From assembly GCF_048128805.1 (NCBI RefSeq), contig NC_136006.1, positions 1,319,783-1,383,782 of the forward strand: a DNA stretch of 64,000 nucleotides, in the 5' to 3' direction. This document shows positions 1 to 64,000 of this stretch, piece by piece. This stretch comes from Centroberyx gerrardi (taxonomy: Eukaryota > Chordata > Actinopteri > Beryciformes > Berycidae). The stretch's first letter is position 1. Each line of letters starts with the position of its first letter. The notes under the pieces are model-generated. The model was not told where the DNA came from, made no database searches, and worked only from the letters and a program-made list of their open reading frames with translations. A program made the translations under genes and the position numbers.

Positions 1-299
1 GTTTATAGTCTATATGAACAGTCTACTGTCTAGATATAGCTGACATGAACAGTCTGCTGTCTATTCCATTCTGGAATCGAAACCTTATCATGGTGGAGGG
101 GTCTGTGAGCCTCAGTGGCCCTGAGAGCAATGTTGTCAATGCTGCCACCTATGAGCGGCTTAACAAATAGTAAGAGAACCTCAGTTGGAATAGGGACATT
201 GGGCCAAAGGTCACTGATCAACTTTGTAATTGCTTCATCAGATCTGAGGACAAATGTTCTGGACACTTGGGTGAAGAGGGGGGCGACCATTTCCATGAC

Positions 300-1185
300 A
301 GAGGTCACTGGGGTTGTTACAACGGCCCTTAGAGGCAATGGAAGTAGATAAGATTCATCCTGAAATGCTGAAGACTCTTGATATTTCTGGGCTGTCGTGG
401 TTGACACGCCTCCTCAATGTCACATGGAATTTGGGAACAGTGCACTTAGACTGGCAGACAGGGTTTGTGATCCCCATTTTCAGAAAATGGGACCAGAGGG
501 TTTGTTCCAACTGTCAAGGAGTCACACTGCTCAGCCTCCCTGCGAAAGCTTATGCCAAGGTGCTGGAGAGGAGCCTCCGGTCCAGTGTTGGACCTCAGAT
601 TCAAGAGAAACAATGTGGACCATTTTTCCCCCTCTTGCAGACAACAGGGAGTTTGCTAATCCTGTCTACATGTGTTTTGTGGATATGGAAAAGGCTTACA
701 GTCATGTTCCCTTAGGTATCCTATGGCAAGTGCTGTGGGAGTACGGGGGCCGGGGCTGCTGCTGTGAGCCATTTGGTCCTTGTACTCGAGAGCTGTGTTC
801 ACATTCTTGGCTTTAAGCCAAGCTTGTTCAAAGCGGGCATCAGAATCTGACAAGGATGCCGCCTGTCCCCTCTCCTGTTTGAGATATTCACAGACAGGAT
901 ATCAAGGCACAGCTGAGGTCCGGAGAGAGTCCGGTTCAACAGCATTAGGGAGGATCTCTGCTGTTTGCAGATGTGGTCCATCTGGGTTCATCGAACTGTG
1001 ATCCTCCATGTGCGCTGGAGCGGTTTGCAGCGTCAGGTGGTCAGGACGAGGATCAGCACCTCGTCTGAGACCGTGGTTCTCTCCTGAAAAAAGGTGGTTT
1101 GTTCCATACAGGTGAGGGAGGAGCAGCTACTCCAAGTGGAGGAGTTCAGGTATCTCAGGTCTTATTGACCAGTGAAGGTAAGAAG
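300..1185 (+). pseudogene. Decayed non-LTR retrotransposon reverse transcriptase fragment
   Basis: Translation in shifting frames gives a recognisable LINE reverse transcriptase: a thumb/finger stretch around 345-710 (LDWQTGFVIPIF, then VCSNCQGVTLLSLPAKAY, VLERSLRSSVGPQIQEKQCG), then CRLSPLLFEIFTDRISRHS near 860-905, and a C-terminal stretch ending REEQLLQVEEFRYL near 1110-1160. Frameshifts and stops break every part, and the YADD region is not readable. It is a dead copy. I did not assign a clade with confidence. The sequence before 300 may be its upstream part but gives no clear protein match. Confidence 0.75.
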
Positions 1186-1482
1186 GATTGTGTGATTGAC
1201 CGCTGAGAGAGAGAGAGAGAGAGAACTGAGCCACGAAACAAAGCTCTCGATTTACCGGTTGATCCTTGTTCCGATCCTCACCTGATGGCCACGCACTATG
1301 GGTAGAGACAAAAAGAATGAGATCGCGGATACAAACGCCCAAAATGAGGTTTCTCTTCAGGGTGACTGGGGCTCAGCAATCCAGGAGGACTTTGCTGTCG
1401 AGCCACATATTTATCTGCATTAACACTTTGCACTACATATGAAGTCCTGTTGTCCCTGTACCGTGAGTGTCAGCGTGTCCTG

Positions 1483-2045
1483 TTAAAGGGTAACTTTGGT
1501 ATTTTTCAACCTGGACGCTATTTTCCCATCTTTTTGTGTCTAAGTGACTAAAGGGGACAACAATTTTTGAAATTGGTCCAGTATTGAGCGAGATCGCTTC
1601 AGCCGGCAGCCGCGAAACGAGCTGCGATGTAATCCGACGGGGCAAATCTCACCGTCAATGTACGTCCACTAAAAGTTCTTGTTTTACTGACAGGCTCAGA
1701 TTGTTATTATAAGTGTCTGACAACATTATGGAAAGGACCCTACAGAGAAATGAAACGTTTTTCTTTACCTTTCGCTTGATCCGGTCTGTGTGTAACCAAG
1801 TCTCGCTCAAGTCTCGCGAGAGTTGAGTTGTTGCAGGAAGTTACACACAGACCGGATCAAGCGAAAGGTAAAGAAAAACAGACAGACACTTATAATAACA
1901 ATCTGAGCCTGTCAGTAAAACAAGAACTTTTAGTGGACGTACATTGACGGTGTGATTTGCCCTGTCCCCTTTTTTGTCCCCTTTAGTCACTTAGACACAA
2001 ACAGATGGGAAAATAGGGTTGAAAAATACCAAAGTTACCCTTTAA
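1483..2045. mobile_element. Palindromic TTAA-flanked DNA element, copy 1
   Basis: The element is bounded by TTAA at 1483-1486 and 2042-2045 and by terminal inverted repeats (AGGGTAACTTTGGTATTTTT at the left, its complement at the right). Almost all of it is a giant foldback: the left arm (1487-1800) is repeated in inverted order on the right. The right arm has lost roughly 100 bp relative to the copy at 37.2 kb. TTAA duplication fits the piggyBac or Kolobok superfamilies; it encodes nothing and must be non-autonomous. Confidence 0.85.
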
Positions 2046-2870
2046 TCTCTAAGTAGTCCATATGTCTTTATACTAAGAAGTCCCTGGGCATTCATGGCCT
2101 CATTGCAAATACTTCTATGTGTTAAAAGGCCGATGTTTGGAAACCGGTGTCCTCGTCAGGATCAAGTTTCTGCACCGTCACCATGTCAACTTACTGACAT
2201 TTAGTGTGCTTGGTGATGAAAGTATTTTGAGTGTGTTGTCAGTTGGATTAGAAGACGAAGCTGAAGGTCCCTGGTGTATAATGTCTCCACCGTGGTGTTA
2301 AGTTTCAGACGGTAATGGACCAAGTCGAGTCACTTTACACCGTTTCAGTCAAACTTGACCACAGGGTGTCGAAGCTTAAAACCAAACACGATAGACCCAG
2401 AGCGACTGAGGTGAGGTAAGGTTACATTCCCTGTGACCACGACTTTTTAATTAACCTGAATGTTGTGTAGTGTTTACCTCATGGCGGTGGTTGTTTGAGT
2501 GATAGAGAGGTACGTACATCAAGGTGAGCAGCTGGTCTGGGTGAGTTACGGGGGAATAGAGGCTTTGCAGCTTTTACTAAGAGCGCTTCCATCTGATGTG
2601 GATCTTTGTCAGGTAAAAAGAGTACAGAGTTCTCCCACCGTCATATAACCCTAAGGGAATATGACTATAACTCCAATAAATCATACACAGCCCATCCAAC
2701 CTATACATAATCTTATATAACCTCTATATTAATAAGAAAAACCACCAAAAACCACCATGGGATTTGTCATTTAAGATTGATGCCAAGACTCACTGAAGTT
2801 ATTTCAAACGTACTGTCACACCTCTCATAGCTCACCAGCTTATCAGCTACCAAGATAGACTCAGCTTGTG
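2046..2870. other. No gene seen
   Basis: AT-rich intergenic sequence. Short open frames here have no recognisable domain. I see no repeat with clear boundaries. Confidence 0.5.

Positions 2871-2899
<29 letters not shown>
2871..2899. repeat. (CA)n microsatellite
   Basis: Uninterrupted CA dinucleotide run of about 29 bp. Confidence 0.95.
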
Positions 2900-2901
<2 letters not shown>

Positions 2902-3089
2902 TAGGCACTGCACCACCACATTCCCGCCCATCCAAGCAGAGGGCCCAGAGAGGATCGAGTTGTATGTCAATAATCAAAGTTGTGATAGTATATTATTGAA
3001 GCTGACAGTAATTCAATCCACACTTGCTGGAACTACATTTACTGTCAAATTTGTATTGTATTGTAAGAATTTTATTATATTTTTTTAAA

Positions 3090-3240
3090 TTTGCATATTA
3101 ATGGAGAAAAACAGATTTAACTCCTTAATGCTTTGAAATAAGGAGTTCATATTGATACCACCCATGTGTTATGTGAAGACAGAAATGTTTGCTAAGTAAT
3201 TAATTAGGCAGCTCAAGTGCCTCTTGCTTAGAAATAGGCT
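3090..3240. repeat. Dispersed AT-rich repeat, also present inverted at 15.0-15.2 kb
   Basis: The stretch containing CATATTAATG, CACCCATGTGTTATGTGAAG and TTTGCTAAGTAATTAATTAGGCAGCT reappears on the opposite strand at about 14985-15165 (with AACACATGGGCGGTATTAATATGAACTTCA). It is therefore an interspersed element, probably a degenerate MITE. I found no clean ends. Confidence 0.55.
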
Positions 3241-3579
3241 TTGGACCAAGGGGGCAATTTAGTTTCTTTGCAGCTTATCAGTTACAAAGCCACGCTCCAA
3301 CACACACCGACACACACTCACTGCTTGGTTACCACTTCTTCATCAACACAAACAAACCTCCAGACCTCCAGCAGGGGCGGACAGACCGGGGGAGTCGGCC
3401 GGGCGTCTTACCTCTGCCTGAGGCTCCATGGCCGGGGAGGAGGAGCAGGAGGCCGGCCTGTCCTGGACCAGACCACCGGGCGAGGCTCCGGGCATCAAAA
3501 CCAAGACCACAACGCACCAGACCCGCTGTGCAACACGGACATCTAGAAGGTTCTGCTACCACATCCAGAGAAGAAGGGA

Positions 3580-3759
3580 AGGAAGAGTGCAAGACAGGAG
3601 GAAAGAGAGAAGGAAAGAGAGAACTGGAGGTGAAGAAGGAAGAGAGAGGGGAGTTTCTGCAGACCGGCCCGGTCGTTCCTGTCGCCTCGGACAACTGGGT
3701 GTGAGAGTCTGGGAGAGGCTGAGGGCTAAATCTGGAGCGAGGGGCGAGAGGCCTGTGGT

Positions 3760-3794
<35 letters not shown>

Positions 3795-3904
3795 GGACTG
3801 GAGAGAGAGAGTGGGAGGGGAAATGATTTACGGGGGGGTTTGGTTTGGTTGGGTCTGCCCTCAGCCTACAGACGAGAGCAGAGTTAAAGTTGTGGAGGGC
3901 AGTC

Positions 3905-3990
<86 letters not shown>
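3580..3990. repeat. GA-rich simple sequence with (GA)n runs
   Basis: Purine-rich sequence ends in pure (GA)n runs at about 3763-3792 and 3906-3989. Open frames on both strands (Arg/Glu or Ser/Leu repeats) are products of the dinucleotide repeat, not genes. Confidence 0.9.
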
Positions 3991-3991
<1 letters not shown>

Positions 3992-4174
3992 TTACAAGTC
4001 AAGCTGTTCTTTATTTTCCATAGGAGAGAAACTCAGGTGAAAGCAGCATCTTCATTACAAAACCGTTTTAAAACAGAAAATGACACTCGAAGGGAAAAAC
4101 AAAGAACCGAAAACAGAGAACAGATTATTCCTGTCACTTCCAATTTTGAGTTAAATTGATTTCCTGACCCTGCA

Positions 4175-4410
4175 AACATCACCTCAGGATCTGGAATCCA
4201 GGCTTTGTCTCTGTTAGTTTCAGAGTTACGGCTAAAACACAATAATCGTCTAATGGTGGAAGTCCCAGATCCAGATCTCCACCAAAATCTGATCGGTTGT
4301 ACCAATCAGTTGATCTGTCCACCGAATTTCATGGAAATCTGTTCACAGGTTTTCAGAGATCCTGCTGAAAAACAGACAGAATAAAACAAACAAACCTCCT
4401 TGGCAGAAGT
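4175..4410. repeat. Teleost interspersed repeat (LINE 3'-end or SINE-like tail)
   Basis: It includes the phrase ATTTCATGGAAATCTGTTCA followed by a tail with ATCCTGCTGAAAAACAGACA and CAAACAAACCTCCTTGGCAG, which I recognise as a widespread fish repeat end. Part of it (about 4240-4310) is repeated in inverted orientation at about 4665-4740. Confidence 0.55.
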
Positions 4411-5005
4411 AAAGCACTGTTCAGTTTATAGTTAAAGTCGTATAGTGATTAAAAGTGTTTAATTAAACAGTTTTTTAAAAGTGTGTCTGCTGTACCTGTA
4501 TAGACACCCGTGTAGTTTGCTTACTGTTTTGGCAATATTTTTTCTGATAAACAGTCATAAGATAAAACTCAAATTCAATGACTTTCAAGGTGTTGTTTGG
4601 TGAAATTCAAGCACTCATTGGTCAGAATTATTTAAATTCAGAAATCTGGTGGACAGATCGCTTTGGGCCGAAGGATCAGCTGATCAGATTTTGGTGCTGA
4701 TCTGGATCTGCAATTTCCGCCATTAGACAATTATCCGTTTTTACCCAGAACTATCATGCTGCGTTCATGTGCTGCTGGGAAAGTCCGACACCCGGGACTT
4801 CCAAGTCGTCTGCTAAACGCTGTTGGTTTCACATGCTGTTTTGTTGGAAAATCAAACCCGGAAGCGCTTTCAAGGCCATCCATCCATTTTCCAAAACTTT
4901 CAAGACCTTATTTTATTTTTCTATTTCTAAATTTTCAAGGGTTTTGAAGGCCAGTGGGAATCCTGTGGTAGTGTGTGAGAAGAGAGAGAGAGAGGAGAAA
5001 TGTCA

Positions 5006-5009
<4 letters not shown>

Positions 5010-5040
<31 letters not shown>
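5010..5040. repeat. (TG)n microsatellite
   Basis: Uninterrupted TG run. Confidence 0.95.
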
Positions 5041-5042
<2 letters not shown>

Positions 5043-5088
5043 ATAAGTCAAGTTCAGCAGCAAGGAGCTAAACTGGTAATACAGCTGT

Positions 5089-5476
5089 AGAGGGAGGAGA
5101 GGAAGAAGAGGAGAGGAAAGAGGAGGGGGAGGAATGAAGGTGGGGAGGAGGAGGTTAATAAAATGGGGAAGGAGATGGGAGAAAAGAGAGAAGATGGGGA
5201 GAGGGAGAGTGGAGAGGAGACGAAAGAGGGAGGGGAGAGAAAAGAAGGGAAGAGAGAGGGAGGAGAGGATGGAAGAAAGAGGAAAGAGGAAGGGGAGGAG
5301 GAGGGAGGAGGGAGGGAAGGGAGAAAGTAAAGAGGGAGAGACAGAATGGAGAAGGGGGGAAGGAAGAGAAGAGAGGACAGGAGGGGGGCAGGAGAGGAGA
5401 GAGGAGACGAAGGAGGGAGGGGAGAGAAAAGAAGGGAATAAGAGGAGAGGAAAGGTGGTCGAGAAAGGAGAGGGAA
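5089..5476. repeat. Long polypurine (GA-rich) tract
   Basis: About 390 bp are almost exclusively G and A on the plus strand, with only a few interrupting T or C. Imperfect GAGGAGGGAGGGGAG-type motifs recur. The long Ser/Pro/Leu and Arg/Glu/Gly frames through it are composition artefacts. Confidence 0.9.
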
Positions 5477-6412
5477 AGCTTTTCCACAGCCGGCGTTCTC
5501 AATCCTCTGCTGCAGAGGTCGTGATGCGTGTTTAAAACAAACAGAAGAAGAACTGTGGAATAAAACGGAGATAATATCACGATTCATTTTTCTGTCCCAC
5601 GATACGTACTGTCACATGTTGTACTGAGATATATTGAATTTGGATATATAAACACACAGCCTGCACGCCTCTTAAAGAAGACTCAGAGGGACGGTCGAGT
5701 TTCACCGGACTGTTGCATGTTGGGTTATTTATACTCTTACAGCCTCTCTATCTCCCTCTCTGTTCACATGCAGACAAATAATCCACTAAACTGCTCATAT
5801 TTCATATCTTTACACACATTAACCAGGCAAGTGCAGACCAGTCAGCCTTTAGTCTCTCTGAAAACAGGCGACAAGACTCCAGTCACTTACTCAGGCTGCT
5901 GCTGCTTTCAAGGTCTCCTCGTAAAGTCCAGCGTCAGAGTTTGCGAGGCGTAAAAACACAACCTGACCCGAGTTCAAGTGCTTCTGGTCGGAAATGATCA
6001 AATCAACCCGCAACAGAAGTGAATCCAAAGTGTTTCCACTGTACGTTACTGTCTCAGGACCTGGTATGTTAATATGTGCTGTTTCCAACCAAGGAATACT
6101 TAATATCTCACAGGAAGTACTTAAATATACAAATGGCTCGACATTATTAATTCCCCACCAGATGCAGACAATTTTAAACTCATTCCAGGAGATATTCATT
6201 AAAAAAAACGTCTTTAGAGAGAAAAAGCTTCCTGAACTGACTGTAGTAACATAACTGACCCATCATGACGCAGCGTCTTACTAATAATAAATATTATCCA
6301 GGCGCTGCTGGTTAGACTGTCAGCCTCAGCTGCAGATATTAATAGTCTCTAACCTGACACACATCCAGAATACCACCGCCTCCTTTCTCTGGAAATACAC
6401 CGCCAGTGCTTC
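5477..6412. other. No gene seen
   Basis: Short open frames only, without domains or splice-supported continuation. Confidence 0.5.
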
Positions 6413-6437
6413 TAGTGTGTGTGTGTGTGTGTGTGTG
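6413..6437. repeat. (TG)n microsatellite
   Basis: TG run, then a short imperfect TG stretch to about 6450. Confidence 0.9.
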
Positions 6438-6959
6438 AGAGTGTGTGTGCATACCAAACCCAGGCTGTTGTGACAGTAAACAGTGCGTCAACCTTGGCCA
6501 ACTGCTTTCCAAGGTCTAAAATTTTAGGTGACAAAGATAAAGCTGAAGTGAATTGCTCCTTATACTGGTGTCTCCATTTTATTTTGCATTTTGTAATTGT
6601 GTTTCTCATGTTATTACTTGTTTTTTTACTTAGTTATTAATTAGTCTCTTTAGGGGACAACTTGTATTGTCTGGGCATTCATGTGGTTCGTCACACACTT
6701 ATGTAAAATTCTGTTTTTTGTTTTCTAGTTGCATCTGTGTGTCTCTATTACCTTTTATTCCTCTTCTTTTTTTAATTATTTATTTTATTTAATTGTGGTA
6801 GTGGTTGTGGTGGTGGTTATTATTAAATGGCAATAATTCAAAATTTAAAGCAGTCGCTCCAATTTCAACTATCAGCTGGCAGACTGAAATAAATACAAAA
6901 CAAAAGGGTAAAATTTGCTCTCCTAAAAACTTTACATCACTGCCTTGAGTCTAAGAAAC

Positions 6960-7060
6960 TCTGATTGGCTGGCAGTACTAGAGGCCCCGCCCCCTTTCTG
7001 CCCCAAACATAAGATAATTGGTTGCCTCCGTAACAACCTGACTGTGGTCTGATTGGTCAG
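6960..7060. promoter_or_regulatory. Cluster of ATTGG (inverted CCAAT) motifs and a GC box
   Basis: Three GATTGG/AATTGG motifs lie near 6963, 7017 and 7050, with CCCCGCCCCC at about 6985. This resembles a TATA-less promoter with NF-Y and Sp-type sites. No exon can be linked to it on either strand, so it may be chance or a promoter of a transcript I cannot see. Confidence 0.2.
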
Positions 7061-7910
7061 TTTCAGACGACATTTTTATCTAAGCACAAGAATTTTATTT
7101 TTTTTAACATAACAAAACATTAGATTATCCATTTCTAAAGATATATCAGATACACCCCCCCCCCACACACACACACACACACACTGAATAAAAAGTCATG
7201 ATCAGGAGGAATTTAACTTCAAATGTCAACTTTTATTGTGAAACTTTAACCTGAGCGGTGATTCATATAGCCCTTTAACATGGGGACTTTACAATTGTTA
7301 AGATACTAAAAATGATAGAAATACTTTAGTTATTTAACAATTATTACAATTTCAATTATGTTAAAAAAAATTCACAGGCATTGTTATTATTGTTAGTCTT
7401 AATAATAATATATAAAGTTCTGTTCTAAAAGCAGCCGGTCGGTCAGCTCCACCTGACAGAGTGAGCTGGATCCAGACAGACAGGTCGCTGCTGCCAGATG
7501 AAAACATCGAGACTCCAGTCCGGGGGTTTCTGTCCCGTTCTTTCACTGGGTTCAAAGTTCATGTGGTCAGTTACCAGTTATCAGTTACCAGTTATCTACC
7601 AGTTCAGTTTCATGACCCAAGCAGCCATGAAACCTCTCTCTGTACAGCGGGAGTCACCGTCCAAGGCTCCGTTTATCCTGCATTTCTACTCCCATTCGTC
7701 AGCAATTAGTTTGGCATCTGTCTGCATAATGTAATAATAATGTAAACTAAACTCAGGTTTCAACCAGCTGGTTCCCACAGCTCCCCATCACACTTCTGAC
7801 AGCTGAACCCAGAGCAGAACGTGGATTTTTTCTAAACAATTCCACTTCCAAAAGGTTCAGCAAGCATGAAGAGTGAAAAGCAGGACTTCTGTCTGAGGTT
7901 TTCACATGAC
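7061..7910. other. No gene seen
   Basis: Contains a short C/CA run at about 7157-7184. Otherwise there is no domain and no repeat with clear ends. Confidence 0.45.
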
Positions 7911-7916
7911 AGCAGT

Positions 7917-8008
7917 GATGTCACACTGTCAGCTCATGATGTCACACCGTCAGCTCATGATGTCACACCGTCAGCTCATGATGTCACACCGTCAGCTCAT
8001 GATGTCAG
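7917..8008. repeat. 21-bp tandem repeat
   Basis: A 21-bp unit (TCAGCTCATGATGTCACACC plus G) is repeated about 4.4 times with very few changes. Confidence 0.9.
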
Positions 8009-8304
8009 ACGGCTGTGAGGTGGAACCGAGAGCAGGTTTACCAAAACATTCCCAACTTCAAGTAGTTCGGCGTTTACTTTTCCAGACTTGCGCTCACGTT
8101 AAATAGATCTGTTGTATTAAGACACTTTGCTAGGCTCAGCTAATTCTTCCTGAGGATAAAACGCAGTCTGCCTCCTTCAGACAGCGAATTCATCACAGCT
8201 CCGGTCCGGCAGCGCTGCAGGAGCCGTGAGGGTGGAAGTTTTCCTGTTGCTGGAATATCTGAAGGGAAACCTGCCCTGGATCAGCTGCTGCTGCACAGAC
8301 AGAC

Positions 8305-8405
8305 CGAGGACCAGCAGGACCGGCAGGACCGGCAGGACCGGCAGGACCGGCAGGACCGGCAGGACCAGCAGGACCAGCAGGACCAGCAGGACCAGCAGGA
8401 CCAGC
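8305..8405. repeat. 9-bp minisatellite
   Basis: The CAGGACCGG / CAGGACCAG unit is repeated about 11 times, with the first copies mostly CGG and the last mostly CAG. It is open in several frames and reads as Gly-Pro-Ala repeats on the minus strand, but there is no gene around it. Confidence 0.9.
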
Positions 8406-8409
8406 TTGG

Positions 8410-9238
8410 TTCAAAAGGCATCTGAAGTCAGACTCAGGTACTGGATTGGCATTTGGCTGCTTTCAAGAAATACTATCTATCTATCTTGTCTGCAGGCGAG
8501 CATCAGCTAGAGAAAAACTAAAGTCCTCTTCAAACTGGATTAGTTTCACTGGGAGAGGTGTAAAACACTGGATTACTATTATTAATTATTATTATTATTA
8601 TTATTAAACAGCAGCAGGTTCCTGCACAGTTTCAGTGACAAAACTCCAGACTTTTTCCACCTGATTTTTTTTTTTTCCACAACCTTAATTAGCTGATATG
8701 AAGCTGCTGGTTGCTGTTCAGTCTCTGAAACTCTAAAACAACAAACTGCATCTGTATGTATATTGAGACAGTACGATATCTTTTCTGTAAACTTTTTTGT
8801 GCAATTTCCAGACTTTTCCAGACCTGGAATTTACCAAATTCCTTCACCATACATTTCCAGACCGGTAGGAACCCTGTAGAAGGCAATTTGCTCCGATATG
8901 ACACTTTCTAGACTTGTAAAAATGTGATAAAGCAGATTCGTACTGGTTTAAAGTTCCAGAAGAAACCAGTCATAATTACAACTGCCTTAGTATTTTTAAT
9001 CTTGCTTACTAATATCTAAGTCGAATGGGGTTTGATAAAATTTTTGTGGTTCCATTAGTCGTCACCATGGATCAAAAGGAGGTTTCTGGAAACGAACCGG
9101 AAAAACTTTCAACCAGAGAAGAAGAAATTAAACAAAGTGATGAGGCTTCAAATACTTTGAAATAAGCTGGAAGAGTCTGAATACATGATGAACACTCAGC
9201 GCTCCCTTCTCCTCCTCAACTCCTCTGATCTCTCTGTC
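8410..9238. other. No gene seen
   Basis: AT-rich sequence with a short (ATT)n run near 8580-8605. Nothing else recognisable. Confidence 0.45.
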
Positions 9239-9239
9239 C

Positions 9240-9268
9240 AACACACACACACACACACACACACACAC
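9240..9268. repeat. (CA)n microsatellite
   Basis: Pure CA run of about 29 bp. Another shorter run lies at about 9422-9445. Confidence 0.95.
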
Positions 9269-9677
9269 CTGGAAAAGCCAGACAAATCTCATGGTGAAAG
9301 ACAACAGTCAGTTATTGGGTTATTGGGTCAAAACAGTCTGATAGTCAGATCTTTACCTCCATATTCATGACACTCTACGCTTTGTTAGTAGTGGATAAAT
9401 CAATCACTCTCTCACACACTCTCACACACACACACACACACACACTTCCCAAAGGCCTGGAATGTGAGCTTTGTGCGATCGTCTGCTTGGAAGCCCTCGT
9501 AAAATAAAATCAACGAGTTCAGCTGTAAAGATATTATAGATATCATCGACATCACAGTGTGTCTGATAAGTGAGCAGCAGAGCATGTGAACAGTTTTTCA
9601 CTGGAATGCATTTCACTTCTATCTAGGACTGGTAAGCTAATGTAGGTTTAGCACCGTTATGTTTGGCAGAAAACTCA

Positions 9678-9679
<2 letters not shown>

Positions 9680-9717
<38 letters not shown>
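9680..9717. repeat. (TG)n microsatellite used as a transposon target
   Basis: Pure TG run ending exactly where the hAT-like MITE begins. Confidence 0.9.
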
Positions 9718-9718
<1 letters not shown>

Positions 9719-9963
9719 GGGACGCACCGATATGGGTTTTTGAGGCTGATACCGATATCCTATCTTAAGATAATTAAGTGTTTTAGTTTTATTCTGCTGC
9801 TAATTTGACAGTTGTATTAAGTGAGACACTCCTAGAAAAAAAAGGTCGCAAAAATGCAAATTCCACAATATCGACAGTCAAAATAATATCGGACCAATAC
9901 TGATATTGCTTTTTAAAGCCGATATCAGCCGATACTGTCTGCAGATACATTGGTGCAGCCCTA
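9718..9963. mobile_element. hAT-like MITE
   Basis: About 246 bp. The left end TGGGACGCACCGATATGG is an imperfect inverted copy of the right end CATTGGTGCAGCCCTA. Internal GATATCGG-type motifs are also inverted between the halves. Flanking octamers GTGTGTGT and GTGTGTAC are a plausible, slightly decayed 8-bp target duplication, the length hAT elements make. No coding capacity. Confidence 0.7.
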
Positions 9964-10164
9964 GTGTGTACTGTACACACACACACACTAAACTGATGTT
10001 GCTCTGCGCTGTAGTGGTGAGGAAACGCAGCATGTCTGTATTCCAGTTTTTAAGGTTAAACCGTTTAAAGGTTTGGTTCCACACAGCAGGGACAGGAAAC
10101 CCTGCAGCAGCAGTTTGGGCCGAGAGTCCGGCTAGACCAGGATCCACGTGTCCTGTTCTTAATC

Positions 10165-10855
10165 AGTACGTTTACATGCTAATAGTTCCACTTTACAATG
10201 CTAATAATACCATCTAAACCCCATTAAGGAATACTCTGACTGTTGAAACTCATGTGAAGGCTTTTATCTGATGATGTTAACCAGAGCGATCAGAAGCCGG
10301 AGAACAGACAGACTCCTGCTCCGTCTCTCCGGTTCTTGCGTGTAAACGTACCTGTGACGTACCTGTGAGGCACGCACACCTGCTGTCAACTAGAAGAGCC
10401 TCACAACCTCACACAGGTGGAGGACATGTAAGACCTTTGGCCTCCGTTTACACTCCCGACTAGTGAGGAAAGTTTCTGTGCAAACCTGATCCCGCCTGAA
10501 AGATTGCCTTGCCTCCATAAATACGAGCATCAGCTTACGACCTCAGGCTGAAGGTCGTCAAACTCCCAGAAGGCAAAGCAGCTGCCGGATATTGTCCGCA
10601 CTCCAGTTAAAGTCTCCTCCGGGTCGAGGTGTTCACACGAACCTTTGATCCGATGCGATCGATTATTCCTTCTTCTATGAATAAACTTCCTGTTCACAGA
10701 CAGAACGGTCCGCCAGCAGCAAAAAATATGAAAAGGTTCGTCCAATCAGAGTCCGAGCTTACCAGCCTATTAAAACCCAGTTATGACATTTACATGCATC
10801 GACCTAAACCCGGGTGAACCGGGTTAAGAAGTGGATTCTCTACGCATGTAAACAC
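10165..10855. mobile_element. Probable non-autonomous TIR element
   Basis: The stretch begins with GTTTACATGC and ends with its complement GCATGTAAAC, and related GTTTACA/TGTAAAC motifs occur inside. It carries the CCCGGGTGAACCGGGTTAAG motif near the right end. No transposase frame is visible. The exact ends are uncertain. Confidence 0.4.
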
Positions 10856-11010
10856 AGCTGTTGTCATCTGGGACGCAACAGAAGAAGAACTAGCAGGAGC
10901 CATTTTGGGGTTTGGAACCGGAGTTTAAGAAATAAAGACCTGGATGTGGATTTATACGGAGCGCTACAGGAGCTAAATCTGACCGTTGGGCTCTGAATCA
11001 GTTTGAGAAG

Positions 11011-11016
11011 TTTAAT
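11011..11016 (-). terminator. Possible ttll4 polyadenylation signal (ATTAAA)
   Basis: The minus strand reads ATTAAA here, about 440 nt after the ttll4 stop codon. A downstream GU-rich element was not established. A more distal signal is possible. Confidence 0.2.
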
Positions 11017-11458
11017 GACAGCTTGACTAATACAAAGTCAGAGTGATGGAGGCTTTTGTTCAGCCAAGTCTCAGGAGAGAGTTAAGACTAGAAAGGCCGA
11101 GCCGCCATCAGCTGACTGCTGTTCCTCGCCATTCAAAACCTCCACAGCTGTTCCAAGACCCACTTTCTGGACAAACAAGTGTTAGATTTTCAAAATCACG
11201 CTATGAAATATGGTTATAATTACATTTCCCCCCTTCAGCTGATGGCTTGTTGGCCTTCACCTAAACCCCCAAAGTCCAACTGGCCTTTCTAGTGTGTCAG
11301 ACTAGGCTCAGGCTAAAGGTTTTGGGTGGTTTCTGGTTCAGATCCGTAGTTTCAGAGCACTTTGACGTGCAAAGCCACTAGGAGGGAGGCTTTGGATGAG
11401 GCTCGGGTTAAGCCTGGGTCCGTTCTGGGTCCTGAACCGTATTGTAACAAACCGAGTC

Positions 11459-11690
11459 TCAGAGCGGGAAGAACTGTCCCGGCGGGAGGCTGTGGGCGAG
11501 GCCGGGGCTCGGGCTGGGACAGGGACTGGTGGCGGTGCTGGATCCAGGACTCGGGGAAGCGGGCAGGCTGACGGCGGGCTTGCTGCAGGAAACGGATTTG
11601 ATCTCAACGTCCGAACCGTCGTCGTCGTCATCGGGGAGGGACCGGGACCGGGACCGGGACCGGGACCGGCGCCGGAGGCTGACCACCACA
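11459..11690 (-). CDS. ttll4: ttll4 terminal coding exon
   Basis: Acceptor TTGTCTCTGCAG precedes 11690; entry phase 2 matches the 71-bp exon before it; stop TGA at 11461-11459. It encodes a low-complexity tail: VVVSLRRR, then (RS)n from a CGGTCC hexanucleotide repeat, then [16 protein letters not shown], then a Ser/Pro-rich end (residues ~1397-1473). Another AG at about 11735 would also be in phase. The frame is supported by uninterrupted phase agreement rather than by strong conservation. Confidence 0.75.
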
Positions 11691-12100
11691 CTGCAGAGAC
11701 AACACGAGAGAATCGGTTCAGGTATTCTGCACATGGGATGAAAACAAATCCTCATCTCTCTCCTCCGCTCTTATTACATTTCTTTTCTTGCACGTTGTTC
11801 TGATGTGACTGTTCCACTGTCACAGGAACATTCACACACAGAGACAAGAGAAGGAAAAATAAACACAATTTATGCAGATAACAGGGTTTTCACTGAGATA
11901 AATGTGCTTCCATGACCTAACACTGCTCTTCCTCCCTGGTTTGTTGACGATGTTTTTCCCGTTGGGCTGGAAAACATCTGTAAAATTCCCTGATATTCCC
12001 CCGAATTCCCCAGAGAATTTATCAAATCCCTGGACTTGTCACTCCCTGTCTGGTATGCACTTATTTATATAAGGACATGGAAACCCAGATAAGACAAGTC

Positions 12101-12134
<34 letters not shown>

Positions 12135-12205
12135 CTGGATCTGGATGGGCTGAGTAGGTCTTGTCTCTGGGGTTCAAACCTGGAGATATAGCTACACTTG
12201 GACCA

Positions 12206-12255
<50 letters not shown>

Positions 12256-13768
12256 AGAGAGAGACAAACAATTAAAAGGTTGTGCTGTTTCTTTTTTTAA
12301 ATTAGCCATTCCAGTACCTTTTCTGCATGTTAGAGTTAATGTAACATTGATGAGTCACTGACTTATTATTGATTGATTGATTGATTATAAATGTGCCTGA
12401 CTGATGAATCTGATCCCACCCCTCCTGGTTCCTCACCATGTGAGCCGGGTCGCTGGTTCCCAGGTGGACTCCTCTCTGGCAGAGCGGCCTCAGCAGACTG
12501 ATGCCTGCACACAACACAGAAGGCTCATTAACATATTTCACCTTCTTCACTGCTCTCCATGTTCTTCTCTACATCTTACTCTCTGCTGCCAAGTTTCCCC
12601 ATGAAGATCAGAACAGTTTCATTTAATCTACCCTGATTTACATCGTCAAATACACACAAACCCACCTCAGAAAACACACACACACACACACTCATGGTAT
12701 GGTATATGTATGCAATCTAGTAAAATTATGTATATGACGTAGTATATGATGTATCTGAAGTATGTAACCTACATGACATAGTATAGGATGTATATGATGT
12801 GTATATGTAGTATGTATATACCGTAAATCCTCTAATATTGGCCCGGGCCTTTATTTACCTCAACTGCAGAGGGTACCAGGCCTTTATTGGAAGCAGGCTT
12901 ATATTAGAGACAGGCCTTTATTTCTAATTCCCTCTGTTTGATAAGTATATTTGCTCATATTTTAGTACGAAGCCTCCTTGTTTTCTGATCTGCTTCTGTT
13001 GGGGTTCGTTAGGTAGACGTTTTTTTGTTACCGCAATGCATTACGATAATTACGGTAATCGACGACGGCACGCTCCGGAGACTTCCGCCGGCCGAGCCGT
13101 CTTGTGGCACTTGTACGTTACTACAAACTACAGTTACAAACAGGCACCAGGAGTTTACCGGGTTCCACCGTTGTTTGCATGTGAGCTGAAGCTAACTGAA
13201 GCTAACTGAAGCTAACCGAAGCTAACCGAAGCTAACCGAACCTAACCGAAGCTAACTGAACCTAACCGAACCTAACCGAAGCTAACCGAAGCTAACCGAA
13301 GCTAACCGAACCTAACCGAAGCTAACTGAACCTGGGCGCCGATGTGTTCCCGGTGATCCGGCCGAGACTTCGGCGGGGGTCCGGGGCTCGGATCGGGAGG
13401 ATCAATGCGGGCCGTGGGCGCGGTGGAGAGGACAGCGGCGGAGAGAGGAGACGGACACGGTCCAGCCATGTACTGGTTTTGACCTAGTCTTGTTTCCTTT
13501 GTTTTTTCCCCCGGCCTGTATTTGAGGCCGGCCTTTATTTGTTTGTGTCGACCACGGCCCCGGACATTATCGGAGACCCGGCTTTTAACTGACTACAGGC
13601 CACTATTAGAGGATTTACGGATTTATGTATATGACATGTACTGTATATGATGCTATGTAAAGCCCTTTGAGACATGCTTGTGATAAAGGACTATATAAAT
13701 AAACACTAAAGACTAGAGTAGACTAGATTTCATGTGGCAACTGGCATACTGGAGATAGACATTAATTG

Positions 13769-13841
<73 letters not shown>

Positions 13842-14290
13842 CTTTGGTCCTGCTGCTCCAGTGTCTCTGCTCCCACTGGTCCAGCAGGATGTTGAGGTAC
13901 CTCGGACACTCGAAGAAGCGGAGGTAGCGCGAGGACGACGGCGACGGGAAAACTCGCTCGAACTCTCCTCTGCGACTCAACTCGCCCTCGCTCTCCGCCA
14001 GCACGCGCACGTCCTCCGGGGTCAGGACGTCCAGCACTGACGAGAAGAAGTCCTGAGGGAGACACGGAGCGTTACTGCTGCTGTCTGTAGGTGTAGTGGC
14101 AGTAATATTACAATTAGTGGTAGTATTATTAGCAATAGCATCACTATTATTAGTACTAGTAGTAGCAGTAGTAGTAGTAGTAGTAACATTAGTAGCAGTA
14201 TTATCAATATTATAAGTAATACTATTAGTATTTATGTTATTATTATTAGTAGTAAGAGTGTTTCTAATTCACTTTCCCCTGCCTTGTCAG

Positions 14291-14334
<44 letters not shown>

Positions 14335-14431
14335 CTGGTCCGCGAAGCGCTGTGTGAGGTAAAAGGCCCGTTTGACCTTCTCATCAGTAGACAGGTCCGG
14401 TCTGGTCCGCTCTCTGTGCCCTCCACACAGA

Positions 14432-14471
<40 letters not shown>

Positions 14472-16462
14472 GCAGTATAATAAACTTTACTCTAGTAGAG
14501 AGGTTTGGTCTTCAGTGCCAATCCCAAAGTCAAACACAACATTTTACACTGTATTTTTGAGTTTTAATCCCTCCCACAGCCTCAAATCAGACAGACTTTT
14601 TGTACAAAAAATCAAATTCTAACAAAATTCTGATGGGACAAAATGTTTGAAACCCTTCCTTTATATGGCTAAAATATACAACAGGCCGCTGTGTTTCAGA
14701 TGCGGCAGCAGTGGATCTGATCCGAGCCGTTAGCCCCGGAGGGCCGGAGCCTCCTCCCTACCTGCTGGAGGAGCTGGAGGTGCTGCTGGAGGAGCCGGCC
14801 GCCACTTCCTCTCTCTGGGGAAGAAGAAACCCGGCGAGGTTCAGCAGGTCTCTGATCATCTGACCTTTAATGGAAACGTCCAGCGCCGTGTTGGAGTGGA
14901 GGCTGGACCAGAGACAACAGGGTCTGGTTTTAAACAAGAGGAACTGGAGCTGCCTAATGTCCCGCCGTGCTTTATTAAACATAGGCAGCTAATGAGGCAT
15001 TAATTAAGCTCATTAATGCATTACTTAGCAAAAATTTCATGTCAACATACTTATCTTCACATAACACATGGGCGGTATTAATATGAACTTCATCTTAAAG
15101 CATGAAGGAGTTTCAGTAGTTTCAAGAAAATCAGTGTTCCTCATTAATATGCAAATTTATGCAGCAAGATGCATCAAAATCTGATCAGATCATCTGCTCT
15201 ACAGAGGGAACCTGTGGTGTAATATGAAGTTTTTATCATGGATTGTTCTGGAATGTGTCTAGACAGACAGAAGCCACCATGACGAATGTCCGGTGTACTG
15301 TGATGGAGGGACGTGTGTGTGTGTGTGTGTGTTATGTGTGTGTGTGTGTGCGTTATGTGTGTGTGTGTGTGCGTTACCTGGGCGATATGTTGACCTCCAG
15401 CACCCAGGGTTTGAGGTTCTCGTCCAGCATGATGTCGAAGCCGAACAGCTCGTGGCAGCTGTAGGCGGAGCGGAGGTTCATCTTCAGCAGGCTGTTGACG
15501 TACGGGTCGGACCTGACGACAGCAGAGGGGTTCACACCTGCACCTCCACTCAGTCACCTGCTCACCTCACACACCTGGACCTCCCACACACTCACCTGCT
15601 CACCTCACACACCTGGACCTCCCACATGTTGTTGGTGTGGTCGGTGGTTTTATACAAGAGCCCTGCTGCTCTAGGCGACTTTAAATGGTAAATGTTTGAA
15701 TTTTGAAGACTTCACTTCCCACAAATCCTGTGTGGTGAGGTCAGTAAACTACATCTCTTCTGCTTAATTCTACAACTTTTCAAAGTCTCAGAAATTACAA
15801 TTATTATTTTTTTTTGTTGCTAAGATTACTGAATACCTGCATCTGGACTAGAGCAGCTTTAATATTTTACAGTCATATATCTTGACTAGAGCAGCTTTAA
15901 ATTAAAAAACAAGTAAAAGAAAAACTAGTAAAAAAAAAATCAACTAAAGTAACTAACATGACAATATTTGAAATGAAAGTGTCTACAACTACATTAACTG
16001 TGTAGTCATATACATCTCAGGAGTAAATACGTTTTCTCTTCAAATTCTATAATTTTTTAATTTCCTGGAAATTACCTAATTAATTTTGTTTAATTACTAA
16101 TTACCTGTTTATCTTGTAATCAGTGAATAAATGTACTGGGACACTCAAACCTGATTATGTAATTGATTAAGCTAATTTGTTTTGTGATTAAAAAAATGTA
16201 TAACGATTCATGAGCTGTCTACAATGTCTCAATCTAAACAGTTTTTGAGTAATTTAATTATGAAAACCATGACGACCAAACTATCGCCGGCTCTGGATAC
16301 ACTCAAATAAATAAATAAATCAATAAAATAAATAAATGAATGAACGGTGAAGCAGAAACTCACGCGATGATGGTTTTGATGACAATGTCTTTAATCTTCT
16401 CCCAGAGCAGAGTGGTGTTGATTCCCTTAGAGCCCAGGTACTGCCACAAGGCCTTCAGAGCC

Positions 16463-16512
<50 letters not shown>

Positions 16513-19500
16513 TAAATAATGCTGTCTGTGGACACTGTCAATAATAAAACATATAACAATACATATAACAGACAGCAGACTATACATATTGTTTTAGTTT
16601 TACAAACATGTCTGGGAGGCAGAAATAATCTCATCGGTTGACTTAACCTCAGTGGGCGGAGCCAAAGAACCACCCATCCAACCTCTGTTCCTTCCATCCT
16701 TCCTCTCTTTTTTCCTTCCTCTCTCCTTCAATCCTTCCCTCCCTTCAACCATCCCACCGTTCTTCCTTCCACTCTCCCTTGTTCCTTCCTGTCACACCCA
16801 TCCATCTATCCATCCATCCATCCATCCATCCATCCATCCAACCTTCCTTCGTCTTCTCTCACCTTCGCTCCTTTCATCCTTCCTCCCCCTCTCTCCCTCC
16901 TTCCATCTCTTCAAACATCCAGCCCTCCTCCCTCCCTCCCTCCCTCCCTCTCTTACCATTTGTGTCCCTGGCAGGCTTTGTCGTCGCTGTTGCTCTGGTA
17001 CTCGGAGTTCTTCTTGTTGACGCTGTAGTTGGTCAGGTGCATGAACTTGTTACTCAGACTCTTCATGGAAGACGAATACCTGCAGGAGTGAAGAGAGGAG
17101 AAAAATGAAATCACTTAAATCTAGATTAAGTGATAAAAGTAAAAAAAAAGACTAATAAAATTAAGACGAGTAAGAATTCTCTGGTAGAGTTATTTTCCAC
17201 CATGTGCCACATTCTTATTTATAGCCTATATTTTCTTTCTTTCATTATATATTTCTTCTTGGGGGATCATTAAAACTTCATCTAATCTGAAGTGTTTGGA
17301 CAGCTCAGTCATCGTGAGGGAAGCGGCGGGACTGACTTGCAGCTGGCGAAGCGGACCAGTCCGTCAGAGAAGATGTAAACTCGCAGCGGGTCGTACGACG
17401 TCACGTAAACGTAGATCCGCAGGTCGAACTTATTCCCGCCGATGAGGTAGGGCTTGTGAAGATACCTGAGAAAGACAAGAATTATGTCTTAACATAATAT
17501 CATGGCTTGGCGATCTACAGTGTTAAGAATAATATAGTGTTGGGTATTGAAAAATTATACACATTTTTTGGTATAATTTTAGAACCAGCATTTAAATAAA
17601 GCCCAGCCTGAAAAAAGGTCATGGCTTGTAAACCTATAAATCTAATTTACATTCACAACACAAAGCAGAGACAGAGATCGCAGAAAAGTGACGACCCACG
17701 ATCCAAAGCTGTCATTCATTTCTGGATCTGGATCTGAGTGTACATGAATTAATAGCAAAGATTTTGTGCACAGATTAAAATGATAAAAAAACATGAGGTG
17801 AGAAGGACTTAAAAAATGTACAATTTCTTTAAGTAAGATTAAAAAGAAGTGCGAGAAGAGACCAGCTGAAGGTTTATGGTAGGAACCCTGCTGCTGCAGT
17901 TTGTTTCAGTTCGCTTTTATTGATGAGCAACAGTCCTGAGACTCAGGCTTCAGACTGCGTCTGTCTGGCTTCCTTTTTATAAATAACTCTAGAAGAGCTT
18001 CTTCAAGATTAAGTCAATTTTCAAAAACAATAATGAGCAGAAATTATGATCTGAATCCCTTTTTATTGATATCTGGTCTTTCATTCTTTCATTCCTTTTG
18101 GGCTACTTGTGGACCAGCAGCGGTCTGTTCTGGGCTACTTACTTCTGGACCAGCAGCGGTCTGTTTTGGGCTACTTACTTCTGGACCAGCAGTGGTCTGT
18201 TCTGGGCTACTTACTTCTGGACCAGCAGCGGTCTGATTTGGGCTACTTACTTCTGGACCAGCAGCGGTCTGATTTGGGCTACTTACTTCTGGACCAGCAG
18301 CGGCCTGTTCTGGGCTACTTACTTCTGGACCAGCAGCGGTCTGATTTGGGCTACTTACTTCTGGACCAGCAGCGGTCTGTTTTGGGCTACTTACTTCTGG
18401 ACCAGCAGCGGTCTGATTTGGGCTACTTACTTCTGGACCAGCAGCGGTCTAATTTGGGCTACTTACTTCTGGACCAGCAGCGGTCTAATTTGGGCTACTT
18501 ACTTCTGGACCAGCAGCGGTCTGTTCTGGGCTACTTACTTCTGGACCAGCAGCGGTCTGATTTGGGCTACTTACTTCTGGACCAGCAGCGGTCTAATTTG
18601 GGCTACTTACTTCTGGACCAGCAGCGGTCTAATTTGGGCTACTTACTTCTGGACCAGCAGCGGTCTGTTCTGGGCTACTTACTTCTGGACCAGCAGCGGT
18701 CTGATTTGGGCTACTTACTTCTGGACCAGCAGCAGTCTAATTTGGGCTACTTACTTCTGGACCAGCAGCGGTCTGTTCTGGGCTACTTACTTCTGGACCA
18801 GCAGCGGTCTGTTCTGGGCTACTTACTTCTGGACCAGCAGCGGTCTGTTCTGGGCTACTTACTTCTGGACCAGCAGCGGTCTGTTCTGGGCTACTTACTT
18901 CTGGACCAGCAGCGGTCTCTTGCGGGGCATCTGGCTCCATTTGTGGATGACCTGGATACCGATTCCTCTGGCGGAGGCAGGCTGAGGAGGAAGAGAATGA
19001 ATGAATGAATGAATGAATGGATGAGAGTAAATACGCTCGTCCTCAAACACATCAGTCTTTATTAAACTTAAGAATGTACCTGATTGGCTAAATGAACAAA
19101 CCAGACGTGTCATGATCTTGATGACTCATTAAAAGAATAGATGACACTAACGACTAACTTTGGAAGACTCTATTTTGGTTTTTTTTTACTGCTATTTAAG
19201 CCAAACTTGGGTAGCTGAGCATAATGGCTTTTGAGTAAGTAATTACATTCGCAAACATGAGACGTTTTGCATTTGAATGCATTTTTTAAAAATCCAACTA
19301 GTGATTCCAGCTTCTCAAATATAATTCGAAAATCGCAATGTACTGAATCTGCACAACTCAACCTTTGACAGTATTTGCGAGTCGTCCGTGTCAAAATGTG
19401 AACGAGATGTGTTGCACTGCCGGTCGCTCGCTCGTAGTCGATCAATATATTATGCTCATTTTGTTCTACGGGGCAATATAATATATACTTATTGCCCCTT

Positions 19501-22500
19501 TAAAATGTCTTAAACAAACACTGGGTTCTTCAGAAAGTGCTGAAAGATCTTTCACACAGCTAGGTCGAGGGTCCGAATCACACTACAGGATATGAAAGCA
19601 CTAGCTTGGCAGCTGACTTGCTGTTACACAGTGATTTGTCAATATCTTTAATTCAGCACTTACAGATATTTTCTGCAGCTACAAACTCCAAAACACAAGT
19701 TCAGATCTATTCTACATATTTTAGAGGAAAGTAGCACAAACAAAAATAAAAGTAGTATGGCAGAGTGCTCACTTTTCACTTGAATTTATTGGCACACACA
19801 CAACACATATACAGATGAAGACTGTAGAGGCCGAAACGCGTCAACATTATTGTGTGTGCGCCAATAAATTCACATGAAAAGTGAATACTCTGCCATACTA
19901 CTTTTATTTTTGGACGTGCTACTTTTTTCCTCTCAAGTCTGGGGACTGATTTACCTTCACAGCTTTGCCTCTTAGTTTAATGTAAAGTGATTATTGATTT
20001 TCTGCTGGAGGAACTTACAGGTTTGATGATCCACTTCTGCCTGGAGCCTCCGTCCTCCCAGGCCTTGCGGAGCGGCTTGATGTCCTGAGGCAGGATGAAG
20101 GAGCGGGGGAAGAAGCTGAACTCCCGTTTGCCGAAGCGAGCCTGCATCTTGGACAGGTTCCTCCACAGCCGGTCCTTCCTGCCGATCTGGAACGAGCCGG
20201 GGAAGTGGTTCAGCTGGAGGAGGAGGAACACAGACAAGAGACGGCCATGTGAAGCGTAACGCTGTTTCACATCATATGGAAATAAGAGTCTGAACAACCC
20301 GACGACTCAAAACGAGTGTTCACACGTCTGATTTGTTTGAAGACGTCAAGACGCCATGATTGAAGATTTCTGTACATTTCTGGTTGCTCTTGATCATCTT
20401 CTGTACACTTTTTAACACACATGAACTTAGTGATGGTACATTGTTTTACACCAAATCCAGCAAGTAGCTGTGTCCGGCCGAGGTATTTCAAGACTTCATT
20501 GATAAATTCTGTTATTTTGTTAGTTTTATTTAAAATGAACATATCATTCCCTACTTCCTGGCGCTCTACAACGAATAAGTAGGTAAGGGACGCTCGGACG
20601 GGACGCTCGGACGGGACGCTCGGACGGGACGCTCAGACCGGACGCTCAGACGGGACACGTGACGAACCTGAGAACTTTTGGTTACGGGACAGTCTCTCTA
20701 ACCAATATCTGTGTATGTCGTCTTAGCTTTGCCCGAGTTTATTTACACAGTGAAAACAGAAGTGATAAAAACAAAACAAAAACAGTCCCACACATGCAGG
20801 TCAGGTGAATACGATGTATATAATGTAGTAAAATGATGTATATGAAGTATGTACATGACCTAGTATAGGTTGTATATATGTAGTATGTATGATGTAGCAT
20901 GGCATATGACATGTATGTGATGAAGGGCGATATAAATAAACAAGACTAGACTACAGAATAAATATCTAATCTCAAAACGAACGATTCAAGAAAGAAAAGA
21001 TTCAAGATGACAAGCTGATGACAGGTGACAGGTCACATGATGCGAGCTCCTCACCTTCTGGTACTCTCTGATGGCCTTGAAGCCGGGAGACTTCATGTGG
21101 TGTCCCCAGCAGCCCAGCCAGTCATGGCTTCCTACAGCAGCCACAGAGGGACAAACCTCATTACAGCAGCGTCTAGTTGCATGTTTAAAACCACGATGTG
21201 TCGTCATACCAAGAGTCTGAGATGAACTCTCTGGCTCACCTGTCAAGGGACGGTCAACTAAAAAACAACATTACCTGTCCAGAATCATTTTGTCTGTCCT
21301 AAATAATTAATATTCTGAATGTTGTGTTTCATTCTCTTAAAGCATTTTGATCTAAAGGCTTCTGCTTAAATGCTTGAAATGAGTTTCTTAGACAAATATA
21401 AATAGTGAAGTTGATCCTGTGTATGAATTTCTTTCCAAAGCCTTTGTCTTTCCATCAAGGCAAAGAATCTAAAATATAAAGATAGTTTTGATTTGTTTAA
21501 CACTTTTTTGGTCGCTGCATAATTCCATTTGTGTTATTTCATAGTTTTGAGTCTTTACTGTTATTCTAAAATGTGGAAAAGAGTAAAAATAAAGAAAAAT
21601 GTGGTGTGTCCAAACTTTCACCCAAGCTGTTTTCAATGTTTTTTTGTGTGTATAATCGTTACTGAGTGAAATACTGATTGAGGAGACAAGAGCAGACACA
21701 GAGTTTGAATTTAAAACTTGCTCAGTCACTTATATGAATGATCACTTAATTGATCAAGTTTGAAATTTATCATGAAGTGCAACAGAATTCAAATGACATG
21801 TAGTCAGCAGGGGCAAAGTCTGAGAACAGGCCAAGACCGAAGACTGGAAATTCAAATGTTGGCGTCTCAGAAGGTCAGTGACTCTTACTGATCTAGTCTC
21901 TTCACACACATTTCACCAGCATGTGGGTGCAGAGAGGAAGTCCTGGTGCAGACAGGAAGTCCTGGTGCAGACAGGAAGTCCTGGTGCAGAGTGCAGAGAG
22001 CCGGTGCAGTGTGTTTCTCAACTGAACAGTATGGCAGTGGAATGAAACTTGACTGTTTCTCTTGTCTTTTGTCTTCTTTGTGAATGAGATGATAAGTGCA
22101 AGGTGGGCTTAGCTACACTAAGGGTGCACAATTTTTTTTGAATGTACGTATATACACTATATATTTGTGTGTATGGATGTATGGATGCATATATTTCTGT
22201 GTATATGTACATATACAAGCAGGCATAGCCATACCCACCCCTCCCTTATTTTCCTTCTTTAAAAAAAACAACCAGTAAATGGTATGTAAATATTATTTGA
22301 CGACAATACAGAGTATAAAAAGCCTTTGGTGCTTGGTCTCTCTCTCTCTCTCTCTCTCTCCGTCTCTCTCTCTCACACACACACACTCTCACACACACAC
22401 ACACTCTAGCGGTGACTCACTCTTGGTGACTTTGAAGTGCGAGCGGGCGACGGTGTGTTTGACGACGTTGGGAGTGACGGTGCTCATCTTCCACTTCAGC

Positions 22501-23408
22501 AGCCGTCTCTGCTCTGGAGGCAGCATCTCCACTGGAGAACAACAACAACAACAACAACAACTTATATATATATTGTATAAACACACGTTTCCACCATTAA
22601 TAACCACAGAATACTGCTGGAAACAGTCAAGATGTCATGATTTACCTTCGAAAACATAATAATCGTGACAGAAAATATCTAGTGAAATAACCGAGCTGAT
22701 CATTTTAACGACAGTGTTGCTGCCTGCTGTGCTGCAGGAGACTAGGGCTGAACGATTTTGAAAAAACATCTAATTGCGATTATTTTGACTGATATTGCAA
22801 TTGCGATATGATTCGCGATATTAGAGGGAATGATCATTTTTATATCATTATTCTCATTTTCATTGAAAAACGTATTAAAATGATTATGGTGTGATTTTTG
22901 CGGGGATCTGTACCAAACAAAGATGTTTTCTTAAGTCTGTAGAATATGATGTGTAGTCCAGGTATATCTCTGCAGCACCACAATATTTAATTTAAAATGG
23001 TATTTTGACACACATTTCCCCTTTAACAAATATTGCGCCTCCTGCGATTTGAAAATTGCAGTAGGCTGTATTGTGATTTCGATAAAATTTCGATTAATCG
23101 TTCAGCCCTGTAGGAAACACTGGAAAAGTCTTTTTTGTACAGACTATTACATTTAAAATCTCCATGTTGAACTGTATCATGATTCTCTCTTCAGTTTTAG
23201 CTGCAGAATTAATCAAACAACAATATCAGCATTTTACAATATCAAACATTTTGACGATCCGCCATCTTGACACACACACAGTGGGAAGTGGGGACTGGTG
23301 ATGCGAGCGTATGACATCATCGGGGGGAGGGGGGGATTCGATGAGAGGATTCGTTCAACTCGGGGATGAACGAATCTGACCAACACAGATGAAACATGAC
23401 ACAACACA

Positions 23409-23468
<60 letters not shown>

Positions 23469-23524
23469 GAGGGAGGTAAGTGGCGAGAGACGAAATATGA
23501 GTGATGCGCGTTTCCATACGACAG

Positions 23525-23561
<37 letters not shown>

Positions 23562-24681
23562 CACCTCTCTCGCTGGCGGTGCTGAAGTAAAGCGTCGAGG
23601 GGAAGAGCGGGAACAAACTGGGAACCAGCGCCGGTCTCTCCTCTCGCTCATCCTCCATGGGCTCCTCGATACTGACACACACACACACACACACACACAG
23701 AAATTGATTAGTGGACATCCACACCATCTCACTATAATACAGTCTACTTCACATCAAAGGGAGATCGTGATTGGTCAATATGAACAATTTTAAAATAGAG
23801 TTCCTATAATTAGGAATTCCTATATTTTAATTGATATACGTCCTATAATTCATCTATATTGTACCTTATTTGATCCTGTACTACTGCAATATGCTTTGGC
23901 AACACTCAATACTACTTGATTCCTGCCAATAAAGCTTTTTCTGAATCTGATTGGAGGTGATAGGAAGATTAGGAACTGTAATCACAAACAAAACCAAACC
24001 AAACCAGAGTAGTGGCAGTATATGACCGATACTTAAAAAAAAAAAGAGGTGCTTAGTTGTTGACTCGTTTAGAAACATCTCACAAAGAGAAAAGTGCATT
24101 TCGACAGTGAGAGTAGAGACAAAAGTCATTTTCCACAACCTGAAAGAGGCTTTAACATGAAGCGGGTTGTTTCTAAATGTGAGGTGTGCAGTTTTGGAAA
24201 AATCCATCGACCTGAAATTCAAAACCTCTGATGACTGTTCACAAAAACAGCTATTCTGTCCCAGGACGACTCAACCCAACAAACAAATTAACACCAGCAC
24301 TAAAGCAAGACCAGTTCAATCAAAAGTTAAATCCAGTAAGTAAGTTTATACAAAACAGTTTTCACTTTTGTCTTAAGAGAAGACACAAACAGGAGGCTGG
24401 AGGTTCAAACTTTCCGGGAATCCCGATTTGATCATAAAAACCCCGTCAGACGAACACAAAGAAAAAGCAAAAAAATAAAATAAAAAAAAAAAAAACTCAC
24501 ATGACAGTCATATAGGATGGGAAGATGGATGGATAGATGAACGAACAGACAGAGGGATGGAGTTACTCTCTTCTGGCCGCTGTTTTCTTCAATAAAATCC
24601 CTCCGGCACCGACAGGTACACTATCACATGAGCGCTGAACTATGCTATACATACAGGAGCTATAGCATTCAGGAAGGGGTG

Positions 24682-24715
<34 letters not shown>

Positions 24716-24922
24716 ACCTAGTTAAACACATGTCACCAAATCAGCTGGTTGGGAGCTAGGGGGGGGGGGGGGGGGGAACAATAGCGGTCCCTATCCAGGC
24801 TGTTTTAGCAGAGAATCGAGGCCGTCGCTGCGCTGAAACAATATGGCAGACAAAGCAGCAGACCTTTCCACCACGCTCTGCTGCTTTCAGCCCCGCTCAA
24901 CAATACTACAGCTGCAGTTCAC

Positions 24923-24978
<56 letters not shown>

Positions 24979-26647
24979 CAGAGAAGACTAGAAAGAGAGA
25001 GAGAGAGCAAGAGAGAGATTTACCTGATGGATCTATACCTTGTGCTGTTTTGGGAGAGCAGCTATGTGGAGAAATGAGCGAGGAAAAGGGGGCGTTTTTA
25101 TATTTTACATTTTAGAGTTGTAGCACAGATCCTCGCAGTCGAGAAAAACAGCGATGGGTCAAGTGTCGGGCGGAGGTGCCGGACCGAGGAAGCAGCACAA
25201 AATAGCTAAAATGGGACGAAACCAGAACAGACTGGGCAGCGTCGGCTGTGTTTTGGGGCTCTCGACACATTTGAAATCAACGGCTGTCCCTGCGTGTGGT
25301 TTCCCCCGTTTGATCAACTAGGCTCTATTTTAAATGACGAAAGGCAAAAATAAGAAAAATAAAAAAATCAGCAAGGACATGTCCACACACCCTGTACCGT
25401 GTGGACGGGGCTCTCTACCGGAGACAGAGATGATTTTGGTGCCGATCTTCTGGTCACACACACACGGGGTAAGAAGAGCGGCGGGACAAACTCCATCCAG
25501 AGACATTTAAAACACTCCAGCGTGTTTCAGCAGTGGCCTTCATCAGGGAGCTTGTTTGGTTTTTCTTCTGAATATGAATGCCAGTGCCGCAACATGCTGG
25601 AGTGTTGGAAGTAGGGACGTTCACGAAAAAAAATCGCTGATCGATTTATTGTTTGTTGTGTATCGCGTCCTTTAAAAGCTGCGTCTGAGTGTTGAATCTG
25701 TCTGAAAAGCAGAACTGCTTCTCTTTGCTCTTCTACGGAGACGCTGGTTGCTCAGATGTAAACTTTACTTTTTTCACTCTTAAAGCTTGTTTGGGGATGT
25801 ACATTTTTTTCTGAACTGGCATTAAAAACATCTTGAAAAGTTTTAAATGTAACTTACAGAAACCTGTAGTCATCCTGTTTATGTTTTTTTGCACTTTTGT
25901 TTTGTTTTAGTTTTTAGTTAGATTTTTTTCAGTCATAATTGTCTCTACTCATATTTTGCTCAAAATACCTTGATATCAAACTGTGAACACAGGATTGTGT
26001 ATTGAACTGAACCGCTGCTGAATGTACGGCTGCTAGTTAGCGGTCTTTCTTGTTTTCTCCTGTTTTTTATTCTTATGTACAGTCACTACACTGGAGAACA
26101 TTATTCAGACAGTCCTAGGATGAGAAAATAACCGCTGTTACTATATATACTGTATATTTAATATACTGTATATTTAATGGTTATGACACCGCGATAACCG
26201 ATGTATCGTCTGCCATCACTGATGTTCTATTTTCCCCAAAAGGAGAATAGTAAATTGTTTTATTCATGTTGCTGACTGAGTTAAAGTGGATGCACTTTTG
26301 AACTTGAACTTTATTTGAGATGCATTTGACTTTCCTTTGACTCTCCTTACAGTTTCTATAAGCTAAACCAACATTTTATTATTTTGTTAGTCAAATGTCT
26401 TGTAACTGATATGATAAATTCATTTTTAAGCAACTGAAGCATATAACAGAACTGTTTTTAAAGTTTCCATCTTTTTAATAATTGTCGAGATAATTTTGGT
26501 CAAGATAATCGTACTATTAAATTTTCACATCTGCACAGTCCTAGACAGTACACATGCTTTGGTAACCATTGGCCATAACAGCCTTTTAATAAGTGATAAT
26601 GTGATAATACCCCATAATCTCTCTGTACAGCCATTATGGAGACCAGG

Positions 26648-26688
<41 letters not shown>

Positions 26689-27200
26689 TCTCACCCGGAC
26701 AGGAGAGACGAAGTGCCGGTGATGGAGGAACAGTCTGAACCATCTGAGGAAAACAGAAGAAAACAAAAATGAAAACACTCCAATAAACAGCTGACTGAAG
26801 GCAGATCATATGCAAGTGTGTGTGTGTGTGTGTGTGTCTGTGTGTGTGTATAATATGAATTTTGTGTGAGCACTGTATGCCTGTGTATGATTTTTGTGTG
26901 CATATGAACTGTGTGTTTTGTTTTTGATGTATGTGCATGAATTTTGTGTGCATGCGTGTGTGTGTACATTTTGTCTGTATATGAATTGTGTATGTGGAGG
27001 CTTTATGAATATATGAATTATGTGTGGATACATGAATTGTCTGTTTATATGATTTGTGTACGAATTTTGCATGTATAAAGATTGTGTGTGTGTGTGTGTG
27101 TGTGTGTTATATCTTACCATCGTCACTGCAGGCATTCTCCAGCTCATCAGGAAACTCCTCCTCGTCTCCATCCACCTGCATGGCTACACACTCCTGGCTG

Positions 27201-27256
<56 letters not shown>

Positions 27257-30200
27257 TCATTTGTTACATTCAATTTACCAGACAGTTGTAAATTCCCTCA
27301 CTGAAAGGTGCTGAAACTGCAGACTTGTAGCTCAAAAGCTTAATTACAGGAATTGAGAAATAAATTAAATCACTCATGCATTTGTGACATTTTACAACAC
27401 ATTTACAACAGTTTGGCCATGAAGTCCTGAAAGGTTTTCAAAACAACGAAACACAATCTTCTGTCATTTTGTTTGATCTGTTTTAAAAGGAAAATGCATC
27501 ATATCTCTCTCCTGGTTCCAGACTCCTGAGTCTCGTCCCTCCAGTCTTCAGGTTTAGTGGAGTGATTCAGAGAGTCTGGTGATTCCCTCGTCAGCGGCTT
27601 GTTCTCGCTCCGAGAAACAATCGAGCCAATCAGAGCCTTTGTGGGCGGGACTAAAGTCTGAACCGTTCGTGCGACGGTTTGTCATTGGCCTTTCGGCAGA
27701 ATAGATTTGTTGAAATGAAATGAAAAAACAGATTGTCTTTGCAAAGACGATATATTTGTCCAAATGGACGACATTCTTCAGTCAGTTGGTAAATGTCTGC
27801 TAACCCTGTAGAGGCTGATTGGAGCATCATGTGACTGAAGTGATGTCAGAGCGGCCGGATGTGACACTAGTCGCTAGTGATCGGTTCAGATACGTCAGTC
27901 ACTAGTGATTGGTTCAGATACGATCGGTTCAGATACGTCAGTCACTAGTGATCGGTTCAGATACGTCGGTCGCTAGTGATCGGTCACTAGTGATCGGTTC
28001 AGATACGTCGGTCGCTAGTGATCGGTCACTAGTGATCGGTTCAGATACGTCGGTCGCTAGTGATCGGTCACTAGTGATCGGTTCAGATACGTCGGTCGCT
28101 AGTGATCGGTCACTAGTGATCGGTTCAGATACGTCGGTCGCTAGTGATCGGTCACTAGTGATCGGTTCAGATACGTCGGTCGCTAGTGATCGGTCACTAG
28201 TGATCGGTTCAGATACGTCGGTCGCTAGTGATCGGTTCAGATACGTCGGTCGCTAGTGATCGGTTCAGATACGTCGGTCGCTAGTGATCGGTTCAGATAC
28301 GTCGGTCACTAGTGATCGGTTCAGATACGTCGGTCACTAGTGATTGGTTCAGGGAAAATCAACCCCCCCAACACAGAAAACAACTAACGAGGAGGAAATC
28401 TCAGCTGGATGAAGGAGTGGAACCAGATGGATTCAGTCTGAAGATCAGACTACAGTGTTCATTAAAAGCAATGCACTGACTCAGAGGTTTAGCTCTCAGA
28501 ACTACGGGACGTGAAAAAGTAAAACTGGTGCCTCCCTGCACTGAGAAGCAGTTCGCCAGCACTCACCCAGAGAGCTGAGTCTCTACAGCTAAATGCTCCT
28601 TTGAGGGCGAGGGTGAGGAAGAGGAGGGGGAGGAGGACGAAGATGGCGAAGAGGCGGGCTGTCCCTGCTTGGTCAGGTGGATGGCAGAGATCCGATTGGT
28701 TACAGAGCCTACCGAGGCTCCTGCAGGTCCGGAGGTCACGTCTGAGAGCAGAAAAACATCATATATGTCATACGTGGGCAGAACTTCAGTTTTCTGACTG
28801 GTTGCTCAGGTGATGCTGATGCTGACTTTCAGACACTTCACCATTGAAGCGTAGCGTTAAGGGGATGATACAAATTTTAGGGCAAATTTGGGGCAACAAA
28901 TGCAGACAAATCACTGAAAACAATGTAGAGGTTTGAAACCTAGCCAAGCTTAATCAGAGAGCAAGTTTTGCTGATAAGGTTTCAACATCAACCAATCAGA
29001 AACAGGAAAATTGATTAGACCAATTTTCAGTCCAAAACATTTTCATAATAGTAGCGGTGCAAGGTGCCGGACTACAACTGCTACTAAATAGTAAACACCA
29101 CTAGGAAATAATAGCTGTGACTCTTTTTATACATTTACATTACATTTTATACTTTTTATACATTTAATCTAGCCAGCTAGCTACCAGTGCCAAGTCGCTC
29201 AAACTCATTGCCCCAAATAGTTTTGATGTCTTTACTATTATTCTAAAATGTGGAAAATAGTAAAAATAAAGAAAAATGCATGTGTCCACACTTTTGACAG
29301 GTTTTGACCCTCCATTACCTCCCTGATTACGCTCATTTCAGCATTCATTTTGTCGGAGTCGGTGTCACATTTTTCCAGCGGGAGGATCTCTGTATTTGGA
29401 ATGAAAATCTTCTAATGTTGCCTAGCAAAGTAAAATATTGCTTTTCGTTACCTTGGGCAGCGTCCGTCTCTGTGGGCTGCTGTTCCTGAGTGGCACTAGC
29501 ACCGGCACCGGGCGTGGCTGGCTGGGGACAGGAAGTCGGAGAGGCACCGGCTGCTGGATGACCGGTTCTTCTGGATGGTGATTGGCTGTCTGGATCCTGG
29601 TTGTTGTCGCCAACAGACTTGCTGTTTGCCGTCGGGCTGCTTCTTACTGCCGACTGACTGCTTTCTGTTGTACTTGTTGACTGAATCTTCACCGGCGCTG
29701 CAGCACCGCCTCCTCTCGTTGCTTTTGATTGGCTGATTTTCGCTGTTGCTGATGTGTTGTTGTCCCTCATTGCTGTCTGAGCGCTCCCTCTTGTTGTTGT
29801 TTTCATTTCTGCTTCTGTAGTTGTTCTGATTTCCACTCTTGTGTTGTCAAGGCTGGAGGCGTCGCTGGTCTCCGAGGTTTCCTCTCCCAACGCCGCCCCC
29901 TGGTGGTCGGAGGCAATAAGGCAAAGAGGAGACGCTAGTGGCGAGGAGGAGTGGAGTGTAGCTTCAGGCTAGGAGGAGAAAACAAGGAGGGGTCAGACCG
30001 CTAGGAGGAGGAAACAAGGAGGGGTCAGACCGCTAGGAGGAGGAAACAAGGAGGGGTCAGACCGCTAGGAGGAAACAAGGAGGGGTCAGACCGCTAGGAG
30101 GAAACAAGGAGGGGTCAGACCGCTAGGAGGAGGAAACAAGGAGGGGTCAGACCGCTAGGAGGAGGAAACAAGGAGGGGTCAGGCCGCTAGGAGGAAACAA

Positions 30201-33200
30201 GGAGGGGTCAGGCCGCTAAGAGGAGGAAACAAGGAGAGGTCAGACTGCTAGGAGGAGGAAACAAGGAGGGGTCAGACCGCTAGGAGGAGGAAACAAGGAG
30301 GGGTCAGGCCGGTAGGAGGAGGAAACAAGGAGGGGTCAGACCGCTAGGAGGAGGAAACAAGGAGGGGTCAGACCGCTAGGAGGAGGAAACAAGGAGGGGT
30401 CAGGCTGCTAGGAGGAGGAAACAAGGAGGGGTCAGGCCGCTAGGAGGAGGAAACAAGGAGGGGTCAGGCCGCTAGGAGGAGGAAACAAGGAGGGGTCAGG
30501 CCGCTAGGAGGAGGAAACAAGGAGGGGTCAGGCCGCTAGGAGGAGGAAACAAGGAGGGGTCAGGCCGCTAGGAGGAGGAAACAAGGAGGGGTCAGGCTGC
30601 TAGGAGGAGGAAACAGATGTAAGGTAATGTAATCACCAGTGTAATCAGGGTAATATGTGTAATTACTGGTGAACACATATTGAATTTGTAACGCTGCATG
30701 ATTCATTATTTTGCTAGGGCCGTGATCAAACTTAATCCATACTGAATTTATTTTGCTGCAAACAATACGCAAGAGATGAAAGTGATATAGTCGAGGTTAT
30801 CAATTGTAGTATTATAACAAATATTCATTCCAACTTTGATTCACTGACAAAATGTTTTCATCATGAAAACGTCATGGAGCAAAGCATGGGGTAAAACAAC
30901 ATTCGGTTAAGTTTCCGCATACATTATCAGCGTTTCAGTAGAATAAATCCAAACATGCAGCATCTGAAACAGCATGATGCAGCAGTAACATTTGAAATCA
31001 ATGAACATCCATCAGAAAACAACACATTTAATGCATTAAAGCAGAACTCTGTCCATTTTTGACCCGGTACCCCTTTCCCCATCATCTTCCATCATACCGT
31101 TCGATTCTGACCGAAATCTCGTCAGTTGCTTCAGTAAAGAGTCACTCGCGTCTCGTCTGGCCTGCCTGGGTGTGGCAACAGACGCTACAACAATCAACCC
31201 CAAAAGCAGCCAAAGGATGTCTTGCTCTCCATCGAGACATGTATATCTAATTCTCCATTTACCACCTGACAACGTTCAATATTTATTTTGTTCCACCCTG
31301 TTGAACGCAGACAGAGCGGCGGCCGGCTGACTAACAGTAAACAACAAAGTGCTGAAGCAACACCCAAAGCAGCATCAAAACTGTAAAGGCAGAAGGCAGG
31401 CGTGAATTTAGTTTTTAATATAAGTCACTCGGTCTGTCCCAAAAATGTAACAAAAACTTTAGGCTACTGTGCACGTGCCACTGTGGGACACCGTACAGAC
31501 GTGTGTGTCAGAGCGACGGGCAGCCATGTTGTCCACTGCTGCTGCTTTTACGCTTCAGTATTTTTTGTAATTTCCTGCGTGTGTGAAGTGTGAAATTACT
31601 ATTTTGACTTGTGGGTGTCTCTATAGGCCTACACAGTAAAGACACCCACTCACTTTAAACTCACTAGCATTGACACAAAGTCCCTACATACACACAGTCC
31701 CTAATACTATAGGAATATTATAGTGATTTTTTCGCTCCGTTTTTAGGCCGTATTTTAGCCTAGCCTATCTTTTTTTTCTCTGGGTCTTGTCAGCTCTGTG
31801 CCTTTAAATGAATATATCATAAAGTAACCTGTTTATTGTGTCAGATGTTCAGTTTCCTGATTGAAGCCACAGACTGAAACGAAAAAACGTGACGTGACCA
31901 CCGCGGCTTCTCAAAGCACCAAGCTGGCCGCAGCTCATCACAAATGACGTGCTTGTTTACCCACGATCCATTACTGAGCGAGCGGTCACTGTGTTGAAAG
32001 ACAAGCTGCGGGTCTGTTGGGGTTTCATTATTGGAGCGTCCGTTGAGCCTGTAGGTCTGGACTGGAGAGCCGCACCCTGCCAAGCAAGTAAACAGGCTTT
32101 AAGTAGCTCTATAGTGAAGCCACTGGCAGGATTTTGGTCAGAATTGATCAGTATGGAAACAGATTGGACAATAGAGTCCAGGTGGAAATGGCTGGAGCTC
32201 TGCTTTAAGTGTGATCCCGGCCTAACATGCCTTGTTTGGCAAAATGTTGCCCTTTAACTACCTGGTCTTCAGCGCCTCCACTGCTGCTGCGGCCGACAGT
32301 CAGGGAAACATCGATACTCGCCGTCGACTTGTTCGTTTGCTGCAGAGCTGCTCGTCCTCTGGCGGGCGGGTCCGGAGGACGACCTGACACCGGAGGCTCC
32401 GATCCCAACATCGCGTCGACACCGGCACCCCGAGGTCCGTTAGTCACAGTACGGTTTTCAGGCTGAGAGGTTTGGAGCGACGGCGAGCCCTCCATCAGTC
32501 TCCGCACAGCGGCCGTAGACGGGACGTCAGATCTGACCCGGCGCTCCCTCTCCGGCTCCTCGGCGGGGGCGGCCGTTGGCTGTCCGCTGCCCAGCTTCCT
32601 CTTCACTTCCACCTCCTCTCTCTTCCCCACAGCACTGCCCCCTCCGTTCTCTACCGGCCTGCAGCCGGCCTGCTCTACACCCGCTGCCGCCGCCCGCTCT
32701 GGGGTTTGAATCCCACCAACTTGTTGTACCTGGCTTCGAGTCCCATCCCGTTGCTTTGAAACGGAGCGAGGCACAGCGGTGAATCGGCTCTGGGTGGCGC
32801 CGTTGTCATTTCCGTCCCTGTTCTCCCGTACTTCGACCACATGCGGAGCTGTTGTTTTCTGCTTAAGAAGGGAGGAGGAGGAGCCAGCGTTAGAGGAGAA
32901 AGGTTTGGCTGAGTCCCTGCTCCTGGCTTGCTCTTGGGGACTCCGGCTGGAAGGCACTTTAGTAGCCGCTGCGGGCTTGGCGGGCGCAGTGAGAGAGGTG
33001 GGGGTGGGACCGTCTGCCTTGGAGCCGGCCCGCATCTTCCCACTTCCCCAGGGAGAGGACTGGTTGGTGGGCATGGCGACCGCAGAAGGTGGGGCTGCTT
33101 CTGAAGGGCTGAGGGTAGGGGTGGGAGTCTTGGGTGGAGAGGGGCAGGTAGGGTACGAAGTAACAGTCGAGAAAGCACCAGACGTGGAAATACCAGCCTG

Positions 33201-33983
33201 AGGTGGGAGGGTTCTCTTCCCTAAAAGACCCCCTCCTCCTGGCTGCCCCACCCTCAGCGCCTGCACCTTCAGCGAGGGTGACTTCTGAGACGTCAGCTCC
33301 GACTGAGCGGAGACACAATTATACCGTAGCTTGTTCCAGTTAGACTGAGAGTTCTCGGTAAGCCCCGACCCACAGTGACCATAACTCCCACCACAGGTAC
33401 CATCTGAGTGACGGTTAGCAGGACAGCGGCTAGGCCTAGCACCCGCGCTCCAGGTCCGCCGGCCGCTGTTAGCTCTTGGTACGGAGGCTGGGGAAGAGGC
33501 CTTGGCGGGAGGCACAGACAGGCAGGCACGTACTGGAGGGGTTTTCCCTGAGGCAAAGTGGTTCACACTCACACAAACACTCACATTGGAACGGGGCTGC
33601 AGCTGGGTAAAGGGCCGGGACGAGGCCTCAGAGCAGAGTCTGGAATAAGGCTGGGGCTGAGGCTTAGCCTGAGGCGAGGGGTGTCGGAGGACAGGGGAGG
33701 AGGCCTCGGGATAAGGCTGCGGACAAGGCCGGGGCTGGAACTTAGACCGGGGCTGGGCGGCGTGCCGGGAGGACAGCTGGGAACCTGTATTAGCAGAGGC
33801 AGACCGGGGCCGGGGACGCCGCCGCAGCTCTTTCTTCTTCTCGACCGTTCCGGTGGCGAAACGCCGGCTAGAGGCTGCATGAAACACTGCAGACTCGGCC
33901 CGCACTAAGAGACCTGGCCTCGGGGGGGAGACGGGAGACCTTACAGCGCTCAAGTCGTTCTCAGTTGCTCCATAGGAGGCCAT
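11459..33983 (-). CDS. ttll4: ttll4: tubulin polyglutamylase TTLL4, complete 20-coding-exon gene
   Basis: TTLL4 is an ATP-grasp ligase of the tubulin tyrosine ligase-like family. It adds the branch-point glutamate to side chains of tubulin (preferring beta-tubulin) and also modifies acidic histone chaperones such as NAP1. Twenty exons join with consistent phases to 1,473 codons plus stop. Recognisable blocks in order are [19 protein letters not shown] (~860), [17 protein letters not shown] (~895), [13 protein letters not shown] (~925), [13 protein letters not shown] (~978), RQKWIIKP (~1005, ATP lysine), [12 protein letters not shown] (~1016), [15 protein letters not shown] (~1050), [14 protein letters not shown] (~1095) and [16 protein letters not shown] with LEVNISP (~1180-1200, metal-binding acidic/Asn residues). 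These match vertebrate TTLL4 better than other TTLLs. The protein is longer than human TTLL4 (about 1,200 aa), mainly through a Ser/Pro/Thr-rich N-terminus. All catalytic blocks are intact, so the gene should be functional. Many introns have microsatellites or minisatellites right at splice sites. Confidence 0.95.
11630..11675. repeat. In-frame hexanucleotide repeat inside ttll4 coding sequence
   Basis: GGGACC repeats about five times (sense strand CGGTCC, coding Arg-Ser), next to a run of GAC/GAT codons coding Asp. Gains or losses of units keep the frame. Confidence 0.85.
12101..12132. repeat. (TG)n tract abutting the donor of the 12135-12205 exon
   Basis: On the gene's sense strand this is (CA)n running directly out of the splice donor GTACAC. 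Confidence 0.95.
12135..12205 (-). CDS. ttll4: ttll4 71-bp exon bracketed by UG and CA repeats
   Basis: Acceptor is TGTGTGTAG and donor is CAG|GTACAC. Entry phase 0 and exit phase 2 are exactly what is needed to join 12437-12504 to the terminal exon, which otherwise do not fit. It encodes [23 protein letters not shown] (split here: [10 protein letters not shown], then [13 protein letters not shown]). The leading Trp-Ser lines up with the VWS position of human TTLL4. No conservation search was run. Confidence 0.7.
12207..12252. repeat. (CA)n tract abutting the acceptor of the 12135-12205 exon
   Basis: Sense-strand (UG)n forming the whole polypyrimidine region up to TAG. A short GA run follows at 12253-12264. 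Confidence 0.95.
12437..12504 (-). CDS. ttll4: ttll4 exon
   Basis: Acceptor TTGTGTGCAG, donor ATG|GTGAGG; phases 1 in, 0 out. Encodes [22 protein letters not shown], aligning with the human segment VDLLRSWCYKGFHMG that follows the C-terminal TTLL4 helix. Confidence 0.85.
12831..13620. mobile_element. 790-bp TIR DNA element with internal minisatellite
   Basis: The ends CCGTAAATCCTCTAATATTG(GCC) and (GGC)CACTATTAGAGGATTTACGG form a 23-bp inverted repeat with one mismatch. Subterminal GGCCTTTATTT motifs are also inverted. It carries no transposase frame. It sits in the ttll4 intron between 12504 and 13842. I recognise the ends as a common fish repeat but do not assign a superfamily. No target duplication was established. 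Confidence 0.75.
13189..13332. repeat. 10-bp minisatellite (GCTAACCGAA)
   Basis: About 14 copies of GCTAACYGAA / CCTAACCGAA lie in tandem within the TIR element. Unit variants alternate GCTAACTGAA, GCTAACCGAA and CCTAACCGAA. Confidence 0.9.
13770..13837. repeat. (CA)n tract abutting a ttll4 donor
   Basis: About 68 bp of CA; on the sense strand it is a (UG)n run continuing directly from the donor GTGAGTGTGTG. Confidence 0.95.
13842..14052 (-). CDS. ttll4: ttll4 exon, C-terminal helical region
   Basis: Acceptor CTCCCTCAG, donor AAAG|GTGAGT; phases 0 in, 1 out. Encodes [18 protein letters not shown], then [18 protein letters not shown], then [18 protein letters not shown], clearly matching human TTLL4 (residues ~1281-1350 here). 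Confidence 0.95.
14295..14332. repeat. (TG)n tract abutting the donor of the 14335-14431 exon
   Basis: Sense-strand (CA)n starting in the donor GTACAC. Confidence 0.95.
14335..14431 (-). CDS. ttll4: ttll4 exon bracketed by UG and CA repeats
   Basis: Acceptor GTGTGTGTAG, donor CAG|GTACAC; phases 2 in, 0 out. Encodes [19 protein letters not shown] followed by [13 protein letters not shown], the linker that matches human KKAYYLTQKIPDQ. Confidence 0.9.
14433..14468. repeat. (CA)n tract abutting the acceptor of the 14335-14431 exon
   Basis: Sense-strand (UG)n ending in TAG. Confidence 0.95.
14762..14902 (-). CDS. ttll4: ttll4 exon
   Basis: Acceptor TCTCTGGTCCAG, donor CAG|GTAGGG; phases 2 in and 2 out. 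Encodes [33 protein letters not shown] and a poly-Ser stretch. The [16 protein letters not shown] block is diagnostic for TTLL4/5-type enzymes. Confidence 0.95.
14985..15165. repeat. Dispersed AT-rich repeat, inverted relative to 3.1 kb
   Basis: Inverted, diverged copy of the stretch at 3090-3240, lying inside a ttll4 intron. Confidence 0.55.
15313..15373. repeat. Interrupted (TG)n tract with repeated GCGTTATG
   Basis: Three TG runs are separated by TTATG and GCGTTATG. On the sense strand the last unit includes the real donor GTAACGC, so the neighbouring units contain look-alikes (CATAACGCAC). Confidence 0.85.
15378..15512 (-). CDS. ttll4: ttll4 exon carrying the metal-binding catalytic block
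   Basis: Acceptor TGTCGTCAG, donor CCCAG|GTAACG; phases 2 in, 2 out. Encodes [37 protein letters not shown] and LEVNISP. The Asp of GFDIMLD and the Glu and Asn of LEVN are the expected ATP/Mg2+ ligands of the ATP-grasp fold. Confidence 0.97.
16364..16462 (-). CDS. ttll4: ttll4 exon
   Basis: Acceptor is a (UG)n run ending in TGTGCAG; donor ATCGC|GTGAGT. Phases 2 in, 2 out. Encodes [20 protein letters not shown] and [14 protein letters not shown]. Confidence 0.95.
16464..16510. repeat. (CA)n tract abutting a ttll4 acceptor
   Basis: Sense (UG)n directly upstream of the 16462 exon boundary. Confidence 0.95.
16670..16953. repeat. Pyrimidine-rich tract with (ATCC)n and (CTCC)n
   Basis: CCATCCATCC repeats at about 16796-16840 and CTCCCTCC repeats at about 16924-16950. 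On the sense strand these are TGGA repeats and GGGA repeats lying just after a splice donor. Confidence 0.9.
16957..17079 (-). CDS. ttll4: ttll4 exon
   Basis: Acceptor CTCCTGCAG, donor AAATG|GTAAGA; phases 2 in, 2 out. Encodes [20 protein letters not shown] and [20 protein letters not shown], including the conserved HLTNYS motif of the TTL core. Confidence 0.97.
17337..17465 (-). CDS. ttll4: ttll4 exon
   Basis: Acceptor CTTTCTCAG, donor GCAA|GTCAGT; phases 2 in, 2 out. Encodes [20 protein letters not shown] followed by [32 protein letters not shown] is a core TTL motif, with the conserved Arg contacting nucleotide/substrate in the family. Confidence 0.97.
18104..18918. repeat. 36-bp minisatellite made of an exon end plus its splice donor
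   Basis: About 23 copies of a 36-bp unit. On the ttll4 sense strand each reads (C)CGCTGCTGGTCCAGAAGTAA followed by GTAGCCCAGAAC or a variant. The unit therefore contains the last codons of the 18899-18981 exon (RPLLVQ) and its donor GTAAGT. There are 22 GTAAGT copies, of which the one at 18893-18898 is the authentic donor. Unit variants form a partial four-unit order. The long open frames on both strands exist because 36 is a multiple of 3. Confidence 0.97.
18899..18981 (-). CDS. ttll4: ttll4 exon carrying the glycine-rich ATP loop
   Basis: Acceptor TTCCTCCTCAG, donor CAGAA|GTAAGT; phases 0 in, 2 out. Encodes [20 protein letters not shown] and KRPLLVQ. Its last ~20 bp are part of the minisatellite unit. 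If splicing used any downstream donor copy, the codon after CAG would be AAG and then TAA, an in-frame stop, so only the first donor is productive. Confidence 0.95.
19723..19934. mobile_element. Foldback (inverted-repeat) element
   Basis: The left arm from AGAGGAAAGTAGCAC and the right arm to GTGCTACTTTTTTCCTCT are inverted copies over about 90 bp each, including AAAAATAAAAGTAGTATGGC and its complement, and AATTTATTGGCACACACACA and its complement. The loop is about 30 bp and contains GATGAAGACTGTAGAGGCCG with AAACGCGTC, which I recognise as a recurring fish repeat core. No coding capacity. Confidence 0.8.
20019..20213 (-). CDS. ttll4: ttll4 exon carrying the ATP-binding lysine block
   Basis: Acceptor CCTCCTCCTCCAG, donor AACCT|GTAAGT; phase 0 on both sides, exactly 65 codons. 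Encodes [40 protein letters not shown] and [12 protein letters not shown], ending RQKWIIKP. Nearly identical to the vertebrate TTLL4 consensus. Confidence 0.97.
20588..20655. repeat. 13-bp tandem repeat
   Basis: GGGACGCTCGGAC is repeated about five times with drift to CAGAC in the last units. Confidence 0.85.
21055..21131 (-). CDS. ttll4: ttll4 exon
   Basis: Acceptor GGCTGCTGTAG, donor CAGAAG|GTGAGG; phases 1 in, 0 out. Encodes [20 protein letters not shown] and REYQK, diagnostic for TTLL4. Confidence 0.95.
21935..21990. repeat. 19-bp tandem repeat
   Basis: AGGAAGTCCTGGTGCAGAC occurs three times in tandem. Confidence 0.85.
22421..22531 (-). CDS. ttll4: ttll4 exon
   Basis: Acceptor TGTTGTTCTCCAG, donor AAGA|GTGAGT; phases 1 in, 1 out. 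Encodes [38 protein letters not shown] sense (UG)/(GA) run follows the donor by about 15 bp. Confidence 0.95.
22743..23110. mobile_element. hAT-type MITE (368 bp)
   Basis: The ends TAGGGCTGAACGATTTTGAA and TTCGATTAATCGTTCAGCCC(TG) are inverted repeats of the CAGGGCTGAACGAT type common in fish. Interior ATTGCGATT motifs are typical. Flanking octamers CAGGAGAC and TAGGAAAC match at 6 of 8 positions, fitting an old 8-bp hAT target duplication. Confidence 0.85.
23404..23465. repeat. (CA)n microsatellite
   Basis: Long CA run in the ttll4 intron between 22531 and 23565. Confidence 0.95.
23526..23559. repeat. (TG)n tract abutting the donor of the 23565-23671 exon
   Basis: Sense (CA)n starting in the donor GTGAGCACACAC. 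Confidence 0.95.
23565..23671 (-). CDS. ttll4: ttll4 exon bracketed by UG and CA repeats
   Basis: Acceptor is (UG)n ending in TGTCAG; donor AGAG|GTGAGC. Phases 2 in, 1 out. Encodes [20 protein letters not shown] and [15 protein letters not shown], the start of the conserved TTLL4 region (human PALIYSLFPNVPPTIYFGT). Confidence 0.93.
23675..23699. repeat. (CA)n tract abutting the acceptor of the 23565-23671 exon
   Basis: Sense (UG)n immediately before the CAG acceptor. Confidence 0.95.
24685..24714. repeat. (TG)n microsatellite
   Basis: TG run in a ttll4 intron. Confidence 0.9.
24759..24776. repeat. Uninterrupted G18 run
   Basis: Eighteen consecutive G on the plus strand (C18 in the ttll4 transcript). 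A strong G-quadruplex candidate on the DNA, and a spot prone to sequencing error. Confidence 0.9.
24926..24977. repeat. (GA)n microsatellite
   Basis: Pure GA run of about 50 bp followed by interrupted GA to 25015. Confidence 0.95.
26462..26545. repeat. Interspersed repeat end shared with 39.28-39.37 kb
   Basis: The phrases AGATAATTTTGG, AAGATAATCGTACTAT and AAATTTTCA followed by GCACA recur, slightly diverged, at about 39290-39362. Probably the end of an old hAT-like element that may start near 25613 (GGGACGTTCACG). Confidence 0.5.
26649..26688. repeat. (TG)n tract near a ttll4 donor
   Basis: Sense (CA)n beginning about 6 nt after the donor of the 26695-26743 exon. Confidence 0.95.
26695..26743 (-). 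CDS. ttll4: ttll4 49-bp exon
   Basis: Acceptor TGTTTTCCTCAG, donor CCGG|GTGAGA; phases 1 in, 2 out. Encodes [17 protein letters not shown], matching the acidic/Ser segment of human TTLL4 upstream of the core. Confidence 0.85.
27083..27107. repeat. (TG)n tract near the donor of the 27118-27197 exon
   Basis: Sense (CA)n starting 10 nt after the donor. Confidence 0.95.
27118..27197 (-). CDS. ttll4: ttll4 80-bp exon bracketed by UG and CA repeats
   Basis: Acceptor GTGTGTTATCAG, donor GATG|GTAAGA; phases 2 in, 1 out. Encodes [20 protein letters not shown] followed by NACSDD, an acidic stretch corresponding to the Asp/Glu-rich region before the human core. Confidence 0.9.
27204..27252. repeat. 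(CA)n tract near the acceptor of the 27118-27197 exon
   Basis: Sense (UG)n ending about 7 nt before the exon. Confidence 0.95.
27870..28350. repeat. 42-bp minisatellite with internal palindrome
   Basis: The main unit is 42 bp (GATCGGTTCAGATACGTCGG, then TCGCTAGTGATCGGTCACTA, then GT). Shorter 27-28-bp units flank it on both sides. Most units contain the perfect palindrome TCACTAGTGA. It lies in the ttll4 intron between 27197 and 28567. The open frame through it is an artefact of unit length. Confidence 0.95.
28567..28741 (-). CDS. ttll4: ttll4 exon, low-complexity N-terminal region
   Basis: Acceptor TTCTGCTCTCAG, donor CTGG|GTGAGT; phases 1 in, 2 out. Encodes [40 protein letters not shown] and a Ser/Pro tail. 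Supported by splice sites and phase rather than conservation. Confidence 0.85.
29220..29300. repeat. Transposon remnant shared with 21.54-21.62 kb
   Basis: The phrase TTCTAAAATGTGGAAAATAG followed by TAAAAATAAAGAAAAATG and GTGTCCA(C/A)ACTTT recurs at 21558-21618. I recognise it as the flank of a common fish Tc1-like element. Confidence 0.55.
29452..29968 (-). CDS. ttll4: ttll4 exon, Ser/Thr-rich N-terminal region
   Basis: Acceptor TTTTCTCCTCCTAG, donor CCAAG|GTAACG (or CAAG); phases 0 in, 1 out, 172 codons. Encodes [20 protein letters not shown] and then a Thr/Ser/Gln-rich disordered sequence ending [11 protein letters not shown]. Its acceptor is the exon-proximal copy of the adjoining minisatellite unit. 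Confidence 0.88.
29969..30615. repeat. 32-bp minisatellite made of a 3' splice-site module
   Basis: About 20 copies of a 29-32-bp unit. On the ttll4 sense strand each unit reads CGGTCTGACCCC, then TCCTTGTTTCCTCCTCCTAG: a CTGAC branch-point match, a pyrimidine tract and an AG acceptor. The exon-proximal copy is the acceptor of the 29452-29968 exon. Two lengths occur (with one or two extra GAG). Confidence 0.96.
30616..31035. other. ttll4 intron, no feature seen
   Basis: AT-rich intron sequence without recognisable repeat ends. Confidence 0.4.
31036..32208. mobile_element. TTAA-flanked DNA element in ttll4 intron
   Basis: TTAA at 31036-31039 and 32205-32208 flank the inverted ends AGCAGAACTCTGTCC and GGCTGGAGCTCTGCT (the outer AGCAGARCTC block matches). 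About 1.17 kb, with no transposase frame. The right end lies only 54 bp from the donor of the big N-terminal exon. piggyBac or Kolobok type by target site. Confidence 0.65.
32262..33983 (-). CDS. ttll4: ttll4 first coding exon (574 codons, disordered N-terminus)
   Basis: Start is the ATG at 33983-33981 (MASYGATEN; human TTLL4 also begins MAS). The frame stays open another 21 nt upstream but without an ATG. Donor GACCAG|GTAGTT at 32262 gives exit phase 0. The sequence is Ser/Pro/Arg/Ala-rich without folded domains (examples: [32 protein letters not shown]). The exon begins at 34042 after acceptor CTTCTTGTTTCAG, leaving 59 nt of 5' UTR. The sense 5' UTR has two upstream ATGs. Confidence 0.9.
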
Positions 33984-34011
33984 AAACTGCTGTGTCACAT
34001 CCAACTAGCAT
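33961..34011 (-). promoter_or_regulatory. Overlapping uORF and start-stop uORF before the ttll4 ATG
   Basis: ATG at 34011-34009 opens a 16-codon frame that ends with TGA at 33963-33961, beyond the main ATG and out of frame. A second ATG at 34000-33998 is followed at once by TGA. All have T at -3, so initiation contexts are weak. Such elements can lower main-ORF translation; whether they do here is inference. Confidence 0.5.
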
Positions 34012-34042
34012 GGACTCTACTCTGCTTGCCAGCTCTCACCCA

Positions 34043-35117
34043 CTGAAACAAGAAGAGAGAGAGGGGAAGTCAGCCTGAGAACAGAATCCAATCTTTCTTT
34101 AATTATCACAGAGGTGACATGCATAAGTTCCCTCTTATAGAGTGAAAGACACACAAAAGTCTATTTTTTCCAGCAAAGGTAGATATCTTGCAAAACTTAA
34201 GATATTTTAAGAATCCATAGGGTCTTCTGGTAAATTCGACATACAGATGATCAACCCAGCAGCACTTTTTTTTCAAGAAAATCTCACTTTTTTTTTTTTA
34301 GAATTGGTTCACGTTGCTTGCTACTGTCCTCCTCTGTGTGTTTTAAAGTGAGAAGATTGTGGGAATAACAGGCGAACCGTAATGAGAGTTGAAATTTGAT
34401 TAAAATAAGTGCTGCTTCGTGGATTGGGTGTATGCCGAAATGAAGCCTGGACCCTAACTAATCGTAAAAAGTCCAGTTCTTCGAGGTGTGTAAGTTACAT
34501 TTGCCGATAGGTAAGGCCACATTAAAGTGCCAGATTTCTGATCGGAGTTTGGCTCTCCGCACAACAGAGCCGAACATACAGATACAGAATCACACAGAGA
34601 AGCTCAGTTCAGTACGGGCCGGGTTGACAGATTACAGCTAAATGGCAAACTGGGCTGAACAGCAGCAGCAGGCTGTAGCAGACAGCCGACCATGTGCTGT
34701 AACGTTAACCAGCTGCTGTCAACGTGACCGGCGGCAGCTACTTCCTGGAGCGGTGCTCCGCTTGTGTTTAGTGTCACTTACCTACGGGACGCGCTGTTTA
34801 AAGTCCACAAATCCATTGTAATTAAGCCAATAGCTTCAAGAGTTCAGTCCAATTTTAAAGCTAGAGGAGTCTTGAAAATCAAAGTAAATTTGTCTAAACG
34901 GCAACAGTAGTTGAAGCTCATGTAACTCCACGATATAGACAGACCCGACTAGCCAGCTACTATCCATCAGTTAACGCTATTGTTTACAACTGCAGTAGCT
35001 GGCTAGCGTTAGCTTAGCATCAACGTTCACGTAACATCACACCGGTCTGTTAAATGCTAATGCCGGCAGCTAAACCCGCCCCGCTATCAGCTCATAGAAA
35101 TATATTCATAACGTTAC
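34043..35117 (-). other. ttll4: ttll4 intron 1
   Basis: Bounded on the sense strand by donor CAGCAG|GTAACG (35117) and acceptor CTCTTCTTGTTTCAG (34043). It holds no recognised repeat. Confidence 0.6.
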
Positions 35118-35235
35118 CTGCTGAGTCCACTGAAAATGTCACTTGTATTTTCCACGTTGATTTTCTGCAGAGGTGTGGCTAATGCTGCGCCGCGGTAGCT
35201 GAGGAGTCTGACACACAGCCGAAGATGGTCTATTG
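35118..35235 (-). other. ttll4: Probable ttll4 non-coding exon 1 and core promoter area
   Basis: The sense strand has a donor GTAACG after GACTCAGCAG and a GC-richer stretch with CGCGGCGCAGC upstream. The 5' boundary (transcription start) cannot be seen. The poly(A) run at 35261-35276 marks the limit of compositional similarity. Confidence 0.45.
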
Positions 35236-35519
35236 AGGTGATGAATCACTCGATAGCTAAAAAAAAAAAAAAAAATGTGCACACCTTCCGGCCTGCAAAG
35301 GTGGGCGCTATGCTGCATTCACGTCTTATGGGAATATTAACCAGCACTACATTTGAGTTCATGTTTTACAGCAAACCAAACACAGACCAAAAAACCAGTA
35401 AGTTGTGTGCCATGGCATTTAAAGAGCTGTAATCACAAAATGACTTCTGTGAAGAACACTTTATTTTATTGGTTTTACAATGAATAGGCTATGCCATTCC
35501 CTATACTTGACAACAGATG

Positions 35520-35625
35520 CATCACCCAGATGAGTTGAGCCCCCCCACCCCGATATGTGAAGCGCTTTGAGTACTTAGAAAAGCGCTATATAAATGTAAT
35601 CAATTATTATTATTATTATTATTTG
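35520..35625. repeat. LINE/SINE 3' tail with (ATT)n
   Basis: AAGCGCTTTGAGTACTTAGA and AAAGCGCTATATAAATGTAA followed by ATT repeats is the standard 3' end of fish L2-type elements and their SINEs. Similar tails are at about 13655-13710 (in a ttll4 intron) and 20915-20950. Confidence 0.7.
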
Positions 35626-36365
35626 TTGTTGGTCAGAATTCAGAAAGTGTGAGAAATCACGGTCTATTGCCAAACCCAGAGTTCAAGTAGCCTAGTATGA
35701 CCTGAAAGCTGACATGAGCGGTATTTTCAAGTTGGCGGCTCGTATTTACGGTCTTTCCCATATTACAAAAATGCAGCATTTGCCTCCTCATCTGCACTAT
35801 GCATACAACATTACCATATCGACCGACATGGTACAGAACAGAAAAAAAGGTATTTTATTCAAAAACTACTCATTACTCTACAAACCAGTAATACCTTAAA
35901 ATAACCCTACATTTACATTAATTCACCCATTAATTCATGTAAAATGCCCTTAAAATGAGTTAAGGGAGTTATTAATGGAGGAGACCCCATCAAAACCTCC
36001 TTAAACACCCCTTAATGTTTGACTCCTTACTTTCTATTTTAATGTAAAATTCAGGGAGACAGGAACTTACCATTAATAACTAATTAATAACCTGTAAATC
36101 ATGCAGAAAAGGCATAAAAAAATCCCTTAATTTCTAGTGTCTCCACGAACCAACCCGTGAATAAATCCCTTAAAAACCCATGATACTAACTTTACTAAAA
36201 TTACTTACTTTTTTAAATGTATGTTATTTTTAATGGATAGGCTAATTCATGTTTATGTAATGAGAAATTAAGGACATTTCAGCATTTTAGCTGAATGTTA
36301 ATAATAGCCTAGTTTGTATTTGTCCAAATAAACCTTACATAATATCTGCAATACAATACAATACA
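35626..36365. other. No gene seen
   Basis: AT-rich sequence with TTAATG/CATTAA-rich stretches around 35930-36150 that look transposon-derived but have no clear ends. Confidence 0.4.
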
Positions 36366-36374
36366 GCCTGAGAA

Positions 36375-36850
36375 CAGACTAATTCATTGTTGACTTCAAC
36401 AACTGCATCTTTTGTAACACTGAAATTGAGACCGCAGAGCATTTTTTTAATACTTTTGAGTTTACTATACGCCATTTGGGATTGTGTGAGTGGATGGTTT
36501 CCAGATGCGATTCCTGTTTTCTTTTATGGGGAATAAAAACTGGTTATGGCTAAATATTACACCCATAAATGTAAGTTCTTTACCCCTTTAATGTTTGCTG
36601 ACATCACATTTCTCTCACCCTCAAAAAAGAAAAAAGAACTAAAAAAGAACTCCTGTAAGTTTTTGTTAAATTTATTAATTTGTTTATCAATTATTTCCTT
36701 TTCTGAGTTTTTTACTGACCACCGCGATAACCGGCAACTTGTTGGAAGGCAGAATAATAAACTCAAACACCCAGTACAGCTCCAGGTCTCACTCTTCTGT
36801 CATCATTATATTTTATTTTCCCCAGAAGAAGGAGCCCTCTAATCCTCTAC
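36375..36850 (+). pseudogene. L1-type LINE ORF2 C-terminal remnant
   Basis: Translation near 36395-36490 gives FVDFNNCIFCNTEIETAEHF and then IRHLGLCEWM, the CxxC...H C-terminal motif typical of fish L1-clade ORF2 proteins. Stops and frameshifts follow throughout. Confidence 0.6.
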
Positions 36851-37237
36851 CACTTGTTGGGAAGTGAACAGCATCACAGGGAGCTAAAGCGGGAGTGTAG
36901 GCTGAAACCTTCCTGTGGTTGACTAGCGGCTAAGTGGCTAACGCGATTTTCCATTGACTGCAAAGTAATCTTTCTTCTGCAACTAAACTAAGCAACGAAT
37001 GGTGTTAAGAATCACCTATCGGCACATAAACTTTTAGACGATTTGCACGTTATGCAATATTGTTATTATTATATGTTATTGTAGGTGTAGAAACTCACAG
37101 AAAAAAGTTTGTAACGGTGGAGATCTACATTGTAGAATGTACCAGCTGTTGATAGCGAGGATGGTCTACATGAGCAGGGAGCGGACGCTGTCGCTCATGG
37201 CAGGTTTTCACCTCTTCAGAGGCAGTTTGGGACCTCG

Positions 37238-37874
37238 TTAAAGGGTAACTTCAGTGTTTTTCAACCTGGACCCTATTTTCCCATCTGTTTGTGTCTAAGT
37301 GACTAAAGGGGACAACAGTTTTTGAAGTTGGTCCAGTATTGAGCGAGATCGCTTCAGCCGGCAGCCGCGAAACGAGCTGCGATGTAATCCGACGGGGCAA
37401 ATCTCACCGTCAGTGTACGTCCACTAAAAGTTCTTGTTTTACTGACAGGCTCAGATTGTTATTATAAGTGTCTGTCTGTTTTTCTTTACCTTTCGCTTGA
37501 TCCGGTCTGTGTGTAACTTCCTGCAACAACTCAACTCTCGCGAGACTTGAGCGAGACTTGGTTACACACAGACCGGATCAAGCGAAAGGTAAAGAAAAAC
37601 GTTTCATTTCTCTGTAGGGTCCTTTCCATAATGTTGTCAGACACTTATAATAACAATCTGAGCCTGTCAGTAAAACAAGAACTTTTAGTGGACGTACACT
37701 GACGGTGCGATTTGCCCCGTCGGATTACATCGCAGCTCGTTTCGCGGCTGCCGGCTGAAGCGATCTCGCTCAATACTGGACCAATTTCAAAAATTGTTGA
37801 TCCCTTTAGTCACTTAGACACAAAAAGATGGGAAAATAGGGTCCAGGTTGAAAAATACTGAAGTTACCCTTTAA
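37238..37874. mobile_element. Palindromic TTAA-flanked DNA element, copy 2
   Basis: TTAA at 37238-37241 and 37871-37874 with ends AGGGTAACTTCAGTGTTTTT and its complement. Two ~290-bp arms form a near-perfect foldback. This copy is in the opposite orientation to the one at 1483-2045 (the CGTTTCATTTCTCTGTAGGG block is on the right here and on the left there). Both arms are complete in this copy. Non-coding. Confidence 0.88.
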
Positions 37875-38419
37875 AGTCTGAGTTCAGGCTCATGATAGGA
37901 ACTGAAGACTTTTTTGAGATGGAACATTCCAACTAGTGTGACTGGATAAAAGCCGGGTCATGTAGTTTGGTAACTAATATTGTCATTCATGCAAATAATA
38001 CTGAATGGATTTTTGTGAAAATAAGGCAAGCTGGATGTGTTGATGCTTACTGCAACATATTTCAAAATCAAAGCAATATTCTTTTTAGATTGTTTATGTG
38101 AAGTATACTGACATAGGGAAATGATGTCAACTTCGGCTCCTTATTCATAGTATTCCCATGATGTCACATACATTTCCTACCAATATGGTGCTTTACCATA
38201 CACACAGCTCATTGGCTGTGGCTGTCATTTGATTATAATCACCTGTTCATTTATTACAATCACCTGTTATTTTCCTACCAAAATGGCCGTGTGGTGATGG
38301 AACAGAATACTATCAATAATGAAGTGACCATGGTAAACACATAAACATAGTCATGGCATCTTAATCATTTTCGAGATAGACCTGGGAGGCTATCCTATAC
38401 TGAGTTCACCGCTCCTCCA

Positions 38420-38892
38420 TATGTGCCAGACATGGGGTGTTGCAGTGTAAGGTGGTCCATAGGGTGCATTGGTCTAGGTGCAGGCTGGCAAAGATTTTTC
38501 CTGACATTGATCCTACGTGTGATAGATGTTGGCAGGGCCCTGCTGATCAATATCATATGGTTTGGTTGTGTCCCTCTGTGTTTGACACTCTGTCCAAAGT
38601 CGCCTCTGTCCCCATTGAACCCTCCCTGATTGTTGCTATGTTTGGAGTCTTGCCAGCCGAGTCACCTCGGCCCAAATATTTTTTGGATTTTGTGGCATTT
38701 TTAACTCTGCTGGCAAGACGGTTAATTCTTATGAATTGGAAGGTTCCCTACGTTCCCACTCATTCTCGCTGGGTTGGGGACGTGCTGGATTTCATGCAGC
38801 TGGATAAAATCAAGTTTGATAAAATGTGGCAGCCCTTTTCAGAACATATACCTGTAGATAGCATTCAAATTATCCCTCCACCTCCCGACTAA
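38420..38892 (+). pseudogene. L1-type LINE ORF2 C-terminal fragment (open frame)
   Basis: An uninterrupted frame of about 151 codons ends at TAA 38892 and reads VVHRVHWSRCRLAKIFPDID, PTCDRCWQGPADQYHMVWLC and later FVAFLTLLARRLILMNWK. This is the zinc-knuckle-like C-terminal region of fish L1/Tx1-type ORF2, 5'-truncated. The following AT-rich stretch to about 39280 is probably its 3' UTR. Confidence 0.75.
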
Positions 38893-39279
38893 GTTAATAA
38901 CGTTTTCTGTGTAAACCCCTATCTCTCCCCTCTTGATCTAATATTGACCATGACCCCATCTATCTGACCTTTGTATACTTATACCACAAGCTGTTTTTTT
39001 ATCATAACTTACTTATTACCCCCACTTTTTTTTCTATCTCCCCTTTTCTTTTATTTACCTATATATTTTCCTCCCCGTTTATGTAGGCTATTTATGTATT
39101 ATTATTTGTATTCTTTATTTATTTAAAATCTCTTAATCTCTACTCTTTTTGTTGAATCTGTGAATTTCTATGTGCTGTATAGAGATGTACTTGTGTTTTT
39201 TTAATATGTGATATGCTAACATACCATTTGCCTTGTAAACCTGAAAAAAACCCATAAATATTAAAACAAAAGTAAAAAT

Positions 39280-39367
39280 AATAATTTCTGAGATAATATC
39301 ATATACCGAGATAATTTTGGCCAAGATAATCATACTATGAAATTTTCATTTTGGCACAGGGCTACAC
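39280..39367. repeat. Interspersed repeat end shared with 26.46-26.55 kb
   Basis: Contains GAGATAATTTTGGCCAAGAT and AATCATACTATGAAATTTTC, ending GCACAGGGCTAC. Confidence 0.5.
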
Positions 39368-39399
39368 TGGACACAATGCATGGAGATCCATTCCCCCTT

Positions 39400-40335
39400 G
39401 GTAAGCTGGATCAGGGCTGAACGCTTCTATTTCAGTGAGGGTTAAGAAGAAGGGGCTTGGCCACAGGGATACCCCCGCCTTCTCAGCTTTCCACCTAAAG
39501 CACCCATCACTCACAAATAGTACATGTAGCTCACTCACCCTCTTGACTAAGACACTATGGGGTGTCTCCCCACAGAAAGACCCTCCACTATCTCATGGAA
39601 GACAGAGGTAGCAGAGGTGTAAACCCTCAGGGTGCTAGCTACCCTCCCTGAATCTAGTAAAGACTGGAGGAAGTGGAGCACCAAAGCCACAGGGCAACTG
39701 ACAGGATCCAACCCCTTATAGTGGCACCATGATAAGAACAATTTCCATCAATGTTTGTAAGTGGCACGTGTGGAGGGTGCCCTGGCATTACTTGGTCTTA
39801 CTCATCTGTACATTATGATGTGGGCATCTGACATACCCGCACTATCCAGACTTTCACATGCCTGTCCTTCTGTGGATGGAGGTTGAATGCATTAGGCCAC
39901 CTCTGCAGGTGCTGAGGCCTGAGAAGACCCAACGGAACCACCTCCACTGCTGCTGAAATCCAACCCAGGTGTCACTGGAAGTGAACCTGTTCCAACTGCT
40001 TGCCTGCTCCTGAAAGTCAAACAGGACAAATTGCCTCTGTTCCTGACAAATGGGGATGTGAAAATATACGTCTTTGAGATCGATAAAGGTGAAAAACTCA
40101 CCTTGCTCTATTGACTCCAGGATATGCCTTGTGTGCAGCATTTTGAAAGGCAACATGTTTATGCATGTATTCAAATGCCAGAGGTCTAAGATGGGACAAA
40201 ACCCGCCAACTTTTTTGGGCACACTTTGCCTGGATACTTGACAATAATCTGACAACTGAGGGATTGGTTTGTGAAGTGCCAGCCCAAACTCACTTTGACA
40301 AACTAGGAGCTTTAACTGTAGTTGCAAGACCTATA
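39400..40335 (-). pseudogene. DIRS-like retrotransposon remnant (RT and tyrosine recombinase parts)
   Basis: On the minus strand, 40327-39900 encodes part of a reverse transcriptase (VGGFCPILDLWHLNTCINML, LPFKMLHTRHILESI, FIDLKDVYFHIPICQEQRQF). At 39741-39547 lies the N-terminal part of a DIRS tyrosine recombinase (LSWCHYKGLDPVSCPVALVL, FLQSLLDSGRVASTLRVYTS). The RT active site, RNase H and most of the recombinase are missing. Dead. Confidence 0.75.
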
Positions 40336-41385
40336 ATTTTCTGATATCCTGGTATAGAGGAGTTGAGTGTCTCTCCCCTGACTGACTGACCTGAATTTGC
40401 CTGTCAGTAGTTAGGAGTGACTAAGGTAGATGACACCACCACTCTGCAAATAAAGTGTCATTATCCCATTATCCCCAAAGAAAATAATCTTCACTTAGAA
40501 GGGATTTGCGTTTCGCGATGATCTAACATTCCAGTGGTTTGTTTCAACCTCCTGTCATTCAAGCAAGAACAAACATGCAATTGTTGCAGCATAGGTCAAG
40601 CTATAAATTACAGCCTGTTTTCCTAGATAATGCCAAGGCCTAACTCTTCTGGGTCCCAGATTGAGACAAAATTTCTCAATTGTGGGTCCTAAATTAATGA
40701 AATATTAAATTGAATGAAATCCTGTTTTGCTCTCTTGTAATCATGATTGTCTAAAAATAGAAAACCAAAATAAGTATTTTTGGCAATTTTGGAACCATTC
40801 CCATTTCTGAAATGTATTTTTCAATCCAAAGGAAAAATTGTTAATCCTCCACAGATTATGAGCGAGTACATCGTAGCGGGCAGGCCATCAATCTTATTAA
40901 CGAGAGAGGAGAACAAAACACCCTTAATCTTCCTCTTGTTGAAAATAGCGTAGGTCGTAAAGGATTAAGTTGACACAACATCTGAGCCCTTAATTGAAAC
41001 CAGCCTATCTGTCACCAGACACCTCACAGCCACAGGAAGATGTACAGGGTTTCCAGGTAGGTTGTGAAATTAACACCTGCCAAATGCTGGTAAATTTTGG
41101 CTGTACCTGGGAAGTTAGACTCTAGCAGTCACATCGGCATTGCATGGGGGTTCTTTAGAACAGAAAAAAATGGAATAAAAAACACATTTTTGTCAATTAA
41201 AATAGTGAAAATGGTTGGTATATTTTGGAATTAGATGGATGAAAAAGTTTGTTTTCCGTCTGGTTTGCAGCTAGCACTGCAGCTGCACCTTGGGTCAAGA
41301 TACTTTGGGGCGCAAGTTGAGGCCAGTCCAAGAGTGAATATTTCTACTGTCAGCTGAAACCTTGTATCTTGTACCTCCAAAACAT
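40336..41385. other. No gene seen
   Basis: AT-rich, no domain and no repeat with clear ends. Confidence 0.4.
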
Positions 41386-41388
41386 TAT

Positions 41389-41844
41389 TTAAACCTGCAA
41401 TAAGCGATTTCAGACCCTGTAACCAATCCTGAAACTAACTACGTGCTACATGGAGATTTCCGTGAGACGTAATGATATAAACAAACAGCCACACAGCAGC
41501 AGCTGTGTTGTTGTTTTCACCTCTTTCCTAAAGCATGTTGTCAAAGTTGGCCCGAGTAATGGCGAATAGATGAAGCGAGCGAGTAAACGTTTTCAACTAG
41601 TAAACTTGCTACCTGCCTCTTCACTTGTCACTGTGGGACATGTAACCTTCAGCGGGAGAAAAATCTGGCAAAGCGAGACTGGTAACCGACGATATTTCTC
41701 CGTAGGTACATTTATTTTAGCCATTAGCCTTTATGCACAGTTTGTCCTTAAGGGCTGCCGTCGCCCCCGTTGCTGTGTGTGTTTACAAATGTGTTGCGGT
41801 TTCTGTCACCCTCTAGTGGTCAAAATCGCTTAGTGTAGCTTTAA
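41389..41844. mobile_element. TTAA-flanked MITE
   Basis: TTAA at 41389-41392 and 41841-41844. The ends ACCTGCAATAAGCGATTTC and (GTC)AAAATCGCTTAGTGTAGCT are imperfect inverted repeats sharing AAGCGATTT. About 450 bp, non-coding. The motif CCCTCTAGTGGTC near the right end is familiar from many fish MITEs. Confidence 0.75.
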
Positions 41845-42042
41845 TATCAACAAATTGTTAAAAAGATTCTTCTGCAGATGGATGACAGTGAATTTATGAA
41901 ATTCTACAACAGGATTTCAGGGTTTCATTTGATTTAGGCTCATGGAAGTTGGCCCATTAGTGACTTCTGATTTTAGTAAACAATAAAATACTGTAAGACA
42001 AAAGCAGTATGCGAGTTTACAGAAGCTATACGTGGCTCCCAA

Positions 42043-42422
42043 TGTCACGCCTGCTCCAGTTACTCCTTGACATGTTTTGTTTTTGTCTCCCCATGTGCGA
42101 TTTCTCCCTGTCAACTTCCTGTGTCAATTGTCCGGTTTCCCCAGCTGTCTCTTGTTAGTAATTTACCCTCATGTATTTAGTCTGTGCTCTACCCTGTCTC
42201 TGTGCTCAGTTGTTGTTTTGCCTTAGCCTGTACAGCCTGTGCTGCTACTGTCAAGTAGTTTTTCATGTGTAGTTTAGCTGTGTGCTTAACTGCTGTTATT
42301 CTGTTTTTTGCCTGTCTGCCTTTTTGCCTATGTGGCAATAAACCCTTTTGTTCGCCTACCTGCCTGCCTACGTGTGATCTGCATTTGAGCCCTACCTTTC
42401 ACTCCGGTCATCCGAACGTCAC
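42043..42422 (+). mobile_element. Probable 5' LTR of the Ty3/chromovirus element
   Basis: It starts TGTCACGCCTGCTCC and runs to about CGAACGTCACA, directly before the gag-like region. It contains a CAATAAACC polyadenylation-type signal at about 42338. TG...CA ends fit an LTR. No matching 3' LTR was found after 46090, so the boundaries are tentative. Confidence 0.5.
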
Positions 42423-42438
42423 ATAACAACTGAGCCAT

Positions 42439-45400
42439 CATGGACCCAGCAGAATCCCAGTGCCTCCAGCAGGCCATCCAGCTTCAAGGAACTACCGGGC
42501 CGGCACGAACGACAACTATTGGAGGTAAACTCTTCTCTCCAGGAGATAGCTGCCGCCCTCCAGCAAGTGGCCCGCCAGTTACACTCGCCATCTGAACAGC
42601 ATCCCTCCACCGGTGAGTCGGTCGCACAGCCGAACCCTCAGCTCGAGCCACGCTGCATCCCAGCCGGGAGCCCCATCTACCTTCTCCCGAACGTTACCAG
42701 GGAGATCCCGGGTCCTGTGGCCCCTTCCTCTCCCAGTGCTCCCTGGTGTTCGAGACCGAGACATGCTCCAACTACTCCCGGTTCACAGAGGAGATGAGGA
42801 AAGTTTTCGACCATCCGTTGATGGGCAGGGAGGCCGGCCACCGTCTCCTCAGCCTGCCCCAGGGGCCCCGTTCTGCCTCGGACTATGCCATCGAGTTCCT
42901 GACCTTGGCTACGGAGAGTGGCTGGTGTGAGGAGTCCCTCCGGGAGATATTCCCGCATGGTTTGGCGGATCGCCTTAAGGACGAGCTGGTCTCCCGGGAC
43001 CTGTGCGACAGCCTCGACGCCGCGATCCGGTTGGACGCTCGACGCAGAGAAAGAGAGAGACCTCTGCCTGCGGGGATCAATGCTCCTCGGTTCCAGCCCG
43101 CTCCTTCCCGACGTTCTCCTGGGCGTTTCCCGCTCCAGCCGCCCGCGGTGGAACCATAGGCTCCAGCAGCAGAACCCATGCAACTCGGTCACACCAGACT
43201 GTCAGCGGTTGATCGACGGAGACAGCTCCAGAACCACTGTCATCGCCACCTGTCCATTAAAAGGCGAGGCCCAGCAGTAGGTGAGGGGCTATTTCTGGGC
43301 CAAGTCTCCGCCACTTTCTCCTCTAATCTGTTGCCAGCTTTCCTGCAATTCAATGGTTGTTCCACTCCTGTCCATGCACTGGTCGACTCCGGAGCTTACG
43401 GCAGTTTTATAGACCTCCTTTGCCAGCCGTCTGGAGCTCCCTACGCTTCCTCTTCGGTGTCCCCGAGCTGCTAGTGCATTAGACGGGAGGGTGCTCAGCA
43501 CCGTTTCACTCACCACTGTCCCTGTGGGTCTACACGTCTCCGGAAATCACCTGGAGAAAATATCGCTGTCCTTAAGTCCCCGCTGGTTCCCATGGTTTTG
43601 GGTCCGCCCTGGCTCCAGAAACACAACCTGGTCGTCGATTGGCTGTCCGGCTCCATCGTCAGTTGGAGTCCAGCTTGCCACTCTTCCTGTCTCTTGTCTA
43701 CTCTAGCCGTCCCCGACTCCGTTCCTCCGCAGCCGGAGGAGTTTCCCGACCTGTCTCTGGTTTCTCCTGAATACCTGGACCTGAAGGAGGTCTTCAACAA
43801 GCGCCGAGCCATGTCGCTACAGCGTCATCGCCCGTATGACTGTGCCATGTTGCCCAGCACTTTGCCTCCGCGGCTGTACTCCCTGTCCGGTCCTGAGACC
43901 AAGGCGATGGAGAAATCGGGGAATCCCTCGCTGCTGGCATCATCCGCCCCTCCTCGTCTCCTGCCGGGGCCGGCTTCTTCTTTGTGGAAAAGAAGGACAA
44001 GTCCCTCCGACCCTGCATCGATTTCCGTGGGCTCGACATCACCGCTTCCACTCATCGACTCCGCTTTCGGGCCATTGCAGGGGACCACGATCTTCACCAA
44101 ACTCGACCTCCGGAACGCATACCACCTCGTTCGCATCTGGGAGGGAGATGAGTGGAAGACGGCTTTTAACACCCCCAGCGGACACTATGAGTACCTGGTG
44201 ATGCCTTCGGGCTCCGTGACATGCTGAACCGGTTCGTACCTGGATGACATCCTCATCTTCTCCCGGGACTCCAGAGAACACGTCCACCATGTCTGGCAGG
44301 TCCTCCAGTGGCTGTTGGAGAACCAGCTCTTCATAAAGGCCGAGAAATGTGAGTTTCACATCTCCACTGTCTCCTTTCTGAGTTTTGTTGTCTCCAGGGT
44401 TAGGGTTCCATCCGGCCAAGGTGAAGGCGGTGATGGAGTGGCCTCAGCCCGAGACCCGCAAGCAGCTCCAGCGTTCTCTGGGCTTCGCCAATTTTTACCG
44501 CCACTTCATTTGAAACTACAGCTCCCAGGTAGCACCCTTGATGGCCCTCACCTCTAAGGCTGTGGCATTTTCCTGGTCTGCTGACGCCAAACAAGCTTTC
44601 CAAGAGCTCAAATGCCAGTTCTCATCCGCTCCCATCCTGGTGGCTCCGGACCCGTCCCTGCCGTTCGTGGTGGAGGTCGACACCTCCGATGTCGGTGTTG
44701 GAGCAGTTCTGTCGCAGCGCTTATCCAAGGACCAGAAGCTCCATCCGTGTGCCTTCTTCTCCCGTAAGCTATCGCCTGCCAAATGCAACTACGATATTGG
44801 GAACCGGGAGTTGTTGGCGGTGAAGATGGCCTTGGAGGAGTGGCGACACTGGCTGGAGGGAGCTGCCCAACCGTTCCAAGTTTTTGACAGACCACAAAAA
44901 CCTGGAATACATCAGAGGTGCCAAGCGGCTGAATTTCGCCAGGTGGGCTCTATTCTTCACCCGCTTCTCTTTCTCTCTCTCCTATCGCCCAGGGTCTAAG
45001 AACGTCAAACCAGATGCGCTCTCCCGCCAGTTCGCCGTGGACCCTGACTCCGGAGATCCAGGTGCCATCCTTCCTGCTGCCTGCGTCGTGGGGGTCCTCT
45101 TGTGGGAGGTCAAGACGGCCATCCAGGAGGCACTCCAGCACTATCCGGATCCCGGGAATGTTCCCTCGGGTGCCTGTTCGTCCCCGATCCTGTCTTTGTC
45201 CGGGTGCTCCAGGTGCTCCAGTGGGCCCCCGCCTCCAACCTGGCCTGTCATCCGGGGGTCTGCCGCATGCTCGCCCTGCTCCATCAGCGCTTCTGGTGGC
45301 CAGCTGTGGAAGAGGATGTCCGGTTGTTTGTCTCCACCTGTCCGACCCGTGCCCAGAACAAGACATCCCGACAGCCTCCGGCTGGCCTGTTGATGCCCCT

Positions 45401-46088
45401 GCCTGTTCCGCACCATCTCTGGTCCCACATCGCCTTGGACTTTAGTAGTCTAGTCTCTCTCCTTTCCAGGCAGCGTATTGGTACCAGCTGCCCCTGTTTC
45501 CCGAGCAGGAGAAGGAGATCGGGGTTCCTTCAGCCCAGGAGTTTGTCCGATGCTGTCGCCGGACATGGGTGAAGGTCCGCTCCGCTCTGCTCCCCTGCCT
45601 GCTACTGCCGTCAGGCCAACCGTCACCGAAACCTGGCTCCGCAGTATTGCCCTGGCCAGAAGGTTTGGCTCTCCACACGCGACCTCCCAGTGAAGGTGGA
45701 GTCCCGCAAGTTGGCGCCCCGGTTCATCGGCCGGTTCCCGATCCTGAAGGTTATCAACTGCTCAGCTGTTCTTCTCCAGCTCCCCAGGACGATGCGCATT
45801 CCCCCCACCTTCCACGTGTCCCGTGTCAAGCCGGTTCTTTGGAGTCCCCTGGTTCCTGCTCCAGATCCACCACCCCGCATCATCGATGGTTTGGCTGCCT
45901 ACATGGTTCGTCGGCTGCTGGAGGTCCGACGCAGAGGCCGGGGTCTCCAGTACCTTGTCAATTGGGAGGGGTACGGTCCGGAGGAGCGCAGCTGGGTCCC
46001 CGCCTGGGACATCTTGGACCCTGGCCTCATCGCAGATTTGTTGGGAGCATTCAACAAGAGTTGCGAGCCATTACTCTACAAACCTTAA
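42439..46088 (+). pseudogene. Degenerate Ty3-type LTR retrotransposon with chromodomain
   Basis: Gag-pol order is visible in shifting frames: gag capsid at 42746-43159 (YSRFTEEMRKVFDHPLMGRE); protease with DSGAYGSFID at about 43385; RT parts ([13 protein letters not shown] shifted, [15 protein letters not shown] at 44095, then [12 protein letters not shown] at about 44237); RNase H ([17 protein letters not shown] at 44660); integrase zinc domain ([18 protein letters not shown] at 45249); and a C-terminal chromodomain ([19 protein letters not shown] at 45940). The segment before YLDD is deleted and the integrase catalytic core is missing. Several frameshifts occur. GC-rich unlike its surroundings. 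It cannot be autonomous. Confidence 0.9.
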
Positions 46089-46089
46089 A

Positions 46090-47025
46090 AAAAAACCAGA
46101 CATTAAACGTCAACTGCGTGTTTCCATAGCTTTTAGAAAAAAAAATGTTGATGTTGCAATTTATGTATTCAAATTAAAACAGCAAAATATATAACCATAT
46201 TATTATATCAATATGGGACGGTAGAAGGAACAGGAAAACAATAATTGAATGACGAGCATGGAGCCGTCCTTTAAAAACACTGACAGACCAGGCTCAGGTG
46301 AGTGATTTTTTGAAATAGCAAGAGGAGAGGAGGGAGACAGAATGAAGCTTTCAGTTTAGTTTGGAATAATTTAGGATGACATTTTCTGTAACAAAACTAA
46401 GTGAGGCAGAGGCCATTCAAAATTAAAAAGTAGCCTATAACTTGCTCACCTTTAGTTACAATTCTGGTGTCTCTGTTTTTGTAGGTTTGAGTCTCGTTAT
46501 AATAAAGTGCAGCAGAAACAGAAGACTGAATCAGATGATCGAGAACCACAATGTGTGCATTTTCTCTCCATTTTTCATATTGCGAAAATATCTTTCCTTG
46601 GTAAAACGGTGAGGTGTGCCAGACGCATAATTTCATGTGGAAACTGTACATCTGTAATCTGAACTGGTCCCTGTCTCACGAGATCATCGTTAACACCGAC
46701 CGACCGACAAGTTTGCGGCAGGGTTGAGGGTCTATCATGCACTGGATGCACCTATGTACCGCTATGTACCCACGAATGGCGAATGCATGGCTTTTTTTAT
46801 CATTTAAATAATTATAAATTCTTACTGTTTATTAACATTTTTCAAAAATTCTCGTGGGCATTTGGGGGCCCCTCTGCCCGTTGGGGCCCGTTTCATTTGA
46901 AACTGTTGAAACTGCCACCGAACGTCTATGCCCGGTACACCTCCAAAGGGAGGCACCTGGGGGGCATCCTAGGTCTAGCCCCAGTAGTTTATAAAAAAAA
47001 ATATATAAATAAACAAGACTAAACA
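46090..47025. other. No gene seen
   Basis: Contains the A-rich end after the Ty3 remnant and a short GC-rich patch at about 46855-46985 of unknown origin. Confidence 0.4.
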
Positions 47026-47027
47026 CA

Positions 47028-48250
47028 ACTATGACAATGGATACTTTCCTCTCATGGTACCTCTTGGTTCTCTGAGTACATATTCCATATGTACGGGGAA
47101 ACTGACCCAGGGGGTCAGGTGACATGGATAATTTATAATAAAATAGTGGTTGACCCAAGAGTTCCAGCTTAAAACAGACAAATAACTGGTCTGTTCTCCT
47201 ATGGGCCTGTGTCCGGCGCATATACACCTTGAGCAGCCGAACGGGGCATACCAACGAGTGCGTGTGCTCCCATCCTCCATCTGTGTGGAGTAGAGAGACT
47301 GAAGTTCAACCACCTGATTCAAATGAAAGTCAGAAAGGACCTTTGGGAGAAATGCTGGATTTGGCCGCAGGACCACCTGCCCCCTTTGGTGGGAACCTGC
47401 ACATGTTCTCATGCACTGAGAGAGGCTGAAGCTCCTCCACTCTCTTGGTGGAAGCCGCCAGCAAAAAGGCAGTCTTGAAGGACAGCCACTTATGGTCTAC
47501 TGACTCCAGGAGCTTGAACAGGGCCCTTTCCAGGGCTCATAGGACTAGCTCGAAATCCCAGGATGGGAGAGATGGTCTACAACGACGACCCATGCATCTT
47601 CTAGCACTAGCAAGTCCTAATGTGCTGGGAGCTCCAATGGGATCCTGTCCAACATCAGCTGGATGTCGGAGAACCATGTCATGTGAGGCCAATATGGAGC
47701 CACCAGGATAAGCCTCACTTCCTCCAGTCACACACTCTGCAGAAAGGTTGGAAGGAGGGCGAAGGGGGAAAAGCATACAGCAGCTCACATGGCCATGGAT
47801 GGGCCATGGCATCTGTCCCGAGGGGAGAGTTGTCCCTCCCTAGGGAGAAGAACAGGGGGCAAAAAGGGCCCTGAACATGGCAATCAGTGTACCACTGCCT
47901 CCCCCACTCCTGGTTCAGCTGAAGCCTCCATTCCTGTGTCGTGTTAAGCCCTCATCAGAGTAGTACGCCAGGTATGACTTCATTAACACAGCTAGAATGC
48001 TCTCAATAAATACTAGGAAGTGGCTGGCAAGGAACTGAATACTGGCGAAGCACGGCAAACAGTGGGCATCTGCTTCCACCGCTCTTGTTTGCACAGAAGC
48101 CCAAGCACCTATGATGTGTGAACCCCTCGACAGAGTAATACGTCAGTCCAGTGCAACAAACTCAGCCTAATCTGTGGAGAATCAGCCTCCCCAAGAGGCA
48201 ACTCTGGCAACTCTCTTACACATGGTAAGTGGCAAAGATTGTCTTCTCAC
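47028..48250 (-). pseudogene. DIRS-like retrotransposon remnant (RNase H and tyrosine recombinase)
   Basis: On the minus strand, 47880-47640 gives DAMAHPWP and LAPYWPHMTW-like text (RNase H/post-RT region of DIRS). At 47390-47180 it gives GQVVLRPNPAFLPKVLSDF and CPVRLLKVYMRRTQAHRRTD with QLFVCF, the catalytic half of a DIRS tyrosine recombinase. Frameshifted. It is a separate copy from 39.4-40.3 kb because it holds the opposite end of the element. Confidence 0.7.
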
Positions 48251-48299
48251 ACTATTTCTCTTCTGTTGTTGTAGCACACACGTCAACCTGCTCTCGTGG

Positions 48300-49575
48300 A
48301 ATCAAAATGATCAATGATAGTGTGGCGCACAGGTGCTCAGCCTAGCAGCAGAGAGGTTTGGCTTGGAGAAGAAGAGAGCAGTGAAGGCCCCCTACAGAAT
48401 GAACAACAGAGCGGCAAAGATCCATCAGCTCAGGCAGAAAATGAAGAGCCGGTGGTGTCAATATAAGAAATTGAGTGAGGAGAGATGATCTCTCGCAGAG
48501 CTACGCAGCATCCTCCGCAAGAAGTTGATGACCTTGAGGAGGGTGACATCAAAGATGGAGAAAGTAAATTGCTTCGGTTTTATGAAACAGCTGCTAGGGC
48601 AGAAGTGCAGTGGTCACCTCAACTGCTCCAAAGCTGAAATTGAGAGCTACCTCAGCAGCACCTAAAGCTATGCAACCAGGGAGCAAGACCTGGGGCACTG
48701 TAAGGCCTTAATGAATCCACCAGTGCCAACCCTGGACTTTGATGAGAAGGAGCCCAGCTGGAAGGAGGTCCAGGAGATGGTCAAAAAGGTGAGAGCCAGC
48801 TCAGCCCCAAGTCCAAGTGGAGTACCATACTAGGTGTACAAGCATTGCCCGAGGCTACTCCACCAGCTCTGGGGAATCCTGAAGATGATCTGGAGGAGGG
48901 GCCGGGTCGCTTATCAATGGAGGTGGGCAGAAGGAGAGTGGATTCCAAAGGAGGAGAAGTCCAAGAACATCGATCAGTTCAGGACCATCTCTCTGCTCAG
49001 TGTTGAAGGAAAGATATTCTTCAGCATTGTTGCCAGGCGCCTGATGGACTATCTCAACTATATCAACACCTTGGTCCAGAAAGGAGGGATAGCAAAGGTG
49101 CCAGGGTGCCTGGAGTACACAGGTGTGGTCACCCAACTGATCAGGGAAGCCCGGGAGAACAGGAGAGACCTGGTCGTGCTGTGGTTGCAAATGCCTACGG
49201 CTCCTGGCCCCAAAAGCTGGTTGAAGTTGCTCTGGATCGGCACCACGTCCCAGGCAAGTTCAGAGACCTCAAACGGGACTACTACAAAAGCTTCAGTCTT
49301 AGAGTGGCTCTACAACATCAGAGTGGCACAGGCTTGAAAAAGGGATCATCACTGGATGCACGGTTTCAGTGATCCTATTCGCCCTGGCTATGAACATGCT
49401 GGGGAAGTCTGCTGAGCCCATTGAAGTTTGGTGCAGAGGGTTAGCTGGGCAGTCCCTCTGCAGGGCCTATAGCATCCTGGGAATGACAGGGGCTAGTAGG
49501 CAGAGGGCCACCAAACTAGTAAGGGAGGCAGCTGAAAGTGCCTCAAGGTGGCAGGAAATCAGCCAGTCATAATTC
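48300..49575 (+). pseudogene. Decayed non-LTR retrotransposon reverse transcriptase
   Basis: In shifting plus-strand frames it reads APYRMNNRAAKIHQLRQKMK near 48390, VKKVRASSAPSPSGVPY near 48785, then IWRRGRVAYQWRWAEGEWIP with KEEKSKNIDQFRTISLLSVE (48885-49010), GGIAKVPGCLEYTGVVTQLI and a C-terminal GASRQRATKLVREAAESAS. This is a LINE RT family distinct from the L2 copies at 55-61 kb. Broken by stops and an indel near 49190. Confidence 0.75.
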
Positions 49576-50460
49576 CCTGCCTTGCCTGGGCTCTATCTCC
49601 CATCTGATCCCTCTATGAACAACAAAGCTATGATGAAAAGTAATGGAAGTCCTGATTTGCTATAAAAGAAACAAAAACTAGATGGCGCTCAGTAGAGCGC
49701 ATACTGTACCTCCGCCGACACTATACAATTGTCAACATATGCCAGTTCCACATGTTGGATTTTCAACAAAAGTTAATAATTTCTTCCATGCCCCATTACC
49801 TTGTTTCACATCAGGAGATGCACCTGGAATTGGACATGAGATATGCTTGTTCAAATTCTTGCTACTTTTAAGCATTTTAGCCGATTATTGCAAAACCACA
49901 TCAGCACTATACTTGTTCAGTGGCCATTAGGGCTGCCCTTCTACCAGTGGACCAAATTTTGAAAAAAATTAGAATTAGCAGGGTGGTTATGCCTAAACTG
50001 GATATTAGCTCTCCAGTGACAGGAGCTCAACGAGATGGTGGGCCAGTTTCCAGATGTCTTCTCTCGACGACCCCTTACCGCACAAACATCATCCATCATA
50101 ACATCCACAACCCCCAGAAGCAGTGGAGAGTGAAGGTAGAAATGAACTAGTGGAAATGGAACCAGTATGTGCAAAATGATTTTAGGCCTTATAATTCAGG
50201 AGTTACTGGCCAAACCATAAAGTTGCAATCTGTGTAAATTTTCTAGCTTAAGTAGGAGATTTGAAACATATCCACCAAATTTGACAGCTCTAGGACTTAC
50301 AGTCTCTGAGGTACAGATTGTTTTAAGGTAGAAAAAGAGGAAGGATACTAACAAAACAAGACCGTTCCAGCACCTAGCGTGCTTAGACCCCTAATCAATA
50401 ATGAAAAGGTACTTTATTGCTATATATATATACTCTTTTCTCCTGCCTCCATCTACAGGG
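49576..50460. other. No gene seen; possible old repeat
   Basis: The text around 49930-50340 (TTTGACAGCTCTAGGACTTA and similar) has the feel of an interspersed repeat but no second copy in the window. Confidence 0.35.
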
Positions 50461-50499
50461 ATGTCAGAGGTCAGAGTCAGCTACAGAGCAACACCCCAG

Positions 50500-50625
50500 G
50501 AGCTGGTAAGGATTCAGTTTCTTGCTCAAGGACACTTCAGCAGGGCAGATGCTTACCCGACACAGGGGCTTGAACCAGATCCTCTGGTTGAAGGGTAGTT
50601 TTCCCCCGTCACCATGATACCCTGC
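50500..50625. repeat. Recurring fish repeat segment
   Basis: The phrases TTGCTCAAGGACACTTCAGC and GGGGCTTGAACCAGATCCTC followed by TGGTTGAAGGGTAG recur widely in fish genomes; the class is unclear. It is not a folded tRNA gene by my reading. Confidence 0.35.
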
Positions 50626-51587
50626 AGACTGAAAACATCATTGAGACGCTGAGGACTGCAGACAGGCCCCACACATGCAAAACATGCTCTCTACCAGCCT
50701 CACACATCCCAAACCTGAAAACAGTCCTTCACAACTTTAACAGTTTTGTAGATGTAAGTAAGATAAGTAAGATAAAATCAAACTGGAACATTATTATATT
50801 GTTGTCTGGTTATTCGAGTTATTTTGAGTTAATTAAATGTTTAGGGTTAGGGTTAGTGATAGGTTTAGGTTAACGATCCATCACCCATGGAAGTACATGT
50901 GGCCTGTCTATAAAAACATACAGATTATACACTAACAGAAGATGCCAAATGCAAAACTGGATAAGCAAAGGAATGGAAATTGCCACCCATCAAGAGCCAA
51001 TAGAAAAAATAGCCTGGTAAGTTATGTTACTTAACCTGCCACTTTGGCAGATAACTGTCCATCATTAGTATGTCCTCTTCTATTCTACAAATGTAAATAT
51101 TCTGATAAAGGAGTGGGTTGTTTGGGGATTTGTCAGCCAGTGACTATCTAAATCTTAAGAAGTGAGTTTCCCACCTTGCATTGGACAGGCCAGTGCTGCA
51201 TGCAGCCGGCCATTCCTTGATATTGTTCTCTTCTTTCTCCTTCCACACAAACAGCCCCTGGCATATCAGTGTAAAAGGTAACAGAGATAACTACTTTACC
51301 ACCATGAATTAAGCTACCAAAACAGTCAACAATGGTGAAATTACTGTTATTGCACATGAGATTGGGAAGGGACGAGGGAGGGAGAGGCGAGGAAGAAGAG
51401 AGAGAGGGAAGATGACAGTGAAGATAGAGATGAAGAGGATGATTGCAGAAAGCGAGAGAGGGAAGGAGAGAGAGAGCAAGAGGAAGGAAAGGAGGGGGCG
51501 AGAGGGGATAAATCAGCTGTAAGATAGAGAGCTTTGGTCAGAAAGCTGCCAGACCTCAGCAGCTTCTCCTCTCCTCCTCTCTCTCTG

Positions 51588-52727
51588 ATGATGGAGACCC
51601 TGGAAGGAGGTGAACTCTGCTTTCCACAGCTCCTCAACACTTCCTGCAGGAAGCCGACACGTCCTCACTCTGAGGCCATGCTCATTTACATTCTGCCATA
51701 CTCCATCACTCTGCTCACTGTGTCTCTCAACCTGCTAGTCATCATCTCCATCTCCCACTACAGGTGGCCAAAGATTTAATCAATATAATGCAGACGTACA
51801 AATGACTCATGGACCACAACAGAGCTACTGTCACAACATAAGCTTTGATGACAATAAAAAAAGTTGCTGTTAATGTTAATGAATATAATTCTCCTGTTTC
51901 TCTCCAGGCAGCTCCACACCCCCACCAACCTCTGCCTCCTCTCCCTGGCTGTCTCAGACCTCCTTGTGGGCCTCCTGCTGATCCCGACTGAAATCCTCTT
52001 CATAGAGGCCTGCTGGTTTCTGGGTGACTTAATGTGTGCTCTGTATTACTTTGGGTTCTTTATCATTACCTCTGCCTCAGTAGGAAACATGGTGCTCATA
52101 TCAGTTGACCGCTATGTGGCTATTTGTGACCCTCTGTGTTACCCCACCAAAATCACTCAGGGAAGAGTTAAAATCTGTGTTTGTCTGTGTTGGGTCTGCT
52201 CTGTTTTTTGTAGCGGTCTGATTCTAAATGATAACCTGAGAGAACCAGGCAGGTATAATTCCTGTGTTGGAGAGTGTGTAGTTGTCCTTAACTACATCAC
52301 AGGAGCTGTTGACCTTGTTATGAACTTTATTGTTCCCATTACTGTCATCATAGTTCTGTATATGAGAGTATTTGTGGTGGCTGTGTCTCAGGCTCGTGCC
52401 ATGCGATCCCACATTGTGGCTGTCACACTCCAGCGTTCAGTAACTGTAACTGCTAAGAAATCTGAGATGAAAGCAGCCAGGACTCTTGGTATTGTCATAG
52501 CTGTGTTTCTAATATGTTTCTGTCCATATTACTGTCTCTCTCTTGCAGGTGAGGACACCTCGATCACTACTCCATCTGCAGCCTTTGTGATCTCTCTGTA
52601 CTTTTGCAACTCCTGTCTAAATCCTGTGATCTATGCCTTTTTCTATCCCTGGTTTAGAAAATCTATTAAACTGATTGTTACACTTCAGATACTGCAGCCT
52701 GACTCCTGTGAGGCCAACATACTGTAG
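51588..52727 (+). CDS. Trace amine-associated receptor (TAAR), fish non-classical clade, copy 1
   Basis: A rhodopsin-family GPCR, an olfactory receptor for amines, expected in the cilia of olfactory neurons and coupling to Golf. Exon 1 is 51588-51763 (58 codons plus 2 nt; ISISHY), intron 51764-51907 (CAG|GTGGCC ... CTCTCCAG), exon 2 is 51908-52727. Total 331 aa, full length. An adjacent second ATG (51591) has the better Kozak context and gives METLEG. Visible features: NTSC glycosylation site near residue 18, seven hydrophobic segments, DRY at 126-128, and the TAAR fingerprint NSCLNPVIYAFFYPWF from 293. Position 3.32 is Phe109, not Asp, while 5.42 is Asp194. The sequence resembles receptors annotated TAAR13c-like in percomorphs. 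No defects are seen, so it is probably functional. Confidence 0.95.
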
Positions 52728-53897
52728 AGAGGCTGTGGAGTGACTGAAATCAGACTTGTTTTTAATGAAGAGAGAAATGTTTTTTTCTCTGTTTTGGTTC
52801 GTTTTTTAATCAGTGAATTCAAAAGGCCAAAAGCATGACCATATTGAAAACATACTACTGTTCTTTTATTGTATGTTCTGTATGTGATTTAAATCACATT
52901 GTCTGTTAGACAATTATGCCTCCCTCTGTATTTCATTGTCAATATTACAACTAGAATACAACTTCCAAACATTAAGAGTTAGTCGTTTCTTTTCTTTTCT
53001 TTCAGAAAGGGAAATGTGTTGTCTCTATAGGATCATCAGGCCGAACAGGGCTATCCAATTCTATCCAGTGTGCTATCCAGTGAATTCTCAACATTTTTGT
53101 CACCGATTTTCCCCAAAAACACCACTTCTGTGTTTTTTTCCCCATCTTGTTGCCAACAAAGATGATCAGCCAGCTGGAGATAAACAGATAAGGAGTGCTT
53201 TTGTGTTATACAAAACAGTGTGAATGGGGACTATATGCCCCATATTGATCTTTTGGACAGAAAGGAATGAATTATTCAATTAAAATAGAAACCTATGGCA
53301 TAATATTGAAAATTAATCATATATAAAATATATGAATTAACAATAACTTGTATGTATATATATCAGAAATTAAATATGGATTACAATACACAATATCTTT
53401 ATAAAATGATAGGATGTAATGTTTTTGTCCCTTAGATTTGAGATTATAATGTTTGCCACAGTTAAATACAACTGTAAAAGCAGACAAAAATAGATGTGAT
53501 CATGGTCTTTATTACACAGTCTTTGTCTCCCTCTTCTGTTCATTCTCAGTGGCTTTCAAACTGTCTCTTTCTTATTTTTCCACACTGGGAGGAGTGGTGG
53601 ACAAAGTTTTATGAGTCTAGATTCTTTTGATGATGTTACCAGGTTGGTAAGGAACCACTGGCCTATAACTTAAGTAAGGAACATGTAAGGGAGATAGCAT
53701 TCTTTGGAAACAACATCATGTAGAGAAAAGCAGATAAAACACTATTAACTGCTAGCAGTTATGACCGGCCAGATATAGCTTAAGAGGAAAAGGAAAAACA
53801 AAAGAAAAAGAAGCAATTGGAGAAAGAAGTAATAAGATCAAGATTATTAAAACCTTGAAATATCTTATATATCTATATCACACAACAAAATGCATGA
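52728..53897. other. TAAR copy 1 3' flank
   Basis: Non-coding, AT-rich, shared almost unchanged with 59355-60532. It would include the 3' UTR. No coding exon seen. Confidence 0.6.
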
Positions 53898-54094
53898 TGC
53901 ATGCACATTTATTCTGCAGCACCCAGGACTCAAACCACTGCAGCAAAATACCGGGGGGACACAGGGGACATGTTCCCTGAACATTTTGAAATTATACATT
54001 TTGTCCCTCACCCTCTTACCCACACTAGAGAGACACACACCAGGAGAGACACCATAAAAGATTATCAGTGTATTCTTTAATATCCCATCACTAT

Positions 54095-54350
54095 TCATGC
54101 GCTAAAACAAAAACTGAACTCTTAAAAATAGAAAGACCAGTGGAATTGATAATATTAAAGCAATGGTTGAAAAACAGCAGTCCTCAACTCCAGGTTGCTA
54201 TAGTTAAAATGTTCAACCTAGTTCTAAGAAGTGGAAATTTCCCTCTGATCTGGAACAAAAGTATTATCAGTCCATATTATCAGCCCATGGGTGTGACAAT
54301 ACCTGTAAAAAACTGGGCAATATCCATCCACTCTTTTGACATATTAAAGT
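54095..54350 (+). pseudogene. Short LINE reverse transcriptase fragment
   Basis: Translation gives RPVELIILKQWLKNSSPQLQ and VAIVKMFNLVLRSGNFPLIW, the N-terminal finger region of a non-LTR RT (pattern: ...MFNxVLxSGxFPxxW). Only about 80 residues remain. Confidence 0.55.
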
Positions 54351-54880
54351 AACGCAGGTCTGTCTGTTTTTATGTGCTGCCCTTAGTTCACAACCATTCA
54401 CACTACAGCAATAACAGGAGAGATTTCTTTTAAGAAACAACTTTCGACTGGGTTTTTTTTTTAAATGGAGGAAATTAACACATACAGTTAAAAACTACAG
54501 GTTCTAAGCTTCATTTTGATGTATAGGTTGCGGGGGTAATCCAGCTGCCACACCAGGCTTTTGTGTCGCTAGCTCCCGGCTGCACCTGACTCGGTGGGCC
54601 ACTACAGAATAGCGATCACTTTTCAATAATGTGTAGTAAATTAAACGACTGGTTAGTGAAATCAAAGTCCTATGTTGCAAACAGAATGGGCATTTTTATC
54701 TTGTGGCCATCCACAATGATATGAATCGATTTGAAGAAACATAATGGCTGACGCACAGACATGTCAATCAGGCTTTTTTTTTTTCTGAATAATAACGAGC
54801 AACTTTGGGTAGAAGAAATATCTGTTTCCATCGCATTATTTGTGCTTTCCCGAATAACGTATTCGGATTCGGGTACATTC
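54351..54880. other. No gene seen
   Basis: Non-coding; no clear repeat ends. Confidence 0.35.
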
Positions 54881-54882
54881 CT

Positions 54883-55150
54883 AGTATGCGGTAATATGCA
54901 GTATTATGCGGTAGTATGCAGTAGTATGGGGTAGACTGCGGTAATATGTGGTATTATGTGGTAGTATGCGGTAGTATGCGGTATTGTGCGGTAGTATGCA
55001 GTAGTATGCAGTATTATGTGATTATGCGGTTGTATAGTTGTATGCGGTAGTATGTGGTAGTATGCGGTAGTATGCGGTAGTATGCGGTATTGTGCGGTAG
55101 TATGCAGTAGTATGCGGTATTATGTGATTATGCGGTTGTATGCCGAGTAT
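54883..55150. repeat. TATGCGGTAG minisatellite, block 1
   Basis: Tandem, drifting 10-bp units (TATGCGGTAG, TATGCAGTAT, TATGTGGTAG). The same satellite forms a longer block at 62975-63785. Confidence 0.95.
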
Positions 55151-55189
55151 GCGAACGGCAGTCCGAACTACTAAAAAGGGATTTTGTCC

Positions 55190-57905
55190 ACCTTTTTAAC
55201 ATTCTCAATGATTTCAATATTCATATCGACCCTTCTGGCAGCAGCATTGACTCTACAACGAACTGTATTGTGTACTCGCAAATCAGCACCGTATCCCTTC
55301 CCCGTCTCTCCTCCCGTCGTCCTCGCCCGCCGCCCGGAACAAAAAGTAGTAACGTAATTAAGATTAAACCTATTCGCAATGCTGAGCGTCCCAAACCTAC
55401 TAGCATCACAAAGCGCATACGACTCGGATTCATCAATATCAGATCACTCGCTAACAAAACCCTGTTGGTCAATGACTTAATTAAAGAACATAGTATTGAC
55501 ATAATGGGATTATGTGAAACCTGGCTAAAGCCAAATGATGCTCTTCCATTAATTGAAGCTTCCCCCTCTAACTTCACCAACTCGCATGTCGCTCGGACAT
55601 CTAAGAAAGGTGGGGGCGTTGGCCTAATCTTCAATTCGAGTCTGAACCTTTCACCAGATCTAAGTAATAAACTCTCATCTTGTGAGATGCTCACTATGCG
55701 CCCGTCCACTCCAGTTAGCATGGGCCTTAACCACTCTGGTATTCTGCCTTTCTACCTAATTATCCTTTATCGCCCTCCTGGGCCCTATTCATCTTTTTTA
55801 GAAGAATTTTCCAATTTCCTCTCTGACCTTGTAATTCGTACGGATAACATCCTAATTATCGATGATTTCAATATTCATCTAAATTGTAAAACTAATCCAC
55901 TTAGCAAAGCTTTTTCGTCCCTAATTGACACTTTTGGCTTTACTCAGTTGGTTCACGAACAGACCCACTCTAGCGGCAACACTCTTGATCTGGTCCTCGC
56001 TCGTGGTATTAACATGTCAGACTTAGAAGTTTTGCCGTATCCACCGGCATTATCAGATCATTATCTCATTAAATTTCAAATTGCTCTGCCCTGTCGGCAT
56101 TCCAATCCAATTGATACCTACAGCATCCGCCGTATTGATACTTCGACAACTACAAAACTCGCTGATCTCCTACCTAAAACTCTTGCCTCTCTCCCTGAAC
56201 GAATTGGTTCCCTCGACGAGTTCACGGATAACTTTAACTCTATTCTAACTGACTCGCTTGACTCTGTTGCGCCCCTACTCATAAAGACCCGCCGTCTAAA
56301 GAAACCGTCGCCCTGGTTTACTGATGAAACTTGTGCACAAAAACAGGCGTGTAGAAAGCTAGAACGCAAATGGCGCTTATCCAAACTCGAGGTCTTTCGG
56401 CTAGCTTGGAGCGATAGCCTAATGATTTACAAGCGTACGCTCTCCGCCGCTAGGGCCTCCTACTACTCAGATCTTAAAAAACTAATAAAAATAACCCGAA
56501 GTTTCTATTTGACACGGTAGCAAAACTTACTTGCAAACCCTCCCCTGTAGCGAGCTCTCAATTTACTGCAAATGACTTTCTTAATTTCTTCAATCACAAA
56601 ATTGACTGTGTTAGAGATGAAATTAGCAATTCTTTACCCACCGAGGGCGTTGATCCCTCTCCTATTCGTGCATTTGACGCAATAGAGACCACCGCCGTAC
56701 TCTCGCAATTTGAGACTGTCTCCTTAGACACCTTCTCTAAATTAATACTTTCCTCTAAATCCACAACCAGCTTATCTGACCCTCTTCCTGCCAAATTGGT
56801 TAAGGAACTTCTCCCAATATTAGGCCCCTCCCTACTCAAAATCATTAACACCTCTCTCTCCTCTGGCATTGTGCCCTCGTCCTTCAAATCAGCCGTAATT
56901 AAGCCTCTGCTCAAAAAATCCAACCTTGATCCTGTTGATCTTAATAACTTTAGACCAATCTCCAATCTCCCCTTCCTCTCTAAAGTCTTGGAAAGAATAG
57001 TTTCTACCCAACTAACTGACTACCTCTCGTGTAATAGTCTCTTCGAACCCTTTCAATCTGGTTTTAGGTCTCTCCATAGCACTGAGACTGCTCTCACAAA
57101 AGTGGTAAACGACCTACTCCTCGCCTCAGATTCCGATTCTTCTTCTGTTCTTATTTTACTTGATTTGAGTGCGGCTTTTGATACAGTCGATCATAATATT
57201 CTCTTAAACCGCCTAGCGAGCTACGTTGGCATCCGCGACTCTGCGCTTTCCTGGCTAAATTCCTACCTATCTGATAGAACGCACTGTGTCTCACATAAAA
57301 TAACTATATCTGACTACTCTAAAGTTAACTTTGGCGTACCGCAGGGCTCCGTGCTCGGACCTTTGCTTTTCTCTATTTACATGCTACCTCTTGGTGAAAT
57401 TTTCCGCAGTTATGGTATTAAATTTCACTGTTACGCGGACGATACTCAAATTTACATACCAATTAGACCTGATGACCGTTTACAACTTTCAAACCTAGAA
57501 TTATGCCTAATCGCTGTCACAAATTGGATGTCACAAAACTTCTTGCGACTAAACGCCAACAAAACTGAGATGCTAGTTGTTGGCCCAAAAACCCAACTAC
57601 CTCTTGTTGCAGACCTTACTCTAAATTTTGGGGATTGCTTAATTACCCAGAGTCCCACAGTTAAAAACCTTGGCGTTACGTTCGACTCAGCTCTCTCATT
57701 CGATGCTCACATTGGAACAAGGAAATCACTAAGATAGCATTTTTCCATCTTTGCAATATCTCGAAAATTCGCTCCCTGCTAAACACGGCGGATGCTGAAA
57801 CCTTAATACACGCTTTTGTTTTATCAAGACTCGATTATTGTAATGTCTTACTTTCTGGCCTACCTAACTGCAGTATTAAAAAACTACAACTTGTGCAAAA
57901 TGCTA
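55190..57905 (+). mobile_element. L2-like non-LTR retrotransposon (endonuclease plus RT), 3'-truncated
   Basis: An AP-endonuclease domain (55425-56090: LGFINIRSLANKTLLVNDLI, GLCETWL, DDFNIHLN, SDHYLIKFQ) is followed after a frameshift near 56520 by an RT domain (56796-57737). The RT carries NNFRPISNLPFLSKVLERIV, LDLSAAFDTVDH, GVPQGSVLGPLLF and FHCYADDTQIY at 57425-57455. A second frameshift lies near 57720; SRLDYCNVLLSGLPN follows. The endonuclease metal-site Gly-Asp is Asp-Asp here. It stops abruptly at 57905, at the junction with the TAAR duplication, so the element lacks a 3' end. L2/CR1 group by motif order. The RT frame is unusually well kept, so this copy is fairly young. Confidence 0.88.
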
Positions 57906-57936
57906 CCAGCTACCAAAACAGGTAGCTGGTAGCATT
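57899..57936. repeat. Perfect 16-bp hairpin at the duplication junction
   Basis: AATGCTACCAGCTACC, six-base loop AAAACA, then the exact complement GGTAGCTGGTAGCATT. GCTACCAAAACAG occurs twice in a row across it. It joins truncated L2 sequence to the second TAAR block. Confidence 0.95.
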
Positions 57937-58215
57937 AAGCTACCAAAACAGTCAACAATGGTGAAATTACTGTTATTGCACATGAGATTGGGAAGGGACG
58001 AGGGAGGGAGAGGCGAGGAAGAAGAGAGAGAGGGAAGATGACAGTGAAGATAGAGATGAAGAGGATGATTGCAGAAAGCGAGAGAGGGAAGGAGAGAGAG
58101 AGAGCAAGAGGAAGGAAAGGAGGGGGCGAGAGGGGATAAATCAGCTGTATGATAGAGAGCTTTGGTCAGAAAGCTGCCAGACCTCAGCAGCTTCTCCTCT
58201 CCTCCTCTCTCTCTG

Positions 58216-59354
58216 ATGATGGAGACCCTGGAAGGAGGTGAACTCTGCTTTCCACAGCTCCTCAACACTTCCTGCAGGAAGCCAACACGTCCTCACTCTG
58301 AGGCCATGCTCATTTACATTCTGCCATACTCCATCACTCTGCTCACTGTGTCTCTCAACCTGCTGGTCATCATCTCCATCTCCCACTACAGGTGGCCAAA
58401 GATTTAATCAATATAATGCAGACGTACAAATGACTCATGGACCACAACAGAGCTACTGTCACAACATAAGCTTTGATGACAATAAAAAAGTTGTTGTTAA
58501 TGTTAATGAATATAATTCTCCTGTTTCTCTCCAGGCAGCTCCACACCCCCACCAACCTCTGCCTCCTCTCCCTGGCTGTCTCAGACCTCCTTGTGGGCCT
58601 CCTGCTGATGCCGACTAAAATCCTCTTCATAGAGGCCTGCTGGTTTCTGGGTGACTTAATGTGTGCTCTGTATTACTTTGGGTTCTTAATCATTACCTCT
58701 GCCTCAGTAGGAAACATGGTGCTCATATCAATTGACCGCTATGTGGCTATTTGTGACCCTCTGTGTTACCCCACCAAAATCACTCAGGGAAGAGTTAAAA
58801 TCTGTGTTTGTCTGTGTTGGGTCTGCTCTGCTTTTTGTAGCGGTCTAATTCTAAATGATAACCTGAGAGAACCAGGCAGGTATAATTCCTGTGTTGGAGA
58901 GTGTGTGGTTGTTGTTACCTACATCACAGGAGCTGTTGACCTTGTTATGAACTTTATTGTTCCCATTACTGTCATCATAGTTCTGTATATGAGAGTATTT
59001 GTGGTGGCTGTGTCTCAGGCTCGTGCCATGCGATCCCACATTGTGGCTGTCACACTCCAGCGTTCAGTGACTGTAACTGCTAAGAAATCTGAGATGAAAG
59101 CAGCCAGGACTCTTGGTATTGTCATAGCTGTGTTTCTAATATGTTTCTGTCCATATTACTGTCTCTCTCTTGCAGGTGAGGACACCTCGTTCACTACTCC
59201 ATCTGCAGCGTTTTTGGTCTCTCTGTACTATTGCAACTCCTGTCTAAATCCTGTGATCTATGCCTTTTTCTATCCCTGGTTTAGAAAATCTATTAAACTG
59301 ATTGTTACACTTCAGATACTGCAGCCTGACTCCTGTGAGGCCAACATACTGTAG
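58216..59354 (+). CDS. Trace amine-associated receptor (TAAR), fish non-classical clade, copy 2
   Basis: Tandem paralogue of the gene at 51588-52727 with the same structure: exon 1 58216-58391, intron 58392-58534, exon 2 58535-59354, 331 aa. Exon 1 encodes an identical peptide. Exon 2 differs at 11 residues by my count (for example F110L next to position 3.32, E87K, N187T, and three changes in the FVISLYF/FLVSLYY stretch at the top of TM7). DRY, Asp194 (5.42), Phe109 (3.32) and NSCLNPVIYAFFYPWF are kept. Full-length and without defects, so probably functional, perhaps with altered ligand tuning (inference). Confidence 0.95.
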
Positions 59355-60532
59355 AGAGGCTGTGGAGTGACTGAAATCAGACTTGTTTTTAATGAAGAGA
59401 GAAATGTTTTTTTCTCTGTTTTGGTTCGTTTTTTAGTCAGTGAATTCAAAAGGCCAAAAGCATGACCATATTGAAAACATACTACTGTTCTTTTATTGTA
59501 TGTTCTGTATGTGATTTAAATCACATTGTCTGTTAGACAATTATGCCTCCCTCTGTATTTCATTGTCAATATTACAACTAGAATACAACTTCCAAACATT
59601 AAGAGTTAGTCGTTTCTTTTCTTTTCTTTCAGAAAGGGAAATGTGTTGTCTCTATAGGATCATCAGGCCAAACAGGGCTATCCAATTCTATCCAGTGTGC
59701 TATCCAGTGAATTCTCAACATTTTTGTCACCGATTTTCCCCAAAAACACCACTTCTGTGTTTTTTTTCCCCATCTTGTTGCCAACAAAGATGATCGGCCA
59801 GCTGGAGATAAACAGATAAGGAGTGCTTTTGTGTTATACAAAACAGTGTGAATGGGGACTATATGCCCCATATTGATCTTTTGGACAGAAAGGAATGAAT
59901 TATTCAATTAAAATAGAAACCTATGGCATAATATTGAAAATTAATCATATATAAAATATATGAATTAACAATAACTTGTATGTATATATATCAGAAATTA
60001 AATATGGATTACAATACACAATATCTTTATAAAATGATAGGATGTAATGTTTTTGTCCCTTAGATTTGAGATTATAATAATGTTTGCCACAGTTAAATAC
60101 AACTGTAAAAGCAGACAAAAATAGATGTGATCATGGTCTTTATTACACAGTCTTTGTCTCCCTCTTCTGTTCATTCTCAGTGGCTTTCAAACTGTCTCTT
60201 TCTTATTTTTCCACACTGGGAGGAGTGGTGGACAAAGTTTTATGAGTCTAGATTCTTTTGATGATGTTACCAGGTTGGTAAGGAACCACTGGCCTATAAC
60301 TTAAGTAAGGAACATGTAAGGGAGATAGCATTCTTTGGAAACAACATCATGTAGAGAAAAGCAGATAAAACACTATTAACTGCTAGCAGTTATGACCAGC
60401 CAGATATAGCTTAAGAGGAAAAGAAAAAACAAAAGAAAAAGAAGCATTTGGAGAAAGAAGTAATAAGATCAAGATTATTAAAACCTTGAAATATCTTATA
60501 TATCTATATCACACAACAAAATGCATGATGCA
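59355..60532. other. TAAR copy 2 3' flank
   Basis: Non-coding, shared with 52728-53897. Confidence 0.6.
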
Positions 60533-61475
60533 GACTGTCTATCTTACACAATTGTCTTCTTGACATCAAGGCGTGGATGGCCCAAAACTCTCCAGTTGAA
60601 TGCTGATAAGACAGAAATTGTAATAATTGGTTCTGACCCTACTGCGTAAGCAGTTCAACAATCCCTGGGCTCCTTATCTAGCCTTGTAAGGCCAGTGTCT
60701 AAGAATTTACGATTTTATTTTGATTCCAGTTTGTACTTTAATCATCATATCACAAAACTGGTCCAATCATGCTTTTTTCAGTTCAGGAATATTGCCAAGA
60801 TCAGCCCCATCCTGTCATTTCAAGATACATAGAAGGCCATTCATGTCTTTGTCACATCCCGTTTAGATTACTGTAATGCACTTTTTACTTGCTTGACTCA
60901 GTCATCTTTAAATCGACTACAGCTTGTCCAAAATTCTGCTGCCAGACTCCTAACTAAGACTAGACGTTCTGCTCATATTACCCATCTTAACCTCTTTACA
61001 CTGGCTCCCAGTACGTTTTCGAATTGATTTTAAAATTCTCTTAATCACAAGGCCTTGCATGGCAGAGCTCCAATATATATTGTTGAACTTCTAAAACCCT
61101 ACCATACCTCAAGGAGTCTTCGCTTGTCAGACCGAGGTCTTTTAGCTGTCCCTCCAACTAAGCTCAAATCAAAGGAAGACCGAGTTTTTGCTGCTTTAGC
61201 CCCCAAACTATGGAACAGTTTACCATACAATGTCAGAATGGCTGAATCGGTGGATGTTTTTAAATCACGGTTGAGAATGTATTTGAACAAGGAGCGAATG
61301 CTCCTTAAGCGAATAACTGATGTTTAAAGATGTTCTATGTCCCATTGACTACAATGGTTTCCATAAAGGCAGAATTCAAATCATTTTTAAAAATCAGTTT
61401 TTGCGTTAGAAACTCACCTCTATTGGTTGAGCTTTTCCTTCTTTTTAACCTGTGTTTTATTGTGTTTTATTGTAT
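60533..61475 (+). pseudogene. 3' part of a second L2-like LINE
   Basis: It begins inside the RT (KTLQLNADKTEIVIIGSDPT near 60590) and continues through VFVTSRLDYCNALFTCLTQS, LNRLQLVQNSAARLLTKTRR and an intact end frame HGRAPIYIVELLKPYHTSRS to about 61325, then a 3' UTR. It overlaps in protein content with the copy ending at 57905 (both have the LNADKTE and SRLDYCN regions), so it is a different L2 copy. The 3' UTR is interrupted at 61480 and resumes at 62803. Confidence 0.85.
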
Positions 61476-61480
61476 TTTTA

Positions 61481-62802
61481 GGGCCCGAGCACCGCGAGGC
61501 CCTATTGAAATGCAAGGAATTATTATTTTTCTGCCGAATGAATCACATTTTTGAGGGGCTAAAGGTGCTCCAAAACTCACCAAACTTTGCACACGCGTTG
61601 GAAGTGGTGAAAAATTATATATTTTATGGGTTTTGCGCATGGGTGTGAAAAAATGGCTCAATAGCGCCCCCTACAAAATTTAAACTAAATACCCCTCGCG
61701 GTACGTTTCACTTACATGTACGAAATTTGGCAGGCACATGTATCATGTCCAGACTTAAAAAAAACGTCATAGGTCCCATGACCTAAACCCAACAGGAAGT
61801 CAGCCATTTTTAATTTATTGTGGCATTTTTGTGCATTTTTGGCCATTTACAGGGGTCATACTTTAACGAACTCCTCCTAGGAGGTTCATCGGATCCTCCT
61901 CAAACTTGCTCAGCAGATATAACAGACCTTGACGATGAAAAGTTGGTATAAAGGCGTGGGCGTGGCGAGGCGTCGAATTTCCATGTTTCGCCATGAAACA
62001 GGAAGTGGTTTGTAACTCCACTGTACATGGTCACATCTGCCCCAAACTTCACATGTTTGATAAGTGTCATGGCCTCAAGACATCGACATGCCAATATTCA
62101 GTTATAGTCATAGCGCCACCTACTGGAAACAGGAAATGACATGTTTTATACTATGATGTACTCCTCCTAGCGGATTGACCAGATCCACCTCAAATGTGGT
62201 CAGAAAAGCCTTAAGACCTTGATGATGCTTCATTGTGAAGATTGGGAGTTTTCATCGAACGGCGTTGCCCTGGCGGCGTGGCGAATTTCGATGTTTCGCC
62301 ATGAAACAGGAAGTTGTGTTAACTTGAGTGTACATTGTCCAATCTGCACCAAATTTCACATGTTTGATGAGAGTCCCGGCCTGAAGACATCTACAAGCCA
62401 ATATTCAGTTATAGTCATAGCGCCACCTACTGGCAACACAGGATGTGGTTTGTAACTCAGCTGTACATGGTCAAATCTGCCCCAAACTTCACATGTTTGA
62501 TAAGACTCCCAGCCTCAACACATCTACATGCCAATATTCAGTTATAGTCATAGCGCCACCTACTGGCAACACAGGAAGTGGTTTGTAACTCGACTGTACA
62601 TGGTCAAATCTGCCCCAAACTTCACATGTTTGATGAGAGTCCCGGCCTGAAGACATCTACAGGCCAATTTTGAATCATAGTCATAGCGCCACCTACTGGC
62701 AAAAGGAAATGACATGTTTTATACTGAAAATTCAGAGCCGGCTGCGGCACACCCCGAAGTGCGCAAAGGTGCGAGGGCCCGATCATCGCTGCTTGCAGCT
62801 TT
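61481..62802. mobile_element. GGGCCCGAGCACC...GGGCCCGATCATC interspersed repeat nested in the L2 tail
   Basis: It starts GGGCCCGAGCACCGCGAGGC and ends GCGAGGGCCCGATCATCGCT with GCTTGCAGCTTTAA, boundaries I recognise from a very common teleost repeat. Inside are three to four imperfect ~180-200-bp units, each with TAGCGCCACCTACTGGCAAC, TGTACATGGTCAAATCTGCC and CCAAACTTCACATGTTTGAT. Class unknown to me; no open frame. Confidence 0.75.
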
Positions 62803-62975
62803 AATATTGTTATTGTTATTTTATTATGTGCTTTATTGTATTTTATTGTTATTGTTATTTTATTGTGTGTTTTAATGTATTTGATTGTATTTCTTTCTGT
62901 TCAGCACTTTGTAAACTCCTGTTTTTGAAAAGTGCTTTAGAAATAAAGTTTATTATTATTATTATTATTATTATT
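62803..62975 (+). repeat. Resumed L2 3' UTR and tail
   Basis: TTTTATTGT-rich sequence matching the pre-insertion side, ending in GAAAAGTGCTTTAGAAATAA followed by (ATT)n, a typical L2 tail. Confidence 0.7.
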
Positions 62976-63785
62976 GTTATGCAGTAGTATGCCGTAGTAT
63001 GCAGTAGTATGCCGTAGTATGCAGTAGTATGCCGTAGTATGCAGTAGTATGCGGTATTATGTGGTAGTATGCGGTTGTATAGTTGTATGCGGTAGTATGC
63101 GGAAATATGCGGTATTATGCGGTATTATGAGGTAGTATGCAGTAGTATGCGGTATTATGTGGTAGTATGCGATTGTATAGTTGTATGTGGTAGTATGCGG
63201 TAGTATGCGGTATTATGCGGTAGTATGTAGTATTATTTGGTAGTATTCGGTTGTATGTGGTAGTATGCGGTAGTATGTGGTAGTATGCGGTATTATGCGG
63301 TAGTATGCAGTATTATTTGGTAGTATGCAGTAGTATGCCGTAGTATGCACTATGCAGTAGTATGCGGTATTATGTGGTAGTATGCAGTAGTATGCAGTAG
63401 TATGCGGTATTATGTGGTAGTATGCAGTAGTATGCCGTAGTATGCACTATGCAGTAGTATGCGGTATTATTTGGTAGTATGCAGTAGTATGCCGTAGTAT
63501 GCAGTTGTATAGTTGTATGCGGCACTATGCGGTATTATACACTAGTTTGCGGTTGTATGTGGTAGTATGCAGTAGTATGCGGTATTATGTGGTAGTATGC
63601 AGTAGTATGCGGTATTATGTGGTAGTATGCAGTTGTATAGTTGTATGCGGTACTATGCGGTATTATATGGTAGTTTGCGGTATTATGTGGTAGTATGCGG
63701 TGGTATACGGTAGTATGCGGTACTATGTGGTATTATATGGTAGTTTGTGGTATTATGTGGTAGTATGCGGTTGTATGCGGTCCAT
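62976..63785. repeat. TATGCGGTAG minisatellite, block 2
   Basis: About 800 bp of the same 10-bp family as at 54.9 kb, with variants TATGCAGTAG, TATGCCGTAG, TATGTGGTAG and TATAGTTGTA arranged in larger repeated groups. Confidence 0.95.
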
Positions 63786-64000
63786 CACTAAAATACACAA
63801 GTGTCTTTTTAGTTTGAGTACTTTGTAGAGATCAGCACCTTTCTTTAATTAGTTGACTTTTTCGTTTGAATGCCATGTAGTACTGTGAATATCTTCGGAT
63901 TGGACCTTGGATTTTTGTATGTTGATGATCTAAAATAAAGTTATTCTTAAGATTTAAGATTAAATACAAATTAGATTCCCCTAAAATACATGGCTAAAGT
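63786..64000. other. No gene seen at window end
   Basis: AT-rich, unremarkable. Confidence 0.4.

Follow-up and report, generated by a model that had tools for sequence, protein, structure and literature searches.

In ttll4 of the teleost Centroberyx gerrardi, a 36-bp tandem repeat carries the 5' splice site of one internal exon (hereafter Ek) 22 times, one copy being the predicted coding donor and the other 21 being decoys. The structure of this array, its frame and its single match in the assembly are plain from the DNA. With a probability of about 0.7, we regard it as a mirage-type minisatellite that has grown from the Ek junction and is largely tolerated, as the exon-proximal donor wins. 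Splice-site repeats are already known in lancelets and humans, and ttll4 is a striking natural test of splice-site choice in the cell that involves no new mechanism; the case is unusually perfect and is doubled in one gene by a second array.

The window (the whole stretch of DNA analysed, 64,000 nt; C10:1319783-1383782) belongs to a 32.7-Mb contig of a 779-Mb assembly. It contains most of ttll4, which encodes a TTL-family tubulin glutamylase; this part of the gene occupies the minus strand between about 34.0 and 13.8 kb of the window. Our model covers the gene short of its last exons and consists of 17 exons with GT-AG borders, stop-free throughout. The Pfam TTL domain (PF03133) matches 351 amino acids surrounding the junction at the array (E = 3.7e-106). 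Homology searches with the product gave 1114 matches, and nearly all the named ones among the best 120 listed are fish TTLL4; the alignment used below comprises 119 homologues (P0002-P0120), P0001, labelled as a wasp protein, having been excluded. The features discussed are as follows:

18899..18981, minus strand: exon Ek, 83 nt, coding for 27 residues plus AA, inside the TTL domain
17337..17465, minus strand: exon El, the next after Ek; its first G completes AA/G = K (KYLHKPYL...)
29452..29968, minus strand: exon Eb, whose 17-residue start aligns with ...EAADCSSLPSVPPLCL in homologues
18091..18918, minus strand: minisatellite of 23 units of exactly 36 bp, each with 20 exonic and 16 intronic nt
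18893..18898, minus strand: predicted coding 5' splice site GAA/GTAAGT (unit 1), placed by the model and the homologues
18137..18862, minus strand: the decoy donors (21 GTAAGT motifs spaced 36 nt apart), all of which give K and then TAA
about 29969..30615, minus strand: second minisatellite, 32 bp x 20.5 copies (TRF), amplifying a 3' splice site

All 22 spacings between the units of the donor array are exactly 36 bp, and the array takes up 808 of the 1433 nt of the intron after Ek. TRF reports it as 18104-18918 (period 36, 22.6 copies, 95% matches, score 1427); the span 18091-18918 includes unit 23 (18091-18126), the only one of the 23 in which GTAAGT is lost. A 26-bp core, CTGCTGGTCCAGAAGTAAGTAGCCCA, is identical across the 22 complete units, variation being found at unit positions 33, 35 and 36 and as three one-unit changes at positions 3, 5 and 6; units 1-4 are identical to each other. 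The preliminary description had proposed about 23 tandem 36-bp units, each covering both sides of the exon-intron boundary, with one real and 21 decoy donors, and these figures proved exact (22 GTAAGT were counted). Used as query against the whole assembly, the array gave a single match, the ttll4 site itself. The order of unit types is aaaatcattcattckcaccakae, in which attcattc hints at a 4-unit duplication; lag similarity was not clearly above that obtained by shuffling (0.11 at lag 4). In RNA folding, no donor stood apart from the rest as exposed or concealed (mean probability of being unpaired 0.37-0.67; 0.52 for the coding donor). On the plus strand, two frames stay open across the array, one of 312 codons at 18070-19008 (+) and one of 311 at 18050-18985 (+), as is possible with a period divisible by three.

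Exon Ek ends in ...AGA CCG CTG CTG GTC CAG AA/GTAAGT. When donor 1 is joined to the first G of El, the junction reads AA/G = K and the predicted protein runs LLVQ-K-YLHKP. In the 13 residues around the Ek/El junction, insertions occur in 0 of 119 homologues and the K is present in 114 of 119. Donor 1, the exon-proximal one, is supported as the coding donor of Ek, since the 17-exon model is stop-free and the 119 homologues have no extra residues at the junction. Each of the 22 donors lies at an offset divisible by 36; the decoys keep the frame because 36 = 3 x 12, and decoy splicing would read ...LLVQK* because GTAAGT in the phase of Ek itself contains the stop. Six decoy isoforms were printed, and every longer one includes the identical first stop. 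The exon coordinates and the AA/G phase first assigned to Ek were right, and the same holds for two earlier proposals, that decoy splicing would yield AAG followed by TAA and that the exon-proximal donor alone makes TTLL4, the latter being borne out by frame, gene model and homologues.

The acceptor array, absent from the preliminary description, presents 20 acceptors of the polypyrimidine-TAG type, the last of which adjoins exon Eb. Read on the minus strand, each unit has the form ...CCCCTCCTTGTTTCCTCCTCCTAG, with a polypyrimidine tract and an AG. In the phase of the model, each of the 19 upstream decoy acceptors leads to a stop after 21-23 codons. The start of Eb is backed by the homologues, 67 of 119 having an ExxD-like start there and the others differing or being without the stretch; the donor of the preceding exon (32261) is the least certain junction of the model. 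Thus ttll4 very likely combines an array of donors with an array of acceptors.

We propose that a 36-bp stretch straddling the Ek/intron boundary would have served as seed for tandem expansion. Ek would be recognised by exon definition, its 3' splice site being paired with the nearest downstream donor; such a regime is expected since both flanking introns (1037 and 1433 nt in model coordinates) exceed 1 kb. Copy 1 would be used almost always, and the identical decoys would be bindable by U1 yet lose. Rare decoy use would retain n x 36 nt in frame, with a TAA coming from the donor's own GTAA, and decoy-spliced RNAs would be expected in the NMD pathway because this TAA is read at once. Leakage through the decoys would thus be low-level and bound for NMD, and the array mostly tolerated. 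The acceptor array would be a second case.

Published work bears on this proposal from several sides. Five minigenes, each with introns of 365 nt and two copies of the donor CAG/guaagu separated by 52 nt, were spliced exclusively at the upstream copy; after both copies had been weakened, the smaller exons still used the upstream one, and the two larger exons were for the most part skipped (PMC9225289). For human transcripts whose sites are nearly equal, the same source reports that exon definition favours the 5' sites closest across the exon and that, for 3' sites, it lowers the upstream preference. It also recounts the in vitro result of Reed and Maniatis, that the intron-proximal donor is favoured under intron definition. 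The minigenes differ from ttll4 in having two donors and a stronger CAG flank, as against 22 donors and a GAA flank. Amphioxus mirages, which are known in Adh3, the globins BflGb6 and BflGb9, troponin C and PGBD5, reportedly leave regular splicing undisturbed (PMC3087553, PMC3902484). Tolerance of the ttll4 array is favoured because these precedents, the mirages and the two-donor minigenes, together with the one-unit isoform of human ABCA7 described below, mostly point that way; the result of Reed and Maniatis, the skipping seen with weakened donors and the exon skipping in ABCA7 count against it.

The ttll4 array shares with mirages a unit that holds both sides of a splice junction (20 exonic and 16 intronic nt, the junction being placed by frame and homologues) and a splice signal that is kept in the copies. 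It differs from them in host and scale, 3-6 repeat units being reported for BflGb6, whereas ttll4 is a teleost gene with 22 perfect donors in 36-bp units. The combination of a donor and an acceptor array has a parallel in lancelet PGBD5, which likewise has two arrays. Among the matches listed in a search of open-licence papers, the literature on mirages comprised lancelet cases only.

Among vertebrates, the closest analogue that we found in the open-licence literature is human ABCA7. According to PMC5954066, its intron 18 VNTR has a 25-bp unit, of which the first GT is the donor of exon 18, and 23.7 units in the reference. Splicing at the second donor leaves one unit in the RNA, and the product is out of frame and sensitive to NMD. 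Two frameshift isoforms are reported at 14 +/- 6 and 2 +/- 1% 'respectively', neither varying with VNTR length; from the order in the paper, we read these values as use of a cryptic acceptor and then one-unit retention, the minor form. Skipping of the next exon rises with VNTR length. The repeat of ABCA7 starts with the GT, whereas the ttll4 unit adds 20 nt of coding exon, keeps the frame and has a stop in each donor. The ttll4 array is not strictly of the ABCA7 type, since exon sequence lies inside its unit; by analogy, it should work like such a repeat. Minisatellites at exon-intron boundaries that affect splice patterns are likewise described for human genes in segmental duplications (PMC2812944); in recent paralogues, those repeats turn into introns that undergo alternative splicing, whereas ttll4 is a conserved TTL-family gene.

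Whether splice sites attract such repeats was considered within the gene and genome-wide. By coverage, minisatellites (period of at least 10) lie at 2 of 33 ttll4 splice sites, compared with 16.3% of intron bases, which is no enrichment. When tandem repeats were counted regardless of period and up to 12 nt from a site, the figures were 12 of 33 against 24.6% (P = 0.09, not significant). The repeats near ttll4 sites (13771-30615) are mostly (GT)n/(CA)n; (GT)n stands just before four acceptors, and several donors have microsatellites directly after them. When the seeds of the four large ttll4 arrays were considered (hand-picked from the TRF list, period of at least 12 and at least 5 copies), 2 of 4 fell on splice junctions against 0.19 expected (P about 0.012 under a post hoc random-seed model), and pure chance explains the arrays poorly for this reason. 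Minisatellites with a period of at least 10 and at least 5 copies were present in 3 of 20 10-kb stretches (16 sampled places and four flanks of the window).

Genome-wide, GTAAGT occurring three times at minisatellite spacing was not commoner than its reversed control (4173 versus 4317). For CAGGTRAGT three times, 270 matches were obtained versus 23 for the control (single motifs, 18127 versus 14783); these are matches, not loci, and are concentrated in a few arrays, so that no enrichment by locus is claimed. The matches listed, some 100 and all on C1-C9, fall into about 11 loci. For CAGGTAAGT three times, the count was 103 versus 1, about 90 of some 100 matches listed resembling, by eye, one satellite family. 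Ten of about 15 non-satellite array loci were read (L022-L028, L031-L033), those left out being C1:36336684, two places on C3, C9:1709249 and C11:816658. One of the ten, on C5 (L024), is a clear donor mirage; one on C16 (L031, about 40 open codons) is ambiguous; in the other eight, inspection by eye showed no open frame resembling an exon that runs up to the array. Many of the GTAAGT-containing repeats among the matches listed on C1-C3 are situated no more than a few Mb from an end of these contigs, and the window itself lies 1.3 Mb from the end of its own contig.

The C5 locus (C5:36401756-36403924, minus strand; L024, L034 and L035, with one stretch of L034 reading N) is a second donor-amplifying array. 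A 162-nt open, exon-like frame follows ...GTTGCAG and ends in TACAACGTTATCCCAG/GTGAGT, and this exon end recurs 63 times over 2 kb at spacings mostly of 30 and 26 bp. Some copies have GTGAGT, others having decayed to GTTAGA or GTCAGT. The first four units, if retained, would read open and in frame as (YNVIPGESDR)n. The 55-aa peptide that it would encode gave no match in Pfam or PDB.

A kilobase-scale satellite with a unit of 51-53 bp, for example TATTTCAGGTAAGTGTATACTGATTTTATTTCCACAGCTATTTCAGGTAAG, was encountered at C21:13834900-13836900 (L029) and C11:18776100-18777600 (L030), with similar rows on C10, C14, C15 and C21 among the matches listed. Its unit has two consensus donors, TACTGAT, which we take to be a branch-point-like motif, and a polypyrimidine CACAG acceptor; it looks like a series of tandem mini-introns, judging from these motifs. 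GTAAGT occurs on one strand 65 times in 2001 bp (L029) and 51 times in 1501 bp (L030), and 0 times on the opposite strand. If transcribed, this satellite would constitute a dense array of splice signals.

Several other explanations of the donor array were weighed. Since tandem repeats are error-prone in assembly, the array could be a false expansion, but its units differ from one another and come in mixed order, and it sits in a 32.7-Mb contig, which makes an artefact very improbable. That internal units serve as 18-nt microexons (AG/ACCGCTGCTGGTCCAGAA/GTAAGT) adding PLLVQK in frame is barely credible: AG...GT stretches do occur 18 times in the intron with the frame preserved, but the pyrimidine content before their AGs is 0.29-0.35 (n = 19), against 0.47-0.94 at the 16 modelled acceptors, neighbouring units would leave 18 nt of intron between them, and the homologues, as noted, carry no such insertion.

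The preliminary description suggested that the array could buffer U1 binding, create regulated poison isoforms or tie ttll4 output to repeat number; buffering of the donor or control of dosage is possible but unsupported. The best functional alternative is a splicing enhancer: by recruiting U1 downstream, the decoys would strengthen Ek, in which the exonic flank of the donor is weak. Such an effect is known from PAH exon 11, where exon definition is enhanced by U1 bound downstream of the natural donor (PMC5933811). The U1 duplex of the Ek donor has an energy of -7.2 kcal/mol, just 11th of the 17 modelled ttll4 donors, and 21 extra U1 sites could help Ek for that reason. The donor is also intact in all 22 complete units, but this is weak evidence for selection because the array has few changes of any kind (three private); on balance, we consider the enhancer unlikely. 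Less probable again is a dosage rheostat, in which repeat number would set the fraction of poison ttll4 RNA, whether decoy-spliced or exon-skipped. The immediate stops after the decoy donors and the early stops after the 19 decoy acceptors (in the modelled phase) would suit it, and skipping of ABCA7 exon 19 is reported to rise 3.2-fold from the smallest to the largest VNTR combinations and 4.1-fold in an allele-specific manner (PMC5954066). Against it, the one-unit decoy isoform of ABCA7 is unchanged with repeat number in the same source, strong-donor minigenes use the upstream of two identical donors exclusively (PMC9225289), and a stop after GTAA is ordinary read-through of a donor in the phase of Ek, needing no special design. 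A still more doubtful extension would join both ideas into a paired splicing control tunable by copy number: the 22-donor array would recruit U1 downstream of a weak exon, the 20-acceptor array would act upstream of another, all decoys would be wired to premature stops, and array length together with U1/U2AF supply would set the yield of tubulin glutamylase, splice junctions being, more broadly, preferred birthplaces of minisatellites in the genome, where the pattern search brought out the further donor array on C5.

In ttll4, nature has set up an experiment: 22 identical donors follow Ek at a constant interval of 36 nt, and 20 acceptors precede Eb. Ordinary RNA-seq junction counts would yield a distance-decay curve of donor choice, which is beyond the reach of two-donor minigenes, and would directly test exon- versus intron-centric rules of proximity. 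With this gene, repeats spanning exon-intron boundaries are now extended to a teleost.
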